Part shown: positions 1 to 51,304 of the stretch, one piece after another
Layout of the letters: each line of letters begins with the position of its first letter
Numbering within the stretch: the stretch's first letter is position 1
NCBI GenBank assembly: GCA_947505205.1
Contig: CANNKD010000005.1
Coordinates: forward strand, 1 to 51,304
Source of the DNA: Bacteroidota bacterium
Lineage (GTDB): Bacteria; Bacteroidota; Bacteroidia; Bacteroidales; F082
Length of the DNA stretch: 51,304 nt
Direction: 5' to 3'
Translations under genes and position numbers: made by a program
Notes under the pieces: generated by a model
Databases searched by the model: none
What the model was told of the DNA's origin: nothing
The model's input: only the letters and a program-made list of their open reading frames with translations

Positions 1-2
1 AG

Positions 3-266
3 AAATTACGTACCGAAATTGATAAACTCGATGTTGAACTGATTCAGCTACTCGCAAAAAGAATGGAAATTATCGAAGAGATTGGGCAGTACAAAAAAGA
101 AAATGATATCACCATTCTGCAACTGAAACGCTGGCAGTATATTATCGAAGACCGCCTGGAAATTGGAACAAGCCTTGGCCTTGATGCTACATTTTTACGC
201 GAATTACTAGAACTGGTTCACGAGGCTTCGATACAGAAGCAGACACAGATTTTTAATCGAACCTGA
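3..266 (+). CDS. Chorismate mutase domain, C-terminal end of a DAHP synthase/chorismate mutase fusion (5' truncated by window)
   Basis: The reading frame is open from base 3, so the gene starts before the window and only about 87 C-terminal residues are seen. They form an AroQ-type helical chorismate mutase domain: a first helix with IDKLDVELIQLLAKR, then EEIGQYKK and the closing ELVHEASIQKQ. The domain converts chorismate to prephenate in phenylalanine/tyrosine synthesis. The close resemblance, from memory, to the C-terminus of the Bacteroidota bifunctional 3-deoxy-7-phosphoheptulonate synthase/chorismate mutase suggests the missing upstream part is DAHP synthase; that part cannot be seen here. 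It converges on the corA gene 31 bases away. Confidence 0.85.
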   Translation, partial: KLRTEIDKLDVELIQLLAKRMEIIEEIGQYKKENDITILQLKRWQYIIEDRLEIGTSLGLDATFLRELLELVHEASIQKQTQIFNRT

Positions 267-297
267 AACTAGCAACCAGTAATCAACAGCCAGTTGT

Positions 298-1206
298 TTA
301 CATCCACCTGCGTTTCTTGAAATAGAATATCATTCCAACGCTTAACACAGTCATTCCCAAAAGCAATATCCAAAAAGCAGTGGAGGAATCTGCCAATGGC
401 AGAAAAACGTTCATGCCGTAAAGGCTTGTTATAAAGGTTAATGGAAGAATGATCGATGAAATCAGGGTAAGAATTTTCATGATTTCATTCGTTTTGTTGG
501 TCTGCATTGAATCGAAGGTTTTCGACAGACCTTCAATCAGATCCTCGTAATCTTCGGTCATATCCCACATTTTCTGGTAATAATCGAGGATATTGCCCCA
601 GTATTCTTCCATATTATCGGCAAAACCGCTTACCTGTCCGGTTTCAAATTTATGAAACATCCGAAGTTGAGGCTTGAAGATTGTATTTGTGAGAATGATG
701 TTTTTTCGGGTAACAGAAATACGTTCAATAATTTTAACTTGCTTATTACCAAATAGTTCACGGTTTATCAATTCGAGGTCGAGACCGACTTTGCGTAATA
801 AATACAACGACTCCGACATGAGTTTTTCGAGGATACGGTAAAGCAGTGTATCCGATGTGCCGATATCGATTTCTTCATCTTTGTCTTCTTTTATTTTGTA
901 TTCGGCAAAAAGTTGACCGATGATCCAGGGCGTTTTTTCGATGGTGATGACATAGTCTTCGCCCCAGAAAATCTTTTCTTCTTTGGTTTTAATGAAAAGA
1001 TTCTGTTTGTCGAAATTTGGAAAATGAAGAATCAGGAAATAATAATCGTCATAGATATCTATTTTTGGGCGTTGATTGATTGATCTACAATCCTCAATAT
1101 CAAGTGGATGGAAGTGAAATTTCTCTTGTAAAAATATAAAATCTTCTTCATTGGGGTTTAACAAATGATGCCATTTAAGCCGTCCCATTTTAATTGTCTC
1201 AATCAT
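298..1206 (-). CDS. corA: CorA-family magnesium/cobalt transporter
   Basis: The 302-residue length is normal for CorA. A long acidic cytoplasmic domain comes first, followed by two C-terminal membrane helices (about 243-263 and 276-296). The signature GMN lies at residues 264-266 in SLYGMNVFLP, directly after the first helix, where it forms the selectivity loop of the pentameric channel. The protein ends in a basic KKRR tail, which fits a cytoplasmic C-terminus. It imports Mg2+ (or Co2+/Ni2+) across the inner membrane. It appears to be a single-gene unit. The hairpin 84 bases upstream belongs to the neighbouring peptidase gene. Confidence 0.93.
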   Translation of the reverse strand: MIETIKMGRLKWHHLLNPNEEDFIFLQEKFHFHPLDIEDCRSINQRPKIDIYDDYYFLILHFPNFDKQNLFIKTKEEKIFWGEDYVITIEKTPWIIGQLFAEYKIKEDKDEEIDIGTSDTLLYRILEKLMSESLYLLRKVGLDLELINRELFGNKQVKIIERISVTRKNIILTNTIFKPQLRMFHKFETGQVSGFADNMEEYWGNILDYYQKMWDMTEDYEDLIEGLSKTFDSMQTNKTNEIMKILTLISSIILPLTFITSLYGMNVFLPLADSSTAFWILLLGMTVLSVGMIFYFKKRRWM

Positions 1207-1289
1207 TGCTTACCTCCTACTTTGAAAATGAAAATTCTATTGAGCTACATTCCTTATTTTTTTTTGCGAAATTACATTTTTATAACGAA

Positions 1290-1323
1290 AAAACCCGCTC
1301 TTTCTTTTGAAAAGGCGGGTTTT
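1290..1323 (-). terminator. Rho-independent terminator of the M14 peptidase gene
   Basis: AAAACCCGC (1290-1298) pairs with GCGGGTTTT (1315-1323). The A-rich flank to the left becomes a U-run when read on the minus strand. It lies 25 bases beyond the stop codon of the peptidase gene and before corA, so it separates the two transcripts. Confidence 0.85.
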
Positions 1324-1347
1324 AAAGTAAATTAAAGATGTGAATTA

Positions 1348-3684
1348 TTACCTATTGATAATCAATTTTTTAATAGAAAATTCGTTGGCATCGGTCAAAC
1401 GAATGAAGTAAACTCCGTTTGGAATGCTGCTTAAATCTATCTTCAATTGTATTTCATTTCCTGCGTGGATCTGATTGATGGTTCTTCCTTGTAAATCAAG
1501 GATTTCGATGTTTGCTTTATCGTCGGTCAGTTTTTCAAAATAAATCTGAACCATTCCTGAGGCAGGATTTGGCTTTAGCTGCATTTCGTTAGTCAAATTG
1601 CTGGTCTCAGTGAGACCGGTTTCAACATCTAACACTGCCAATTGCATTTCATCGAAATAATAGCCATCCAAGGTTACGCCCACATCACTCGTGAGTCGGA
1701 AACGAAGCTTGATGCTTTGTTCGGCATAAGTTGTCAGGTCGATTTCTTCCTTAATCCAATCGCTGGTTCCATTGTAACTTGGTTGCCCATTGGTTCCGAC
1801 ATTGGTGTAATTACCATTTAAAGATGTCCAGGTATTGGTTCCTTCAACTTTTACTTGTATTTGCACATAATCATAGCCAGGTTCGAGCGCCCATTTTGCA
1901 TAAAAAGTCAATAAGGCAAACGAAGTTGCGGGAATTTCAATCGGATTGATCATGGTAACCATACTGTTTTCATTATCAGAATAATTTCCTACTCTTGAGT
2001 CGGTAATCGATCCGGAAGGAGTGTAATACGAAGAAGTAGTTACGCTCCATTTTGGTGAAGTCCAGTTGTCCATTTGATCGCAATCGTCAGTAAATACAGT
2101 GGTTGTGGTTCCGTACATTTTGGTAATTGTATCTGAAATTGTGTACATTCCATTATCAAGAGTCAATAAAAAACGGAATGATTGACCGCTTTCGATGCCA
2201 CCGTGCAATGTATATGCGATAGAATCAGATTTTGTTTCCAACAAGGCAAGACTTCCGAAAGCAACCGGATCGCCAACCGCAACCAGCAACGTATCAAGAG
2301 GTGTAACGTTCACATTCCATGAGGTTGTTTCGCCAAAACCAAGCCGTTGAACGTCGAAATGGATATAACCTTCTTTGATATCGAGAATGCTTGGTGAGGT
2401 TTCTGTGACAGATCCATAGTTTCCGGCCAAATAAGCGGCCAATAAATCTTGCAAAATACTTTCCTGACATAGAGGAATAATGCGGCTTTGTGATGGCCAA
2501 AAACCATCATTACTTGTGCCAACTTCAGGTGTATAAGAGTATATTTTATTTTTATTTTCGGTATCACCATACATATAATCGTCTGAACCTCCATTGGTTG
2601 GATAGATTGTTGTACTACCCGGGCCAAAGGTGTAATGGTTGTCTTGTGTCATCATTGAGGCGTGCGCATAAAAGGTGGCATCATCATCGCAATGAGTTGG
2701 TGTCCAACCCCATGGATATAAAAGAAGTCCTGCAGCTGAATGATAATTTAAAGCAATCTGAAAATTGTGTGCTTCACAAAACTGTTTAACATTCTGGTTT
2801 TCTATTTCGCTGAAAGCTGATGGACCTCGATAGGTTTCATCTCCCGGATTGGGTGAAGATCCGTCATTGTCATACCCCCACATATAACCATAATTACGAT
2901 TTTCATCCACGCCATACTGACCACTATTTAAACTGCGATTTTTACGCCACATGCCACCACCATTGGGGTTTGTCTGTTCGTTATATTTATATCCATCAGG
3001 ATTTAAAATTGGAATAAAATACATTTCAGTATTGTCAACCAGCGTGCGGACATCTGCATTGGTTTCGTAGTTTTCCAACAAATAAAGCATATAATACATC
3101 ATCTGTTGAACGCCAATTCCTTCGCGGGCATGGTGTACGCCTGTATAAAGTACCTCAGGTTCAGTTTCATCTTCGGCAGGGTTATCACTCAATCGAACCC
3201 ACCAAAGTTGGTTGCCATTTACGGTTGGTAAATCAGGATTTATTGTCTGACGGAAAGTAACGAGGTTAGGCCATGTTTGTGCCATGAAATCGAGTTTATC
3301 CATCACCTGATCGTATGTGTAGAAACCACCCATGCTGCCATATTCCCAGTTTGCAGGAACAGGATAATCATCTGCAGGATTCCTATTTATAGGAGTTCCT
3401 TTTTCAAGTTCATATCTGTCGGCATAAAACTTTGATACATCTGCAATGAGGGTTTCAACCGTGAAACCATTTTGTTTTAACCTGTCAATGATTGATTGAG
3501 AAATTTCGGTTTCGAAATACATATTCGCTTTGTAAAGGCCTTCCGTTAAGTCGATTCCATAAACACTAAGATCATTCAATGATTTGTCTTTCAACGAAAT
3601 ACGTATTTTTGAATAGGTTTCGTTTTGTGCTTGAATCTGAAGGATAGAAAGTAAAACAATCAGAAGTGTTAAAATTTTTTTCAT
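1348..3684 (-). CDS. Secreted zinc carboxypeptidase (peptidase M14) with T9SS sorting domain
   Basis: This 778-residue protein has a signal peptide at 1-19 ending IQAQ. The M14 zinc ligands are visible as HARE (H185, E188) and H315 in NYHSAAG, with the catalytic glutamate in TPEVG (E387). Substrate-binding residues occur in ILNPDGY and ENRNYG. Residues of roughly 400-700 form beta-sandwich domains, including a jelly-roll with DYVQIQVKVEG. The last 75 or so residues form a type A Por/T9SS sorting domain (KPNPASG ... GVYFIRL ... KKLIINR). The enzyme is predicted to remove C-terminal residues from peptides outside the cell or on its surface. Specificity (A versus B) is not readable by eye. GldD/GldE next door serve the same export/gliding system. 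Confidence 0.92.
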   Translation of the reverse strand: MKKILTLLIVLLSILQIQAQNETYSKIRISLKDKSLNDLSVYGIDLTEGLYKANMYFETEISQSIIDRLKQNGFTVETLIADVSKFYADRYELEKGTPINRNPADDYPVPANWEYGSMGGFYTYDQVMDKLDFMAQTWPNLVTFRQTINPDLPTVNGNQLWWVRLSDNPAEDETEPEVLYTGVHHAREGIGVQQMMYYMLYLLENYETNADVRTLVDNTEMYFIPILNPDGYKYNEQTNPNGGGMWRKNRSLNSGQYGVDENRNYGYMWGYDNDGSSPNPGDETYRGPSAFSEIENQNVKQFCEAHNFQIALNYHSAAGLLLYPWGWTPTHCDDDATFYAHASMMTQDNHYTFGPGSTTIYPTNGGSDDYMYGDTENKNKIYSYTPEVGTSNDGFWPSQSRIIPLCQESILQDLLAAYLAGNYGSVTETSPSILDIKEGYIHFDVQRLGFGETTSWNVNVTPLDTLLVAVGDPVAFGSLALLETKSDSIAYTLHGGIESGQSFRFLLTLDNGMYTISDTITKMYGTTTTVFTDDCDQMDNWTSPKWSVTTSSYYTPSGSITDSRVGNYSDNENSMVTMINPIEIPATSFALLTFYAKWALEPGYDYVQIQVKVEGTNTWTSLNGNYTNVGTNGQPSYNGTSDWIKEEIDLTTYAEQSIKLRFRLTSDVGVTLDGYYFDEMQLAVLDVETGLTETSNLTNEMQLKPNPASGMVQIYFEKLTDDKANIEILDLQGRTINQIHAGNEIQLKIDLSSIPNGVYFIRLTDANEFSIKKLIINR

Positions 3685-3768
3685 ACACGTTTTGAATTAG
3701 GTATTATTTGGCGATAAAAGTAGATAAAACTCTTGTATTTTCACTGTAATCAGGTAAAATACGCAGAA

Positions 3769-4362
3769 TTATTTCCAGTTTAATGTTTCAATGAAATGCT
3801 TAATATCCTCATTGATAAAATCTATTACCGGAGCTAATGAATCGTTATTTGGCCGGATATTGAAATACAATGCGCCACGCAGAAAATGTGAGGTGCTGTC
3901 AGTAAGGAAAAACTGTGTTGGTGAAGCTACGCCTGCACCCTGAATCTTATAAATCATACCAAAGACCTTATGTTGGGGGATCGAAATCATACTGTCGTTG
4001 ATGGCACTTGCCTTTGGCATATGTTTGAGCACCAATGATCTGGAATCTTCGAGGTACTTTATCAGGTTTTCTTTTAAAGGCATATAACTGATATGCAAAC
4101 TGCCTTTGAATACAGGGTATTCAATATTGATCCAGTATTTTTCCAAAGGTGACTGATAATCTGGTGTAATGGTCGCATATTCAGGATATTCGAAAGAATA
4201 TGGAAAGACGGTATCAAAAGAAATATATGTTTTTTTTGGTAAGGTAATACGAAAATATCCCCTGGGTTTTGGAGTAAATGTTTCTTCACAGGCATATAAA
4301 CCAAATACCGAAACCAAAACAGAAATGATAATTATTTTTGTTAAAACAGTCCTATTTGACAT
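3769..4362 (-). CDS. gldD: Gliding motility lipoprotein GldD
   Basis: The 197-residue lipoprotein has a hydrophobic signal and lipobox cysteine C25 (GLYAC). The family signature follows immediately: PKPRGYFRI, then a block with FEYPEYA and the WINIEYP segment. GldD is required for gliding and for type IX secretion in Flavobacterium, and acts in the cell envelope. Its start overlaps the 3' end of gldE by 11 bases, which suggests translational coupling. The order mutY-ssb-gldE-gldD is the conserved Bacteroidota arrangement and supports the call strongly. Gliding itself is not implied, because non-gliding members keep these genes. Confidence 0.93.
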   Translation of the reverse strand: MSNRTVLTKIIIISVLVSVFGLYACEETFTPKPRGYFRITLPKKTYISFDTVFPYSFEYPEYATITPDYQSPLEKYWINIEYPVFKGSLHISYMPLKENLIKYLEDSRSLVLKHMPKASAINDSMISIPQHKVFGMIYKIQGAGVASPTQFFLTDSTSHFLRGALYFNIRPNNDSLAPVIDFINEDIKHFIETLNWK

Positions 4363-5683
4363 CCGGTTTCTTGGTTTTGATTTGTTTGATGCGTCGTGAA
4401 TCGGCTTCTGCTATTTCAATCTCAAAATCCTTAATTTTGAATTTAGTCCCTTTAACAGGAATTTTGCCTTGAATTTCGAGAATCAGTCCGGCCAATGTTT
4501 CCCATTCACCCTCTAAATCATCGAAATAATGCTCGTCAACGTCCATTACTTTACAAAAATCGAGCAGATTGGTTGACGCATTAAAAAGGTAGGTTTTATC
4601 GTCTAAAAGCCAGTAAAATGTATTCGTTTTATCGAATTCATCGCTTATCTCACCAACAATTTCCTCAATGATATCTTCTAAGGAAATTAAACCGGCGGTG
4701 CCACCATATTCATCAACAACGATGGCTAAATGAATCTTTTTCTCCCGAAATTCTTGCAACAGATCATTGATGCGCTTGTTTTCCGGAACAAAAAATGAGG
4801 GCCTGATCAGTTTTGTCCAATCTGAAATTGGATTATTCAGATACGGGAGTAAATCCTTGATATACAATAATCCAACTACCTGATCCAGTTTTCCGTCAAA
4901 GACAGGAATGCGCGAATATCCTGATTTCAGAATCAAATTGATAACCTGATCAAAAGGTGTTCTTTTATCAATTGCTGTGATGTCGATTCGGGGTTTCATC
5001 ACACTGCGAACTTCCTTTTCGTTGAAAGTAGCTATTCCTTTCAACATCTTTTTCTCGGAAGAGGGTGTGGTTTCGTCAGAGGTAATGTCAATGGCTGCGG
5101 CTAACTCACTCATCGATAAATTGTAGGAATTCCGTATCATTCTTTTATCGAGAAAGGAAGTAGAGACAACAAGTACTGAACTGAGAGGCTTGAAAATGTG
5201 AATTAATATATTTAGTGGCCCAGCTGTTAGTCTTGATATTTGAAGTGGATAGCGATTGGCAACCACCTTGGGTATTATTTCGCCGATAAGCAAAATTAAA
5301 GAGGTGACCACAATGATTTGAATGACAAATGCCAAAACAGGATTGTGCTCAAGATCGAATAGTTTCGCTGTAATGAATGTTGAAAGAATAACGACTGCAA
5401 TATTAGCTAAATTATTGGTTATTAATATAGTAGCAAGTAGTTTTTTGGGATGTTCACGAAATTTGACGACCAACTTATCTGCTTTATTTTCAGATGAGTT
5501 CAAGATGTTTAATTCAGCTGGTTTTAAGGAAAAGAAGGCAGTCTCGCTACCTGAAACCATGGCCGAGAATAACAATAACAGGATTAAGGCAAGAAAAGTC
5601 AGTAAAATAGTTGCGGAAAATACAGGCGAATGCTCGCTCAGTAAAACGAACAATAAATGAGATGAAATAGCAGACATTCCCAA
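4352..5683 (-). CDS. gldE: Gliding-associated membrane protein GldE (CNNM/CorC-HlyC family, paired CBS domains)
   Basis: At 443 residues it has the family architecture. An N-terminal DUF21-type membrane region (helices near 22-45, 95-115 and 120-142, with SGSETAFFSL) precedes two CBS domains (about 205-325; MKPRIDI, YSRIPVF, VVDEYGG). A C-terminal CorC/HlyC-like domain covers about 345-430. Sequence alone would allow a generic hemolysin-like or magnesium-efflux protein. Direct coupling to gldD and proximity to ssb/mutY identify GldE. It is an inner-membrane protein that works with GldD. Start choice is slightly uncertain, since a second ATG occurs two codons downstream. Confidence 0.9.
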   Translation of the reverse strand: MGMSAISSHLLFVLLSEHSPVFSATILLTFLALILLLLFSAMVSGSETAFFSLKPAELNILNSSENKADKLVVKFREHPKKLLATILITNNLANIAVVILSTFITAKLFDLEHNPVLAFVIQIIVVTSLILLIGEIIPKVVANRYPLQISRLTAGPLNILIHIFKPLSSVLVVSTSFLDKRMIRNSYNLSMSELAAAIDITSDETTPSSEKKMLKGIATFNEKEVRSVMKPRIDITAIDKRTPFDQVINLILKSGYSRIPVFDGKLDQVVGLLYIKDLLPYLNNPISDWTKLIRPSFFVPENKRINDLLQEFREKKIHLAIVVDEYGGTAGLISLEDIIEEIVGEISDEFDKTNTFYWLLDDKTYLFNASTNLLDFCKVMDVDEHYFDDLEGEWETLAGLILEIQGKIPVKGTKFKIKDFEIEIAEADSRRIKQIKTKKPDVK

Positions 5684-5840
5684 CGGAATAGTATTAGTTA
5701 TCCGACAAAATTAGTGAAAATCATTGACGAGGTATAAAGTTATCAAAGGATAATTTTTAAACAGTCTGTAAATCAGGATTTTGTTTAAAAGACATGCTGC
5801 CCTGTTTTACTATATTTCAATCATCGAGTTAAGTGGATTA

Positions 5841-6293
5841 TTAAAATGGTAAATCATCACCTTCCTGGGCAGGCATCGGATTGCTTTGATCCTGTGCAGC
5901 TTTTGGATATTGAGGAGCCGTATTCTGTTCAGAATGTCCGGCATTTCCTTGTCCTGCCTTCATAATCATATTCAGCCGTTCGGCATTGATTTCAGTGATG
6001 TATTTCGTAACATCCTGTGAATCTTTGTATTGACGGTTTTTTATTCTACCTTCAACATACATAAGATCACCTTTAATATAATTACGTTTTTTTTCCGCAA
6101 TATCGTTGGCGATAGTTCCCCAAACTACAATATTATGCCACTCAGTTTGTTCCTGCCAGTTACCATCTTTATCGCGGTAATTGTCACTTGTTGCCAAGGA
6201 GAAACTTACTTTTTTCGATCCGCTTTCGAAAGATGTTACTTCAGGATCTTTTCCAATGCGGCCAATCAGCATCACTTTGTTTAAACTTGCCAT
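5841..6293 (-). CDS. ssb: Single-stranded DNA-binding protein
   Basis: This 150-residue SSB starts MASLNKVMLIGRIGKDPE, the standard OB-fold opening, with the strand motifs FSLATSD and WHNIVVWG. After the OB fold (about 1-105) a flexible Gln/Pro-rich linker leads to the acidic tip GDDLPF, which docks partner replication and repair proteins. It coats single-stranded DNA during replication, recombination and repair. It sits 28 bases downstream of mutY in the same direction, so the two are probably co-transcribed. Confidence 0.97.
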   Translation of the reverse strand: MASLNKVMLIGRIGKDPEVTSFESGSKKVSFSLATSDNYRDKDGNWQEQTEWHNIVVWGTIANDIAEKKRNYIKGDLMYVEGRIKNRQYKDSQDVTKYITEINAERLNMIMKAGQGNAGHSEQNTAPQYPKAAQDQSNPMPAQEGDDLPF

Positions 6294-6321
6294 AGGATTA
6301 TGTTTTTAGGATTAAAAAATT

Positions 6322-7392
6322 TTATAATATATCAATTTCGCGTAAGAACCTGTCAATCAATCTGGATAATGGATATTTTGGTAGGTCTGACTTATTCACC
6401 AAAGGTAATGAAATTTGAAGCAACGGCAAGCGTTTTTTCAATTTTATGACAAAAAATTTTGCAAATATGGTTTGGTGCGTCAGTTGATGCTTGATAATTT
6501 TTGAAACTGAGCTCAATTCAAAATGTTCTTCAAGAAGGAGATTTTTAAATTCAACGGTTTGGCAAATAGAATCAAAGTCATATTCTGATTGGGTTTCAAT
6601 CAAAGGAAACTCGTACAATCCTTTCCAGATATCCTTTTTCGTTCGTTCACCAAGATAAATAGCATCCATATTATTATTTTTCACACTGATATACAAATAG
6701 TTAAAGTATCTGGTTCTGACGATGATTTTTTGTTTTTTAACAGGTAGCTGATCAACCATAGCATGTTGGAAAGCAAAACATTGGCTTGAGAATGGACAAT
6801 GATTGCATTGTGGCCGAGCAGGTGTACAATGTAATGCACCGAATTCCATCATGGCCTGGTTGAAAATTCCAGGCTTTTCTTCGTCGATGAAAGCATCTAC
6901 AGCCATTTGAACGGCATTTTTGCAGGCGTTTGTGTCTGTTGCGAATAGAATGCCCTGTAATCGTGCCACAAAACGCATCACATTTCCGTCAACCACCGCA
7001 ACTTTTTCATCAAAAGCATTGGAGGCAATGGCAGCAGCGGTATAAGGGCCAATACCTTTCAGTTTCCGCAATCGTAAGGCAGAATCCGGAAATAATCCAT
7101 TATATTGATTTTTAAGGATAACAGCAGTGCATAAAAGGTTGCGGGCACGGCTATAATAGCCCAATCCCTGCCACATTTTCAAAACTTCTTGTTCCGAAGC
7201 AATTGCAAGATCAGTTACAGTTGGCCATCTTTCGATAAATCTGTTATAATAATCGAGGCCTTGATTGACACGTGTTTGTTGCAAAATCACCTCTGAGATC
7301 CATATTTTGTAAGGATCTTTGGTCGATCGCCAGGGTAATTCGCGGTAGTTTTGATGATACCAAATGATGAGTTGACGCGTAAATTGTTCCAT
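6322..7392 (-). CDS. mutY: Adenine DNA glycosylase MutY
   Basis: This 356-residue enzyme removes adenine mispaired with 8-oxoguanine. The catalytic glutamate E34 lies in ISEVILQQT, and the helix-hairpin-helix LKGIGPYTAAA (111-121) is followed by the catalytic aspartate D135 in VVDGNV. The [4Fe-4S] cysteines have the exact C-X6-C-X2-C-X5-C spacing (C189, C196, C199, C205). The C-terminal part (about 225-350) fits the NUDIX-like 8-oxoG recognition domain. A TATTTTCG box (7400-7407) lies only 7 bases before the ATG, so the mRNA may be nearly leaderless. The gene heads the mutY-ssb-gldE-gldD cluster. Confidence 0.96.
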   Translation of the reverse strand: MEQFTRQLIIWYHQNYRELPWRSTKDPYKIWISEVILQQTRVNQGLDYYNRFIERWPTVTDLAIASEQEVLKMWQGLGYYSRARNLLCTAVILKNQYNGLFPDSALRLRKLKGIGPYTAAAIASNAFDEKVAVVDGNVMRFVARLQGILFATDTNACKNAVQMAVDAFIDEEKPGIFNQAMMEFGALHCTPARPQCNHCPFSSQCFAFQHAMVDQLPVKKQKIIVRTRYFNYLYISVKNNNMDAIYLGERTKKDIWKGLYEFPLIETQSEYDFDSICQTVEFKNLLLEEHFELSSVSKIIKHQLTHQTIFAKFFVIKLKKRLPLLQISLPLVNKSDLPKYPLSRLIDRFLREIDIL

Positions 7393-7449
7393 TTTCGGAC
7401 GAAAATATTTATTTTGAGCATATTAGATGAAAAAAAAATCAAAAAAACA

Positions 7450-7478
7450 TTTGCAATATAAAAAAGTTATTACTTTTG
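7450..7478 (+). promoter_or_regulatory. Bacteroidota-type promoter of the HU gene
   Basis: TTTG (7450-7453) and TACTTTTG (7471-7478) are separated by 17 bases, which fits the primary sigma consensus TTG-N17+-TAnnTTTG of this phylum. The ATG of the HU gene lies 47 bases after the -7 box, leaving a leader of about 40 bases. Confidence 0.8.
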
Positions 7479-7525
7479 CAATCCGATTAAAATACACATT
7501 TATAATCTTTTAAAAACTTAAAGAT

Positions 7526-7807
7526 ATGACAAAAGCAGAAATCGTAGCAGATGTTGCAAACAAAACAGGCGTTGAAAAAGTAGCCGTTCAAGCAGTAGTT
7601 GAATCCTTCATGGAAGCTGTAAAAAGTTCTATGGTAAGCGGAGAAAACGTTTATTTAAGAGGTTTCGGAAGTTTCATCGTAAAGAGAAGAGCCGAAAAAA
7701 CAGGTCGTAATATTTCGAAGAACACAACGATTATTATCCCTGCTCATAACATTCCATCTTTTAAACCTGCAAAGACTTTTACTGCTGAAGTAAAAAGTCG
7801 CAAATAG
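7526..7807 (+). CDS. hup: HU/IHF-family DNA-binding protein
   Basis: This 93-residue histone-like protein starts MTKAEIVADVANKTG. It carries the HU body, the beta-arm region (FGSFIVKRRAEKTGRN) and the IIIPAHNIPSFKPAK segment that replaces the usual PA-tip proline context. It dimerises, bends DNA and helps organise the nucleoid. A clear promoter precedes it. Thirty-three bases downstream is a 29-codon basic gene probably on the same transcript, and a long hairpin then ends the unit. HU versus IHF subunit cannot be decided by eye. Confidence 0.93.
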   Translation: MTKAEIVADVANKTGVEKVAVQAVVESFMEAVKSSMVSGENVYLRGFGSFIVKRRAEKTGRNISKNTTIIIPAHNIPSFKPAKTFTAEVKSRK

Positions 7808-7840
7808 TACATCAAAACATAATTATTTAAAATTTTTATC

Positions 7841-7930
7841 ATGCCAAGCGGGAAGAAGAGAAAGAGACATAAAATGGCTACGCATAAGCGTAAAAAACGC
7901 TTAAGAAAGAACAGACATAAAAAGAAATAA
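7841..7930 (+). CDS. 29-residue AURKAIP1/COX24-like basic protein (probable ribosome-associated protein)
   Basis: An ATG at 7841 opens a 29-codon frame ending TAA at 7930. Of the 29 residues, 20 are Lys, Arg or His; it begins MPSGKKRKRHKMATHKRKK and ends RHKKK. Bacteroidota genomes carry almost the same peptide, annotated as an AURKAIP1/COX24-domain protein; the eukaryotic relatives include mitochondrial small-subunit protein mS38. A role in the ribosome is therefore likely but inferred from homology. It follows HU by 33 bases and precedes a strong hairpin, so it is expected to be well expressed. Its size makes it easy to miss. Confidence 0.85.
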   Translation: MPSGKKRKRHKMATHKRKKRLRKNRHKKK

Positions 7931-7958
7931 TTTTTCTTTTGGTCGTACTACATTGATT

Positions 7959-7994
7959 AACACAATGCTGCAAATTATGTTGTGGCATTGTGTT
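7959..7994 (+). terminator. Long-stem terminator after HU and the mini-protein
   Basis: AACACAATGC (7959-7968) pairs perfectly with GCATTGTGTT (7985-7994). Five further inner pairs (two of them G-U) extend the stem to 15 bp around the loop ATTATG. It lies 28 bases after the mini-protein stop. The U-run is weak (TTATTCAGTTTT), so it may also protect the 3' end. Confidence 0.75.
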
Positions 7995-8086
7995 ATTCAG
8001 TTTTATGGGAGTCAGATCGTCTAAATCATTGATTTATAAACCTATTTTCACTCCCCATAGTGAAATCTAAATTCAAAAAACAGTAA

Positions 8087-9637
8087 GTGAACAGAGAATT
8101 AATTATCGATTCTCGTGCTTCGGAAGTTGACATTGTTTTGTTGGAGGATAAACTTTTAGTTGAACTTCATCAAGAAAAGACAAATAACAATTATGCCGTT
8201 GGCGATGTCTATCTGGGAAGGGTGAAGAAAATCATGCCCGGATTAAATGCCGCCTTCGTTGATGTTGGTTACGAAAAAGACGCATTTCTACATTACCTCG
8301 ATTTGGGCCCCCAAATCAAAACGCTGAACAAATACACAAGGATTGCCATTGACGGGAAAAGTGCTCAGTTGAAACTTGAGACTTTCAGTCTGGAACCGGA
8401 TATTGAAAAAACCGGAAAAATTACACAGGTGCTTGCCACCGGAGCTCAGATCCTTGTTCAGATTGCAAAAGAGCCGATCTCTACAAAAGGCCCACGAATT
8501 TCATCCGAAATCTCCTTTGCAGGAAGATATCTGGTGCTGGTTCCGTTTTCGAACCGCATCTCCGTATCACAAAAGATACGCAGCAGTGAAGAAAGAAATC
8601 GTCTTAAACGATTGATACAGAGTATTAAACCGAATAATTACGGTGTTATCATCCGTACGGTTGCCGAAAATAAAAAAGTTGCTGAGCTCGACGCAGATCT
8701 TCGATCACTCGTCGAAAAGTGGGAAAAAACCACCATAAAACTATTTGAGGCAAAACCACCGGTAAAAATAATCAGTGAACTCGATCGCACATCAGCGTTA
8801 TTACGCGATCTGTTGAATGAATCATTCAACAACGTTCATGTAAATGACGCCGCATTATTTGAAGAAATTAAAAGTTTCATTGCCACCATTGCCCCTCAAA
8901 AAATAGATATCGTTAAACTTTACAAAGGTAAGGTTCCGATTTTTGAGACATTCGGTGTCGATAAACAAATAAAAGGTCTTTTCGGTAAAACCGTTACCAT
9001 TAAAAGCGGCGTTTACCTCATCATCGAACATACCGAAGCTATGCATGTGATCGACGTTAATAGCGGTCATCGTGTGAACAAAGAGAATACACAGGAAGAA
9101 AATGCGATGGCGGTAAATCTTGAGGCAGCCTCAGAAATAGCCCGCCAACTACGCCTACGCGATATGGGTGGTATCATCGTTGTCGATTTTATTGATTTGC
9201 ATGATGGCAAAAACCGTCGCGAATTGTATCAGAAATTGCAGGATGAGATGGCCCGCGATCATGCGAAACACACCATTCTACCCCCGAGTAAATTCGGATT
9301 GGTGCAGATTACACGCCAACGTGTACGCCCTGAAATGAATATCGAGATATTGGAAAGTTGTCCCGTTTGCGAAGGCACCGGCAAAAGCAAGCCAAGTATC
9401 ATTTTGGTGGATGAAATTGAAAATAACCTTAAATATCTGCTTCTCGATCAAAATGAGAAGTCATTACTGGTAAAGGTTCATCCTTTCATCTACGCATACC
9501 TTACCAAAGGATTCATCTCGTTGCGACGGAAATGGGCATGGAAATACAAGAAACCCATCACCATTGAGCCTATGGCTAATTACCACATGCTTGAATATAA
9601 GTTCTTTAACAAGAATCAGGACGAAATAAAAATTTGA
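8087..9637 (+). CDS. rng: Ribonuclease G/E family endoribonuclease
   Basis: The 516-residue protein starts at a GTG and opens MNRELIIDSR, the usual Bacteroidota RNase G start. An S1 RNA-binding domain covers about 37-125 (VGDVYLGRVKKIMPGLNAAFVDVG). The catalytic core has the two metal-binding aspartates D323 (VIDVNSG) and D367 (VVDFIDL), spaced as in E. coli RNase E. The zinc-link cysteines are present in CPVCEGTGKS. There is no long C-terminal degradosome scaffold, so RNase G fits better than RNase E. It cleaves single-stranded RNA in rRNA maturation and mRNA decay. The gene follows HU, as in many relatives. Confidence 0.95.
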   Translation: MNRELIIDSRASEVDIVLLEDKLLVELHQEKTNNNYAVGDVYLGRVKKIMPGLNAAFVDVGYEKDAFLHYLDLGPQIKTLNKYTRIAIDGKSAQLKLETFSLEPDIEKTGKITQVLATGAQILVQIAKEPISTKGPRISSEISFAGRYLVLVPFSNRISVSQKIRSSEERNRLKRLIQSIKPNNYGVIIRTVAENKKVAELDADLRSLVEKWEKTTIKLFEAKPPVKIISELDRTSALLRDLLNESFNNVHVNDAALFEEIKSFIATIAPQKIDIVKLYKGKVPIFETFGVDKQIKGLFGKTVTIKSGVYLIIEHTEAMHVIDVNSGHRVNKENTQEENAMAVNLEAASEIARQLRLRDMGGIIVVDFIDLHDGKNRRELYQKLQDEMARDHAKHTILPPSKFGLVQITRQRVRPEMNIEILESCPVCEGTGKSKPSIILVDEIENNLKYLLLDQNEKSLLVKVHPFIYAYLTKGFISLRRKWAWKYKKPITIEPMANYHMLEYKFFNKNQDEIKI

Positions 9638-9674
9638 CAGGTCATGACCTGATTCTAACGATTTTTAAAACCAG

Positions 9675-9712
9675 ATTCCCGGGTGCTTGTTTGAGCGACC
9701 GGGAATTTTTTA
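9675..9712 (+). terminator. Rho-independent terminator of rng
   Basis: ATTCCCGG (9675-9682) pairs with CCGGGAAT (9699-9706), with GC-rich inner pairs, and a run of six T follows. It lies 37 bases after the rng stop and just before trpS. Its T-run would overlap the -33 region of the trpS promoter. Confidence 0.88.
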
Positions 9713-9724
9713 ATGAATAATGTC

Positions 9725-9732
9725 TAATTTTG
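9725..9732 (+). promoter_or_regulatory. trpS -7 promoter box, implying a leaderless mRNA
   Basis: TAATTTTG matches TAnnTTTG exactly and ends 5 bases before the ATG at 9738. Transcription would then begin at or next to that ATG. This also argues against the upstream in-frame ATG at 9720, which lies before the promoter box. Confidence 0.6.
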
Positions 9733-9737
9733 CCGAT

Positions 9738-10733
9738 ATGGAAATAGTATTAAGCGGTATCAGACCAACAGGGAACCTGCACCTTGGCAATTATTTTGGT
9801 GCGGTAAAGAATTTTGTGAAAATGCAGGAAGAAAACATATGTTTTTTCTTTATTGCTGATTATCATTCACTTACAACACATCCAACACCTGCCGATTTAC
9901 ATGGTAATGTGAAACAGGTGTTAATCGAATATCTAGCCGTGGGTCTCGATCCAGAAAAAGCTACATTATATATTCAAAGTGATTTGCCCGAAATTGCAGA
10001 GTTGTATTTATTTTTGAATATGAATGCCTATATGGGTGAGTTGGAGCGTGTTACAACCTTTAAAGACAAAGCACGCAAGCAACCCGAAAATGTGAATGCA
10101 GGTTTGTTAACTTATCCAAGTTTGATGGCTGCAGATATTATCATTCACAAAGCCAACAAAGTACCGGTTGGAAAAGATCAAGAACAGCATCTGGAAATGA
10201 CACGCACCTTTGCACGCCGATTTAATCGTATGTATCAGGAAGATTTTTTCCCAATCCCAACGGCGTATAACTTTGGTGAAGATTTGGTCAAGGTTCCGGG
10301 ATTAGACGGAAGTGGAAAGATGGGAAAATCGGAAGGCGAAGGCAATGCCGTTTTCTTAGCCGATGATCCGGCTACGATTCGTAAAAAAGTGATGCGTGCA
10401 CTCACTGATGCCGGCCCGACAGTGCCAAACCAGCAAAAACCGGATTATATTGAGAATCTGTTTAGTTTAATGAAATTAGTCTCAAAACCTGATGCAATAA
10501 GCTTTTTCGACGAGCAATACAACAATTGTGCAATCCGTTATGGAGACATGAAAAAGCATTTGGCAGAAGATATCATTGTCTTCACCGAACCTGTTCGTCA
10601 ACGAATCATTGAGCTATCAAATGATCCTGTTTATTTAAGCAAGGTTGCTCGCATGGGGGCAGAAAAAGCCCACGAAAGTGCACGCAAAACCATCAACGAG
10701 GTACGTGAGATTATTGGTTTCAGGGCTTTTTAA
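9738..10733 (+). CDS. trpS: Tryptophanyl-tRNA synthetase
   Basis: This class I aminoacyl-tRNA synthetase has 331 residues from the ATG at 9738, where the protein begins MEIVLSGIRPTGNLHLGNY. The HIGH-like motif is in GNLHLGNYFGA. The KMSKS loop reads GKMGKSEG, and the typical GLDGSGKMGKS context is complete. It charges tRNA-Trp in the cytoplasm. An in-frame ATG lies 18 bases upstream (9720), but the best -7 box falls between the two, so the later start is preferred. hflX follows 67 bases later and may have its own promoter. Confidence 0.96.
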   Translation: MEIVLSGIRPTGNLHLGNYFGAVKNFVKMQEENICFFFIADYHSLTTHPTPADLHGNVKQVLIEYLAVGLDPEKATLYIQSDLPEIAELYLFLNMNAYMGELERVTTFKDKARKQPENVNAGLLTYPSLMAADIIIHKANKVPVGKDQEQHLEMTRTFARRFNRMYQEDFFPIPTAYNFGEDLVKVPGLDGSGKMGKSEGEGNAVFLADDPATIRKKVMRALTDAGPTVPNQQKPDYIENLFSLMKLVSKPDAISFFDEQYNNCAIRYGDMKKHLAEDIIVFTEPVRQRIIELSNDPVYLSKVARMGAEKAHESARKTINEVREIIGFRAF

Positions 10734-10800
10734 GTGAAATGGGGAGAGGGAATGGTGAAAAGAGAGCTTCGGCCAAAAAAAATTAATTCGGTATAACAAT

Positions 10801-12003
10801 ATGATCTTAAATGATTTAAAAGGAAAAGGTCCGGAAAGAGCCGTATTGGTTGGATTGGCCACGCAACAGCAAAACCGTGAAAAAACCGACGAATACCTCG
10901 ATGAACTTGAGTTTCTGGTCGAAACAGCCGGAGGCGTTGTCGTTCAACGGTTTATACAGGGAATTGATCATGAAAACAGCCGAACTTATGTTGGTACCGG
11001 GAAACTGGAAGAAATTGCTGCTTATGTAAAGATCGAAAACATTGATTTGGTGGTATTTGATGATGAATTGAGTGGTTCTCAAATACGGAATATCGAAGCT
11101 GTTCTGGAATGTAAAATTTTAGACAGAACGAATCTGATCTTAGATATTTTTGCTAAAAATGCACGCACTTCGCATGCCAAAGCGCAAGTGGAACTTGCTC
11201 AATTACAGTATATTTTACCCCGTTTGACACGGATGTGGACCCATCTTGAACGTCAACGAGGCGGAATCGGGTTTCGTGGCCCGGGTGAAACCGAAATTGA
11301 AACCGACCGCCGAATAATACGCACTAAAATCAGCTTGTTGAAAGACAAATTGGAAGAAATTGACATGCAGCAAGCTACGCAACGTAAAAATCGCCAGAGT
11401 TTGATACGGGTGGCGCTCGTTGGCTATACCAATGTTGGAAAGTCAACGATTATGAATATGCTCAGTAAATCAGATGTATATACTGAAAACAAGCTTTTTG
11501 CAACACTTGATACAACAGTGCGCAAAGTGGTGGTTGAAAATTTGCCATTTTTATTAAGCGACACGGTTGGTTTCATCCGTAAACTACCACATGGACTGAT
11601 TGAGTCTTTTAAATCGACACTTGATGAAGTGCGTGAATCGGATATATTGTTACATATTGTCGATATTTCGCACCCTGAGTTTGAAGCTCAGATTGAAACG
11701 GTGAACCAAACATTACAGGAAATTGGTGTTTCCGACAAGAAAATAGTACTGGTATTCAATAAGATAGATGCTTATACCTACGATAAAAAGGAAGACGATG
11801 ATTTGTCGCCTGTGACGAAACTAAATTATTCGTTAGAAGAATTACAAGAACAATGGATGTCGAAAGAAAATGCCAATTGCATCTTTATTTCAGCCATCGA
11901 AAAGGAAAACTATCATCCTTTCAGGGCGCTATTATACAACGAAATAAAAGATCTTCATGCGATAAAATACCCGTTTGATAATTTTTTATATCCAATGGAA
12001 TAA
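10801..12003 (+). CDS. hflX: Ribosome-associated GTPase HflX
   Basis: At 400 residues it shows the N-terminal HflX domain (TYVGTGKLEEIA), then the linker RTSHAKAQVELAQLQY and the glycine-rich RGGIGFRGPGETEIETD motif. The G domain follows: G1 GYTNVGKST, G3 DTVGF and G4 NKID. HflX binds the 50S subunit and splits or rescues stalled ribosomes. It begins a rightward run with lnt (39 bases on) and dus. Length and motifs are complete; nothing is unusual. Confidence 0.96.
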   Translation: MILNDLKGKGPERAVLVGLATQQQNREKTDEYLDELEFLVETAGGVVVQRFIQGIDHENSRTYVGTGKLEEIAAYVKIENIDLVVFDDELSGSQIRNIEAVLECKILDRTNLILDIFAKNARTSHAKAQVELAQLQYILPRLTRMWTHLERQRGGIGFRGPGETEIETDRRIIRTKISLLKDKLEEIDMQQATQRKNRQSLIRVALVGYTNVGKSTIMNMLSKSDVYTENKLFATLDTTVRKVVVENLPFLLSDTVGFIRKLPHGLIESFKSTLDEVRESDILLHIVDISHPEFEAQIETVNQTLQEIGVSDKKIVLVFNKIDAYTYDKKEDDDLSPVTKLNYSLEELQEQWMSKENANCIFISAIEKENYHPFRALLYNEIKDLHAIKYPFDNFLYPME

Positions 12004-12042
12004 TTATAATGCATTCAAATTCAATTTGATAAAGAAGCTACT

Positions 12043-13659
12043 ATGAAAAAAATCCATCTCATCGGATTATCACTTTTAAGTGCAATTTTATTAAGTCTGG
12101 CCTGGCCTTCAAATGGCTTTGCGCCATTGATATTTATCGCCTGGGTACCCTTGCTTTTTGTGCAGGATTCTATTGGAAGTTTGGCGCTGAAAGTGAAGAA
12201 ACCTTCTGTTTTTTGGATCACCTATTTAGGTTTACTCGTTTGGAACATACTGACAACCTGGTGGGTAAGTAATTCAACCGTGGTGGGTGGCGTGGCAGCC
12301 ATTGTGCTGAACACATTGTTTATGTCGATCACTTTCTGGCTTTATCACTTTTCGAGAAAGAAGATTTTTAAGAATATAGGCGGTGAATTTTTACTGATTT
12401 TCTTTTGGCTAAGTTGGGAATTTCTGCATTTAAACTGGGACTTGAACTGGCCCTGGCTCAATTTGGGTCACGTTTTTGTTTCGCAACATACATGGATCCA
12501 ATGGTATGAGTTTACGGGTTCTGTTGGCGGAACAGTTTGGGTGTTGGTGATGAATATTCTTGCTTTCAGAGCAGTGAAATATGCTTTGAATCTGTCTGAA
12601 AACAGAAAACAGTTTTATATCGCAAGTTCTTTATTCATAGCACTTTGGATTGTGCCAGTAGCGATTTCATTACAAATGTACACATCATATCAGGAAACAG
12701 GAACGGAGACAGAAATTGTAGTCGTACAACCCAATTTCGATCCTTTTTCTGAACAATATGAATTGGCTCCGGCAGAAATTATCGGCAGAAATATCGCTAT
12801 GGCAGAATCGGCCATGACACCTAATACGGAGTTTATTCTCAGTCCGGAATCAGCTATCCAGGAAGATATCTGGGAAGAAAGACTGAGTGCGTCACAAGGG
12901 CTTAATCTGGTACAACAATTTGTAAATCAGCACCCTCATGCAGCCTATCTGATTGGTGCAAGCACATTTAGTATCGTGCCTAAAGGAAAGGAAACAGATC
13001 CGGCGGCACGTAAATTTCTGGCTTCTGAAAAGCGGTATTATGCCTATAACACAGCGTTTTTTGTCGATACAACCAGAAAACTCGATCATTATCACAAATC
13101 TAAACTTACACCGGGTGTCGAAATGATGCCTTCGTGGTGGTTCTTAAAACCATTGAGAACTTATGCTATTGACCTTGGTGGCACTTTCGGCACGCTTAAA
13201 ATGGATGATGAGCGAAAAGTTTTCAGTAAACCCAATTCTTTGGTAAAAGTCGCTCCATTAATCTGTTACGAATCGGTATATGGCGAATTTGTTACCGGAT
13301 TTATTAAAAATGGCGCAAACATCATTTTTATTATAACCAACGATGGTTGGTGGGGAAATTCGCCTGGTCACCGGCAGCATTTTGATTTTTCCGTGTTGCG
13401 TGCAATCGAAACACGAAGGTCGGTTGCGCGATCGGCAAACACCGGTATTTCAGCATTCGTGGATCAACGTGGTGATGTTTTTCAAAAAACACCTTATTGG
13501 GAAAAAGCCATTATCCGTCAGAAATTGCGCATCAACGACCGCTTGACTTTCTATGTGAAACATGGTGATTATCTTTCAAGAATTGCCGTATATCTGGCCG
13601 TATTTGCCTTTGCAGCAGCTCTGGTGAAAAAAATTCTAGACCGTAAAAAGGCAGCATAG
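12043..13659 (+). CDS. lnt: Apolipoprotein N-acyltransferase (first of two paralogues)
   Basis: This 538-residue membrane protein adds the third acyl chain to lipoproteins in the inner membrane. Six or so N-terminal helices (about 1-210, including SLAWPSNGFAPLIFIAW) lead into a C-terminal nitrilase-like domain. The catalytic triad is intact: E269 (SPES), K352 (YHKSKLTPGVE) and C408 (LICYES). An unrelated-looking stretch of about 15 residues with FLASEKRYY lies between E269 and K352, within family variation. The dus gene starts 5 bases after its stop, so they are co-transcribed. A second intact Lnt is encoded at 38900-40504. Confidence 0.93.
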   Translation: MKKIHLIGLSLLSAILLSLAWPSNGFAPLIFIAWVPLLFVQDSIGSLALKVKKPSVFWITYLGLLVWNILTTWWVSNSTVVGGVAAIVLNTLFMSITFWLYHFSRKKIFKNIGGEFLLIFFWLSWEFLHLNWDLNWPWLNLGHVFVSQHTWIQWYEFTGSVGGTVWVLVMNILAFRAVKYALNLSENRKQFYIASSLFIALWIVPVAISLQMYTSYQETGTETEIVVVQPNFDPFSEQYELAPAEIIGRNIAMAESAMTPNTEFILSPESAIQEDIWEERLSASQGLNLVQQFVNQHPHAAYLIGASTFSIVPKGKETDPAARKFLASEKRYYAYNTAFFVDTTRKLDHYHKSKLTPGVEMMPSWWFLKPLRTYAIDLGGTFGTLKMDDERKVFSKPNSLVKVAPLICYESVYGEFVTGFIKNGANIIFIITNDGWWGNSPGHRQHFDFSVLRAIETRRSVARSANTGISAFVDQRGDVFQKTPYWEKAIIRQKLRINDRLTFYVKHGDYLSRIAVYLAVFAFAAALVKKILDRKKAA

Positions 13660-13664
13660 TCATC

Positions 13665-14669
13665 ATGGAATTATCAATTACCGATTCAGCTCCTCATTTG
13701 AGTATTGGCCCATTTCAGGGAATTACGGACGTCTTTTACAGGAAATTATTCAAAAAACATTTTGGTGGAATAGATAAATATTACACACCGTTTTTCACGG
13801 GATTTGTCACGTTTTCGCGAGGAAAGTTGATTGACGCTGAGATTGATCCGCTTTTAAATGATGTTGAAACAACCGTTCCACAAATTTTAAGTAAAGATGC
13901 CAAAGAGATATTACATTTCTCAGAGCAATGTAAATTATTGGGATACAATGAGATAAATTGGAATTTAGGTTGCCCTTATCCACGCGTGGCCAATAAAAAA
14001 CGTGGTTCCGGTCTTCTGTCTCATCCCGATGAAATTCAATCTATTTTAAACCAATTACAAGGAAATTTAATAACAGAATTAAGTATCAAATGTCGTTTAG
14101 GCTATCTTGCAGTGGATGAAATGAACGATTTATTACCGGTTTTTAATGGTTATCCATTATCAGAACTGATTGTACATGCACGCATCGGGAAGCAGTTATA
14201 CAAAGGTGCTGTTTATGAAGCTGATTTTGGGCAATTAATCGGCAAAACCAACGCAAAACTCGTGTATAATGGCGATGTTTTTTCGACAGAAAGTTACCGG
14301 CATTTTGATGCAACATTCCTGGAAATCAAACATTGGATGCTTGGGAGAGGCTTATTGGCGAACCCATTTCTGGCAACAGAAATCAAGGGTCAATGTGTAA
14401 TTTCAGAAGTGCAGAAAGCTGAAATAGTTAAGCAATTTGTGCAGGAAATGTTTGAAATACGGCTACAAAATGCCAAAGGAAACCTGAGCTGTATTGGAAG
14501 AATGAAGGAACTTTGGTCTTATTTGGTTTGGTCTTTCGATTCGCCCATTGATGCATGGCGGCTGGTTCGGAAGGCAAGAAATATTGAAGAATATGAAAGT
14601 GCAGTAAACGAAATATTTTCAACATTGGCTTGGAAAGGTTCCGGTTTCATATCCGATAGATCTTGGTAA
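13665..14669 (+). CDS. tRNA-dihydrouridine synthase family protein
   Basis: This 334-residue FMN-dependent TIM-barrel enzyme reduces specific uridines in tRNA. The active-site cysteine lies in NLGCPYPRVANKKRGSGLL, where the family has NxGCPxxxVxxxxxG(A/S)xL. The substrate/FMN motifs SIKCRLGY and LIVHARIGKQLYKG are present, and LGRGLLANPF closes the barrel. The DusA/B/C class cannot be assigned by eye. The short spacing to lnt indicates one operon (hflX-lnt-dus). Confidence 0.9.
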   Translation: MELSITDSAPHLSIGPFQGITDVFYRKLFKKHFGGIDKYYTPFFTGFVTFSRGKLIDAEIDPLLNDVETTVPQILSKDAKEILHFSEQCKLLGYNEINWNLGCPYPRVANKKRGSGLLSHPDEIQSILNQLQGNLITELSIKCRLGYLAVDEMNDLLPVFNGYPLSELIVHARIGKQLYKGAVYEADFGQLIGKTNAKLVYNGDVFSTESYRHFDATFLEIKHWMLGRGLLANPFLATEIKGQCVISEVQKAEIVKQFVQEMFEIRLQNAKGNLSCIGRMKELWSYLVWSFDSPIDAWRLVRKARNIEEYESAVNEIFSTLAWKGSGFISDRSW

Positions 14670-14714
14670 TCAATTTATTATGATTGAGATTGTTAAGCAT
14701 TGATATTTTTATTG

Positions 14715-14722
14715 TATCTTTA
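14715..14722 (+). promoter_or_regulatory. Probable -7 box of the NtrB/NtrC-type operon
   Basis: TATCTTTA is one base from TAnnTTTG. It lies 17 bases before the ATG at 14740, in the 70-base gap after dus. No convincing -33 element was found. Confidence 0.4.
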
Positions 14723-14739
14723 TTCAAACTTTATTGGCT

Positions 14740-16236
14740 ATGGCGCGACCGAAAATAAATTTTAACATCAGCTATAATATGGTTATCTGGGCGATGGTGA
14801 CCTTTTCGATATTATTGGCCGGTGGTTATTTTATGATTGATTATATCTACCGGATTCAGGATGAAAACACCATTCTGATCAACGAAAATGTTGAAAGTGC
14901 TGGCGTTGCAAAAGAAATAAAACTTTCACTTTATGGCATTCGTGCCAGTTCACTTACTTATCTTTTCGATCGTAGTCCAGAAAGAATTGCCGAGTTACAG
15001 ACAAAACAAAATGAATTTATTCATCTGATTGAGAAGGCAACTGAATCAACAAATTCAACGGAAGCAAATTTGTTGTATCGCCAGATTTCAGCGCTGTTTT
15101 CCAATTACCAGCAAACCCTTAAAAACGCACTCGAACTGCATCGCCTGGGACGAATTTCACAACCCAACGCACTCATCGTTCATGCAAGTAACGACTTGAT
15201 AAAGACCATTGATGAGAAGGCGAATAGTTTTTTGGATGCGAATGCTGCTATGCAGGCACAATTGAAAATCAGTATTGCCAAAAATGATGATTTGATCCGC
15301 AAAGCAACTACAGCATTAGGCGTTGGAGGCGCATTTTTAGGATTAATTCTTGGATGGCTCATCGCCCGAATCATTATCAATCCAATTTATAAATTAGTTC
15401 TTAAAGTGCGTGATGCAGCCGGAAGTGAAATGGTCGAACATATACGCATGACACCTGGAAAGGAGTTGGAAGAGCTTGATTTACACATAAATAGATTAAT
15501 AAAACGAATAAACACAGCTCAGGAAGATCTTCAGAAAAATCGATTATTGTTAGAAAGATCAAACAAATTTGCCGCCATCGGGAAAATTGCTCCGGCATTG
15601 GCACACGAAATCAGAAATCCGCTTACTTCTGTCAAATTATTGATATACAGTATGATGCAGGAGAAGGACATCGAAAAAGAACGACTGCATGATTTTGAAA
15701 TCATTACACATGAAATTAGTCGTGTGGAAGGCTTTCTGCAGAATTTTTTGAAATATGCCCGACCTGCGAAGCCACTCTTGCAAAAAGTTGAAATAGAATC
15801 TCTTATACGAGAAGTGATGTATCTGATGTCGGCTCAGTTGAGACAAAAAAATACAAGTATCATCGAAGATTATAATCCGAAAGGTCTTGTCATTAACATC
15901 GATCCTGATATGATTAAGCAGGTATTGATGAATCTGATTTTAAACGCAATCGAATCGATGGGAAACAAGGGCGAGCTGACCATCGCAACCAAATTGAAGG
16001 TAGATGAAAATAGTACAACGTATTTACAGCTTTCGGTAAGTGATTCAGGATCAGGGATCCCGCCGGAAATTTTGGAAACCTTATTCGACCCATTCGTTAA
16101 AGGGAAAGACCAGGGAATTGGATTGGGATTGTCTATTTCACAACGGATTGCTGAGCTACATCAGGGTTGGATCGGTGCCGGAAACAATTCGGATAAAGGC
16201 GCGATTTTTACTCTCCATTTACCTGTAAATCAATAG
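14740..16236 (+). CDS. NtrB-like membrane sensor histidine kinase
   Basis: From the ATG at 14740 the protein has 498 residues; a TTG two codons upstream is less likely. Membrane helices at about 14-36 and 190-212 enclose a 150-residue helical periplasmic sensor of the four-helix-bundle type. A HAMP linker (NPIYKLVLKV), the phospho-acceptor H289 (LAHEIRNPLTS) and an ATPase domain with N box (LNLILNAIESMG), G1 (DSGSGIP) and G2 (GIGLGLSIS) follow. It should phosphorylate the sigma-54 activator encoded 3 bases downstream. The signal is not evident from sequence. Confidence 0.92.
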   Translation: MARPKINFNISYNMVIWAMVTFSILLAGGYFMIDYIYRIQDENTILINENVESAGVAKEIKLSLYGIRASSLTYLFDRSPERIAELQTKQNEFIHLIEKATESTNSTEANLLYRQISALFSNYQQTLKNALELHRLGRISQPNALIVHASNDLIKTIDEKANSFLDANAAMQAQLKISIAKNDDLIRKATTALGVGGAFLGLILGWLIARIIINPIYKLVLKVRDAAGSEMVEHIRMTPGKELEELDLHINRLIKRINTAQEDLQKNRLLLERSNKFAAIGKIAPALAHEIRNPLTSVKLLIYSMMQEKDIEKERLHDFEIITHEISRVEGFLQNFLKYARPAKPLLQKVEIESLIREVMYLMSAQLRQKNTSIIEDYNPKGLVINIDPDMIKQVLMNLILNAIESMGNKGELTIATKLKVDENSTTYLQLSVSDSGSGIPPEILETLFDPFVKGKDQGIGLGLSISQRIAELHQGWIGAGNNSDKGAIFTLHLPVNQ

Positions 16237-16239
16237 GAT

Positions 16240-17658
16240 ATGGAAATCAGAAAAATACTTATTGTTGATGACGAAGAATTTGTAAGGTATTCGTTTAAAA
16301 AACTTTTTACAGAACCGGGAATCAGTATTTCTGAAGCAGCAAATGGACTCGAGGCTCTTTCACAAATTAAAAGTGTGCAGCCCGATTTGGTATTAATGGA
16401 TATTGAAATGCCCGGCTTAAGTGGTTTGGAAACCATTCAGCGCGTTAAGAAATCACATCCTATGCTTCCTGTTATTATCATGACTGCCTACGGGACCACC
16501 GAAAGGGTGATTGCTGCGATGAAATACGGTGCCTTCGAATATATTGAAAAACCATTCGATGTCGCCCGTTTGAAAGCCCTTATCACAGAAGCGTTGGAGT
16601 CAAAACGTTTCTCCGACGAAGAAAATCGTGTTGATATTCTTCCGGCAGACACACACACCGGCGAACAGATTATCGGTTCGAGTTCCGCCATTAAGGAAGT
16701 GTATAAAATGATTGGCAAGGTTGCAGCCAGCGATGTGAGTGTTTTGATAACCGGCGAAAGTGGTACAGGTAAAGAGTTGATGGCCAAGGCAATACATCGT
16801 TATAGCGATCGTTCTGATAAACCATTTATCGCCATCAATTGCGCAGCCATTCCCGATAATTTGTTAGAGAGCGAGTTGTTCGGATTTGATAAAGGAGCGT
16901 TTACAGATGCCTCACATAGCAAGGAAGGGAAATTTGAGATAGCCGATAAAGGAACCTTGTTTCTGGATGAAGTTGCGGATATGAGCCTGACACTGCAGGC
17001 AAAACTACTACGTGTATTGCAGGAAGGAACATTTGAACGTATTGGTAGTAACAAAACGGTAAAAGTGAATGTACGGGTGATTTCAGCAACCAATAAAAAC
17101 CTGGAGGTTGCGATTGCATCTAAACAGTTTCGCGAAGATTTGTATTATCGACTGAAAGTGGTGAATCTCACCTTGCCTCCATTGCGCGTGCATCCGGAAG
17201 ATATTCCGCAACTCACCAATTATTTTCTGTCGCGTTTTTGTCGCGAGATGAAGGTTCCGATGGTAAGTATTCCGCCGGAAACAATGGAACAGTTGCAACG
17301 AAATACTTGGCCGGGAAATGTGCGTGAGCTGGAAAATTTACTGAAAAGAGCACTATTGTTGAGTAAAAACAATGTTATCACGCCCGATTTGGTTACGGTG
17401 GAACAACATACTAAAATCACATCCCATAACGTCATTTCCACTGATGTTTTTTCAGGTCTCATACCAGATAATCTGGCTGAATATGAAGGAAAGCTATTCA
17501 AATTTGTGATCGATCAGGTTGAAAAAGAACTGATTGAAAAATCACTTCAATTTACGAAAGGGAATCAAGTGAAAGCAGCGAAACTATTAGGTATTTCGCG
17601 TGCCATGCTTGTTGAAAGGATTGAGAAATATGATCTTCGGACTGGTATTGCTGAATAA
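16240..17658 (+). CDS. NtrC/AtoC-family sigma-54-dependent response regulator
   Basis: At 472 residues it has three domains. The receiver (1-120) has phospho-acceptor D54 and the EKPFD lysine. The AAA+ ATPase (about 140-375) has Walker A GESGTGKE, the sigma-54 contact loop GAFTDA and Walker B LFLDEV. A Fis-type helix-turn-helix (about 430-470; NQVKAAKLLGISRAML) closes the protein. GAFTDA in place of GAFTGA is common in Bacteroidota activators. It should activate sigma-54 promoters when phosphorylated by the kinase encoded directly upstream. One such promoter is visible at 35233. Confidence 0.95.
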   Translation: MEIRKILIVDDEEFVRYSFKKLFTEPGISISEAANGLEALSQIKSVQPDLVLMDIEMPGLSGLETIQRVKKSHPMLPVIIMTAYGTTERVIAAMKYGAFEYIEKPFDVARLKALITEALESKRFSDEENRVDILPADTHTGEQIIGSSSAIKEVYKMIGKVAASDVSVLITGESGTGKELMAKAIHRYSDRSDKPFIAINCAAIPDNLLESELFGFDKGAFTDASHSKEGKFEIADKGTLFLDEVADMSLTLQAKLLRVLQEGTFERIGSNKTVKVNVRVISATNKNLEVAIASKQFREDLYYRLKVVNLTLPPLRVHPEDIPQLTNYFLSRFCREMKVPMVSIPPETMEQLQRNTWPGNVRELENLLKRALLLSKNNVITPDLVTVEQHTKITSHNVISTDVFSGLIPDNLAEYEGKLFKFVIDQVEKELIEKSLQFTKGNQVKAAKLLGISRAMLVERIEKYDLRTGIAE

Positions 17659-17710
17659 GGGGGAAATACCAAAGATATTGTATAGTATTTGTTGACTAAG
17701 CGCTCCAGTG

Positions 17711-17752
17711 TGCTCAGTATTTCAAAGATACAATCTAAAAGCAATTCACAAT
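17711..17752 (-). repeat. Solitary CRISPR-repeat-like element, copy 1
   Basis: This 42-base element matches 27421-27462 with two mismatches and in the same orientation. Read on the minus strand it begins ATTGTGAATTGCTTTTAG and contains GTATCTTTGA. That pattern closely resembles the 46-47 nt repeats of Bacteroidota type II-C CRISPR arrays, as I remember them. TTG-N18-TATCTTTG inside it forms a promoter pointing toward the 3' end of the sigma-54 regulator gene. There is no second unit, spacer or cas gene nearby. Confidence 0.7.
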
Positions 17753-17794
17753 GTGCCTGATTATTGTGCTGCAACCGGACTGTAAAAGTGTAAG

Positions 17795-17828
17795 CAGAAA
17801 AACAGGCAGCTGATAATAACTTTTTCTG
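17795..17828. terminator. Possible weak bidirectional terminator in a convergent gap
   Basis: CAGAAAAA (17795-17802) and TTTTTCTG (17821-17828) form an 8-bp, A/T-dominated stem with an 18-base loop. It lies between the sigma-54 regulator gene and the convergent exported-protein operon. The long loop and weak stem keep confidence low. Confidence 0.3.
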
Positions 17829-17867
17829 ATTTAAAACTTGGCATATTTAGCTGTATTTTATTGAATC

Positions 17868-19049
17868 CTATCTCGTCAGATTGAAGGTTATGGTCTCTGT
17901 TGTTTTACTCTTCCCTTGCGAATCTGGATCGGTATAATTTCTTGTTATTGTTTGCTTCAGGCTTTTTTGATAGGGGCTACCCGGAAAAGGACCGAGAGAC
18001 CGATCGCATGAAACCGGATAGGTGGCATTCTGTTCTTTATTAAAACTCTCGTCATACGGGCATCCCGAATTTTTCTCCTCTGTTTTTTTTGTATATTTAC
18101 CAGGCTCCGAAATAGCTTTCACTGTAATGGTATAATTATTTGCCAGTGTATCAAACTTGATTCTGATCAGAGCAGAGCAGTTTTCATATTCATTCGGTGT
18201 GAGTGGTATGGTTTTAGTTGCACTGTATGTTTCTGTAATCACAGTGCTGCTGTTCTTATCTGCATGGCCAGGTTCAAACAGGTCAACTTTTACTCCGTCT
18301 ATCATTTTACAACAGTGATCACAAGTGTTGTGCTCGGTCATTTTTTTACTATTATCGATGGTACAATTAACACCGGAGGAGCCTTGATAGCGTTTGTCCT
18401 TTTTAAATGTCCACGTTTGTATTGTTTTGTTCTCCTCTTTTTTTGTGGCTTTAAATTCGCAATCCTGATTTGGCAAGCCTGTACGCTCCTCGCTATCCTT
18501 AAATGTAGTTACTGAGGTAAAAGATAGATCTCCTTTGTAGGCACAAATTTCCATCACCAATAAATCTTTAACCAATTTTTCGGCGAATTTTGCCATATCT
18601 TCATACATATTACTTAAATCAGTTTTTGTCACATGTTTCCCGCTTACTTTTCCTCTTCGCATACCTATAGCACTTTCACCCAAATAATAGTCCTCACCAA
18701 GCTTTGTGATAGTTAGGCATATCTTAATATCACATTTAAAAAATCCCATGATATACTCAAAATCATCTTCCTGAAGGCCATAAACATGTACCCGAAACGT
18801 CTCTTTTACTATCATTGCTGTGATAGTACCGCGTGTAATAGTTTTAGCACACTTTATTTCTTTCTCGATGGCAGTTGAAACGATAGCTTCAAATATGCTC
18901 ATTTGTTCATTCCTTTCCTCTGTATTAGCACCTTCTGCCGCATCAATCCCCCAGATTAAAATGAGAGGTTTTTCAGGTAAAGAACCCAATTGAGCATTTG
19001 CGATTACTGTTGTAAATAACAATAATAATGATATAATTATTTTTTTCAT
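17868..19049 (-). CDS. Exported cysteine-rich protein of unknown function
   Basis: I do not recognise this 393-residue protein. A signal peptide ends VIANAQ at about residue 19. Residues 25-190 form a mixed alpha/beta region (LILIWGIDAAEG, MGFFKCDIKICLTI). The rest is beta-rich with Thr/Lys-rich stretches and many cysteines, including DHCCKM, which suggests disulphides outside the cytoplasm. No sorting domain or lipobox is present, so periplasm or outer-membrane association is likely. Its ATG overlaps the stop of the leucine-rich-repeat gene by 4 bases, placing it last in a three-gene operon of exported proteins. Confidence 0.75.
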   Translation of the reverse strand: MKKIIISLLLLFTTVIANAQLGSLPEKPLILIWGIDAAEGANTEERNEQMSIFEAIVSTAIEKEIKCAKTITRGTITAMIVKETFRVHVYGLQEDDFEYIMGFFKCDIKICLTITKLGEDYYLGESAIGMRRGKVSGKHVTKTDLSNMYEDMAKFAEKLVKDLLVMEICAYKGDLSFTSVTTFKDSEERTGLPNQDCEFKATKKEENKTIQTWTFKKDKRYQGSSGVNCTIDNSKKMTEHNTCDHCCKMIDGVKVDLFEPGHADKNSSTVITETYSATKTIPLTPNEYENCSALIRIKFDTLANNYTITVKAISEPGKYTKKTEEKNSGCPYDESFNKEQNATYPVSCDRSLGPFPGSPYQKSLKQTITRNYTDPDSQGKSKTTETITFNLTR

Positions 19050-19822
19050 TTTAGTAAGATTTGACAGTTTGGTAAGAGTTTTTGAATGCGGGCTTGTTCC
19101 TGGGTACTAATCTGCGTATTGGCGATACCTAGTTTTTTAAGTTTTTTCAATGCTCCGATTGTTTCAGGAAGTTCATGAATGGGATTAGCATCGATGTACA
19201 GCTCTTCCAGTTGTGTTAAATCACCAATGGACACAGGTAATTTAGAGATGTTGTTCCCAAACAAAGCCAGTGTTCTCAGATTTTTCAAACTTCCAATCTC
19301 ATTCGGGATTTCAGAAATCCCTTCTTTATCCCTTATCAGAAATAATTGATTGATATTTCTTGAAGAGAGCATAGTAAAGAGAGCATTTAAATCGACAGGA
19401 ATCGCCTTGCCATTTCCTGTTATAAAGAGCAAATCGATATTGGTTGGCAGTTCAAACCCATTTTTAGTTAAAAAGCGAGGGTCCGGATGATCCAGGTTTA
19501 TCGCTAAAACAGGTAAAAGCTGCATAAATTCGAAATCGATAGAGGTGGTGTCACCTTCGTCTAACTCTGCCAAAATCTCTTCTTCCAGTTTTCCCGTATT
19601 GTATGGGTCTGATACTTCATTGCCCGCTACTCTCATGGCTGAATCGAATTGTACAGCGAACATATCTCTTAATTCTTTTTCTGCCTTCATTAAGGCATCA
19701 GGATCAGTGGGGTCATATTTTATCCCCAGGCTGTCTAAAAAATGTTGGCCTTCTTTGTCAATCTGAGCAAATGCTGAGGTGGTGAGCAGCAAGGCAAAAA
19801 CGATGGTAATTAGCGTTTTCAT
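19046..19822 (-). CDS. Exported leucine-rich repeat protein
   Basis: This 258-residue protein has a signal peptide ending SAFAQ at about residue 19. An acidic helical region follows (about 20-130), then at least three leucine-rich repeats at about 165-240 (LKNLRTLALFGNNISKLP, LTQLEELYIDANPIHELP, LKKLKKLGIANTQIS) of the ribonuclease-inhibitor/Ras-suppressor-like spacing of 23. Such repeats usually bind a protein partner. It sits between two unknown exported proteins, starting 13 bases after the upstream stop and overlapping the downstream start, so the three products probably act together. Confidence 0.82.
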   Translation of the reverse strand: MKTLITIVFALLLTTSAFAQIDKEGQHFLDSLGIKYDPTDPDALMKAEKELRDMFAVQFDSAMRVAGNEVSDPYNTGKLEEEILAELDEGDTTSIDFEFMQLLPVLAINLDHPDPRFLTKNGFELPTNIDLLFITGNGKAIPVDLNALFTMLSSRNINQLFLIRDKEGISEIPNEIGSLKNLRTLALFGNNISKLPVSIGDLTQLEELYIDANPIHELPETIGALKKLKKLGIANTQISTQEQARIQKLLPNCQILLK

Positions 19823-19835
19823 GAATTGATTTATT

Positions 19836-20849
19836 TTAGTTTACATCCAGCAATTTTCTTAAATCACTGCCTTTCAAACCTTGTATGAATTCCCAAACCC
19901 GCTGGGCATCTATGCCGCCATAGCCCTGTTCATCGGCATGGCCCTCAATGGAGATTGTGATAAGTTGTACACTTGTGCGCGGAAGTGAGGGATTGAAATA
20001 TTCAGGATTAATTCTATATAGTGGTGCTGCTGTTGAGTCTTCTTCCAGACTGCATATCTGAGTTAGTGGCCTTTCAGTATTTCCATTGATATATGCCGGC
20101 AAGCCCATCATTTCAGGTGGAATGGCAGCTATTTCACTTTTTAAAGCATCAATCACCATCTGGGGAGTGATACCTTCCTTGAATGAAGCATTATAATAAG
20201 ACAACATTTTTTGGGTGTATTCCAGGTTGGTGATGGGTAGCCAGAGCTTACGATCATTGCTTGTTACCACAATCCGGTTTTCGTAGTAACCATCGTAAAG
20301 AAAAACTCCGCTACCCAAATCCTGTATTTTTTTGGGGAGCGAAAATATTTCTTTATACTGCTTCATCGCTTGTTTATCATTCAATGGATCGAAATTCATC
20401 GACGACTCAAAAGCCATCGTTATATCATTGGTTCTCAATTTTATATATGATACCTCGGTACAGTTGTGATCTATCTTCCCCTTTTGAAAGAAAAGGGTGC
20501 AAAAAGGGATAAAGATTTCAGCTTTTACGCTTTCTCTGACATCAATTGGTTTCGACCCATGGTCATAGTGATTGTAAGCAGCTCGCGACTCTACATTCAA
20601 AACTACACCCAGCGGATTTTGGGCTACCGGTTGCCGATGCAGGTAATTGACCAATTTTTCGGTAGTGCTGTGGTATTTCTGCAATTCAGTGGCAGTCATT
20701 TTGTAATATCGTTCCCCAAACCATTCACCCGAAAGGTTATTGTTAGTATATATCCATTTACCGGGATAGGTGGCTAAGTCTTCTGTATCCTGAGATATTG
20801 CTATGTATGAAAAACTGACAACAAGAAAAGCGATAATGATGTATTTCAT
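19836..20849 (-). CDS. Exported protein of unknown function, first gene of a three-gene operon
   Basis: This 337-residue protein has a signal peptide ending YIAISQ at about residue 19 and no recognised domain. It begins with ATYPGKWIYTNNNLSG, an opening reminiscent of small beta-barrel lipocalin-like proteins, but this is weak. Further on, LWLPITNLEYTQKMLSYYN and EIAAIPPEMMGLPAYI look like an alpha/beta domain, and the C-terminus reads IEGHADEQGYGGIDAQRV. It leads the operon with the leucine-rich-repeat and cysteine-rich proteins. No operator like those at 23.1 kb was found upstream. Confidence 0.7.
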   Translation of the reverse strand: MKYIIIAFLVVSFSYIAISQDTEDLATYPGKWIYTNNNLSGEWFGERYYKMTATELQKYHSTTEKLVNYLHRQPVAQNPLGVVLNVESRAAYNHYDHGSKPIDVRESVKAEIFIPFCTLFFQKGKIDHNCTEVSYIKLRTNDITMAFESSMNFDPLNDKQAMKQYKEIFSLPKKIQDLGSGVFLYDGYYENRIVVTSNDRKLWLPITNLEYTQKMLSYYNASFKEGITPQMVIDALKSEIAAIPPEMMGLPAYINGNTERPLTQICSLEEDSTAAPLYRINPEYFNPSLPRTSVQLITISIEGHADEQGYGGIDAQRVWEFIQGLKGSDLRKLLDVN

Positions 20850-20943
20850 AGTTTTATTTTTTTGTTAATTGGCGAATGAAAATTGTTCACAGATCATTAA
20901 CTATTGTCATTTTCTGTAAAATACAATAATTTCATTAATTAAC

Positions 20944-20977
20944 AATATTTCAACCCGACTTGTCGGGTTGAAATATT
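20944..20977 (-). terminator. Perfect 16-bp hairpin, probable terminator of the 226-residue protein gene
   Basis: AATATTTCAACCCGAC (20944-20959) pairs without mismatch with the sequence ending AAATATT at 20977, leaving a 2-base loop. It lies 70 bases beyond the stop codon of the gene at 21048-21728 and before the next minus-strand gene. The AT-rich outer stem can supply the U-run on either strand. Confidence 0.7.
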
Positions 20978-21047
20978 TTACTAAATCTGTGGCATTTATA
21001 TTTTTGGATTTAATTAATCAGTGGCTGAGTAGTTACTTAAATTTCAA

Positions 21048-21728
21048 TCACTTAATCTCTGTCAATTCAGTGTATGACTGCAACTTGCCTTTGTCGTAGA
21101 TTTCTGTTTTAACAATTCCTACTCCTTTTGCATACCATTCGATATTATTGGTTTTTACCTTCATTCCCATCGCGGTGGCGGTTACATCGCTCGTTAACTT
21201 GTAGCTTTTAAAAGTGCCGGCCTTAACTGTAACATCTTCAATAGCTTCAACTTTCCGGTTTGTAACCTGAGCTGACATTTTCATGTTGATGTACCCCATG
21301 TTCATTGACATTTCAATATTTGCATCGGGAAGTACATCACCGGGGTCCGGATTGGAAGGAATCTCCATATTATTCCCCTTGATTTGAACATCGGCTGGAA
21401 TTTGCCCGTCCTTTTGGAAGGCTGATTTATTGATAAAATTTCCCATGTCAAAATAAAGCTTGTCGCCTTTCTTGTGGATGGTAATATCTTCTTTGAACAA
21501 TAGTTCATCTTTTGGATCAATCGATTCGCACAAATAGGTGATATCCATGTCGTTACCATCTACACTTACATGTTTGATGGTATTTCTTACCATGTTGGTG
21601 ACTTTATCTTTTTTATCGAAAGCTTTGTAAACCAGAACAGTACCTTCTTTAGTTGGGAAGAAAATTTCCTGAGCATTGGATACCATTCCGCTGAGGATTA
21701 TTGCTGTGAAAACAAATAGTTTTTTCAT
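21048..21728 (-). CDS. Exported DUF3108/TapB-like protein
   Basis: This 226-residue protein has a signal peptide ending VSNAQ at about residue 19. The pattern is that of the DUF3108/TapB-like group: an early EIFFPTKEGTVLVYK, a late AGTFKSYKLTSDV, and then WYAKGVGIVKTEIYDKGKL. These are beta-rich envelope proteins of unknown biochemical role. The gene lies 90 bases after the ompA-like gene on the same strand, with a CACATAG/CTATGTG hairpin between them. It may share that gene's promoter by read-through. A strong hairpin ends the unit on the left. Confidence 0.7.
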   Translation of the reverse strand: MKKLFVFTAIILSGMVSNAQEIFFPTKEGTVLVYKAFDKKDKVTNMVRNTIKHVSVDGNDMDITYLCESIDPKDELLFKEDITIHKKGDKLYFDMGNFINKSAFQKDGQIPADVQIKGNNMEIPSNPDPGDVLPDANIEMSMNMGYINMKMSAQVTNRKVEAIEDVTVKAGTFKSYKLTSDVTATAMGMKVKTNNIEWYAKGVGIVKTEIYDKGKLQSYTELTEIK

Positions 21729-21768
21729 AATGATTAATTTTTTTTAATTACTGCATTGGCACTTAAGT

Positions 21769-21787
21769 CACATAGTTTTTCTATGTG
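21769..21787. repeat. Short hairpin in an intergenic repeat-like stretch
   Basis: CACATAG (21769-21775) pairs with CTATGTG (21781-21787) around TTTTT, and a further CTATGTG follows at 21800. It lies between the ompA-like gene and the TapB-like gene. No U-run follows on the minus strand, so processing or attenuation is as likely as termination. Confidence 0.4.
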
Positions 21788-21818
21788 TTTTAATTGTGTC
21801 TATGTGGTTTTATAATGT

Positions 21819-23114
21819 TTATAATTTGATGAATTCTACCCTACGGTTCAGTGCTTTATTTACAGGAATGTCGTTAGGTGCAACAGGCTTAGATTCGCCT
21901 AATCCGTCGGTTGTCAATTGGTCGGCTTTCACTCCAAAAGAGTTAACCAATACGGCTTTAACCGATGCCGCTCTGCGTTTCGATAAATCCATGTTTTTGG
22001 CATCATCGCCATCAGAATCTGTATGGCCAAATATTTTAACTTTTACATCTGGCACTTCGTTCAAAATACCTGCTATTTCTTTCAGCGTTCCATACGATTC
22101 TGGTTTTACAACGTCCTTATTTACATCAAAATAGATACCATAGGTAACCAATTTCCCGTCTGTCAACAGTTTGTTGCGCATATCGGGTAAGCCAGCTGCA
22201 ATCCTGAAATTGCTTACCATCATAATAGCCGATTCCCACAATTCAAATCGCATCATATTGCATTGAAAACCTGGCTTGAAAACTTTGGGTAAATCAAAAA
22301 CTTTAACCTGATCGAGGTAAACTCTGAGTCGGGTTTTCTGCACCCAAAATGAAAGGCGATATTTTTTACCTGGTTCCATCGTAGCATTCTCTTTCATACC
22401 ATCAATTGTATATCCGGTTTCGTCATAAGCACTATACGAACTGCGGGAACCAAAACTCATTTTAACACCTCCTATTCCAGGAACAGCTCCTCCTTCGCTG
22501 AGATCCTTAGGGTCATTCGCTCCGTAGAGGTAAAATCCATACTCATAAAAAGTATTACCTTCATCCATAGGAAAAGTAATTACGTCAAACTCTATCGTAT
22601 AATTATCTGGCAATTTTATTCCTTCATTAAGAGCAATACAGCCAGAGCCCTGCATATTTAACCAGTTGCCCGGGTAAAGATTGGTAGTAACCACTTCCGC
22701 GGAAGAGTTTGTATTCCAGTTTGGCGGAAAATCGCCAACAGCAACTTCTGTGAAGTCATCGTAAAAAATTACTTTTTCACCCGGAATAAAATCGAACTTG
22801 GAATATGAAGCCAGCGAAGATTTTGTATCAGTGGCAGGTTTTACATCCTGTAAATCAGGCTTTTGTCCTTCTGAGTCATTTTCATTTACTTGTGCATCGG
22901 CCTCTTCTTCTTCGGTAGGCTTTTTTTTCTTCTTGAAGAGATTTTTTACGCCATCTTCAACTTGGTTAAGGCCTTCATCAACTCCTTGATCGACCTTGTT
23001 GTTGGCTCTGTTGTTGGTTTGATCCTTTACTTTACCTTCGATGTCTATTTGGGCATTTACGTTAAAAAATGCCACACAAAAAATAAATGCGAATAAAATT
23101 TTAGAAGCTTTCAT
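21819..23114 (-). CDS. OmpA-family peptidoglycan-binding outer-membrane protein
   Basis: This 431-residue protein has a signal peptide ending FNVNAQ. Three parts follow: an Asn/Lys-rich segment with repeated KKKKK and an acidic patch (about 25-85), a jelly-roll/lectin-like domain (about 100-300; NYTIEFDVITF), and a C-terminal OmpA/MotB domain (about 318-431). The peptidoglycan-binding helix is visible in GHTDSDG and MDLSKRRAASV, with the conserved Asp and Arg. It should anchor a surface or periplasmic module to the wall. Upstream lie a TAATTTTA box and an 18-bp dyad shared with the divergent sensor kinase gene. Confidence 0.88.
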   Translation of the reverse strand: MKASKILFAFIFCVAFFNVNAQIDIEGKVKDQTNNRANNKVDQGVDEGLNQVEDGVKNLFKKKKKPTEEEEADAQVNENDSEGQKPDLQDVKPATDTKSSLASYSKFDFIPGEKVIFYDDFTEVAVGDFPPNWNTNSSAEVVTTNLYPGNWLNMQGSGCIALNEGIKLPDNYTIEFDVITFPMDEGNTFYEYGFYLYGANDPKDLSEGGAVPGIGGVKMSFGSRSSYSAYDETGYTIDGMKENATMEPGKKYRLSFWVQKTRLRVYLDQVKVFDLPKVFKPGFQCNMMRFELWESAIMMVSNFRIAAGLPDMRNKLLTDGKLVTYGIYFDVNKDVVKPESYGTLKEIAGILNEVPDVKVKIFGHTDSDGDDAKNMDLSKRRAASVKAVLVNSFGVKADQLTTDGLGESKPVAPNDIPVNKALNRRVEFIKL

Positions 23115-23141
23115 ACTTTTGATTTATGGGTTTTTATGAAG

Positions 23142-23188
23142 TAAAATTAGGTAGTCGCAAAAGTTTGAATATCCCCTAAAAAGGTGAT
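23142..23188 (-). promoter_or_regulatory. Dyad operator plus -7 box, ompA-like gene
   Basis: The dyad ATCCCCT-N4-AGGTGAT (23171-23188, one mismatch from perfect symmetry) is followed on the minus strand by a 21-base spacer and TAATTTTA (23149-23142). The ATG is 27 bases further on. No -33 element is evident, which fits an activator-dependent promoter. Two other copies have the same layout. Confidence 0.65.
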
Positions 23189-23206
23189 TTTACTATATTT
23201 TCTAAA

Positions 23207-23253
23207 ATCCCCTTTTTAAGTGATATTTGGTTGATTGAATGGAGGTAGTTTTG
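23207..23253 (+). promoter_or_regulatory. Dyad operator plus -7 box, TPR sensor kinase gene
   Basis: ATCCCCT-TTTT-AAGTGAT (23207-23224) is followed by exactly 21 bases and then TAGTTTTG (23246-23253), a perfect TAnnTTTG. This places the transcription start after the ATG at 23239 and supports translation from 23275. The site would let the kinase operon regulate itself. Confidence 0.68.
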
Positions 23254-23274
23254 TTAATGATTAATGATCAGTTT

Positions 23275-25194
23275 ATGCGTAGAAATCGTTTTGTTTTCCG
23301 TTTTATTGTTGCTCTATTTGCCGGTTATCTAATTGTCAATCAGATTAATGCTCAATCAACACAAGATGATAATGCATTAATTGATGGGTTGCTTGCAAAA
23401 AAAATAGAATCTATTACCGTCCACCATCAGGATTCTATCCTAATTAACGAATCTCTGCAAAAGGCTGCAAAATATTCTGAAGTCCGCAATGATTCAGCTC
23501 TTATATATGTAGATAAGGCTATTGTTCAGGCTGAAAAAGCTGGGTTATTTTCCAAAATATCGGTTGCTCTGCAAAAAAAAGGGCATTATTATGAGATCAA
23601 AGAAGATTATAAAACCGCAAGTTCGTGTTTTATAAATGCACTGAAAATTGAAGAAAAGCATAAAAATGACAAAAGGATAGCCGATTTAAACGACGAACTC
23701 GGAGGCATCTATTTCTTTCAGGAAATATTTCCTAAATCGCTTGCTTATTATCAGGAAGCTTTGGTAAGGTATCAAAAATTAAATGATACTATCGGTATGG
23801 CAAAAGTTATGGGTCATATTGGTTCGTTATATAATTCGCGCGAATATTGCGAGAAACGATCTCTTGAACAAAAACAAACGGATAACGAAATGGCCTTGGA
23901 TTATAATCTGAAATCCTTATATTTTTTCGAAATGAAGCACTTTCAGAAGGGAATTATTCATTCGTGGTTAAACATCGGTAATGTTTATCGATGCTTAGGA
24001 AAGCCTGCACAAGCATTGGGCTATGTTGAAAAAGCACTTGATTATTATCGGAGTAAAGATGATATTGAAAACATAGCCAGAACACTTTATACGATGGGAC
24101 TTGTTTACAATAGGTTGATGAAGTATGATTTGGCATTGAATTGCTTGAACGAAGCCAAAGAACTTGATTTACGTTATAATTGTACCGATGGTATTCAATT
24201 TCTGTATGAGCAGATGGCACAAACCTATGTCAACAAGAAAGATTATAAAAATGCCTACGACTATTACCTCAAATACATGATCATTCGCGATTCGGTTTAC
24301 AACAACGAAAAATCGAAACAGATTTTTGAACTGGAAACAAAATATCAGACCAAAAAAAAGCAGGGTGAGATTGAAAACCTAACCTTGGTAAAGCAACAAC
24401 GAACTCTGGTTATATACATCCTAATTGCCTCGTTATTAATAGTTTCATTGCTAAGTTGGATGTATTACAGAAACATAAGAAACAAAAAAATTATTGCCGA
24501 TCAAAAGCTTGAAATCAAAGAAAAACAGTTGCTTGAACTCGAAAAAGAACGTCAGCTGGTTGCTGCTATATCGGTATTGCAAGGCGAAGAAGCCGAGCGT
24601 GCACGTTTAGCCGGTGATTTGCACGATGGTTTGGGCGGATTGCTTTCGGGTGTCAAATTAAAATTATCATTCATGAAAGAAAATGCTATTATTACCAGTG
24701 AAAATCTGGCACATTTTAATCATGCACTCGACTTGTTGGATGCTTCAATCACCGAGATGAGGCGGGTTGCACACAATCTAATGCCTGAAACGCTGATGCA
24801 TTATGGATTACGAACTGCCTTGAACGATTTCATCAAACAGGTTACTCCTGAAGAATCACCCCTGATAAGGTTCAACACGTTTGGAGAAGATTTGCGATTT
24901 GACAAAGAACTGGAAATTACAGTTTACCGTGTCACTCAGGAACTGGTGACCAACGCCGTTAAGCATGCCCAAGCTAAACTAATAGATATTCAGTTGTTTA
25001 CCGAAAAAGAACGAATTTGTGTTCAGGTGATCGACAATGGGATGGGCTTTGATCCAATAAAACCTGACTCTTCAAAAAAAGGAAACGGGCTGAAGAATAT
25101 TCAGGACAGAGTTACGGCATTTAATGGCCAATTTGAAATACTTAGTCAACCGGGAAAAGGAACAGAATGTACAATGGAATTTATATTATCTTAG
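23275..25194 (+). CDS. TPR-containing sensor histidine kinase (NarX/DesK-type)
   Basis: From the ATG at 23275 the protein has 639 residues. This start gives a proper signal peptide (MRRNRFVFRF ... NQINAQ), and the promoter box lies downstream of the alternative ATG at 23239. Tetratricopeptide repeats fill about 60-340 and should lie in the periplasm. A membrane helix spans about 377-397 (IYILIASLLIVSLLSW), then a coiled coil, a HisKA_3 dimerisation domain with H450 (GDLHDGLGGLL) and a HATPase domain (ELVTNAVKHA, DNGMGFDP). It should phosphorylate the LuxR-type regulator encoded 29 bases downstream. The TPR ligand is unknown. Confidence 0.9.
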   Translation: MRRNRFVFRFIVALFAGYLIVNQINAQSTQDDNALIDGLLAKKIESITVHHQDSILINESLQKAAKYSEVRNDSALIYVDKAIVQAEKAGLFSKISVALQKKGHYYEIKEDYKTASSCFINALKIEEKHKNDKRIADLNDELGGIYFFQEIFPKSLAYYQEALVRYQKLNDTIGMAKVMGHIGSLYNSREYCEKRSLEQKQTDNEMALDYNLKSLYFFEMKHFQKGIIHSWLNIGNVYRCLGKPAQALGYVEKALDYYRSKDDIENIARTLYTMGLVYNRLMKYDLALNCLNEAKELDLRYNCTDGIQFLYEQMAQTYVNKKDYKNAYDYYLKYMIIRDSVYNNEKSKQIFELETKYQTKKKQGEIENLTLVKQQRTLVIYILIASLLIVSLLSWMYYRNIRNKKIIADQKLEIKEKQLLELEKERQLVAAISVLQGEEAERARLAGDLHDGLGGLLSGVKLKLSFMKENAIITSENLAHFNHALDLLDASITEMRRVAHNLMPETLMHYGLRTALNDFIKQVTPEESPLIRFNTFGEDLRFDKELEITVYRVTQELVTNAVKHAQAKLIDIQLFTEKERICVQVIDNGMGFDPIKPDSSKKGNGLKNIQDRVTAFNGQFEILSQPGKGTECTMEFILS

Positions 25195-25223
25195 GGCGAT
25201 CATAATGCTAAAATAAATCGTTG

Positions 25224-25859
25224 ATGTCGCAACTTATCCTGATTGTAGAAGACCACCCGATTGTAAGCGAAAGCCTAACCAGAATTATTACAGATTCAGA
25301 CTTGAATATTAAGTGTTTACATGCCAGCAATGCCGCAAAAGGACTTGCTTGCCTCAATGGAAATTCATTCGATTTAATCATGCTAGACATCAACTTACCT
25401 GATATGAATGGCATTGAATTTTGCAAAATTGCCAAATCGAGATTTCCGGATATAAAAATATTAGCCATTACTACGGTTGCCCAACGCCATGTGGTAGAAA
25501 AGATGCTTCATCAGGGGGCTGACGGATTCATCCTTAAAACTTCGGATATTGATGATATTATTGGAGGTATCCGCCATATTTTAAGCGGGAAACAACTTTA
25601 TTTGGGCAAAGGGGTGAAAGAACTCTTGAAAGGGATTTCGCAGGAAAACAGCGATTTGCCTATGATTACTAAACGCGAAAGTGAAATTCTGAAATTAATA
25701 GCTGACGGATTAACCAATCAGGAAATTGCTATCCAGCTCTTCATCAGTACTTTTACAGTAGATAGTCACCGCAAAAATCTTTTACTGAAATTCAATGCAA
25801 AAAACACAGCAACACTGGTTAAAATCGTTGTTTCTAAAGGGATTATTGATGTGACCTGA
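25224..25859 (+). CDS. LuxR/NarL-family response regulator
   Basis: This 211-residue regulator starts at the ATG at 25224; the TTG just before it is less likely. The receiver domain has the acidic pair ED (9-10), phospho-acceptor D55 (IMLDINLPD), the switch Thr in AITTVAQ and the conserved Lys in GFILKTSD. The C-terminal LuxR helix-turn-helix (about 148-205) reads TKRESEILKLIADGLTNQE. It pairs with the TPR kinase encoded immediately upstream. It is the natural candidate to bind the three dyads at 23171, 23207 and 27235, because NarL-type proteins bind short inverted repeats as dimers. Confidence 0.92.
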   Translation: MSQLILIVEDHPIVSESLTRIITDSDLNIKCLHASNAAKGLACLNGNSFDLIMLDINLPDMNGIEFCKIAKSRFPDIKILAITTVAQRHVVEKMLHQGADGFILKTSDIDDIIGGIRHILSGKQLYLGKGVKELLKGISQENSDLPMITKRESEILKLIADGLTNQEIAIQLFISTFTVDSHRKNLLLKFNAKNTATLVKIVVSKGIIDVT

Positions 25860-25874
25860 GTTGCATAAGTTGTT

Positions 25875-27182
25875 TTAATTTCTGCTAAAATCTTCGGGAT
25901 AATCAAACAATGAATCAGAGATGGGTACATTCTCCTGAATTGTTGTAGCTGTTTCTTCACAAATCAATATGTATTGATTGCAATCAGGACCATCGCTGCA
26001 GGTATATTGTTTTACTTTCAGAAATACTCCCTGCCATTCATACACTTCCAACTTCTCAATACCTGTTTTTATTTCAAAAATAGCACACTCTTTCCCCAGA
26101 AAATTGGCTTTTCCCAGCATCTTTACGGTAGCATCATAAAGCTTATTCTCAAATAAGTAATTTATCTCAGCAATGGATTTGTAGTTATAATTGCTATTTA
26201 CCAAATCGCTTCTGCTCACTGTTTTATTAATGTAATCAACCAGAAACTCACACTCTTCATCCCGAATTTTTCTGTAATGCTTCGATTCGGGTGATAAATT
26301 GTACTCCGAAATTTTTTCTTCCCATTCCCAGACGGATTTTTTGCCCTGATCCTTGCTGTAAAGTATCTTTTTGCCCTCCGCTTTCGTCTGGTAGTAATCC
26401 TTTTTAGTGTTATAATTTACAATGATGGATGAGAATCCGGTAGCTGCCTGTTTGTAGGTTCCATCAAGTTTGTCGCCATCAATCATCCGGTATTTTGCCG
26501 GAACCTGAAAAGCTGAAGGGGAAATTTCAATGTTTTCTTCCAGGCTGGTGGCTTCGATCGTAGATATCAGATTTCCAAGAAAAAAAGTTTTCATGGAAAG
26601 GCAAATGTCATGGTAAACAATATAGATATATTTATTTTTTGAAAGGTAAGCAGGATTCGCCTCAATATACTCGTACACGAAACAGTTACAACCAAGGAAA
26701 GGAGTTTCTCCGGTTTTTGTGAAACTAATAAAATTTTTTTGATTGCTTTTATTGATCTTATTGTGGATCAGGTCTTGTGCCTTCTTGTTAAACCCCACGG
26801 CGATTGTAAAATCAATTTCTTTGGTGTAATCAAATTCTTTGATTTTGCGTTTGGTAACACATCCTTTTGGGTCGTTTAACGAAAATACAGAATCCTCTCG
26901 ATAAATCTGCTGATAGGGTTTGCCCAGGATCTGTATAGTTAATTCATCTATTCTTTCAATTAGAAACAGTGAACCAAAAGCATCAAAGGTTTCGCGAAAC
27001 GATGGATGGCTAACCGTGTCATTACCCATATTCGACTTTAAGTTGTATTGTATGATTGCTGATTTTACCGGATATTTCGGAAGGAATTCATTTTTAGATT
27101 GTTGAGCTGAAATAGTTCCGAATAAGCTTAAGCCAATGAATAGGCTAACAGAAATGACTCTTTTGATTTTGGATATCCACAT
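25875..27182 (-). CDS. Exported protein of unknown function with two similar halves
   Basis: This 435-residue protein has a signal peptide ending TISAQ at about residue 26 and no recognised catalytic motif. Two segments share a layout: one at about 160-235 (TPFLGCNCFVYEYIEA ... SPSAFQVPA) and one at about 360-432 (ANFLGKECAIFEIKTG ... SDSLFDYPED). Each has LG-x-x-C, a core strand pair and a closing S-x-x-F-x-x-P. This resembles a duplicated DUF4412/LolA-like beta domain, which is inference. It converges on the regulator gene with a 15-base gap. Its promoter carries the same dyad operator as the kinase and ompA-like genes, so it is likely a target of that system. Confidence 0.75.
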   Translation of the reverse strand: MWISKIKRVISVSLFIGLSLFGTISAQQSKNEFLPKYPVKSAIIQYNLKSNMGNDTVSHPSFRETFDAFGSLFLIERIDELTIQILGKPYQQIYREDSVFSLNDPKGCVTKRKIKEFDYTKEIDFTIAVGFNKKAQDLIHNKINKSNQKNFISFTKTGETPFLGCNCFVYEYIEANPAYLSKNKYIYIVYHDICLSMKTFFLGNLISTIEATSLEENIEISPSAFQVPAKYRMIDGDKLDGTYKQAATGFSSIIVNYNTKKDYYQTKAEGKKILYSKDQGKKSVWEWEEKISEYNLSPESKHYRKIRDEECEFLVDYINKTVSRSDLVNSNYNYKSIAEINYLFENKLYDATVKMLGKANFLGKECAIFEIKTGIEKLEVYEWQGVFLKVKQYTCSDGPDCNQYILICEETATTIQENVPISDSLFDYPEDFSRN

Positions 27183-27204
27183 AATCTTTACTTTGATCTT
27201 AGTG

Positions 27205-27252
27205 TAAAATTATGAAAAGACAATCAATTCATTGATCCCCTTTTTCAGGGAT
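27205..27252 (-). promoter_or_regulatory. Dyad operator plus -7 box, 435-residue exported protein gene
   Basis: ATCCCCT-TTTT-CAGGGAT (27235-27252) is followed on the minus strand by 22 bases and TAATTTTA (27212-27205), the same box as at the ompA-like gene. The ATG lies 22 bases downstream. This is the third copy of the 18-bp element. Confidence 0.65.
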
Positions 27253-27420
27253 ATTTGACAAAACAAAGCCCAAGAGTTTTGACCACCGCATGCAAAAGCT
27301 AAAAGAAGTATATGGGGTTGGATCATTTATTTTAAATATGCTCTCTGAGATATTGATTAATGAAATTGTCGATTGTTATTAAGACCCAATCATCAAATTC
27401 ATGATCTAGCCAACCGTGTT

Positions 27421-27462
27421 TGCTCAATATTTCATAGATACAATCTAAAAGCAATTCACAAT
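27421..27462 (-). repeat. Solitary CRISPR-repeat-like element, copy 2
   Basis: It differs from the copy at 17711 by two bases across 42. Here the internal -7 box is degraded to TATCTATG. The rest of the 301-base gap (27183-27483) holds the operator/promoter at 27205-27252 and otherwise nothing I can identify; no further repeat units are present. Confidence 0.68.
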
Positions 27463-27483
27463 AGTCCAAATGAGATATTCCTG

Positions 27484-30400
27484 CTACTCCTTTGGAACCT
27501 TTTCGGTGAGCGATTCACGAATCAATTTTCGCAGTTCTAACTGACTGTTTTTAACCTCTCCGCGAGCATTGGGGCGATACATTTCAGGATACCTGCATTT
27601 GGCAGGGCGATATTTCATATCGTCGATTGTTCCGGTGACGTCGATGCCAAATTTAACCGGTAAAGGACTGTCAACCACCGAAATATGATAATCGAAACTC
27701 ATATCCATATTGTGTCTTCCGGCCACCACACCTTTGTATTTATCCATCACAATCAGGAAGGGATACACATCAATTTCCTGTTTGAATACGGTGAACTCAG
27801 CCGATAAACTATCGACTTTGTTGTAGGTTTGTTTACTGAATTTCAATGTCTTGGCTATTTCAGTAAAGGTTTCACCATCCATCAACACCAAATCCTGTCC
27901 TTTGATGGATGCAGCTCCGCGTATGGTCGATTTTTTGACGTCATACAGCGAATCGAGGTAGGTTTCGGCAGCCATGTGGAATTCGCCTTTTCCACTGAAT
28001 GAGCGCAGCATGGGCATAAGGGAGTCAACATCCGGAATGATTTTCAGCAATTCACTGATCTCAATGTCCAGCATATGAAACTCGAGCCCCATGAAAAGAT
28101 GGTTCTTGCGAGGTGTGCGGTACATGGCTGTCAACTGCATTTTGGCAGCTGGTGTAAGAAAATTGAAATCATCCAGAACCAACAGCCCGTCTTTCACCCG
28201 CAGTTTTCCTTTGATATCTGTGGCTACTCCTGAGCCAAAATGAGCAAGGCCAACATTCACATTGAGTGTGATATCTATGCCTTTTGGAACCATATACGGT
28301 CCGGTGGAAGTTTCTTCGGCAGATGGCTTAACGCTTTCATCCTCACCCAGACCGCTGGTGAGTCCCATAAGCTGCACAAGATCAGAGGTATTACTTACAA
28401 AATTGAAATCACCTCTCAACAGTGAGTCATTCCTGAAATAGGAAATGATATTACTGAGTTTCCCTTCAAGACTGAAATCAGAGTTGTCGATTCTTAACTT
28501 GCTTTCTTTTATGTTAAACACTTCCGGACTGAAATCCATTTGAATGGAAGGTATCTCAAGCAGAAACGGCAGGGTTTCCATTGTGATAAGACCTTTATCC
28601 ATCTTCAGAAATCCGTTTGCCTGCCATTGCTGAAAAACATCCTTTTGACTCTTGTCGTTCAACACATCAGCTTTTAAATCAATGGTATGCATGCTGACAG
28701 AGTCAGCCCCCATCGCCACTTTTAGGTTCTCGCCCGAATACTCAATCACCATTTGAGGCCGAACCGGATTGTCGATCAGTTGTGCTTTCATCCGAAGTTG
28801 ATGCATACTGCTGCTTCCCGATCCAAATGAAGCTTTCAGGGCTTGGCCAGTTAAATCGATATTTAGTTCAGCCAAATGATTATTTCCTTTTTGTGGCATC
28901 ATTTCAAAATTTCCGACAGGCATATTTGCGCGTAAACTGATGGTATCCATCTGTGCCGAAAGTGAATCCATCTTAAACGAACAATTCACATTTGGGATGA
29001 TTGATTCATCCATCACATCTGAGCTTTCAAAGGAAATCAAGGCATTTTTCAAAAGGGCATTTGTGCTGTGTAATGTGCTTATTTGAAGGTTTTTAGATGT
29101 TATTTTTGCTGCAATGAAGCTTGTTTTTTTCGACTTGGCGTGCAAGTTTGGGATTTCAAAATAAACATCAGAAACATCTGTTTGCAACGATACCGTATCA
29201 TAGATAGTACTGAAACCAGATAAATGAATCGATCCCGCAAATTTCATTCTATCAAGTTGCATCTTATCAAGTTCCGACATCGAAAACTGCGACGACACCT
29301 TAGCCGAAGCCTTTCCGTTGAGTTCCATTTTCGGTTTAGCGGGCAGCATGGAAGAAAATTCTTTCAGTGTGAAATTCCCCTCTGATTTCAGGTCATAATG
29401 AATGTCACTAAACAGGTGCGTAATTGTGCCACTTGTCTGAAAATCAGACTGCGGCGTGCGGCCGTTGAGGTGATCGATACGGAAATAGGACGTTTCATCG
29501 TTGGTCAAATCAGAATAAAACACAAACTCGCCATTCATAGCACTCATCGGAATTGGAAACCCAACATATTGCATGGTGCCATCCTGAAGTATAATGCGCA
29601 TATCAAGTAATGGCATCAATGAATCGGAATAAACTCCTTTAATTATACCGTCGGAAGTAACCAACCCATCGGCCACAATACCCTCTACATAAGATTGATA
29701 CGAAGGTGGAATTATGGCTAACACTTCCTTCAATGGCAATGTTTTGCTTTGATACGAAATATCGGTAATTACCTGAAAGGGAGTCTCAACATAACTGGCA
29801 GTTCCGCTATAAGTAAGGCTCATATCATTGATCGATGCTTCAGATTTGTCGAATGTAACCTGCATTTTTGATAAAATAATCTGAACCATTGTCCGGGTTT
29901 CTATCGAAGCATTCCGTAGATATTGCTCGCCATCATAAGTCACCGACAAAAGTCCTTCACTTACGTTGATCTGTGTTTTGATGGTGTCGGAAATCATATT
30001 TCCTGAAATTTCGGCTGTCAGATTACGAACATCAGTCAGCAGTCCGAGCGTTTGGTCGATGTACGAAATTTGGATGTTTTTCAATCCGATATGTTCCAAC
30101 TTGATGATATGAAAAGGCGTTCCTGATTCTTCCTCAGCAGCGACTGTATCTGATTTTACTACATCATAATTTGAATGTCCCAAACTATCGGTAAACGCAT
30201 TTAAGGTTCCATTTTGTAGTTTCATATCATTAAATATCAATTCATTGCGTTTCCAAAATGCCTCCAGATTGACGATTCCAACAAATTGTTCGGCTTGAAT
30301 GATGGTGTCAGATTGTACTCCGTCGATATGATTCATCAGGGCGAATTGCTTCATTTTTAATCCAAATCGGGGGAAAGTGCTGAAGAAAGTAAGCTCTACT

Positions 30401-30567
30401 TCACCAATCTGCGTTTCGCAGCTGAGCATTTTCGAGGCCTGCGACCGCACGATGGGCGTAATTTTTTCCGGAGTAAAAATAAACCAGACTGCAATACCTA
30501 TCACCAAAGTTATCAGGACGATCAAGCCTACCAGGCTGATGCCTATCCATTTAAAAACCTTTTTCAT
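27484..30567 (-). CDS. AsmA-family inner-membrane protein
   Basis: This 1027-residue protein has one N-terminal membrane helix (about 9-31) and a very long beta-rich periplasmic part. The opening PEKITPIVRSQASKMLSCETQIGEVELTFFS is, in pieces, the AsmA N-terminal signature. An AsmA_2-like C-terminal domain is suggested by LVLDDFNFLTPAAKMQLTA and the KSTIRGAASIKGQDLVLMDGE region. AsmA/TamB/YhdP-like proteins are thought to form grooves that move phospholipid between membranes; the exact role here is not known. Transcription appears independent of the small lipoprotein gene upstream. Confidence 0.85.
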   Translation of the reverse strand: MKKVFKWIGISLVGLIVLITLVIGIAVWFIFTPEKITPIVRSQASKMLSCETQIGEVELTFFSTFPRFGLKMKQFALMNHIDGVQSDTIIQAEQFVGIVNLEAFWKRNELIFNDMKLQNGTLNAFTDSLGHSNYDVVKSDTVAAEEESGTPFHIIKLEHIGLKNIQISYIDQTLGLLTDVRNLTAEISGNMISDTIKTQINVSEGLLSVTYDGEQYLRNASIETRTMVQIILSKMQVTFDKSEASINDMSLTYSGTASYVETPFQVITDISYQSKTLPLKEVLAIIPPSYQSYVEGIVADGLVTSDGIIKGVYSDSLMPLLDMRIILQDGTMQYVGFPIPMSAMNGEFVFYSDLTNDETSYFRIDHLNGRTPQSDFQTSGTITHLFSDIHYDLKSEGNFTLKEFSSMLPAKPKMELNGKASAKVSSQFSMSELDKMQLDRMKFAGSIHLSGFSTIYDTVSLQTDVSDVYFEIPNLHAKSKKTSFIAAKITSKNLQISTLHSTNALLKNALISFESSDVMDESIIPNVNCSFKMDSLSAQMDTISLRANMPVGNFEMMPQKGNNHLAELNIDLTGQALKASFGSGSSSMHQLRMKAQLIDNPVRPQMVIEYSGENLKVAMGADSVSMHTIDLKADVLNDKSQKDVFQQWQANGFLKMDKGLITMETLPFLLEIPSIQMDFSPEVFNIKESKLRIDNSDFSLEGKLSNIISYFRNDSLLRGDFNFVSNTSDLVQLMGLTSGLGEDESVKPSAEETSTGPYMVPKGIDITLNVNVGLAHFGSGVATDIKGKLRVKDGLLVLDDFNFLTPAAKMQLTAMYRTPRKNHLFMGLEFHMLDIEISELLKIIPDVDSLMPMLRSFSGKGEFHMAAETYLDSLYDVKKSTIRGAASIKGQDLVLMDGETFTEIAKTLKFSKQTYNKVDSLSAEFTVFKQEIDVYPFLIVMDKYKGVVAGRHNMDMSFDYHISVVDSPLPVKFGIDVTGTIDDMKYRPAKCRYPEMYRPNARGEVKNSQLELRKLIRESLTEKVPKE

Positions 30568-30641
30568 TGTCGTTTATTTGTCATGTTTCTGACACTGGAA
30601 AACATCCTGAAATGTCAGTAAAACCTGATAATCCCACACTA

Positions 30642-31007
30642 TTATTTTACAACTTTTGTGAAGGAAAATGTTGTCCCAAAGTCATCCTTGTATTTGAGCG
30701 AATTGGCTGAAAGTTCAGTCACAGTATATACTTTCGGTACATTTCCACCCACTTCCATAATGTGAATATGAGTCAGTTCTGATTTCACCAGGCTCCATGT
30801 AAATGGCTGAGCCTCAGCTTCTGTCACATCGTCGGCAGTATCCCAGGTTCCTCCGGTATAGTCGTTGACGTATTTGTAAAAAACTGTTCCCGACACCCAT
30901 TTCCCGATCAAAAGCGTTTCATCAAACGAAGCTTCCTCTTTTGTACAGGAATTAAACAGGATCGAAAAGGAAAAACATACCATCAGGCAAACCAAAATCT
31001 TTTTCAT
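30642..31007 (-). CDS. Small lipocalin-like lipoprotein
   Basis: This 121-residue protein has a lipoprotein signal with C21 in LFNSC followed by TKEE. The mature part starts IGKWVSGTVFYKYV, as in lipocalin-like/META-type small barrels of Bacteroidota, and is beta-rich to the end. The acidic residues after the cysteine (EEASFDE) could act as a surface-export signal, but this is not certain. Function is unknown. It is followed by asmA-like and preceded by a 364-base gap. Confidence 0.75.
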   Translation of the reverse strand: MKKILVCLMVCFSFSILFNSCTKEEASFDETLLIGKWVSGTVFYKYVNDYTGGTWDTADDVTEAEAQPFTWSLVKSELTHIHIMEVGGNVPKVYTVTELSANSLKYKDDFGTTFSFTKVVK

Positions 31008-31347
31008 GTGTATTTTGTATTAATTATTTGAATAATCGTTCGTTTGATACTCTTCCGAAGTGGACATCTTTTGTTGAATCATTGTGTCTGCCCTCTTTGC
31101 GGTGTTTAATTTCCGGAAAAATTCGTTTCACGGAACTTAGCCTATCGCTTACAAATTTATGCAAATGCCCAATTCGTTGCACTTTGAAAGCAACTAAAAT
31201 TTAAAAAACAGAACGATTGCGATATTTCGATATAACTATCTAAGATTGAAATAAATACAAATCAATTTGAAAAATTTCATGAACTAGTGTTTGTAAAAGC
31301 AACGAATATTTTGATGATTTTTAAAAGATAGAAGCAGTTTTGTTGTT
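31008..31347. other. Intergenic region between divergent genes, no gene seen
   Basis: This AT-rich stretch separates the lipocalin-like gene and the methyltransferase gene. I see no open frame, tRNA-like fold or strong hairpin. Promoters for both neighbours must lie here; only the one at 31348 is clear. Confidence 0.5.
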
Positions 31348-31355
31348 TATTTTTG
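31348..31355 (+). promoter_or_regulatory. -7 promoter box of the methyltransferase gene
   Basis: TATTTTTG matches TAnnTTTG and lies 16 bases before the ATG at 31372. No clear -33 element is visible. Confidence 0.55.
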
Positions 31356-31371
31356 CAAAAAACATTGTATC

Positions 31372-31971
31372 ATGACTGAAGAAAATCGTTTTATTGATCG
31401 CTACAAAACTGGAAATACGCCATGGGCACATCAACATCCGGATTTCAATCTGATGGATGTAATTCAACAAAAAAACATAAAACCCTGCAAGGCTTTTGAG
31501 CCTGGATGCGGCCTTGGCGTAGAATCGGTTTGGCTGGCGCAACACGGTTTTGAGGTTACCGCAATGGATGTTTCGGAGCTGGCATTGGAAAAAGCCCGTA
31601 AATTGGCTGGTTCGTCAGCAGAAAGAATCCATTGGCTAGCCATGGACATTATGAAAGATGAGCCTCTGATAGAGGAATACGGTTTTATCTTTGACCGTGG
31701 TTTCTTCCATACTTTCGACACTTTCGAAGAGCGAAACATTGTGGCAAAGAAACTCGCTTCCTCACTCAAAAAAGATGGTTTGTGGCTTTCGTTAATGGGT
31801 AATAAAGATGGTGTTCCGGTCCGTACAGGCCCGCCCTTACTGACGGCTACTGACATCGTTTTAGCTGTTGATCCATTTTTTGAAATTATTTCACTACAGG
31901 TTAGTGTTTTTGGCAACGAAGAGGCAAATCCACATAAAATTTGGCGTTGCCTGATGAAGAAACGACAGTGA
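31372..31971 (+). CDS. SAM-dependent methyltransferase, thiopurine methyltransferase/TehB-like
   Basis: This 199-residue class I methyltransferase begins with TGNTPWAHQHPDFNL, typical of the TPMT-like family. Motif I is FEPGCGLGVES (about 43-53), the acidic residue binding the SAM ribose lies in VTAMDVSE, and a later motif reads FDRGFFHTF. Relatives methylate small sulphur, selenium or tellurium compounds or other soft nucleophiles; the substrate here is not determined. It is a single-gene unit with its own promoter. Confidence 0.85.
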   Translation: MTEENRFIDRYKTGNTPWAHQHPDFNLMDVIQQKNIKPCKAFEPGCGLGVESVWLAQHGFEVTAMDVSELALEKARKLAGSSAERIHWLAMDIMKDEPLIEEYGFIFDRGFFHTFDTFEERNIVAKKLASSLKKDGLWLSLMGNKDGVPVRTGPPLLTATDIVLAVDPFFEIISLQVSVFGNEEANPHKIWRCLMKKRQ

Positions 31972-32009
31972 AAAATGTACTTTGACAACTCTGGAGCCAA
32001 TGAAAAAAA

Positions 32010-32059
32010 ACTCCAAACTTCCCTTCTGGCTGGCGTGAGCTGGGCAGGTAGCTCACTCC
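32010..32059 (-). repeat. 50-bp interspersed repeat, copy 1, with adjoining 10-bp tandem units
   Basis: On the minus strand this begins GGAGTGAGCTACCTGCCC and matches 48492-48541 at 43 of 50 positions, in inverted orientation. Right next to it (32062-32086) is a 10-base tandem, AAAGTGAACT/AAAGTGAGCT/AAAGT on the minus strand. Both copies of the 50-mer are accompanied by GTGAGCTAAAGT. It lies between the methyltransferase gene and the decayed chitosanase. Confidence 0.75.
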
Positions 32060-32092
32060 TAACTTTAGCTCACTTTAGTTCACTTTAGGCAC

Positions 32093-32572
32093 TTACAAAA
32101 TGGTAACTCCGTTTGCCACAACGCTTTCTGATAAATCCCAGTTATCATCAGCAATTTGCTTTTTGAAACATTGCGTACGGTAAACAGTGGCATGTAAAAG
32201 TGAGTTGCTGTGGTTTGCAAGCCAGTTTTGCCTCACATCCACATAGTTACGAATCCATTCTTTCTCGTCGCCGCCACTGGCCGGAACCACTGTAGGAAAC
32301 CGTTTTCTTAAAAAGCCCGGAATGCTTCCGGAGTGAATGGTGCTATCGTAAATAACCAACAGACTCAGTGGAAGTTTGAATTCATTCGTCGTAAACAACG
32401 ATGTGACGGCTGAAAATACTTCAAATCGAACAATTCATCCTGACACGTTTTCATGATCGGATCATTTTTACCGGCATTTTTCAATGCATTGCAAAAATCA
32501 GCATCGGTCGCCAGACTGGGTTTCTTGCCAATTCTGCTCAAAAATTCAAATTTATCATGCCTTTCTTTAGTA
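32093..32572 (-). pseudogene. GH46 chitosanase-like pseudogene (N-terminus lost, frameshifted)
   Basis: Two minus-strand reading frames join into one GH46-like protein. The upstream part reads DKFEFLSRIG, CNALKNAGKNDPIMKTC and QDELFDLKYFQPS. Near 32402-32416 the homology shifts frame and continues VTSLFTTNEFKLPLSLLVIYDS, SGGDEKEWIRNYVDVRQ and HATVYRTQCFKKQIADDNWDL. The pieces match the family order from memory: QD..fD..YF.pA, then the YD strand, GGDE..yl..flDaR, and a closing gN.dL. The N-terminal catalytic region is missing, and the frame is closed by a stop near 32590, where the ABC transporter leader begins. It is a relic and should encode no active enzyme. Confidence 0.72.
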
Positions 32573-32578
32573 CATTTG
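32571..32578 (+). promoter_or_regulatory. -7 promoter box of the ABC exporter operon
   Basis: TACATTTG fits TAnnTTTG and ends 21 bases before the ATG at 32600. It lies within the remnant of the chitosanase 5' region, so the promoter may have arisen or moved there after that gene decayed. Confidence 0.55.
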
Positions 32579-32599
32579 TCGCATTACGTTCAGAAAATT

Positions 32600-33511
32600 A
32601 TGACCGAAAAAATAATTGAAGTTCAGCACCTTTCAAAGCATTTTGGTAAAACCATTGCTGTACAAGATGTCAGTTTTGATGTTTTTCGGGGAGATGTTTT
32701 TGGTTTTTTGGGTCCAAATGGAGCCGGGAAAAGTACTACAATCAGAGCCATGCTTTCATTGATATCTCCAACTTCGGGCTCGATAAAATTATTTGGTAAA
32801 GAGTTTCGGTCGAATCGGAAATTCATTCTTTCGAAAATAGGCTGTATCATCGAAAAACCCGATTTCTATCAGTACCTGTCTGCCGAGAGGAACCTCGAAA
32901 TTTTTGCCCGCATTTCAGGCGTAGCAGTTTCTAAAAGTAGAATTCATGAAATGATTGAATTCGTGGGACTTAGAGGCCGTGAAAAGGATAAAGTAGGTCA
33001 TTTTTCGCATGGTATGAAACAGCGACTCGGTATCGCCCAAACGATATTACACGATCCCGATCTGATTATTCTGGATGAACCAAATACCGGCCTTGATCCA
33101 CAAGGAAGCCTCGATATTCGTAATCTGATTCTTCAGCTTCGTAATGAGCGTAATAAAACCATCGTTCTTTCTTCACACATCCTTTCCGAAATAGAAATCA
33201 TTGCCAGCCGCATGCTAATCATCGCCGATGGCAAGTCCATCGTACAGGGAAACGTATCTGAATTACTTAATAAACAAGAGCTTATCGTAACGATTGAAGT
33301 TGATAATCCGGTATTGGCAGTTCAAATAATCAATGGCAATCTGGCAGATGCAATTATTGGAAATGATGGACAAAATGAATTACGCCTACGTATAGCCCAT
33401 GATACCATTCCTGTTGTTAATCAATGGCTTACGGAAAATAATGTGAAAGTTTATAGCATTGAAACAAAACGAAAATTAGAAGATTATTTTTTAAAACTGG
33501 TGAATAACTGA
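32600..33511 (+). CDS. ABC transporter ATP-binding protein
   Basis: The protein starts MTEKIIEVQHLSKHFG at 32600 and has 303 residues; the frame is open further upstream, but that region is pseudogene and promoter. Walker A is GPNGAGKST (about 38-46), the signature is SHGMKQRLG, Walker B LIILDEP and the H-loop SSHILSE. The C-terminal 80 residues form the extra domain common in ABC-2 export ATPases. The permease start overlaps its stop (TGATG). With the permease and the LolA-like gene it forms a three-gene operon. Confidence 0.93.
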   Translation: MTEKIIEVQHLSKHFGKTIAVQDVSFDVFRGDVFGFLGPNGAGKSTTIRAMLSLISPTSGSIKLFGKEFRSNRKFILSKIGCIIEKPDFYQYLSAERNLEIFARISGVAVSKSRIHEMIEFVGLRGREKDKVGHFSHGMKQRLGIAQTILHDPDLIILDEPNTGLDPQGSLDIRNLILQLRNERNKTIVLSSHILSEIEIIASRMLIIADGKSIVQGNVSELLNKQELIVTIEVDNPVLAVQIINGNLADAIIGNDGQNELRLRIAHDTIPVVNQWLTENNVKVYSIETKRKLEDYFLKLVNN

Positions 33512-34353
33512 TGTTCTGGAAAAGTACCTATAACGAGTGCATCAAGATTGTGGCAAAACCACGGTCTTATATAGGTATGGCTGCTATCACCGCTCTTGTT
33601 GGCGTTATTCTGTTTGCCATGTTGGTCGATGGACATAAATATGTCTCAATGATTACTTCTTCTTTTGAGCAAACATTTGCCTTTAAAGGAAATCTGCTCA
33701 ACGGATATTTCATGGCTTATATTGTACTACAGATGCTCATCATTCATGTTCCACTTTTGATTGCCTTGGTAACAGGCGATCTTGTGTCGGGTGAAGCTTC
33801 AGCCGGCACATTGCGCATGTTAGTAAGTAAGCCGATTTCGCGTTCTGAGATCCTGCTTTCGAAATTTTTGGCCGGAAATATTTATACCCTGACCATTTTG
33901 ATCTGGCTTGGAATTTTGGCACTTGGCGTTGGAAATCTGCTTTTCGGTCCCGGCGATTTGATCATTTTCAAGGCGGAAGGACTTGTTATTCTGCCCGGTG
34001 ATGACGTACTTTGGCGGTTTTTCTCCGGATTTATTGTAGCTTATTTAGCACTGGTTACCGTATCAACCTTATCCATAACACTCTCGTGCTTTACCGATAA
34101 TTCCATTGGACCCATTGTTACGACCATGGCAATCATCATTTTATTCACCATTATTGGAAATCTGGATGTTCAGGTTTTCGATTCTGTCAGGCCATTTCTT
34201 TTTACAACGCACATGGTGGCCTGGAGAAGTTTTTTCGATGATCCAATTCGTGAATATGAAATTGTAAAGGCAGTTTTGGTGCTTTTAACCCATATAATTG
34301 TGCTGCTTGGTATTGCACTTTATAAATTTAACAAAAAGGATATTTTGTCATGA
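33511..34353 (+). CDS. ABC-2-type transporter permease
   Basis: This 280-residue inner-membrane protein has about six helices: near 20-40, 65-90, 125-147, 165-190, 205-225 and 250-272. The cytoplasmic coupling region GDLVSGEASAGTLRMLVSKPISR is typical of ABC-2 permeases of the NosY/CcmB-like group. It pairs with the ATPase encoded just upstream. Substrate is unknown. Translational overlap with both neighbours (one base with the ATPase stop, four with the next gene) indicates a tightly coupled set. Confidence 0.9.
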   Translation: MFWKSTYNECIKIVAKPRSYIGMAAITALVGVILFAMLVDGHKYVSMITSSFEQTFAFKGNLLNGYFMAYIVLQMLIIHVPLLIALVTGDLVSGEASAGTLRMLVSKPISRSEILLSKFLAGNIYTLTILIWLGILALGVGNLLFGPGDLIIFKAEGLVILPGDDVLWRFFSGFIVAYLALVTVSTLSITLSCFTDNSIGPIVTTMAIIILFTIIGNLDVQVFDSVRPFLFTTHMVAWRSFFDDPIREYEIVKAVLVLLTHIIVLLGIALYKFNKKDILS

Positions 34354-35063
34354 AAGCGCAGCTAACGTTATTAAAATTTACTTTCTTAGCAGCTTTCATG
34401 CTGATTTTGACGCAATTGCATGCTCAGGAAAATCCCAATCAGTTGCTGGTTGGTGTGCGTGAAAAATTAATGAAAGTGAGTGATTATTCGGTGGAGGTAA
34501 CTATTAAAGCCGAAATTCCCCTTATAAAAATTCTTCCGGTAAAAGCAAAGATATACTTCAAACAGCCTGATAAATTGAAATTAGTCTCGAAAAGCATAGC
34601 GATTTTACCCAAGCAAGGTTTTGGTGATTATCCGAATATCATTGCAGATTCAAATTCGTATAATGCCTTTTCTTCAGGTAATGAAACTATTGGCAATTTA
34701 ACTACCCAGATGATTAACCTGATTCCGATTTCAGATACAGGCGACCTGATTTTAGCAAAATTTTGGATTGATACTCATAATTACCTCATTATCAAATCAC
34801 AACTAAGTTCCAGAACAAATGGAACGATGACAGTTCAATATCACTATGGCGAATTTTCCGGGTTTGGATTGCCCGACAACATCGTTTTTAATGTCGACAC
34901 TAAAAAATTCAAGATTCCCAAAGTGCTAACTTCCGATCCGTATGCTGACGATAAAGAGCAAAAGCCAAATACCAAAACCTCAAATAAAGGAATCATTGAG
35001 ATTAATTTATATAATTATGATATTAATGCCGGCCTTGATGACTCCTTTTTTAAGAAGGAATAG
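34350..35063 (+). CDS. LolA-like exported protein
   Basis: This 237-residue protein has a signal peptide ending LHAQ at about residue 25. The mature part (LLVGVREKLMKVSDYSVEVTI, then KIYFKQPDKLKLVSK) follows the fold of LolA/LppX-type lipoprotein or lipid carriers: an N-terminal helix, then a half-barrel whose strands include FWIDTHNYLIIKSQL. It is coupled by a 4-base overlap to an ABC-2 permease. This suggests a periplasmic carrier or sensor for the exported, possibly lipophilic, substrate. The classic LolA role is not claimed. Confidence 0.72.
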   Translation: MKAQLTLLKFTFLAAFMLILTQLHAQENPNQLLVGVREKLMKVSDYSVEVTIKAEIPLIKILPVKAKIYFKQPDKLKLVSKSIAILPKQGFGDYPNIIADSNSYNAFSSGNETIGNLTTQMINLIPISDTGDLILAKFWIDTHNYLIIKSQLSSRTNGTMTVQYHYGEFSGFGLPDNIVFNVDTKKFKIPKVLTSDPYADDKEQKPNTKTSNKGIIEINLYNYDINAGLDDSFFKKE

Positions 35064-35232
35064 ATAAATTTCGCGGAATTAGTCAATTAAAGTTAATCTT
35101 TTCAAAAACATTGTAGGAAATTCATGCATTGTGTATTTATTTAATACAATCTGATGAGTAATAATAGCGTCATAAAATAAAAATAAATTTTAATATATTG
35201 AAATTCAAATATATACATCATTTTTAAATTGT

Positions 35233-35266
35233 TTGGCACGGTGATTGTTGTATGGCATGCAACAAT
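35233..35266 (+). promoter_or_regulatory. Sigma-54 (-24/-12) promoter with overlapping inverted repeat
   Basis: TTGGCACG-GTGA-TTGTT (35233-35249) has the GG and GT dinucleotides exactly 10 bases apart, as sigma-54 promoters require. Transcription should start near 35260, giving a leader of about 60 bases. ATTGTTG (35244-35250) and CAACAAT (35260-35266) form a perfect 7-bp inverted repeat over the -12 element and start site, a possible operator or 5' stem. The AT-rich 170 bases upstream (35064-35232) include an imperfect dyad near 35130-35152 that could bind an activator. Confidence 0.72.
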
Positions 35267-35321
35267 GAAAATATTCGTTGAAATTAATTAATAACACTTA
35301 TTTATCTAAAAAATCAAAAAA

Positions 35322-35927
35322 ATGAAAAAAAACCTGATGTTAACCATGGCTGCTTTCGCTGTTTTGACACTTATGTTCACCAGCTGCGCCAAACCACCTG
35401 AAATGGAAGTTACCAACGCTAAAGCTGCTATCGAAGCTGCTAAAGCTGCTGAAGCAGAACGTTATGTTGCTCCACAGTTCAAAGCCGTTACCGATTCTTT
35501 GAATGTTGCTTTAACTGAAATTGAAACACAAAATTCAAAATTCGCTCTTTTCAGAAGCTACAAAAAAGCTACTGCTACTTTGGCTAACACTTTGACTTTA
35601 GCTAACACCGTTAAAGAAAACGCTGCTATCCGCAAAGAAGAAGTAAAACAAGAAGCTCAGAATACTTTGGCTGCTACAACTACTTTAGTTGCTGAAGTTA
35701 AAGAACTTATCACCAAAGCCCCTAAAGGAAAAGAAGGCAAAGAAGCTCTTGAAGCAATCAATAGCGACTTAGCTTTAGTTGAAGCATCTTTAGCTGAAGT
35801 TTCTACCTTAATCAACAATGGTGATTACCTCACAGCTGTTGACAAAGTTAAAGCTGCTAACGATAAAGCTGCATCATTGAAAACAGAACTTGAAGAAGCT
35901 ATTGCTAAAAAAAGCATGAAAAAATAA
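35322..35927 (+). CDS. Helical DUF4398-like lipoprotein with C-terminal lysine
   Basis: This 201-residue lipoprotein has C22 in the lipobox TSC followed by AKPPEME. The mature protein is almost wholly helical, rich in Ala, Glu, Lys and Thr, with the DUF4398 pattern (EAAKAAEAERYVAPQ ... QNSKFALFRSYKKA). It ends AIAKKSMKK, so the last residue is lysine, as in Braun's lipoprotein. Repeated use of few codons (GCT, AAA, GAA) suggests high expression. A sigma-54 promoter precedes it, and a strong terminator separates it from the L,D-transpeptidase genes. No surface-export signal is obvious after the cysteine, so it probably faces the periplasm. Confidence 0.85.
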   Translation: MKKNLMLTMAAFAVLTLMFTSCAKPPEMEVTNAKAAIEAAKAAEAERYVAPQFKAVTDSLNVALTEIETQNSKFALFRSYKKATATLANTLTLANTVKENAAIRKEEVKQEAQNTLAATTTLVAEVKELITKAPKGKEGKEALEAINSDLALVEASLAEVSTLINNGDYLTAVDKVKAANDKAASLKTELEEAIAKKSMKK

Positions 35928-36009
35928 TTTTGCTAACTTCGTCCCATGAAAAAGACTAATTTTTTAATGGGTATGATGATAACAAATAACTTTATTTAGT
36001 TGTTTATCT

Positions 36010-36046
36010 AAAGACCTCGGTTCAGCAATAGCTAACTGAGGTCTTT
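36010..36046 (+). terminator. Terminator between lipoprotein and L,D-transpeptidase genes
   Basis: AAAGACCTCGGTT (36010-36022) pairs with AACTGAGGTCTTT (36034-36046), 13 pairs with one G-U, around an 11-base loop. The run of T at the end of the stem continues into AATAATT. It would make the lipoprotein transcript the major product, with read-through into the transpeptidases. Confidence 0.85.
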
Positions 36047-36074
36047 AATAATTATAAAACAGCCTTACAATAAA

Positions 36075-37196
36075 ATGGGAAAAACAGTTAAAATAATCAA
36101 ACGTACTTTCATCGGGATTCTGCTCGTTAGCGTATCAACGGTTGTCATTTTTGGGATTCTTTTGCTCCTTTCACCCAATCCGCCCATTGAATCATTAAAT
36201 ATTGCTCAGGCAGAAGTAGGGCGGGCAAAAGATGTTGAGGCACAAAAATATGCCAAACCAACGATTGAAGCAGCCGAGGATCTATTGGCACAAGCACAGT
36301 TTGAATGGAAGCTTCAAAACCAAAAATATTCTTTTTTGCGTGATTATGGTAAGATGATCAAACTTACTAAAGATGCCACTGAAAAGGCGAAACAAGCTTT
36401 TGAAAAATCAGTTTCATTGAGAAGCACCATGCAGGTCGAATTGGGTGCAAAACTTAAAGAAGTTGACGAACAGCTAAATCATTTTGATCAAAACTATGCG
36501 GATCTTCCCTTAAAGGGAACAACCCGACAAAATTATACAACGGCGCGTTTACGCTATGTTGAATCGAAGGAAGCTTATGAAAGAGGTGCCTACAAAGATG
36601 TTGGTTTCAATCTGGATGTCGCAAGTCAATTGATTTCACGATCGGTAAAGGATGCGCATAACTACCTTTCAAACTACTTCGAAAACCTTGGAAAATGGCG
36701 TCGATGGGCTGATGAAACGGTTTCATGGTCAAGCCGAAGCAATGCATCGGCAATTATTGTTGATAAATTTGCCCATAAGATATATGTATATCAGGACGGC
36801 AAACTGAAAAAGGAATTTTCTGCAGAATTGGGTCCCAACTGGATTGGAGCCAAACAATATCGCGGAGATAAAGCTACTCCGGAAGGAAAATATCATATCA
36901 CCAAGAAAAAGACAAGCAAATACACGGGCTATTACAAGGCTTTGTTGATCAATTATCCTAATGATGAAGATATACAAAGATATTCGATTGGTGTTAAAAA
37001 TGGAAATATCCCACGCAGAGGAATAGGAAATCTCATCGAGATTCATGGTGATGGCGGTCGTGGTATCAACTGGACGGATGGTTGCGTAGCCTTGACAAAT
37101 AACGATATTGATAAATTGTTCGATTGCGTAGGCGTGGGAACGCCCGTAACTATCGTGGGATCGTTACGCAGTCTGAAGGAAATAAACGGGTTCTAG
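36075..37196 (+). CDS. L,D-transpeptidase with N-terminal DUF4398-like domain
   Basis: This 373-residue protein has an N-terminal membrane anchor (about 11-32). Residues 38-110 (AKDVEAQKYAKPTIEAAEDLL ... QNQKYSFLRDYGK, in pieces) align with the mature start of the upstream lipoprotein. A second helical stretch leads to the YkuD catalytic domain (about 220-365). The active site reads IEIHGDGGRG ... TDGCVAL, with C337 as nucleophile and DGC in place of the usual HGC. It should form or exchange 3-3 peptidoglycan cross-links, or attach protein to the wall. It follows the lipoprotein gene by 147 bases across a terminator. Confidence 0.9.
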   Translation: MGKTVKIIKRTFIGILLVSVSTVVIFGILLLLSPNPPIESLNIAQAEVGRAKDVEAQKYAKPTIEAAEDLLAQAQFEWKLQNQKYSFLRDYGKMIKLTKDATEKAKQAFEKSVSLRSTMQVELGAKLKEVDEQLNHFDQNYADLPLKGTTRQNYTTARLRYVESKEAYERGAYKDVGFNLDVASQLISRSVKDAHNYLSNYFENLGKWRRWADETVSWSSRSNASAIIVDKFAHKIYVYQDGKLKKEFSAELGPNWIGAKQYRGDKATPEGKYHITKKKTSKYTGYYKALLINYPNDEDIQRYSIGVKNGNIPRRGIGNLIEIHGDGGRGINWTDGCVALTNNDIDKLFDCVGVGTPVTIVGSLRSLKEINGF

Positions 37197-37218
37197 TTTT
37201 AACTTTTCGAGATAAAAA

Positions 37219-37953
37219 ATGAGAGAAAGTAATTTATATCAAGACGAAGAAACAAAGGTGCTGAGGAATCGGTCGCTTAGCGGCAAACGCATTTTTTGGA
37301 CTTTTATCCTTGCAATTATTCTGTCTATCGGCATTATTATTCCAATGGCGGAAAACTTTTATACTTTACAAGGTTTCGTGAATAGATTTTTACCTCAGAA
37401 GTCGTTAAATTACACTGCAGGAAGAATAGGAGTGGATAAACTTAAAGAGTATAAAGCAGGCCTGGTTAAGGAGAATGCCAAACTGAGTAATAGTCTGGAA
37501 AATTTTATTCCAAAACAGAATTATCTGATAATCAACACTTCTGGAAATGATTTCGTCTTGATGAACAAGCAGGAAGTCATTCGTAAAGGAAAATGTTCTA
37601 CCGGAAGTTATACGATGCTTAAAGGTAAAGACGAGAAACAATGGGTTTTTAAAACGCCACGTGGGATGCTCAAGATTTTAAAGAAAATTAAGGATCCAGT
37701 ATGGAAAAAACCAGATTGGGCTTTCATTGAAGAAGGCTTGCCTGTTCCATCTTCAAATCATCCATCTCGTTACGAAACCGGAACCTTAGGCGATTACTCA
37801 TTGCATCTTGGCGATGGCTATATGATTCATGGAACACTTTATAAAAGATTTCTTGGAATGCCTGTCACGCATGGTTGTATTCGAATGGGTGATGAAGATT
37901 TAGAAACGGTATTCAACGCCCTGCCAATGGGATCAAAAGTATATATCTATTAA
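37219..37953 (+). CDS. L,D-transpeptidase (YkuD family), second copy
   Basis: This 244-residue protein has one membrane helix (about 25-45) and then a canonical YkuD domain (about 95-244). The catalytic segment is THGCIRMG with C220 and H218, and the upstream histidine is in YMIHGTL. It lacks the DUF4398-like region of its neighbour. The start lies 22 bases after the stop of the first transpeptidase gene, so both are co-transcribed. Two different YkuD enzymes in one operon suggest separate substrates, for example cross-linking versus lipoprotein attachment; that split is inference. Confidence 0.92.
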   Translation: MRESNLYQDEETKVLRNRSLSGKRIFWTFILAIILSIGIIIPMAENFYTLQGFVNRFLPQKSLNYTAGRIGVDKLKEYKAGLVKENAKLSNSLENFIPKQNYLIINTSGNDFVLMNKQEVIRKGKCSTGSYTMLKGKDEKQWVFKTPRGMLKILKKIKDPVWKKPDWAFIEEGLPVPSSNHPSRYETGTLGDYSLHLGDGYMIHGTLYKRFLGMPVTHGCIRMGDEDLETVFNALPMGSKVYIY

Positions 37954-37962
37954 GAGTAAGCA

Positions 37963-38829
37963 ATGAATTCATTAAGAAATACACAAGATTCAAACACTGA
38001 AAATATGACTCAGGTCGGAAAACGTAAAAACTTTTTTATCAGTTTGTTTACTAACATCAAACATATTTTCCTTTTTATATTATTTCTCTCGATACTTCCT
38101 GCATTGTTTTTGGTTTATGCAGGCATAATTCCAATCAGCAGTTATAAACCCGCCGCAGAAATAGGAGGGGGGAAGCCGATGGTTTCAGTTTCCATTGATG
38201 CATCTCAAAAAGAAGATGTAAGCAAAATTATCCTGCTTGAAAAAGAGAATAACTTTGAAAAAAACAGTTTATCTCTGGCTGATCAGGATTCTATTTATCT
38301 GGTAATCAATGTTCCATCGAAAAGTATCGCCATTGAAATCAAAGGTGTTCAGGTGCGGACAGCCACAATTTTAAATGTCATTCCAGATCAAAAACTTGCT
38401 TTGATTTCACATGAACATTTGACTCCCTGGTTATCAGATCCTTTTGTTCTGAAAAAATATTTGGGAACCATTCCGAAAATTCCAATTGTTGTAAAAGAAG
38501 CCCCAAAAGACACCATCGAAGCTCAACTTCGTTCGAGTAAACCACTTCCTCCAGATTCTACCATTGTTTTTACAAGTTTGTTTTTCGATAGGAACTTAAT
38601 CCTTGAGATTAACCAGAATGGAGAACCAAATGAACGCGAACTACCTATCGTTAAAGCTTATCTGGATAAGAAGACCGCCTATTCACCCGATGAAAAAACA
38701 ATCGAAAAGATATTAAATCCTGGTGCTACGGATCATCCTGTAACAATAAAACTAATCGTTTCGGCGGCAGATGCAAGGGCAATTTACCGCGCTATCCCTT
38801 CAAAAACGCGTCTGGTATTGAAATTGTAA
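37963..38829 (+). CDS. Membrane-anchored protein of unknown function in the L,D-transpeptidase operon
   Basis: This 288-residue protein has a cytoplasmic N-terminus of about 30 residues and one membrane helix (about 32-54, HIFLFILFLSILPALFLVYAG). A periplasmic domain follows. SIYLVINVPSKSIAIEIKGVQVR resembles, in pieces, the first strands of YkuD domains, but the protein has no cysteine at all and so cannot be a YkuD enzyme. It starts 9 bases after the second transpeptidase gene. A role as an inactive partner or regulator of the transpeptidases is a reasonable guess; no function is known to me. Confidence 0.75.
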   Translation: MNSLRNTQDSNTENMTQVGKRKNFFISLFTNIKHIFLFILFLSILPALFLVYAGIIPISSYKPAAEIGGGKPMVSVSIDASQKEDVSKIILLEKENNFEKNSLSLADQDSIYLVINVPSKSIAIEIKGVQVRTATILNVIPDQKLALISHEHLTPWLSDPFVLKKYLGTIPKIPIVVKEAPKDTIEAQLRSSKPLPPDSTIVFTSLFFDRNLILEINQNGEPNERELPIVKAYLDKKTAYSPDEKTIEKILNPGATDHPVTIKLIVSAADARAIYRAIPSKTRLVLKL

Positions 38830-38876
38830 AACAGGAAGACTCAAGTGTAATTTGCATAGGTAATGACAAATTAAGC

Positions 38877-38884
38877 TAAATTTG
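38877..38884 (+). promoter_or_regulatory. -7 promoter box of the second lnt gene
   Basis: TAAATTTG fits TAnnTTTG and ends 15 bases before the ATG at 38900; TTTG at 38851 is 22 bases upstream. The gene may therefore be expressed both from this promoter and by read-through from the transpeptidase operon. Confidence 0.5.
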
Positions 38885-38899
38885 GTTTTTTCCTATTCA

Positions 38900-40504
38900 A
38901 TGATTAAAATTACCGGACTACCCAAACAAATCCTTTTTGGAACCACGAGTGCTTTGTTGCTTTTTTTAGCCTGGCCTCCAAACGGTGTCACTTTTCTCAT
39001 ATTTGTTGCTTTTATTCCATTATTCATCCTGGGAACAGATAGGGAAATAGGCCTAACAAACTATTTTATTGTCTGTTACGTTACTTTTTTTGTCTTTCAT
39101 TTGCTGGCTGCCGGATGGATGTATAGCTCCACTTTTGTTGGAACTTTGATTGCCCATTTGGTTCATTCTTTTTTATTTGCGCTGGTATTTCTATTGTGGG
39201 TTGCTTCGCGAAATGTTTTACGAAAACCGGGTATTTTCCTGCTACTTTCATTATGGTTATCGATGGAATACCTGCAATCTCATTGGGATTTAGCCTGGCC
39301 CTGGTTTACCTTGGGAAATGGATTGGCAGAAAAAACAAGCTGGATTCAATGGTTTTCATTCACCGGAGTTTCCGGTGGCACTTTGTGGGTTATACTTATT
39401 AATTGGTTGATATTTAAAATAATAACAACAATTATTGAAGTTAAATGGAAGCAATTCGGGATTTTTTTTGGAATGTTGATACTTATCATTTTAGGCCCTA
39501 TACTTCTTTCCGGCACATTACTTCAAGAAGAAAAGCAGTTTGAAAAGATTAAAATTGCATTGGTTCAGCCAAATATCAATCCACGAACAGAGAAGTTTTT
39601 TGGCTTAAATGAACAGGAGCAACTCAATCGGACATTGAAATTAATAGCCGATCACGATTTAACGGAAGTAAAGCTTGTGGTGTTCCCGGAAACTTTCCTT
39701 ACCAATCCCATCGACGAAGACAGCCTTGCTTTTTCGTCATCGTTGCTACAAATCGTCAGGCAATTGTCAAATTATCGCCCCATCTCAATTTTAGTCGGCG
39801 CATTTACGAAAATTCATTCATCCAAAGCATCTTTCGATATCGATGTAATTTTGAAAACAGGCAATCCGCACATTTTATACAACAGTTCAATTTTAATAAA
39901 TGATTATGAAAATCGCATCTATCACAAAATGAATTTGTTACCACTGGTTGAAAAGCAACCATTTTTGGGCATTTTAAAACCTTTCAAATATTTTATAGAG
40001 AAATCAGGTGCTTATTTTGGATCATATGGAACGCACAATGAACAATTTGACTTTGTATTAAACGATGGAACAGCTATTGCGCCAATCATTTGTTTCGAAT
40101 CTGTTTTCAGTGAGTCAACAGCAGAACTTGTCCGAAAAACGAAAGCGAATATGATTGTTTTAATCACAAATGATGGCTGGTGGAGTAGTGATGTGGGTTA
40201 TAAGCAGCATTTGGCTTATGCAAAATTGCGTTGTATCGAAACCGGAAACTGGATGGCACGCTGTGCAAATACTGGAGTTTCAGCAGTAATTGATAATCAT
40301 GGTGAAATCAGAACGCAAAGTGATTATGGTAAGGCAGAGATTTTGATTTCAGAAATTGGATTGAATCGTAGTAAAAATAGTTTTTACGTTGAAAATGGAG
40401 ATATAATTGGTAAAACCTCAGTGATTTTATTAGGAATGATTGTCTGTCTGTTGATGTACAATTCTGGAACAATATATAGTAACAACAGAAAGCAAAATCA
40501 ATGA
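38900..40504 (+). CDS. lnt: Apolipoprotein N-acyltransferase, second paralogue
   Basis: This 534-residue protein starts at the ATG at 38900 (MIKITGLPKQ); an upstream in-frame TTG overlaps the promoter box and is less likely. It shares the layout of the Lnt at 12043: N-terminal helices with FLAWPPNGVTFLIFVAFIP, and a nitrilase domain with E264 (FPET), K343 (YHKMNLLP) and C398 (IICFES). All three catalytic residues are kept, so it should be active. It lies beside a lipoprotein/L,D-transpeptidase cluster, unlike the first copy, which is in a housekeeping operon. Its stop overlaps the convergent phosphate transporter gene by 7 bases. Confidence 0.9.
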   Translation: MIKITGLPKQILFGTTSALLLFLAWPPNGVTFLIFVAFIPLFILGTDREIGLTNYFIVCYVTFFVFHLLAAGWMYSSTFVGTLIAHLVHSFLFALVFLLWVASRNVLRKPGIFLLLSLWLSMEYLQSHWDLAWPWFTLGNGLAEKTSWIQWFSFTGVSGGTLWVILINWLIFKIITTIIEVKWKQFGIFFGMLILIILGPILLSGTLLQEEKQFEKIKIALVQPNINPRTEKFFGLNEQEQLNRTLKLIADHDLTEVKLVVFPETFLTNPIDEDSLAFSSSLLQIVRQLSNYRPISILVGAFTKIHSSKASFDIDVILKTGNPHILYNSSILINDYENRIYHKMNLLPLVEKQPFLGILKPFKYFIEKSGAYFGSYGTHNEQFDFVLNDGTAIAPIICFESVFSESTAELVRKTKANMIVLITNDGWWSSDVGYKQHLAYAKLRCIETGNWMARCANTGVSAVIDNHGEIRTQSDYGKAEILISEIGLNRSKNSFYVENGDIIGKTSVILLGMIVCLLMYNSGTIYSNNRKQNQ

Positions 40505-41541
40505 TGTAATATTCCGCCTAAATCTGCAATCCAGGCCAGGAAAATTGTCAGGAAAAATGCGAAAATTGGTGCTATTATCCAAATAACCCAAAACTTCTTC
40601 ACACTTTTCTTTCTAAAGATCTCTCTCCAACCATATTTGGCACAACCAATGGCTAAAATAGCACCCATATTCAGTTGAACCAGAGAAGATGGAATTCCTT
40701 TCACGATTGAAACGGTCAACAACAAAGTAGCTGTGATAAATGAGATTGCCACAGCCGAAAGCGGTCCAAATTCGACAATTTCCTTTCCACTCGTGTGCAT
40801 TACCTTTCGCCCCAACAATGAACTTCCAATTCCGAAAGCAGGGGCAAAAATAAGCGTTGTCAATATCACAATGAGTTTGAAATTCTCAGAATTCTGACTA
40901 ATACCTAATTCGTTAATAATCATGGAAGCAATTGGACCACTGGCATTTGCAACATTATTTGTTCCAATAGCAAAAGACACATACAAAGATGAAATTATGA
41001 CAAGCGCCTGCATACTGTTGTAGTCTTTGATGGTTTCAAATTGAAACATCGATCGCTTTTTCATGGGTGTATAGATAAACTTTCCGACAGCATAGGTGAT
41101 GATAAAAGCAATCACAGGCAAAATAAACCAGGTAGGAACAATCGAAAAGAAAAGAATATCTGTCTTCAAGGCATGGTGATACATTGCTGCACCTGATAAG
41201 GCAAAAATGGTCGTTTGACTCGTCGATTGCGGAATGCCTATTAAATTAGAAAACAACAAAGAAAGCGCAACAGAGAATAAAATAATGGAAGTGAGTGTAA
41301 TTGTCAGGAATTCAGAAGGAATGATGCCTTTGCCTAAGGTAATCGCCACATTTTTTCCAATGGTGATGGCGCCAATAAATACCATGATGCCAAATAAACC
41401 AGCAATTAAAGATCTGGGGATTAAATTAGCCCCGTAAGCAGCTGAAAATGAAGGAGCAGTACCACTTGCTCCCATATTTATGGCAAGGAACAGTGCAATG
41501 ATTAAAGGCAATAAAAGTTGACTATAAACAGGATCTAACAT
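40498..41541 (-). CDS. PiT-family inorganic phosphate transporter
   Basis: This 347-residue membrane protein has about ten helices. The duplicated PiT signature is visible as INMGASGTAPSFSAAYGA (about 22-39) and GTNNVANASGPIASM (about 193-207), where the family has GANDVANA. It should take up phosphate with H+ or Na+. The first signature lacks the usual ND pair (GASGTA), as seen in several Bacteroidota PiT proteins. It is convergent with lnt and overlaps it by 7 bases. Confidence 0.88.
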   Translation of the reverse strand: MLDPVYSQLLLPLIIALFLAINMGASGTAPSFSAAYGANLIPRSLIAGLFGIMVFIGAITIGKNVAITLGKGIIPSEFLTITLTSIILFSVALSLLFSNLIGIPQSTSQTTIFALSGAAMYHHALKTDILFFSIVPTWFILPVIAFIITYAVGKFIYTPMKKRSMFQFETIKDYNSMQALVIISSLYVSFAIGTNNVANASGPIASMIINELGISQNSENFKLIVILTTLIFAPAFGIGSSLLGRKVMHTSGKEIVEFGPLSAVAISFITATLLLTVSIVKGIPSSLVQLNMGAILAIGCAKYGWREIFRKKSVKKFWVIWIIAPIFAFFLTIFLAWIADLGGILHH

Positions 41542-41681
41542 GCCAAAATTTTGAATTTGACTGCAAATTACGCAATTATTAAATCCGAACGGATATCACA
41601 ATATTTTCTTTTGAATTATAGATTATCAGGATGCATTGTGGATTGCAGAACAGGCACTTCGAAAGCCTCAATGCCCTGAAA

Positions 41682-42986
41682 CTATTCAACGACAACCAAA
41701 TAATAGTTTTTCTTTCCTTTTTGAACGAGGATGTATTTGTTATTCAATAAATCTGCTGTACTTATTTGAGTTGTTTCTGATATTTTCATTTTATTCAGCG
41801 AAACGCCATTGTCTTTCAGCATTCTGCGTGCTTCAGTTTTTGATGAAAAAATATCGGTATGAGTTGTAAGAAACTCTGTAATATCAAGTGGTTCGGACAG
41901 TTGTTGCTTGCTCATCTCGGCGCGGGGAACGCCTTCAAACACACTCAATAAAGTAGCTTCATCCAGTTTGAGAAGCGATTCGGTAGTTCCTTTTCCGAAT
42001 AAAATCTGTGAGGCATCTTCGGCCAATTGCAAATCTTCTTCTGAATGCACACGGATCGTAATTTCACGTGCTAATGCTTTCTGCAATACCCGCAGATGTG
42101 GTGCCTGCGCGTGTTCTGCGATCAACTGATCAATTTCGTTACGACTCAATAAAGTGAATATTTTGATATACTTGGCAGCGTCGTCGTCTGAGCAGTTCAA
42201 CCAGAATTGATAAAAAGCATAAGGTGAGGTTTTTGCAGGATCGAGCCAAACATTTCCGGTTTCGGTTTTGCCGAATTTACCTCCGTCGGCCTTGGTAATG
42301 AGCGGACAAGTGAGTGCAAAGGCATTTTCTTTCCCGCCTAATTTGCGTCGGATCAATTCGGTTCCTGTGACGATATTTCCCCACTGGTCGGAGCCACCCA
42401 TTTGCAGTTTGCAGTTTTTATGCTGATATAAATGTAGAAAATCGTATCCCTGAACCAGTTGGTAGGTGAATTCGGTAAATGACATTCCACTTCCACTTTC
42501 GGGTGACAAACGTTTTTTGACAGAGTCTTTCGACATCATATAATTGACAGTCAGATGTTTGCCAATATCACGAATGAAAGCCAGAAATGTGATATCTTTC
42601 ATCCAGTCGTAATTATTTACAATTTCGGCTTTGTTAGGCTGGTCGGTTTCGAAATCAAGAAAACGCGCCAATTGTACCTTTAAACAATCCTGATTATGTC
42701 GCAATGTTGGTTCATCGAGTAGATTACGTTCCTGTGATTTTCCGGAAGGATCGCCAATCATACCAGTTGCGCCGCCAATAAGTGCGAGGGGTCGATGGCC
42801 GGAAATTTGTAAATGCTTGAGCATCATTATGCTGACCAAATGTCCGATATGCAATGAATCGGCGGTTGGATCAATGCCCACATAAGCAGTGGTCATCTCT
42901 TTCCTCAACTGTTCTTCTGTTCCAGGTGTGAGATCGTGTATCATACCTCTCCAACGCAACTCTTCAACGAAATTTGTATAAAGCAT
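41682..42986 (-). CDS. tyrS: Tyrosyl-tRNA synthetase
   Basis: From the ATG at 42986 the protein has 434 residues and begins [14 protein letters not shown]. The class I motifs are HIGH in [10 protein letters not shown] and the KMSKS-type KFGKTETGN. The tyrosine pocket appears in [10 protein letters not shown] and [11 protein letters not shown]-terminal S4 RNA-binding domain (about 365-430; [17 protein letters not shown]) binds the tRNA. An ATG 27 bases upstream (43013) lies before the best promoter box (TATCTTTG, minus strand at 43010-43003) and is rejected as the start. Confidence 0.96.
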
Positions 42987-43002
42987 AAAATTGAAATTTA
43001 GG

Positions 43003-43010
43003 CAAAGATA
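43003..43010 (-). promoter_or_regulatory. -7 promoter box of tyrS
   Basis: On the minus strand TATCTTTG fits TAnnTTTG and ends 16 bases before the ATG at 42986. This fixes the start codon choice for tyrS. Confidence 0.6.
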
Positions 43011-43089
43011 CAAGGATTCAATGAATTTTCCTGCATGCTAATTGTTTAAGAAAAGCGGCTTGTTTTGATTAGTTCACATCTGAAAACGA

Positions 43090-46000
43090 CTATCTCTTCT
43101 CTATTTTTAAGATTTCTGTCCTGTTGCTTCCTGAAATTTTTACAAAATAAAATCCTCCTCTGAGATCGGAGATATTTATCGTCAGACTCGTGACTTCATT
43201 TTCGATGGGAGTTGTCATCAAAACCTGGCCTGCTAAATCAATGATTGACACACGCTTGTATGAACTATCTGGTAAAGTTATGTTTAATAGATCTTTTGTG
43301 GGATTTGGGAATATATTTAACAAAAGTTCAGGATCAGTTATAATGCTTGAAGCACTATTTTTAACGGTAACATATACTAAATCACTGTCAGTATATTGAT
43401 TATCAGAAACAGTAACTGCAAAACAATACTTCCCTTCATTCAGATTCGGTACAAAAGCAATCGATTTGTCTGATTCAGTGATGACGGCCTCTGATGATCC
43501 ATACATCTGCCACCAGTTGTAAGTCAACGGATCATTATTTGGATCAGAACTTAAAATGGCTGAAATATTTACGGAATTAACAGGTAGTGTTATTGTTATA
43601 TCCGCTCCGGCATTAGCAGTTGGAGCGCTGTTAACGGATGAGGTTTCTCCGTTAATCACTTCAAACTCATACAGCGAAAAGCCATATTGGGTGCTTCTTT
43701 TGATGCAATCCAACCTGATATATCTTCCGGTTTTATTTGTATTGATTGAGAAGTAACCAATTTTTCCATCAGTAATATGTGCAATGGTTTCCCATGAAAC
43801 ACTGTCTGTGGATACCAGAATTATATATTCGGTAGCAAAAGCTGCTTCCCAGTAAAGGTTTATTTTGGTAAATGATTTTTCTGCTCCCAAATCAATAACG
43901 GCAAATTGATTATCAGCGAAAGCTGAAGACCAGCGGCTACTTTGGTTTCCATCGACCATTTTATCACCTTTTAAATCCGTACTGTTATTTTCAACGGACG
44001 AAACTACAACGGTTTTCCTGAAGGCTAAGTTATAGTCTGCCGGGTCAAGAGAGGCGTTAAATACTTCTAAATCTGATGTATTTGTGTTGTTGTCTTCCAG
44101 CCATTCATCTATTTTATTTTCGGAATCAAAATCTGCCGTAAGTGAAAAAACACCTGCTGTTGTTGAAGACCAGGTACTGTCTGAAGCAATCAATCGAACC
44201 TGACCAGGGAAAATTGTATCCGTAATATACTGACTGGATGCGATATTGCTTTCATTGCTTACCGAATAATTAATTTTATATTGACCGGGGAATAATGGCA
44301 AAGTCCCCAGATTTTTTACCATTGCATAAAAACTTATTTTTTGATTTTGCAAAGGAAAATGAGGCATTGTATATACACGGGTGATCTTTAAATCGGGTTT
44401 CGATTGTCCATCGGTAAAAGTCAGTGATGTTGATAAAGGTAAATTATCGCTCGAACCTCCAATTTTAATCGTAAATGTACCGGATTCTATTTCATAGGAT
44501 TTGTTCGTTTCATTCCAATAATAGAAATCTTCAGCATTTAGAACAAAGGAAACTGTTTTCTTTTCGCCAGCAGCAAGTGATATTCTTTTGAAACCTTTCA
44601 ACTCTTTTATAGGCATATACACTGTTGAAACATTATCTGAAACATATAGTTGAACCACTTCTTCCCCCGATTTAATTCCAGTGTTTTCAATATCCGCGGT
44701 AACGGTTACCGGTGCTCCGGCAGTTGCATTGGCTGGGTTAATTGTGATATTTGAATAGGAAAATGTTGTATAGCTTAATCCAAATCCAAAGGCGTATTCC
44801 GGCACAATGCCTCTCTGATCGAACCATCTGTAGCCACAACCATAATCGTTGTCGTAATTGTCATCCCATGGTGGAAGCTGATTATCTGTTTTTGGCATGG
44901 TAACCGGCATATGGCCTGCCGGATTATAATCGCCAAAAATTACATCGGCAATAGCATTGCCGGCTTCCTGACCGGCATAAAATGAATAGATCAGGCCTTT
45001 AATATTCGGCAAACTTGTATTAACGCTGCAAACTCCGCCACTTTGAAGTACAACAATAATATTTGGATTGACAGCGGCCAGTTCATTAATAAGTTCCAGT
45101 TGTTTGCCGGGTAATACGGAAGAATTGTTTTTTCGGTCATTTCCAATATCATAAGCTTCTCCTTCCTGTGTTTCGTCCAGTCCACCGGCAAAAATGACAA
45201 TGTCAGATTCGGCTGCAATTTTTTTTGCTGCCGCATAGCCACTTATATTTGAGCTATTTATACTGCAACCTAAAGCATAAGTAACTCTTGTTGTTCCTAT
45301 TTTGTTTTCAATTCCCTGACGAATATTTACAGAATAGGGTGGCGAAGTTTCACTGCTTCCAAAACAATTGAGATTACCTTTTAATGCATTTGGTCCGATG
45401 ATGGCTATACTTTTACCATTTTTGGATAAAGGAAGAATATCGTTTTCGTTTTTCAGTAGGATAATTGATTTTCGGGCTCCATCTAAAGCGATTTTGACGT
45501 TCTCAGGTGTGTTGGCTTCTTCAATGTTACCGGAAGGAAAATAATCTGTTAATCCAGCCAGTATTTTTGTGCGTAAAACATTGCGCACCGCTTCATTAAT
45601 CACCTCGATGCTAACACTTCCGCTGGCAACCAATCCCGGAAGGTCATTTTTATAATTATCACTTCCCATACACAAATCGGTTCCGGCCGATACAGCTTTT
45701 TTCGCATCCCAAACGGCGCCCCAGTCCGACACAACATAAAAAGGAAATCCCCAGTAATTCCGTAGGTTTTGTTTGAGACTCTGTTCACTTTCGGCAGCTT
45801 TATCTCCATTAATCAGGTTATAGGCTGACATCAGACTCATGGCACCGCTTTCCTGCATCGCATAACGGAAATTATAACCATAATTATCCATCAGGTTGCG
45901 TTCCGAAACAATTTCGTTGCATGTATGCCTGTAAGCTTGTTTACTCTCACCCATAAAATGTTTGAGTGTTGCAATAACAGGCTGAGTCTGAATGCCTGTG

Positions 46001-46443
46001 GCGACTGCAGCTCCAACATGACCAGCGAGATAGGTATCTTCGCCAGCACTTTCGGCGGTTCGGCCGGCACGTGGATCACGTGTTAAATCGATGCAAGGCC
46101 CCAATTGCTGCATTTTACCATAAGCATGAAATTCTCGGCCCATGGCTTTTCCAAGTTGTTCCAGGTAATCGACGTCCCAGGTTGATGCCATGGCTATACC
46201 GGTTGGGAATGCGGTTGCATTTTCAAATCTCACCCCATGCGGACCATCATCCATAATAAATCCCGGGATGTTTAGCCGGCTATTAGTTGGTGTGGTCATG
46301 AAACCATTGTTGTAGAGTTGTTCCAGTTTTTCAGAAACTGTCATTGCATTGATTAATGAGTCAATACGACTTTCAAGTAAATTTTGAGAAAAACAGGTAA
46401 ATGAGAATAATAACCCGCTTATCAACAACAAAATCCGTCTCAT
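43090..46443 (-). CDS. Secreted GH3 glycosidase with accessory domains and T9SS sorting signal
   Basis: This 1117-residue protein has a signal peptide ending TCFSQ. The GH3 N-terminal barrel (about 25-330) has TRDPRAGRTAES, KHFMGE and the nucleophile D240 in VVSDWGAV. The GH3 C-terminal domain runs about 340-590, then comes an FnIII-like domain (about 600-690; TADIENTGIKSGEEVVQLYVSD in part). A CARDB-like domain (about 705-815), a discoidin/F5-8C carbohydrate-binding domain (about 835-965; RWSSAFADNQFAVIDLG), a PKD/Ig-like domain (about 970-1045) and a type A T9SS sorting domain (last 75 residues; FPNPTKD) follow. It should release glucose or xylose from plant-type oligosaccharides at the cell surface. 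Sugar specificity is not readable. Confidence 0.93.
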   Translation of the reverse strand: MRRILLLISGLLFSFTCFSQNLLESRIDSLINAMTVSEKLEQLYNNGFMTTPTNSRLNIPGFIMDDGPHGVRFENATAFPTGIAMASTWDVDYLEQLGKAMGREFHAYGKMQQLGPCIDLTRDPRAGRTAESAGEDTYLAGHVGAAVATGIQTQPVIATLKHFMGESKQAYRHTCNEIVSERNLMDNYGYNFRYAMQESGAMSLMSAYNLINGDKAAESEQSLKQNLRNYWGFPFYVVSDWGAVWDAKKAVSAGTDLCMGSDNYKNDLPGLVASGSVSIEVINEAVRNVLRTKILAGLTDYFPSGNIEEANTPENVKIALDGARKSIILLKNENDILPLSKNGKSIAIIGPNALKGNLNCFGSSETSPPYSVNIRQGIENKIGTTRVTYALGCSINSSNISGYAAAKKIAAESDIVIFAGGLDETQEGEAYDIGNDRKNNSSVLPGKQLELINELAAVNPNIIVVLQSGGVCSVNTSLPNIKGLIYSFYAGQEAGNAIADVIFGDYNPAGHMPVTMPKTDNQLPPWDDNYDNDYGCGYRWFDQRGIVPEYAFGFGLSYTTFSYSNITINPANATAGAPVTVTADIENTGIKSGEEVVQLYVSDNVSTVYMPIKELKGFKRISLAAGEKKTVSFVLNAEDFYYWNETNKSYEIESGTFTIKIGGSSDNLPLSTSLTFTDGQSKPDLKITRVYTMPHFPLQNQKISFYAMVKNLGTLPLFPGQYKINYSVSNESNIASSQYITDTIFPGQVRLIASDSTWSSTTAGVFSLTADFDSENKIDEWLEDNNTNTSDLEVFNASLDPADYNLAFRKTVVVSSVENNSTDLKGDKMVDGNQSSRWSSAFADNQFAVIDLGAEKSFTKINLYWEAAFATEYIILVSTDSVSWETIAHITDGKIGYFSINTNKTGRYIRLDCIKRSTQYGFSLYEFEVINGETSSVNSAPTANAGADITITLPVNSVNISAILSSDPNNDPLTYNWWQMYGSSEAVITESDKSIAFVPNLNEGKYCFAVTVSDNQYTDSDLVYVTVKNSASSIITDPELLLNIFPNPTKDLLNITLPDSSYKRVSIIDLAGQVLMTTPIENEVTSLTINISDLRGGFYFVKISGSNRTEILKIEKR

Positions 46444-46786
46444 ATAAATATATTAATGTATTTTTTTCAACTCCGTTAAATTTTGGTCTTTTCGTACCAA
46501 TTTACCCGTGTCCTTAGTAATCTTCTACAAAAGTAGTTAAAATGCACAACCTTGCAGTTTGTAGATGTACAGGTCTGTGGCTCAATAATTTATTAAAGAA
46601 TTATAACCACGGATTAACTTTAAGCCACATATTAAATTAGAGCCCCAGGTTGAATTAGATTCGCAATTTTACTTCTTTGAGTAAATTACATGGATACGTT
46701 TGGGCCGCAAATTATTTTGTAATCTGTGAATCTGTGGCTCAATAATTTAATTAATCCCTATTGCAATCAATTTTTACCTTTGCAAT
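46444..46786. other. Intergenic region with a 19-bp direct repeat
   Basis: TCTGTGGCTCAATAATTTA occurs at 46574-46592 and again at 46731-46749, in the same direction and 157 bases apart. Near the second copy AATCTGTG is also repeated. Between them lies AT-rich sequence with no open frame. The GH3 promoter should be at the left end; the epimerase promoter is at 46775. These words look like a degraded interspersed repeat, not an operator. Confidence 0.55.
46775..46782 (+). promoter_or_regulatory. -7 promoter box of the epimerase gene, implying a leaderless mRNA
   Basis: TACCTTTG matches TAnnTTTG and ends only 4 bases before the ATG at 46787. Transcription should start at or just after the A of the start codon. 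Confidence 0.55.
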
Positions 46787-47800
46787 ATGATATTTGTAAC
46801 AGGAGCAACAGGTTTAGTAGGATCGCATCTGCTGGTTCAGTTGAGTAATCTCAATAAGAAAATCAAAGCTTTAAAACGTGAAACATCAGATTTACAATCT
46901 GTTCGACGAATATTCCAGTTGTATGCCGATGATCCGGTTGTACAATTTGAAGCCATCGAATGGGTGAATGGCGATGTGATGGATCTTTTTGCATTGGAAG
47001 ATTTACTGGAAGATGTGGATGAGGTGTATCATTGTGCTGCCATCGTTTCCTTTAATTCCACCGACATAAAACATTTGTTGGCGATTAATATTGAAGGAAC
47101 CGCAAATATTGTCAACGCTTCACTCACAACTGGAGTAAAAAAATTCTGTCATATCAGTTCCATTGCGGCTTTGGGAAGTGCCGATCATCCCAATATGGTA
47201 GACGAAAAAACCTTGTGGAAGAGTTCAAAACGTAATTCTGTTTACGGCATTTCGAAATATGGTGCCGAACGCGAGGTGTGGCGCGGCATTGCCGAAGGTT
47301 TGAATGCCACCATCGTTAATCCTTCTATAATTCTTGGTCCTGGAAACTGGAAAACAGGTAGTTCTGAGTTATTCAGTCTGGTTTGGAGAGGTTTGAAATT
47401 TTATACCAAAGGCACCAAAGGCTTTGTGGACGTACGCGATGTAGCGAAAGCCATGATTTTGCTTATGGATGGCACCCATTTTGGTGAACGCTTTGTGGTT
47501 TCCGCCGAAACCCTGAGCTTTAAACAGTTATTCGATTTAATTGCTATATCTCTTCATAAAAAAGCACCATCTTTTGAGGCCAAACCCTGGATTGGTGCCA
47601 TTGCCTGGAGATTACTGGCCGTAACAGGTTTACTGACAGGAAAAAAACCAGCCATCACCCGTGAAACCGTGCGATCAGCCAATAATTTGTCGGCTTATTC
47701 CTCGGCTAAATTAATTCAGACTACGGGTTTTGAGTTTATACCGATCGAACAATCAATACTGGATATCGGTAAAATTTTCCTTCAGGATCATTCTGCCTGA
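46787..47800 (+). CDS. NAD-dependent epimerase/dehydratase family protein
   Basis: This 337-residue extended short-chain dehydrogenase starts MIFVTGATGLVGSHLL, with the NAD(P)-binding TGATGLVG at residues 5-12. The catalytic YxxxK is Y153-G-I-S-K157, and the nearby Ser is in HISSIAALG. Members act on nucleotide sugars, dihydroflavonol-like compounds or steroids. The NPSIILGPGNW segment is typical of the dihydroflavonol-4-reductase-like subgroup. The substrate cannot be assigned. It stands alone with a promoter that leaves almost no leader. Confidence 0.88.
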   Translation: MIFVTGATGLVGSHLLVQLSNLNKKIKALKRETSDLQSVRRIFQLYADDPVVQFEAIEWVNGDVMDLFALEDLLEDVDEVYHCAAIVSFNSTDIKHLLAINIEGTANIVNASLTTGVKKFCHISSIAALGSADHPNMVDEKTLWKSSKRNSVYGISKYGAEREVWRGIAEGLNATIVNPSIILGPGNWKTGSSELFSLVWRGLKFYTKGTKGFVDVRDVAKAMILLMDGTHFGERFVVSAETLSFKQLFDLIAISLHKKAPSFEAKPWIGAIAWRLLAVTGLLTGKKPAITRETVRSANNLSAYSSAKLIQTTGFEFIPIEQSILDIGKIFLQDHSA

Positions 47801-47940
47801 CTTTGACGAATAATTTTTGATTTGTATTGAAATAAATAAAGTACTAAGAATGAAAGCAATGCCGAACGGGGGCTTAGGATGATCTTATCATTTTAACAAG
47901 TATTAATCAATAAAAATGCCCTCATATTCCAATAAAATCC

Positions 47941-47948
47941 TAATTTTA
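47941..47948 (+). promoter_or_regulatory. -7 promoter box of the flavodoxin-like gene
   Basis: TAATTTTA is one base from TAnnTTTG and lies 27 bases before the ATG at 47976. It makes the in-frame ATG at 47916 an unlikely start. Confidence 0.4.
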
Positions 47949-47975
47949 CCATCGAAAAAAGAAATTCGAAATCAT

Positions 47976-48515
47976 ATGAAAAAGACTGTGTTATTATATT
48001 GGGCACCGGGTGGAAATGTTGAAAATGTTGCCAGAGAAATTTACCGTCAGTTTGGAGTAAATGAACTGGAAATAGCCGATATTGCTGGTTTTGATATTAA
48101 CCGTTTACCGGAATTTGACCAGTTTATCTTTGGCAGTGCCACTATTGGCGCTGATGTGTGGAGCGATGCCAAAAGCAGTAATAAATGGAATGAGTTTTTT
48201 GTGAAAGCACAAAATATATCTTTTGCCGGCAAAAAAGTGGCTTTGTTCGGCTTGGGTGATCAGGTGCTATATCCAGATCATTTTGTTGATTCGTTAGGCT
48301 ATCTTAAAGGATTTATTGATAAAAAAGGCGCAACACTTGTTGGGAAATGGCCGGTAACAGGTTATGATTTCACCGATTCAGAAGGTGTTGAAAACAATAT
48401 GTTTTTCGGATTGGCTTTGGATGAAGATCAACAACCCGAACTAACTCCTTCGCGTGTTGAAGCCTGGGTGAAACAGATTAAAAATGAGTTCGGAGTGAGC
48501 TACCTGCCCGGCTGA
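47976..48515 (+). CDS. Flavodoxin-like protein with repeat-derived C-terminus
   Basis: From the ATG at 47976 the protein has 179 residues and begins MKKTVLLYWAPGGNVENVAR. The fold follows long-chain flavodoxin: a phosphate loop, FIFGSATIGADVW, then VALFGLGDQVLYPDHF and GKWPVTGYDF. The phosphate loop reads APGGNVE in place of the usual T/S-x-T-G-N-T, so FMN binding may differ. It would carry electrons in the cytoplasm. The last residues GVSYLPG and the stop codon lie inside the 50-bp repeat at 48492, which has replaced or extended the original end. Confidence 0.82.
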   Translation: MKKTVLLYWAPGGNVENVAREIYRQFGVNELEIADIAGFDINRLPEFDQFIFGSATIGADVWSDAKSSNKWNEFFVKAQNISFAGKKVALFGLGDQVLYPDHFVDSLGYLKGFIDKKGATLVGKWPVTGYDFTDSEGVENNMFFGLALDEDQQPELTPSRVEAWVKQIKNEFGVSYLPG

Positions 48516-48541
48516 CGCCAGTCAGACGGAAAGTTCGAAGT
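48492..48541 (+). repeat. 50-bp interspersed repeat, copy 2, overlapping the flavodoxin gene end
   Basis: It begins GGAGTGAGCTACCTGCCC and matches the minus strand of 32010-32059 at 43 of 50 positions. The first 24 bases are translated as the C-terminus and stop of the flavodoxin-like protein. GTGAGCTAAAGT continues after it, as in the tandem units next to copy 1. Confidence 0.78.
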
Positions 48542-48584
48542 GAGCTAAAGTGCCTTGAGTATTTAAAGAGTTTATCGTTGTTAC

Positions 48585-49574
48585 TTATAAATTGCTGATA
48601 GCCATTAAGTTGTCGGCAATTTCTTTTACATCCAACGTCATCATGCAATTAAAATGACCTTTCGGGCATTTTTCGAAACCAATCTTACTGCACGGACGGC
48701 AACTGATTTCCTTATTTTCGATGATGATTGATTTCTGAGTTTCTGATGGCAGATAAGGCGTCATACCTAATTCCGGAACAGTGTTTCCCCAAACAGAAAC
48801 GATGGGTTTATGCAAAGCTGCAGCAATGTGCATCAATCCCGTATCGTTGGTCAAAATCGCTAAAGATTGTTTAATTATAGAAGCCGATTCATCCAGACTG
48901 AGTTTTCCACAAGCATTGTAAATATTGTGATTCAACGATTTAGAAATGAATTCACCTCTTTCGGCATCTTCTTTTCCACCTAATAAAACCGCTGGTTTAT
49001 CGAGCAGACGACAGACTTCAACAACCTTTTCGGCTGGAAATATTTTTGTTCCATGCTTGCCACCAATCGAAATTGCATAAAATCCGTTTTCAAAAATTGG
49101 TATTTGCGACGATTTTGTTTCATCATCTGCCGAAAAAAAATAATCCAATCCCTTGAAATCATTCTTCACACCCAATTTCTTCACTGCTTCGAAATACCTG
49201 TCAACAATATGAATACCAGGCATGATTTTCAATTTGAAACGAACCAGAAGATATTTCCGGATGTTTAATTTCGGAAACGATCCTGTTGGTTTTCGCAGTG
49301 CAAATCTAACACGAAATGAACGAATATTTTTATGTAGATCAACTACGAAATCATAGTTTTCATTTCGTAATAAATCAATTACTTCGCTCAATTTTTGATC
49401 ATAGGCGTAAACTTTCGAAACGTATGGATTGTTTTCATACAAAGCTTTATGTGGTTTTCGTGTAAGCACATGAATCTCCGTTTCAGGAAGCTGTTGCGCC
49501 AAACATCTGATAACCGGACTTGTAAGTACAATATCACCAATGGAACTGAAACGGATAACTAAGATTTTTTTCAA
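48585..49574 (-). CDS. Glycosyltransferase family 9 (heptosyltransferase-like)
   Basis: This 329-residue protein begins MKKILVIRFSSIGDIVLTSP, the standard GT9 N-terminus, and has the two Rossmann-like halves of a GT-B enzyme. The nucleotide-sugar region appears in LAILTNDTGLMHIAAALHKP and SVWGNTVPE. It contains the C-terminal CRPCSKIGFEKCPKGHFNCM cluster; four cysteines there are usual in Bacteroidota GT9 proteins and may bind metal. It probably adds a heptose or similar sugar to lipopolysaccharide core on the cytoplasmic side of the inner membrane. It is a single-gene unit here. Confidence 0.92.
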   Translation of the reverse strand: MKKILVIRFSSIGDIVLTSPVIRCLAQQLPETEIHVLTRKPHKALYENNPYVSKVYAYDQKLSEVIDLLRNENYDFVVDLHKNIRSFRVRFALRKPTGSFPKLNIRKYLLVRFKLKIMPGIHIVDRYFEAVKKLGVKNDFKGLDYFFSADDETKSSQIPIFENGFYAISIGGKHGTKIFPAEKVVEVCRLLDKPAVLLGGKEDAERGEFISKSLNHNIYNACGKLSLDESASIIKQSLAILTNDTGLMHIAAALHKPIVSVWGNTVPELGMTPYLPSETQKSIIIENKEISCRPCSKIGFEKCPKGHFNCMMTLDVKEIADNLMAISNL

Positions 49575-49718
49575 TTTTCTTGTTCAAAGATTTAAACAAA
49601 GGTAAGTAATCGGTAAAACCTGACAAATCTGGTGTTCGTTTCCCATCAGATTGCCTACTAAAATTTAACTCAGGAACGATTTATGCTTTGAGAGTTAGAT
49701 TATCAATAATTAATTCAA

Positions 49719-51143
49719 TTATTCACGTGCGTATTTTCTAAAAAAATTCCAGATTTCCTGATTGGCATTGATGTCGCGATTGGCATACGAATCATTTGGC
49801 GAACCAGGCCATGAATGACCACCGTTTATAATTTTATAAAAAACTACATCCTTATGGAAATAGGGACTTTTATATTCATAAACAACAACTGTTGATCCAT
49901 CATTGGGATAGGTGTCATTCAGTTCCCGGATGACCGGGGTGGAAGAACAATGGTTTCTTCGGACCCAATATGCAATGGTTGAATCAACTGATTCAGAATA
50001 GTTTCCACCATTCATTGACACAGTAGCATCTGCGGTTCCATGTATATGCATAAGCGGAATCATGCTGGTAAGTGATTCAGATTCGAAATCAAAAGTAGTT
50101 GGTAAACCTGCAACTGGCGCGATTGCTGCCAATTTATCACCCATTTTGAAAGCCATATGATAGGTCATAAATCCACCGCTCGACATGCCACAGGCATACA
50201 CCCGTTTTTCATCAACAGGGAAATTCAGAATAAGCTGTTTGAGCATTTCACCTACAAATCCGATATCATCAACCTGTATAAAATCAACCACGTTCCAACT
50301 CGGAATTGTGGGTTGATCCCAGATTGTAGCTTGCGGATACACCAAAATGAAATTGTTATTATCTGCAATATCTTTAAAACCAGAAGTTTGTATTTCAGGC
50401 CATGCAAAGCCGCCAGCACCATGAAAAAAGATAACGAGTGGCATTTGGGATTTCTGCTGTGAAGGTAAATATACGGCATATGATCGTTGCACACCTGACC
50501 ATTTCAAGGTTTTCAGCATCAGTATCGCATTGGCTTTTGACAATGTTTTTATATTATTGACGGATGTTGTTGTATTGTTTTGGTCATCAATAGCTACGAT
50601 ACGAATTGAATATATTTTTGATGATTCAAGACCTGTCAGGTTCATTTTTTTCAGAAGGAAATTTTCCTGATAAATTTTGTTGTTCAGGTAGATTGAGTAA
50701 CGTAAAGGCCTTTTTTCGGGTTCATCTGATTTGCTCCAATCTAATAAAACAGAAGTATTTGTAATAGAATCGGTAATTATTTCAAAACTGTTCGGCGGGT
50801 AATTCTCAAAGGTTGTAAATTCGACGGCAGCTTCAGTTTCACCTACTTTTGTGCCATTCACTACTACACGGCACACGTATTTAGTCTTTCCAATTAAATT
50901 ATTGAAATTGAATAGAATAGCATCCGTATTTTCAACAATTAAATCTGAATTCAGGTAAACGCTATACGTATAAAATTTTTCAGTTCCGGTATTTAGATTC
51001 GTCCAGCTGATGGTCGCTTTATTATCAGAACGGTTCTGAATTTTTAATTCAATTTTTATTCCGTTATCTGTTTCCTTGCGGCACGAAACACCAAGAAAAA
51101 GTATCGAAACACTAATCAAAGTAAAATAAGTGAAGATTTTCAT
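49719..51143 (-). CDS. Lipoprotein esterase of the PHB-depolymerase/CE1-like family with two FnIII domains
   Basis: This 474-residue protein has lipoprotein cysteine C21 in GVSC. Two fibronectin III-like domains follow (about 28-112 and 116-200; ISWTNLNTG, LLDWSKSD). The alpha/beta-hydrolase domain (about 207-474) has the oxyanion segment FFHGAGG, nucleophile S321 in GMSSGG, an acid in HGTADATV and the histidine in GGHSWPG. Members (LpqC, feruloyl or acetylxylan esterases, PHB depolymerases) cut ester bonds in polymers. The FnIII modules suggest polysaccharide attachment and a feruloyl/acetyl esterase role, but the substrate is not decided. Confidence 0.9.
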   Translation of the reverse strand: MKIFTYFTLISVSILFLGVSCRKETDNGIKIELKIQNRSDNKATISWTNLNTGTEKFYTYSVYLNSDLIVENTDAILFNFNNLIGKTKYVCRVVVNGTKVGETEAAVEFTTFENYPPNSFEIITDSITNTSVLLDWSKSDEPEKRPLRYSIYLNNKIYQENFLLKKMNLTGLESSKIYSIRIVAIDDQNNTTTSVNNIKTLSKANAILMLKTLKWSGVQRSYAVYLPSQQKSQMPLVIFFHGAGGFAWPEIQTSGFKDIADNNNFILVYPQATIWDQPTIPSWNVVDFIQVDDIGFVGEMLKQLILNFPVDEKRVYACGMSSGGFMTYHMAFKMGDKLAAIAPVAGLPTTFDFESESLTSMIPLMHIHGTADATVSMNGGNYSESVDSTIAYWVRRNHCSSTPVIRELNDTYPNDGSTVVVYEYKSPYFHKDVVFYKIINGGHSWPGSPNDSYANRDINANQEIWNFFRKYARE

Positions 51144-51266
51144 AAAACCGACATGTATCGATACAAAGATAGTTTGAAACTGCTATAAACCGGAATGCAT
51201 GGAACTAAATTCTCCTATTCAATCCTTGCTAAATCAAGGTTTATGATTTTGCATTAATTTCGCGTC

Positions 51267-51304
51267 ATGAAATTGATTGATACACACGCTCATTTATATC
51301 TTGA
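51267..51304 (+). CDS. tatD: TatD-family DNase, first 12 residues only (3' truncated by window)
   Basis: The ATG at 51267 opens MKLIDTHAHLYL, the very conserved start of TatD metal-dependent hydrolases, whose HAH binds a metal ion. Only 38 bases are in the window. A TAATTTCG box (51254-51261) ends 5 bases before the ATG, so this mRNA may also be nearly leaderless. Confidence 0.75.
   Translation, partial: MKLIDTHAHLYL

Follow-up and report, generated by a model that had tools for sequence, protein, structure and literature searches.

A set of four genes in a bacterium of F082 (Bacteroidales) looks like a self-contained kit that tethers a lipoprotein of the outer membrane to the cell wall and can free it again. 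The genes lie in a 51,304-nt stretch of contig CANNKD010000005.1 (assembly GCA_947505205.1), referred to in its entirety as the window, and encode a helical lipoprotein, two YkuD proteins (LdtA and LdtB) and a membrane protein that lacks cysteine (tm3). Judged from sequence, the chance that they form a module for reversible covalent attachment between outer membrane and peptidoglycan is slightly below even. New here are the homology between the lipoprotein and the stalk of LdtA, the DpaA/L,D-carboxypeptidase signature of LdtA against the transpeptidase signature of LdtB, the modelling of tm3 as a catalytically dead YkuD domain, and the recurrence of the gene set in genomes outside Bacteroidota. 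A description of the cassette was not found in the open-licence PMC papers searched. The features are as follows.

35322 to 35927, forward strand: open reading frame of the helical lipoprotein (201 aa), with lipobox Cys22, Lys as the last residue and 19% Ala
36009 to 36047, forward strand: stable hairpin between the lipoprotein gene and ldtA, without a T-run (RNA fold −23.6 kcal/mol)
36075 to 37196, forward strand: LdtA, YkuD protein (PF03734, E 3.2e-19)
37219 to 37953, forward strand: LdtB, YkuD protein (PF03734, E 1.4e-18)
37963 to 38829, forward strand: tm3, Cys-free membrane protein with a hydrophobic segment, a helix and a putative degenerate YkuD fold
38882 to 40504, forward strand: Lnt, second copy in the genome (TIGR00546, 232 bits, cut-off 132.9)

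The lipoprotein, with the final lysine that a preliminary description had given it, was borne out. Helices were predicted at residues 27-42, 50-71, 81-132, 137-165 and 169-200, and the AlphaFold2 model (82 sequences, mean pLDDT 94.1) contained five long helices spanning residues 27-200; the C-terminal tail was basic (KKSMKK in the window protein). The model fold resembled the spectrin-like proteins EzrA and BB0323 (N-terminal domain), with scores within reach of helical bundles generally and thus too unspecific for membership, and comparison of the lipoprotein profile with PDB sequences gave weak helical matches only. The Lpp Pfam family PF04728 was not among the 8 families matching the window lipoprotein at E up to 1, nor among the 25 of 62 Pfam families listed for 24 lipoprotein members. 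DUF4398 (PF14346) matched weakly, below its curated cut-off of 27.9 bits where a score was given: 11/24 lipoproteins at E ≤ 0.1 (best 3.5e-6), 9/25 LdtA proteins at E ≤ 0.01, and one (L101, 19.5 bits) of five distant lipoproteins scanned singly. The codon adaptation of the lipoprotein gene (0.799) was the highest of the 39 window ORFs taken as genes and fell within the range of 24 genes recognised as ribosomal-protein genes (0.633-0.811); synonymous simulations reached it in 0/2000 cases (maximum 0.766). These results support the earlier view that the lipoprotein is probably abundant. Asp or Glu at both +4 and +5 occurred in 0/85 lipoproteins, so the surface-export signal, given as C-X-K-(D/E)2 in the available portion of PMC5080379, was not seen.

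Conservation of the C-terminal lysine across orthologues had been set as a test in the preliminary description. Only 39/87 lipoproteins ended in Lys, the others ending in Arg (22/87) or another residue (26/87), and Lys was nearly as common at −4 (38/86) and −6 (32/86) as at −1 (39/86). We therefore rejected the C-terminal lysine, missing from 48/87, as a conserved feature, and by the test set earlier this outcome counts against a mechanism based on the C-terminal Lys. Lys or Arg was present within the last three residues in 83/87, and 4/87 lacked any Lys in the last eight. The only invariant columns in an alignment of 82 rows were C22, P26 and K137, the last of which lies in a loop, A-P-K-G-K, and was also present in 87/87 orthologues counted separately. 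The loop motif [AL]P.GK was found in 85/91 lipoproteins versus 1/91 LdtA proteins; it was altered, and the alignment less sure, in six lipoproteins (L097, L100, L102, L107, L114 and L115). Five of these six sequences were titled Acidobacteria or Terriglobia and one uncultured bacterium. The K137 loop is placed beside the basic C-terminus because the AlphaFold2 model brings them together and a Cys pair always occurs together, Cys at column 131 or 133 plus Cys at 199 being found in 5/90 sequences and either alone in 0/90. Helix lengths and the spectrin-like matches suggest that the lipid end lies opposite the K137 end. The role of K137 could be structural rather than that of an acceptor.

Both YkuD proteins reported downstream of the lipoprotein were confirmed by the PF03734 matches listed above. 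LdtB comprised an N-terminal hydrophobic segment and a YkuD domain with THGC-I-R (C220, R222). The motif HG...[ST][HQ]GC-x-R was present in 86/86 LdtB proteins, with Arg at Cys+2 in 86/86, and the PRK10260 and PRK10190 models matched at E ≤ 0.001 in 24/24 members; window LdtB scored below both equivalog cut-offs (35.1 vs 583 bits and 31.7 vs 517 bits, respectively). E. coli ErfK/YbiS-type enzymes carry a LysM domain; this domain was not found in window LdtB (family scan, E up to 1). The signature points to a transpeptidase-type YkuD enzyme.

LdtA comprised an N-terminal hydrophobic segment, a helical stalk (about residues 29-190) and a C-terminal YkuD domain (K260, C337-V-A339), and hhalign showed the stalk to be homologous to the lipoprotein profile (98.6% over 160 columns). 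The residue at Cys+2 was Ala in 88/91, Gly in 2/91 and Ser in 1/91; the transpeptidase Arg was present in 0/91, which speaks against the proposal that both YkuD enzymes attach. The motif K...GD..TPEG.Y was present in 91/91, and its Lys aligned with K83 of E. coli DpaA. In the available text of PMC10653827 and PMC8263019, Ala (or Asn) replacing Arg at Cys+2 marks DpaA and L,D-carboxypeptidases off from transpeptidases, and the Lys equivalent to DpaA K83 (Csd6 K107) is a feature of the same two kinds. NF040599 (LdtF_DpaA_YafK) matched LdtA at E ≤ 0.001 in 25/25 members (best 2.7e-10), with window LdtA scoring 29 bits, far below the DpaA equivalog cut-off of 365 bits. Against the PDB, the LdtA profile matched DpaA (3.5e-9), Bd1075 (2.7e-8), Pgp2 (1.4e-7) and, also after DpaA, Csd6; the best match was 8ikr, whose matched stretch is identical to E. 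coli DpaA, by a small margin. Bd1075, Pgp2 and Csd6 are described as L,D-carboxypeptidases in the accessible part of PMC10653827. LdtA is not cleanly separable from such enzymes because the E-values for DpaA, Bd1075 and Pgp2 are close and its score falls so far below the DpaA cut-off. Its YkuD domain is accordingly predicted to be of DpaA/L,D-carboxypeptidase type, the Cys+2 Ala and the Lys being common to both kinds, with the DpaA-type call drawn from features other than the carboxypeptidase-specific Tyr132/Trp158 (Csd6 numbering). LdtA looks like a hydrolase rather than a second transpeptidase. Because the signature of LdtA is of DpaA type and that of LdtB of transpeptidase type, a release/attach pair is suggested.

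The cysteine-free membrane protein noted earlier downstream of these enzymes, tm3, was also confirmed. Its AlphaFold2 model (mean pLDDT 81.4) was compared with the PDB by VIA-align, and all 50 matches listed were YkuD-family chains (Z 5.9-8.2); Foldseek gave a best E of 5.7e-3 (prob 0.99). A family missing from a structure-match list was not counted as evidence. A first local hhalign gave 30% with LdtB and 7% with LdtA, and a larger alignment gave 67.5% with LdtB globally over 237 columns (46.4% locally). The catalytic HG...GC motif was found in 0/68 tm3 proteins and PF03734 (E ≤ 0.1) in 0/24 members; 12 Pfam families each matched one tm3 at E ≤ 0.1 among the 24 members, none of them YkuD, and a sequence search of the PDB gave no useful match. 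For tm3, the sequence searches were less informative than the structural comparison and the larger alignment. On the model, tm3 is a probable pseudoenzyme related to LdtB.

Among 198 sampled genomes of the order, the same 25 were matched whether the search was made with the lipoprotein, with full-length LdtA or with tm3. The order lipoprotein-LdtA-LdtB(-tm3) recurred in other phyla, in genomes whose titles name Acidobacteria, Zixibacteria, Gemmatimonadota and Caldithrix. The lipoprotein profile (at most 16 first-look candidates scored per genome) matched 44 places in the 198 genomes at E ≤ 1e-6, of which 25 were lipoproteins and the other 19 were neighbouring LdtA genes. A shared-domain artefact of low-complexity helices was considered; 44/44 matches were lipoproteins or adjacent LdtA. 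One genome outside the sample contained two further stalk-like matches (E ≤ 1e-4) outside the cassette. The L061 locus was rejected as lipoprotein-less, the same genome encoding a lipoprotein on another contig.

The downstream Lnt is intact, scoring well above its TIGR00546 cut-off, and is correctly called a paralogue, the other copy lying at 12043-13659 of the window. No Lnt match was found near the cassette on either strand in 24 relatives (21/24 with at least 5.7 kb downstream of LdtA and three with 0.7-2.9 kb); Lnt was therefore rejected as a cassette member and is a neighbour only here. The unit is thus redrawn as four genes. The genes of the preliminary description are all real, but its grouping with Lnt was not confirmed, nor was conservation of the C-terminal lysine; it did not mention that lipoprotein and LdtA are homologous, that LdtA has a DpaA-like signature or that tm3 models as a degenerate YkuD fold.

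We propose that the abundant lipoprotein would be anchored by its lipid in the outer membrane, face the periplasm and form a helical rod, whose far end would carry the invariant K137 loop and the Lys/Arg-rich C-terminus. LdtB would couple one of these lysines to wall diaminopimelate; LdtA, reaching out from the inner membrane on a rod homologous to the first, would hydrolyse the lipoprotein-wall link; and tm3, an apparent relative of LdtB with a presumably dead YkuD domain, would act as a regulatory or assembly partner. This wall link gains support from the matching phyletic pattern and gene order across phyla, from the transpeptidase and DpaA-type signatures of the two enzymes, and from high codon adaptation together with the absent surface-export signal, and the tether is favoured by the shared stalk, K137 (87/87) and the basic C-terminus (83/87). 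Of the Braun-like tether suggested earlier, the idea of an abundant lipoprotein coupled to YkuD enzymes remains, but the Lpp-specific reading is unsupported because the C-terminal Lys is unconserved, the rod is modelled as multi-helix and no PF04728 match was listed. A bolder form, which we regard as unlikely, has the same spectrin-like rod extending from both membranes as facing rulers: LdtB would attach the outer rod through K137, not the C-terminal Lys, the inner rod would bear the link-cutting enzyme, and the dead YkuD paralogue would sense or gate. If this is true, the Lpp system would have an old counterpart, spread over several phyla, that attaches at another site and includes its own release arm.

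The homology of the two rods, their matching phyletic pattern (the same 25/198 genomes), an invariant loop residue suited to an interaction site and the unconserved C-terminal Lys would also suit a non-covalent regulator, somewhat unlikely in our view, in which the outer-membrane rod crosses the wall and pairs with the LdtA rod to steer where and when LdtA and LdtB trim or cross-link, K137 and the basic tail binding enzyme or wall. LpoA and LpoB, outer-membrane lipoprotein activators of other wall enzymes, offer an analogy; codon adaptation in the ribosomal-protein range, however, fits a structural protein better, and Lpp is known to be attached and released by just such a pairing of transpeptidase and DpaA-type enzyme. 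It is distinctly improbable that the output is wall trimming, that is, cell shape or wall maturation, with LdtA an L,D-carboxypeptidase, LdtB making 3-3 cross-links or exchanging D-amino acids and the lipoprotein merely a scaffold: the signatures shared with L,D-carboxypeptidases and the LdtA profile matches to Bd1075, Pgp2 and Csd6 (the first two close to DpaA) would allow it, but the best PDB match is DpaA, by its small margin, and a dedicated, highly codon-adapted lipoprotein is left unexplained. The original proposal of a Braun-type tether, with both YkuD enzymes attaching the C-terminal lysine and Lnt included, is very improbable; the window protein and 38/86 others end in Lys and LdtB carries the transpeptidase signature, but the final residue is something other than Lys in 48/87, none of the 91 LdtA proteins has the transpeptidase Arg, and the 24 relatives have no Lnt near the cassette.

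The E. coli Braun lipoprotein (Lpp), a 58-aa single helix with a C-terminal Lys acceptor, works with LdtA/B/C (ErfK, YbiS, YcfS) and DpaA, the transpeptidases attaching it and the DpaA-type enzyme releasing it. The cassette resembles this system in its helical, probably abundant lipoprotein with a basic C-terminus and its transpeptidase-type and DpaA-type YkuD enzymes. It differs in that the lipoprotein is modelled as a multi-helix rod of about 180-200 residues, the genes lie in one cassette in other phyla with an added, probably dead YkuD protein, and LdtA, unlike E. coli DpaA, sits on a stalk that shares homology with the lipoprotein. According to the available portion of PMC8263019, only some 3% of genomes were found to encode Lpp-like proteins, these lying within a subset of Gammaproteobacteria; DpaA-like YkuD proteins occur in Bacteroidetes and Acidobacteria without Lpp, their substrate being left open. 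LdtA shares with these the Ala at Cys+2 and the phyla, but in the cassette an enzyme of this type is paired with a particular lipoprotein. The available text of PMC12729407 describes LimB, beta-barrel proteins and Omp25 as outer-membrane proteins that are attached to the wall in Coxiella, Legionella and Brucella. The attachment site is not a C-terminal Lys (in LimB it is an internal Lys), and wherever the enzyme has been identified it is a YkuD enzyme; these are different proteins, and that text makes no mention of a dedicated cassette combining release-type with dead YkuD proteins. Since the cassette supplies a candidate substrate, attaching enzyme and releasing enzyme in one gene set, outer-membrane fastening and the substrate of DpaA-like enzymes could both be tested by one heterologous reconstitution. 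If the tether is real, what holds the outer membrane on where the textbook protein is absent becomes testable, and with its dead YkuD partner the module would add a part new to systems of this kind.

Between the lipoprotein gene and ldtA, the terminator proposed earlier stood as a strong hairpin but not as a canonical intrinsic terminator, which was rejected because the T-run is absent and the terminator scan after the lipoprotein returned 0 sites. The hairpin is a possible attenuator or 3'-end stabiliser. The whole intergene folded at −42.1 kcal/mol, compared with −20.1 ± 2.9 kcal/mol in 300 shuffles, and across 86 loci folding z was ≤ −3 in 42/65 intergenes of at least 45 nt, the other 21 intergenes being shorter.

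The genes of this region, on the forward strand of the window, are:

35322-35927, + strand: lipoprotein gene
36075-37196, + strand: LdtA, YkuD protein
37219-37953, + strand: LdtB, YkuD protein
37963-38829, + strand: tm3, cysteine-free membrane protein
38882-40504, + strand: apolipoprotein N-acyltransferase (Lnt)

The preliminary description had named all five correctly, but its grouping of them with Lnt did not hold, the conserved unit being the first four genes only. The lipoprotein gene lay immediately 5' of LdtA in all 24 stretches from relatives (truncated in L053, where the contig ends), with LdtB and tm3 following LdtA in 23 of them; in the exception, genome G099, the contig stops 0.7 kb past LdtA and tm3 stands at the start of another contig. 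Lnt, which starts 1.7 kb downstream of LdtA in the window, had no match on either strand around the cassette in the 24 relatives, whose stretches covered at least 5.7 kb downstream of LdtA in 21 cases and 0.7-2.9 kb in the other three. A second full-length Lnt (12043-13659) lies in the window 25 kb from the 38882-40504 copy, to which it is 32% identical; the motif residues of what we take to be the Lnt triad, Glu/Lys/Cys, were kept in both.

With the LdtA protein as query, a 198-genome sample of the order yielded full-length LdtA in 25 genomes, the window genome included, and matches to the YkuD domain only in 13 further ones. The lipoprotein and tm3 profiles, with up to 16 first-look candidates and up to 13 candidates scored per genome, respectively, each returned the same 25 of the 198 genomes; the chance of coincidence for two 25-member sets is 3e-32, a figure to be read knowing that related genomes are not independent. 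Beyond the order, a scan of named genomes gave a best 80 loci (L058-L137), of which L058-L117 were taken further and the other 20 (L118-L137) matched essentially in the YkuD domain alone. Record titles among these 60 of the best 80 include Acidobacteria, Zixibacteria, Gemmatimonadota and Caldithrix. Adding eight full-length cases from a phylum sample (n = 395 genomes) gave a set of 68 loci, 66 of which had the lipoprotein and likewise 66 LdtB. Cultured carriers include Roseivirga seohaensis and Odoribacter laneus. The lipoprotein was missing from two loci: at L110 LdtA begins at the contig edge, and the genome of L061 encodes the lipoprotein on another contig; LdtB was missing at L106 and L116, where LdtA extends to the end of the stretch. 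In all 86 loci with both ORFs closed, LdtB was on the same strand as LdtA, and in 85 the two overlapped or were at most 84 nt apart (exception L102, gap ~2.1 kb). tm3 was present in 47 of the 68 loci, and five of those without it have fewer than 180 bases past LdtB. Among 15 loci outside Bacteroidota, 11 had an ORF on the LdtB side that matched a tm3 profile of 68 sequences (E ≤ 1e-4), or by a fair count 9 of 13, since L101 and L112 were already in the profile; L108, L113, L115 and L117 gave no match at this threshold.

The two YkuD proteins differed in their catalytic residues. In the active sites described in PMC10653827 and PMC8263019, the transpeptidase Arg at catalytic Cys+2 is absent from DpaA (Ala145) and from L,D-carboxypeptidases, and a Lys is employed by both (K83 of DpaA, K107 of Csd6). 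The aligned Lys motif was present in 91/91 LdtA proteins, with Ala (88), Gly (2) or Ser (1) at Cys+2, whereas LdtB had Arg there in 86/86. The NCBIfam DpaA model was matched at E ≤ 0.001 by all 25 LdtA members aligned, the window LdtA scoring 29 bits, far under the cut-off of 365. Models PRK10260 and PRK10190, which we take, going by their length, to be those of E. coli YbiS and ErfK, were matched by all 24 aligned LdtB members. Because LdtA has DpaA/carboxypeptidase features and LdtB has the transpeptidase Arg and models, the two seem to pair an enzyme that joins with one that releases or trims; LdtA itself looks like an amidase or a carboxypeptidase, its sequence features being common to both.

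The predicted model of tm3 (mean pLDDT 81.4) matched YkuD-family chains in all 50 of the matches listed (Z 5.9-8.2, mostly over residues 105-288), of which one exceeds Z 8, values below 8 being able to reflect a common arrangement; the best Foldseek match had E 5.7e-3 (prob 0.99). In larger alignments, LdtB was aligned to tm3 at 67.5% (global) and 46.4% (local); LdtA, at 6.2% (local), was not. The HG...GC motif occurred in none of 68 tm3 sequences, and 27 of them lacked any Cys. We take tm3 to be a probable dead member of the YkuD family.

Profile comparison aligned lipoprotein residues 18-186 with LdtA 29-190 at 98.6% probability (160 columns), and plain BLAST gave 7e-10. Generic coiled-coil similarity was judged an unlikely source of this homology, since all 44 matches of the lipoprotein profile in 198 genomes (E ≤ 1e-6) were lipoproteins (25) or adjacent LdtA genes (19). 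LdtA shows an N-terminal hydrophobic segment but lacks a lipobox Cys, and so seems to project from the inner membrane a stalk like the one that extends from the lipid of the lipoprotein. The genome of locus L099 (G590) has two further stalk-like matches outside the cassette, on contigs C7 (E 1.4e-10) and C22 (2.2e-5), possibly paralogues of the rod.

The lipoprotein model (mean pLDDT 94.1) comprised helices 27-42, 50-71, 81-132, 137-165 and 169-200. Its residues 105-193 superpose on a designed antiparallel three-helix bundle (1.7 Å over 88 residues), an arrangement that should bring the C-terminus and the loop at 133-136 to the same end. In 5/90 lipoproteins a Cys at column 199 was accompanied by one at 131 or 133, and the remaining 85 had neither; this co-occurrence, as expected of a loop-tail disulfide, is independent support for loop-tail proximity, although the five sequences are probably related and may represent one event. 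Four of the five (L097, L100, L107, L114, L115) are titled Acidobacteria or Terriglobia and one uncultured bacterium. The top whole-length structure matches were EzrA (Z 11.9) and BB0323 (Z 11.4), values that helical bundles can reach by chance; Foldseek gave BB0323 prob 0.97, yet E 0.38. BB0323 is assigned to the spectrin repeats family in PMC12758692, and if the lipoprotein fold is spectrin-like, the lipid end would be opposite the end bearing K137 and the C-terminal tail KKSMKK, at an estimated distance of ~78 Å along helix 81-132 (1.5 Å per residue).

The C-terminal Lys proposed as the tether site was not conserved: the last residue of 87 lipoproteins was K in just 39 (R 22, F 8, S 6, other 12). 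K was among the last five residues in 74/87 and K or R among the last three in 83/87, and four lacked K in the last eight. A subgroup ends instead in [KR]-I-[KR]-[FY] or a near variant (L036, L037, L068, L073, L077-L080, L085, L095, L105), like a separate C-terminal signature. The sole invariant lysine was K137 (87/87; next K105, 85/87), and in an 82-row alignment only C22, P26 and K137 were invariant. The surrounding loop motif [AL]P.GK was carried by 85/91 lipoproteins versus 1/91 LdtA proteins (first 230 residues) and is thus more than a feature of the shared fold; alignment is less certain in the exceptions (L097, L100, L102, L107, L114, L115). A single terminal Lys is described as necessary and sufficient in the Lpp-type box, and LimB as attached through an internal Lys (PMC12274547), so both modes are chemically known; K137 and the C-terminal tail are both possible attachment sites.

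These results both strengthened and altered the proposed tether, which now comprises a shared rod, enzymes for joining and probably for releasing, a dead paralogue and an invariant loop lysine, and omits Lnt. We rate reversible covalent attachment of the lipoprotein to the wall as slightly short of an even chance. Its main rival is a rod with a regulatory role and no covalent bond. A wall-trimming module, with LdtA as L,D-carboxypeptidase, gains slightly at the tether's expense because PDB matches of the LdtA profile (8ikr, Bd1075, Pgp2 and Csd6, in that order) do not separate DpaA from carboxypeptidases: the first three E-values are close, and the matched stretch of 8ikr is identical to E. 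coli DpaA. Such reversible attachment would use chemistry already known in kind, with outer-membrane proteins attached by YkuD enzymes and released by those of DpaA type, and the module would be a new variant. Searches of the open-licence literature turned up no description of the cassette, and a review of L,D-transpeptidases from 2025 uses no word starting with 'bacteroid' in its main text.

Codon adaptation of the lipoprotein gene was the highest of the 39 window genes. The terminator claimed after it was borne out only in part, as a strong hairpin without a T-run. The optimal surface-export signal described in Capnocytophaga is C-X-K-(D/E)2-X (PMC5080379); D/E at both +4 and +5 occurred in 0/85 lipoproteins with an aligned Cys, weak evidence that the lipoprotein faces the periplasm, as such signals differ between members of Bacteroidota. 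Directly upstream of the cassette, 32600-35063 holds an ABC transporter pair and a LolA-type-like protein with weak similarity to lipoprotein-sorting proteins (PF17131, E 0.0046); the latter had no match in the 24 relatives' stretches (at least 3 kb upstream in 22 of them). Positions 43090-46443 encode a large protein of glycosyl hydrolase family 3, whose C-terminal sorting domain is of the Por secretion-system type (PF18962).
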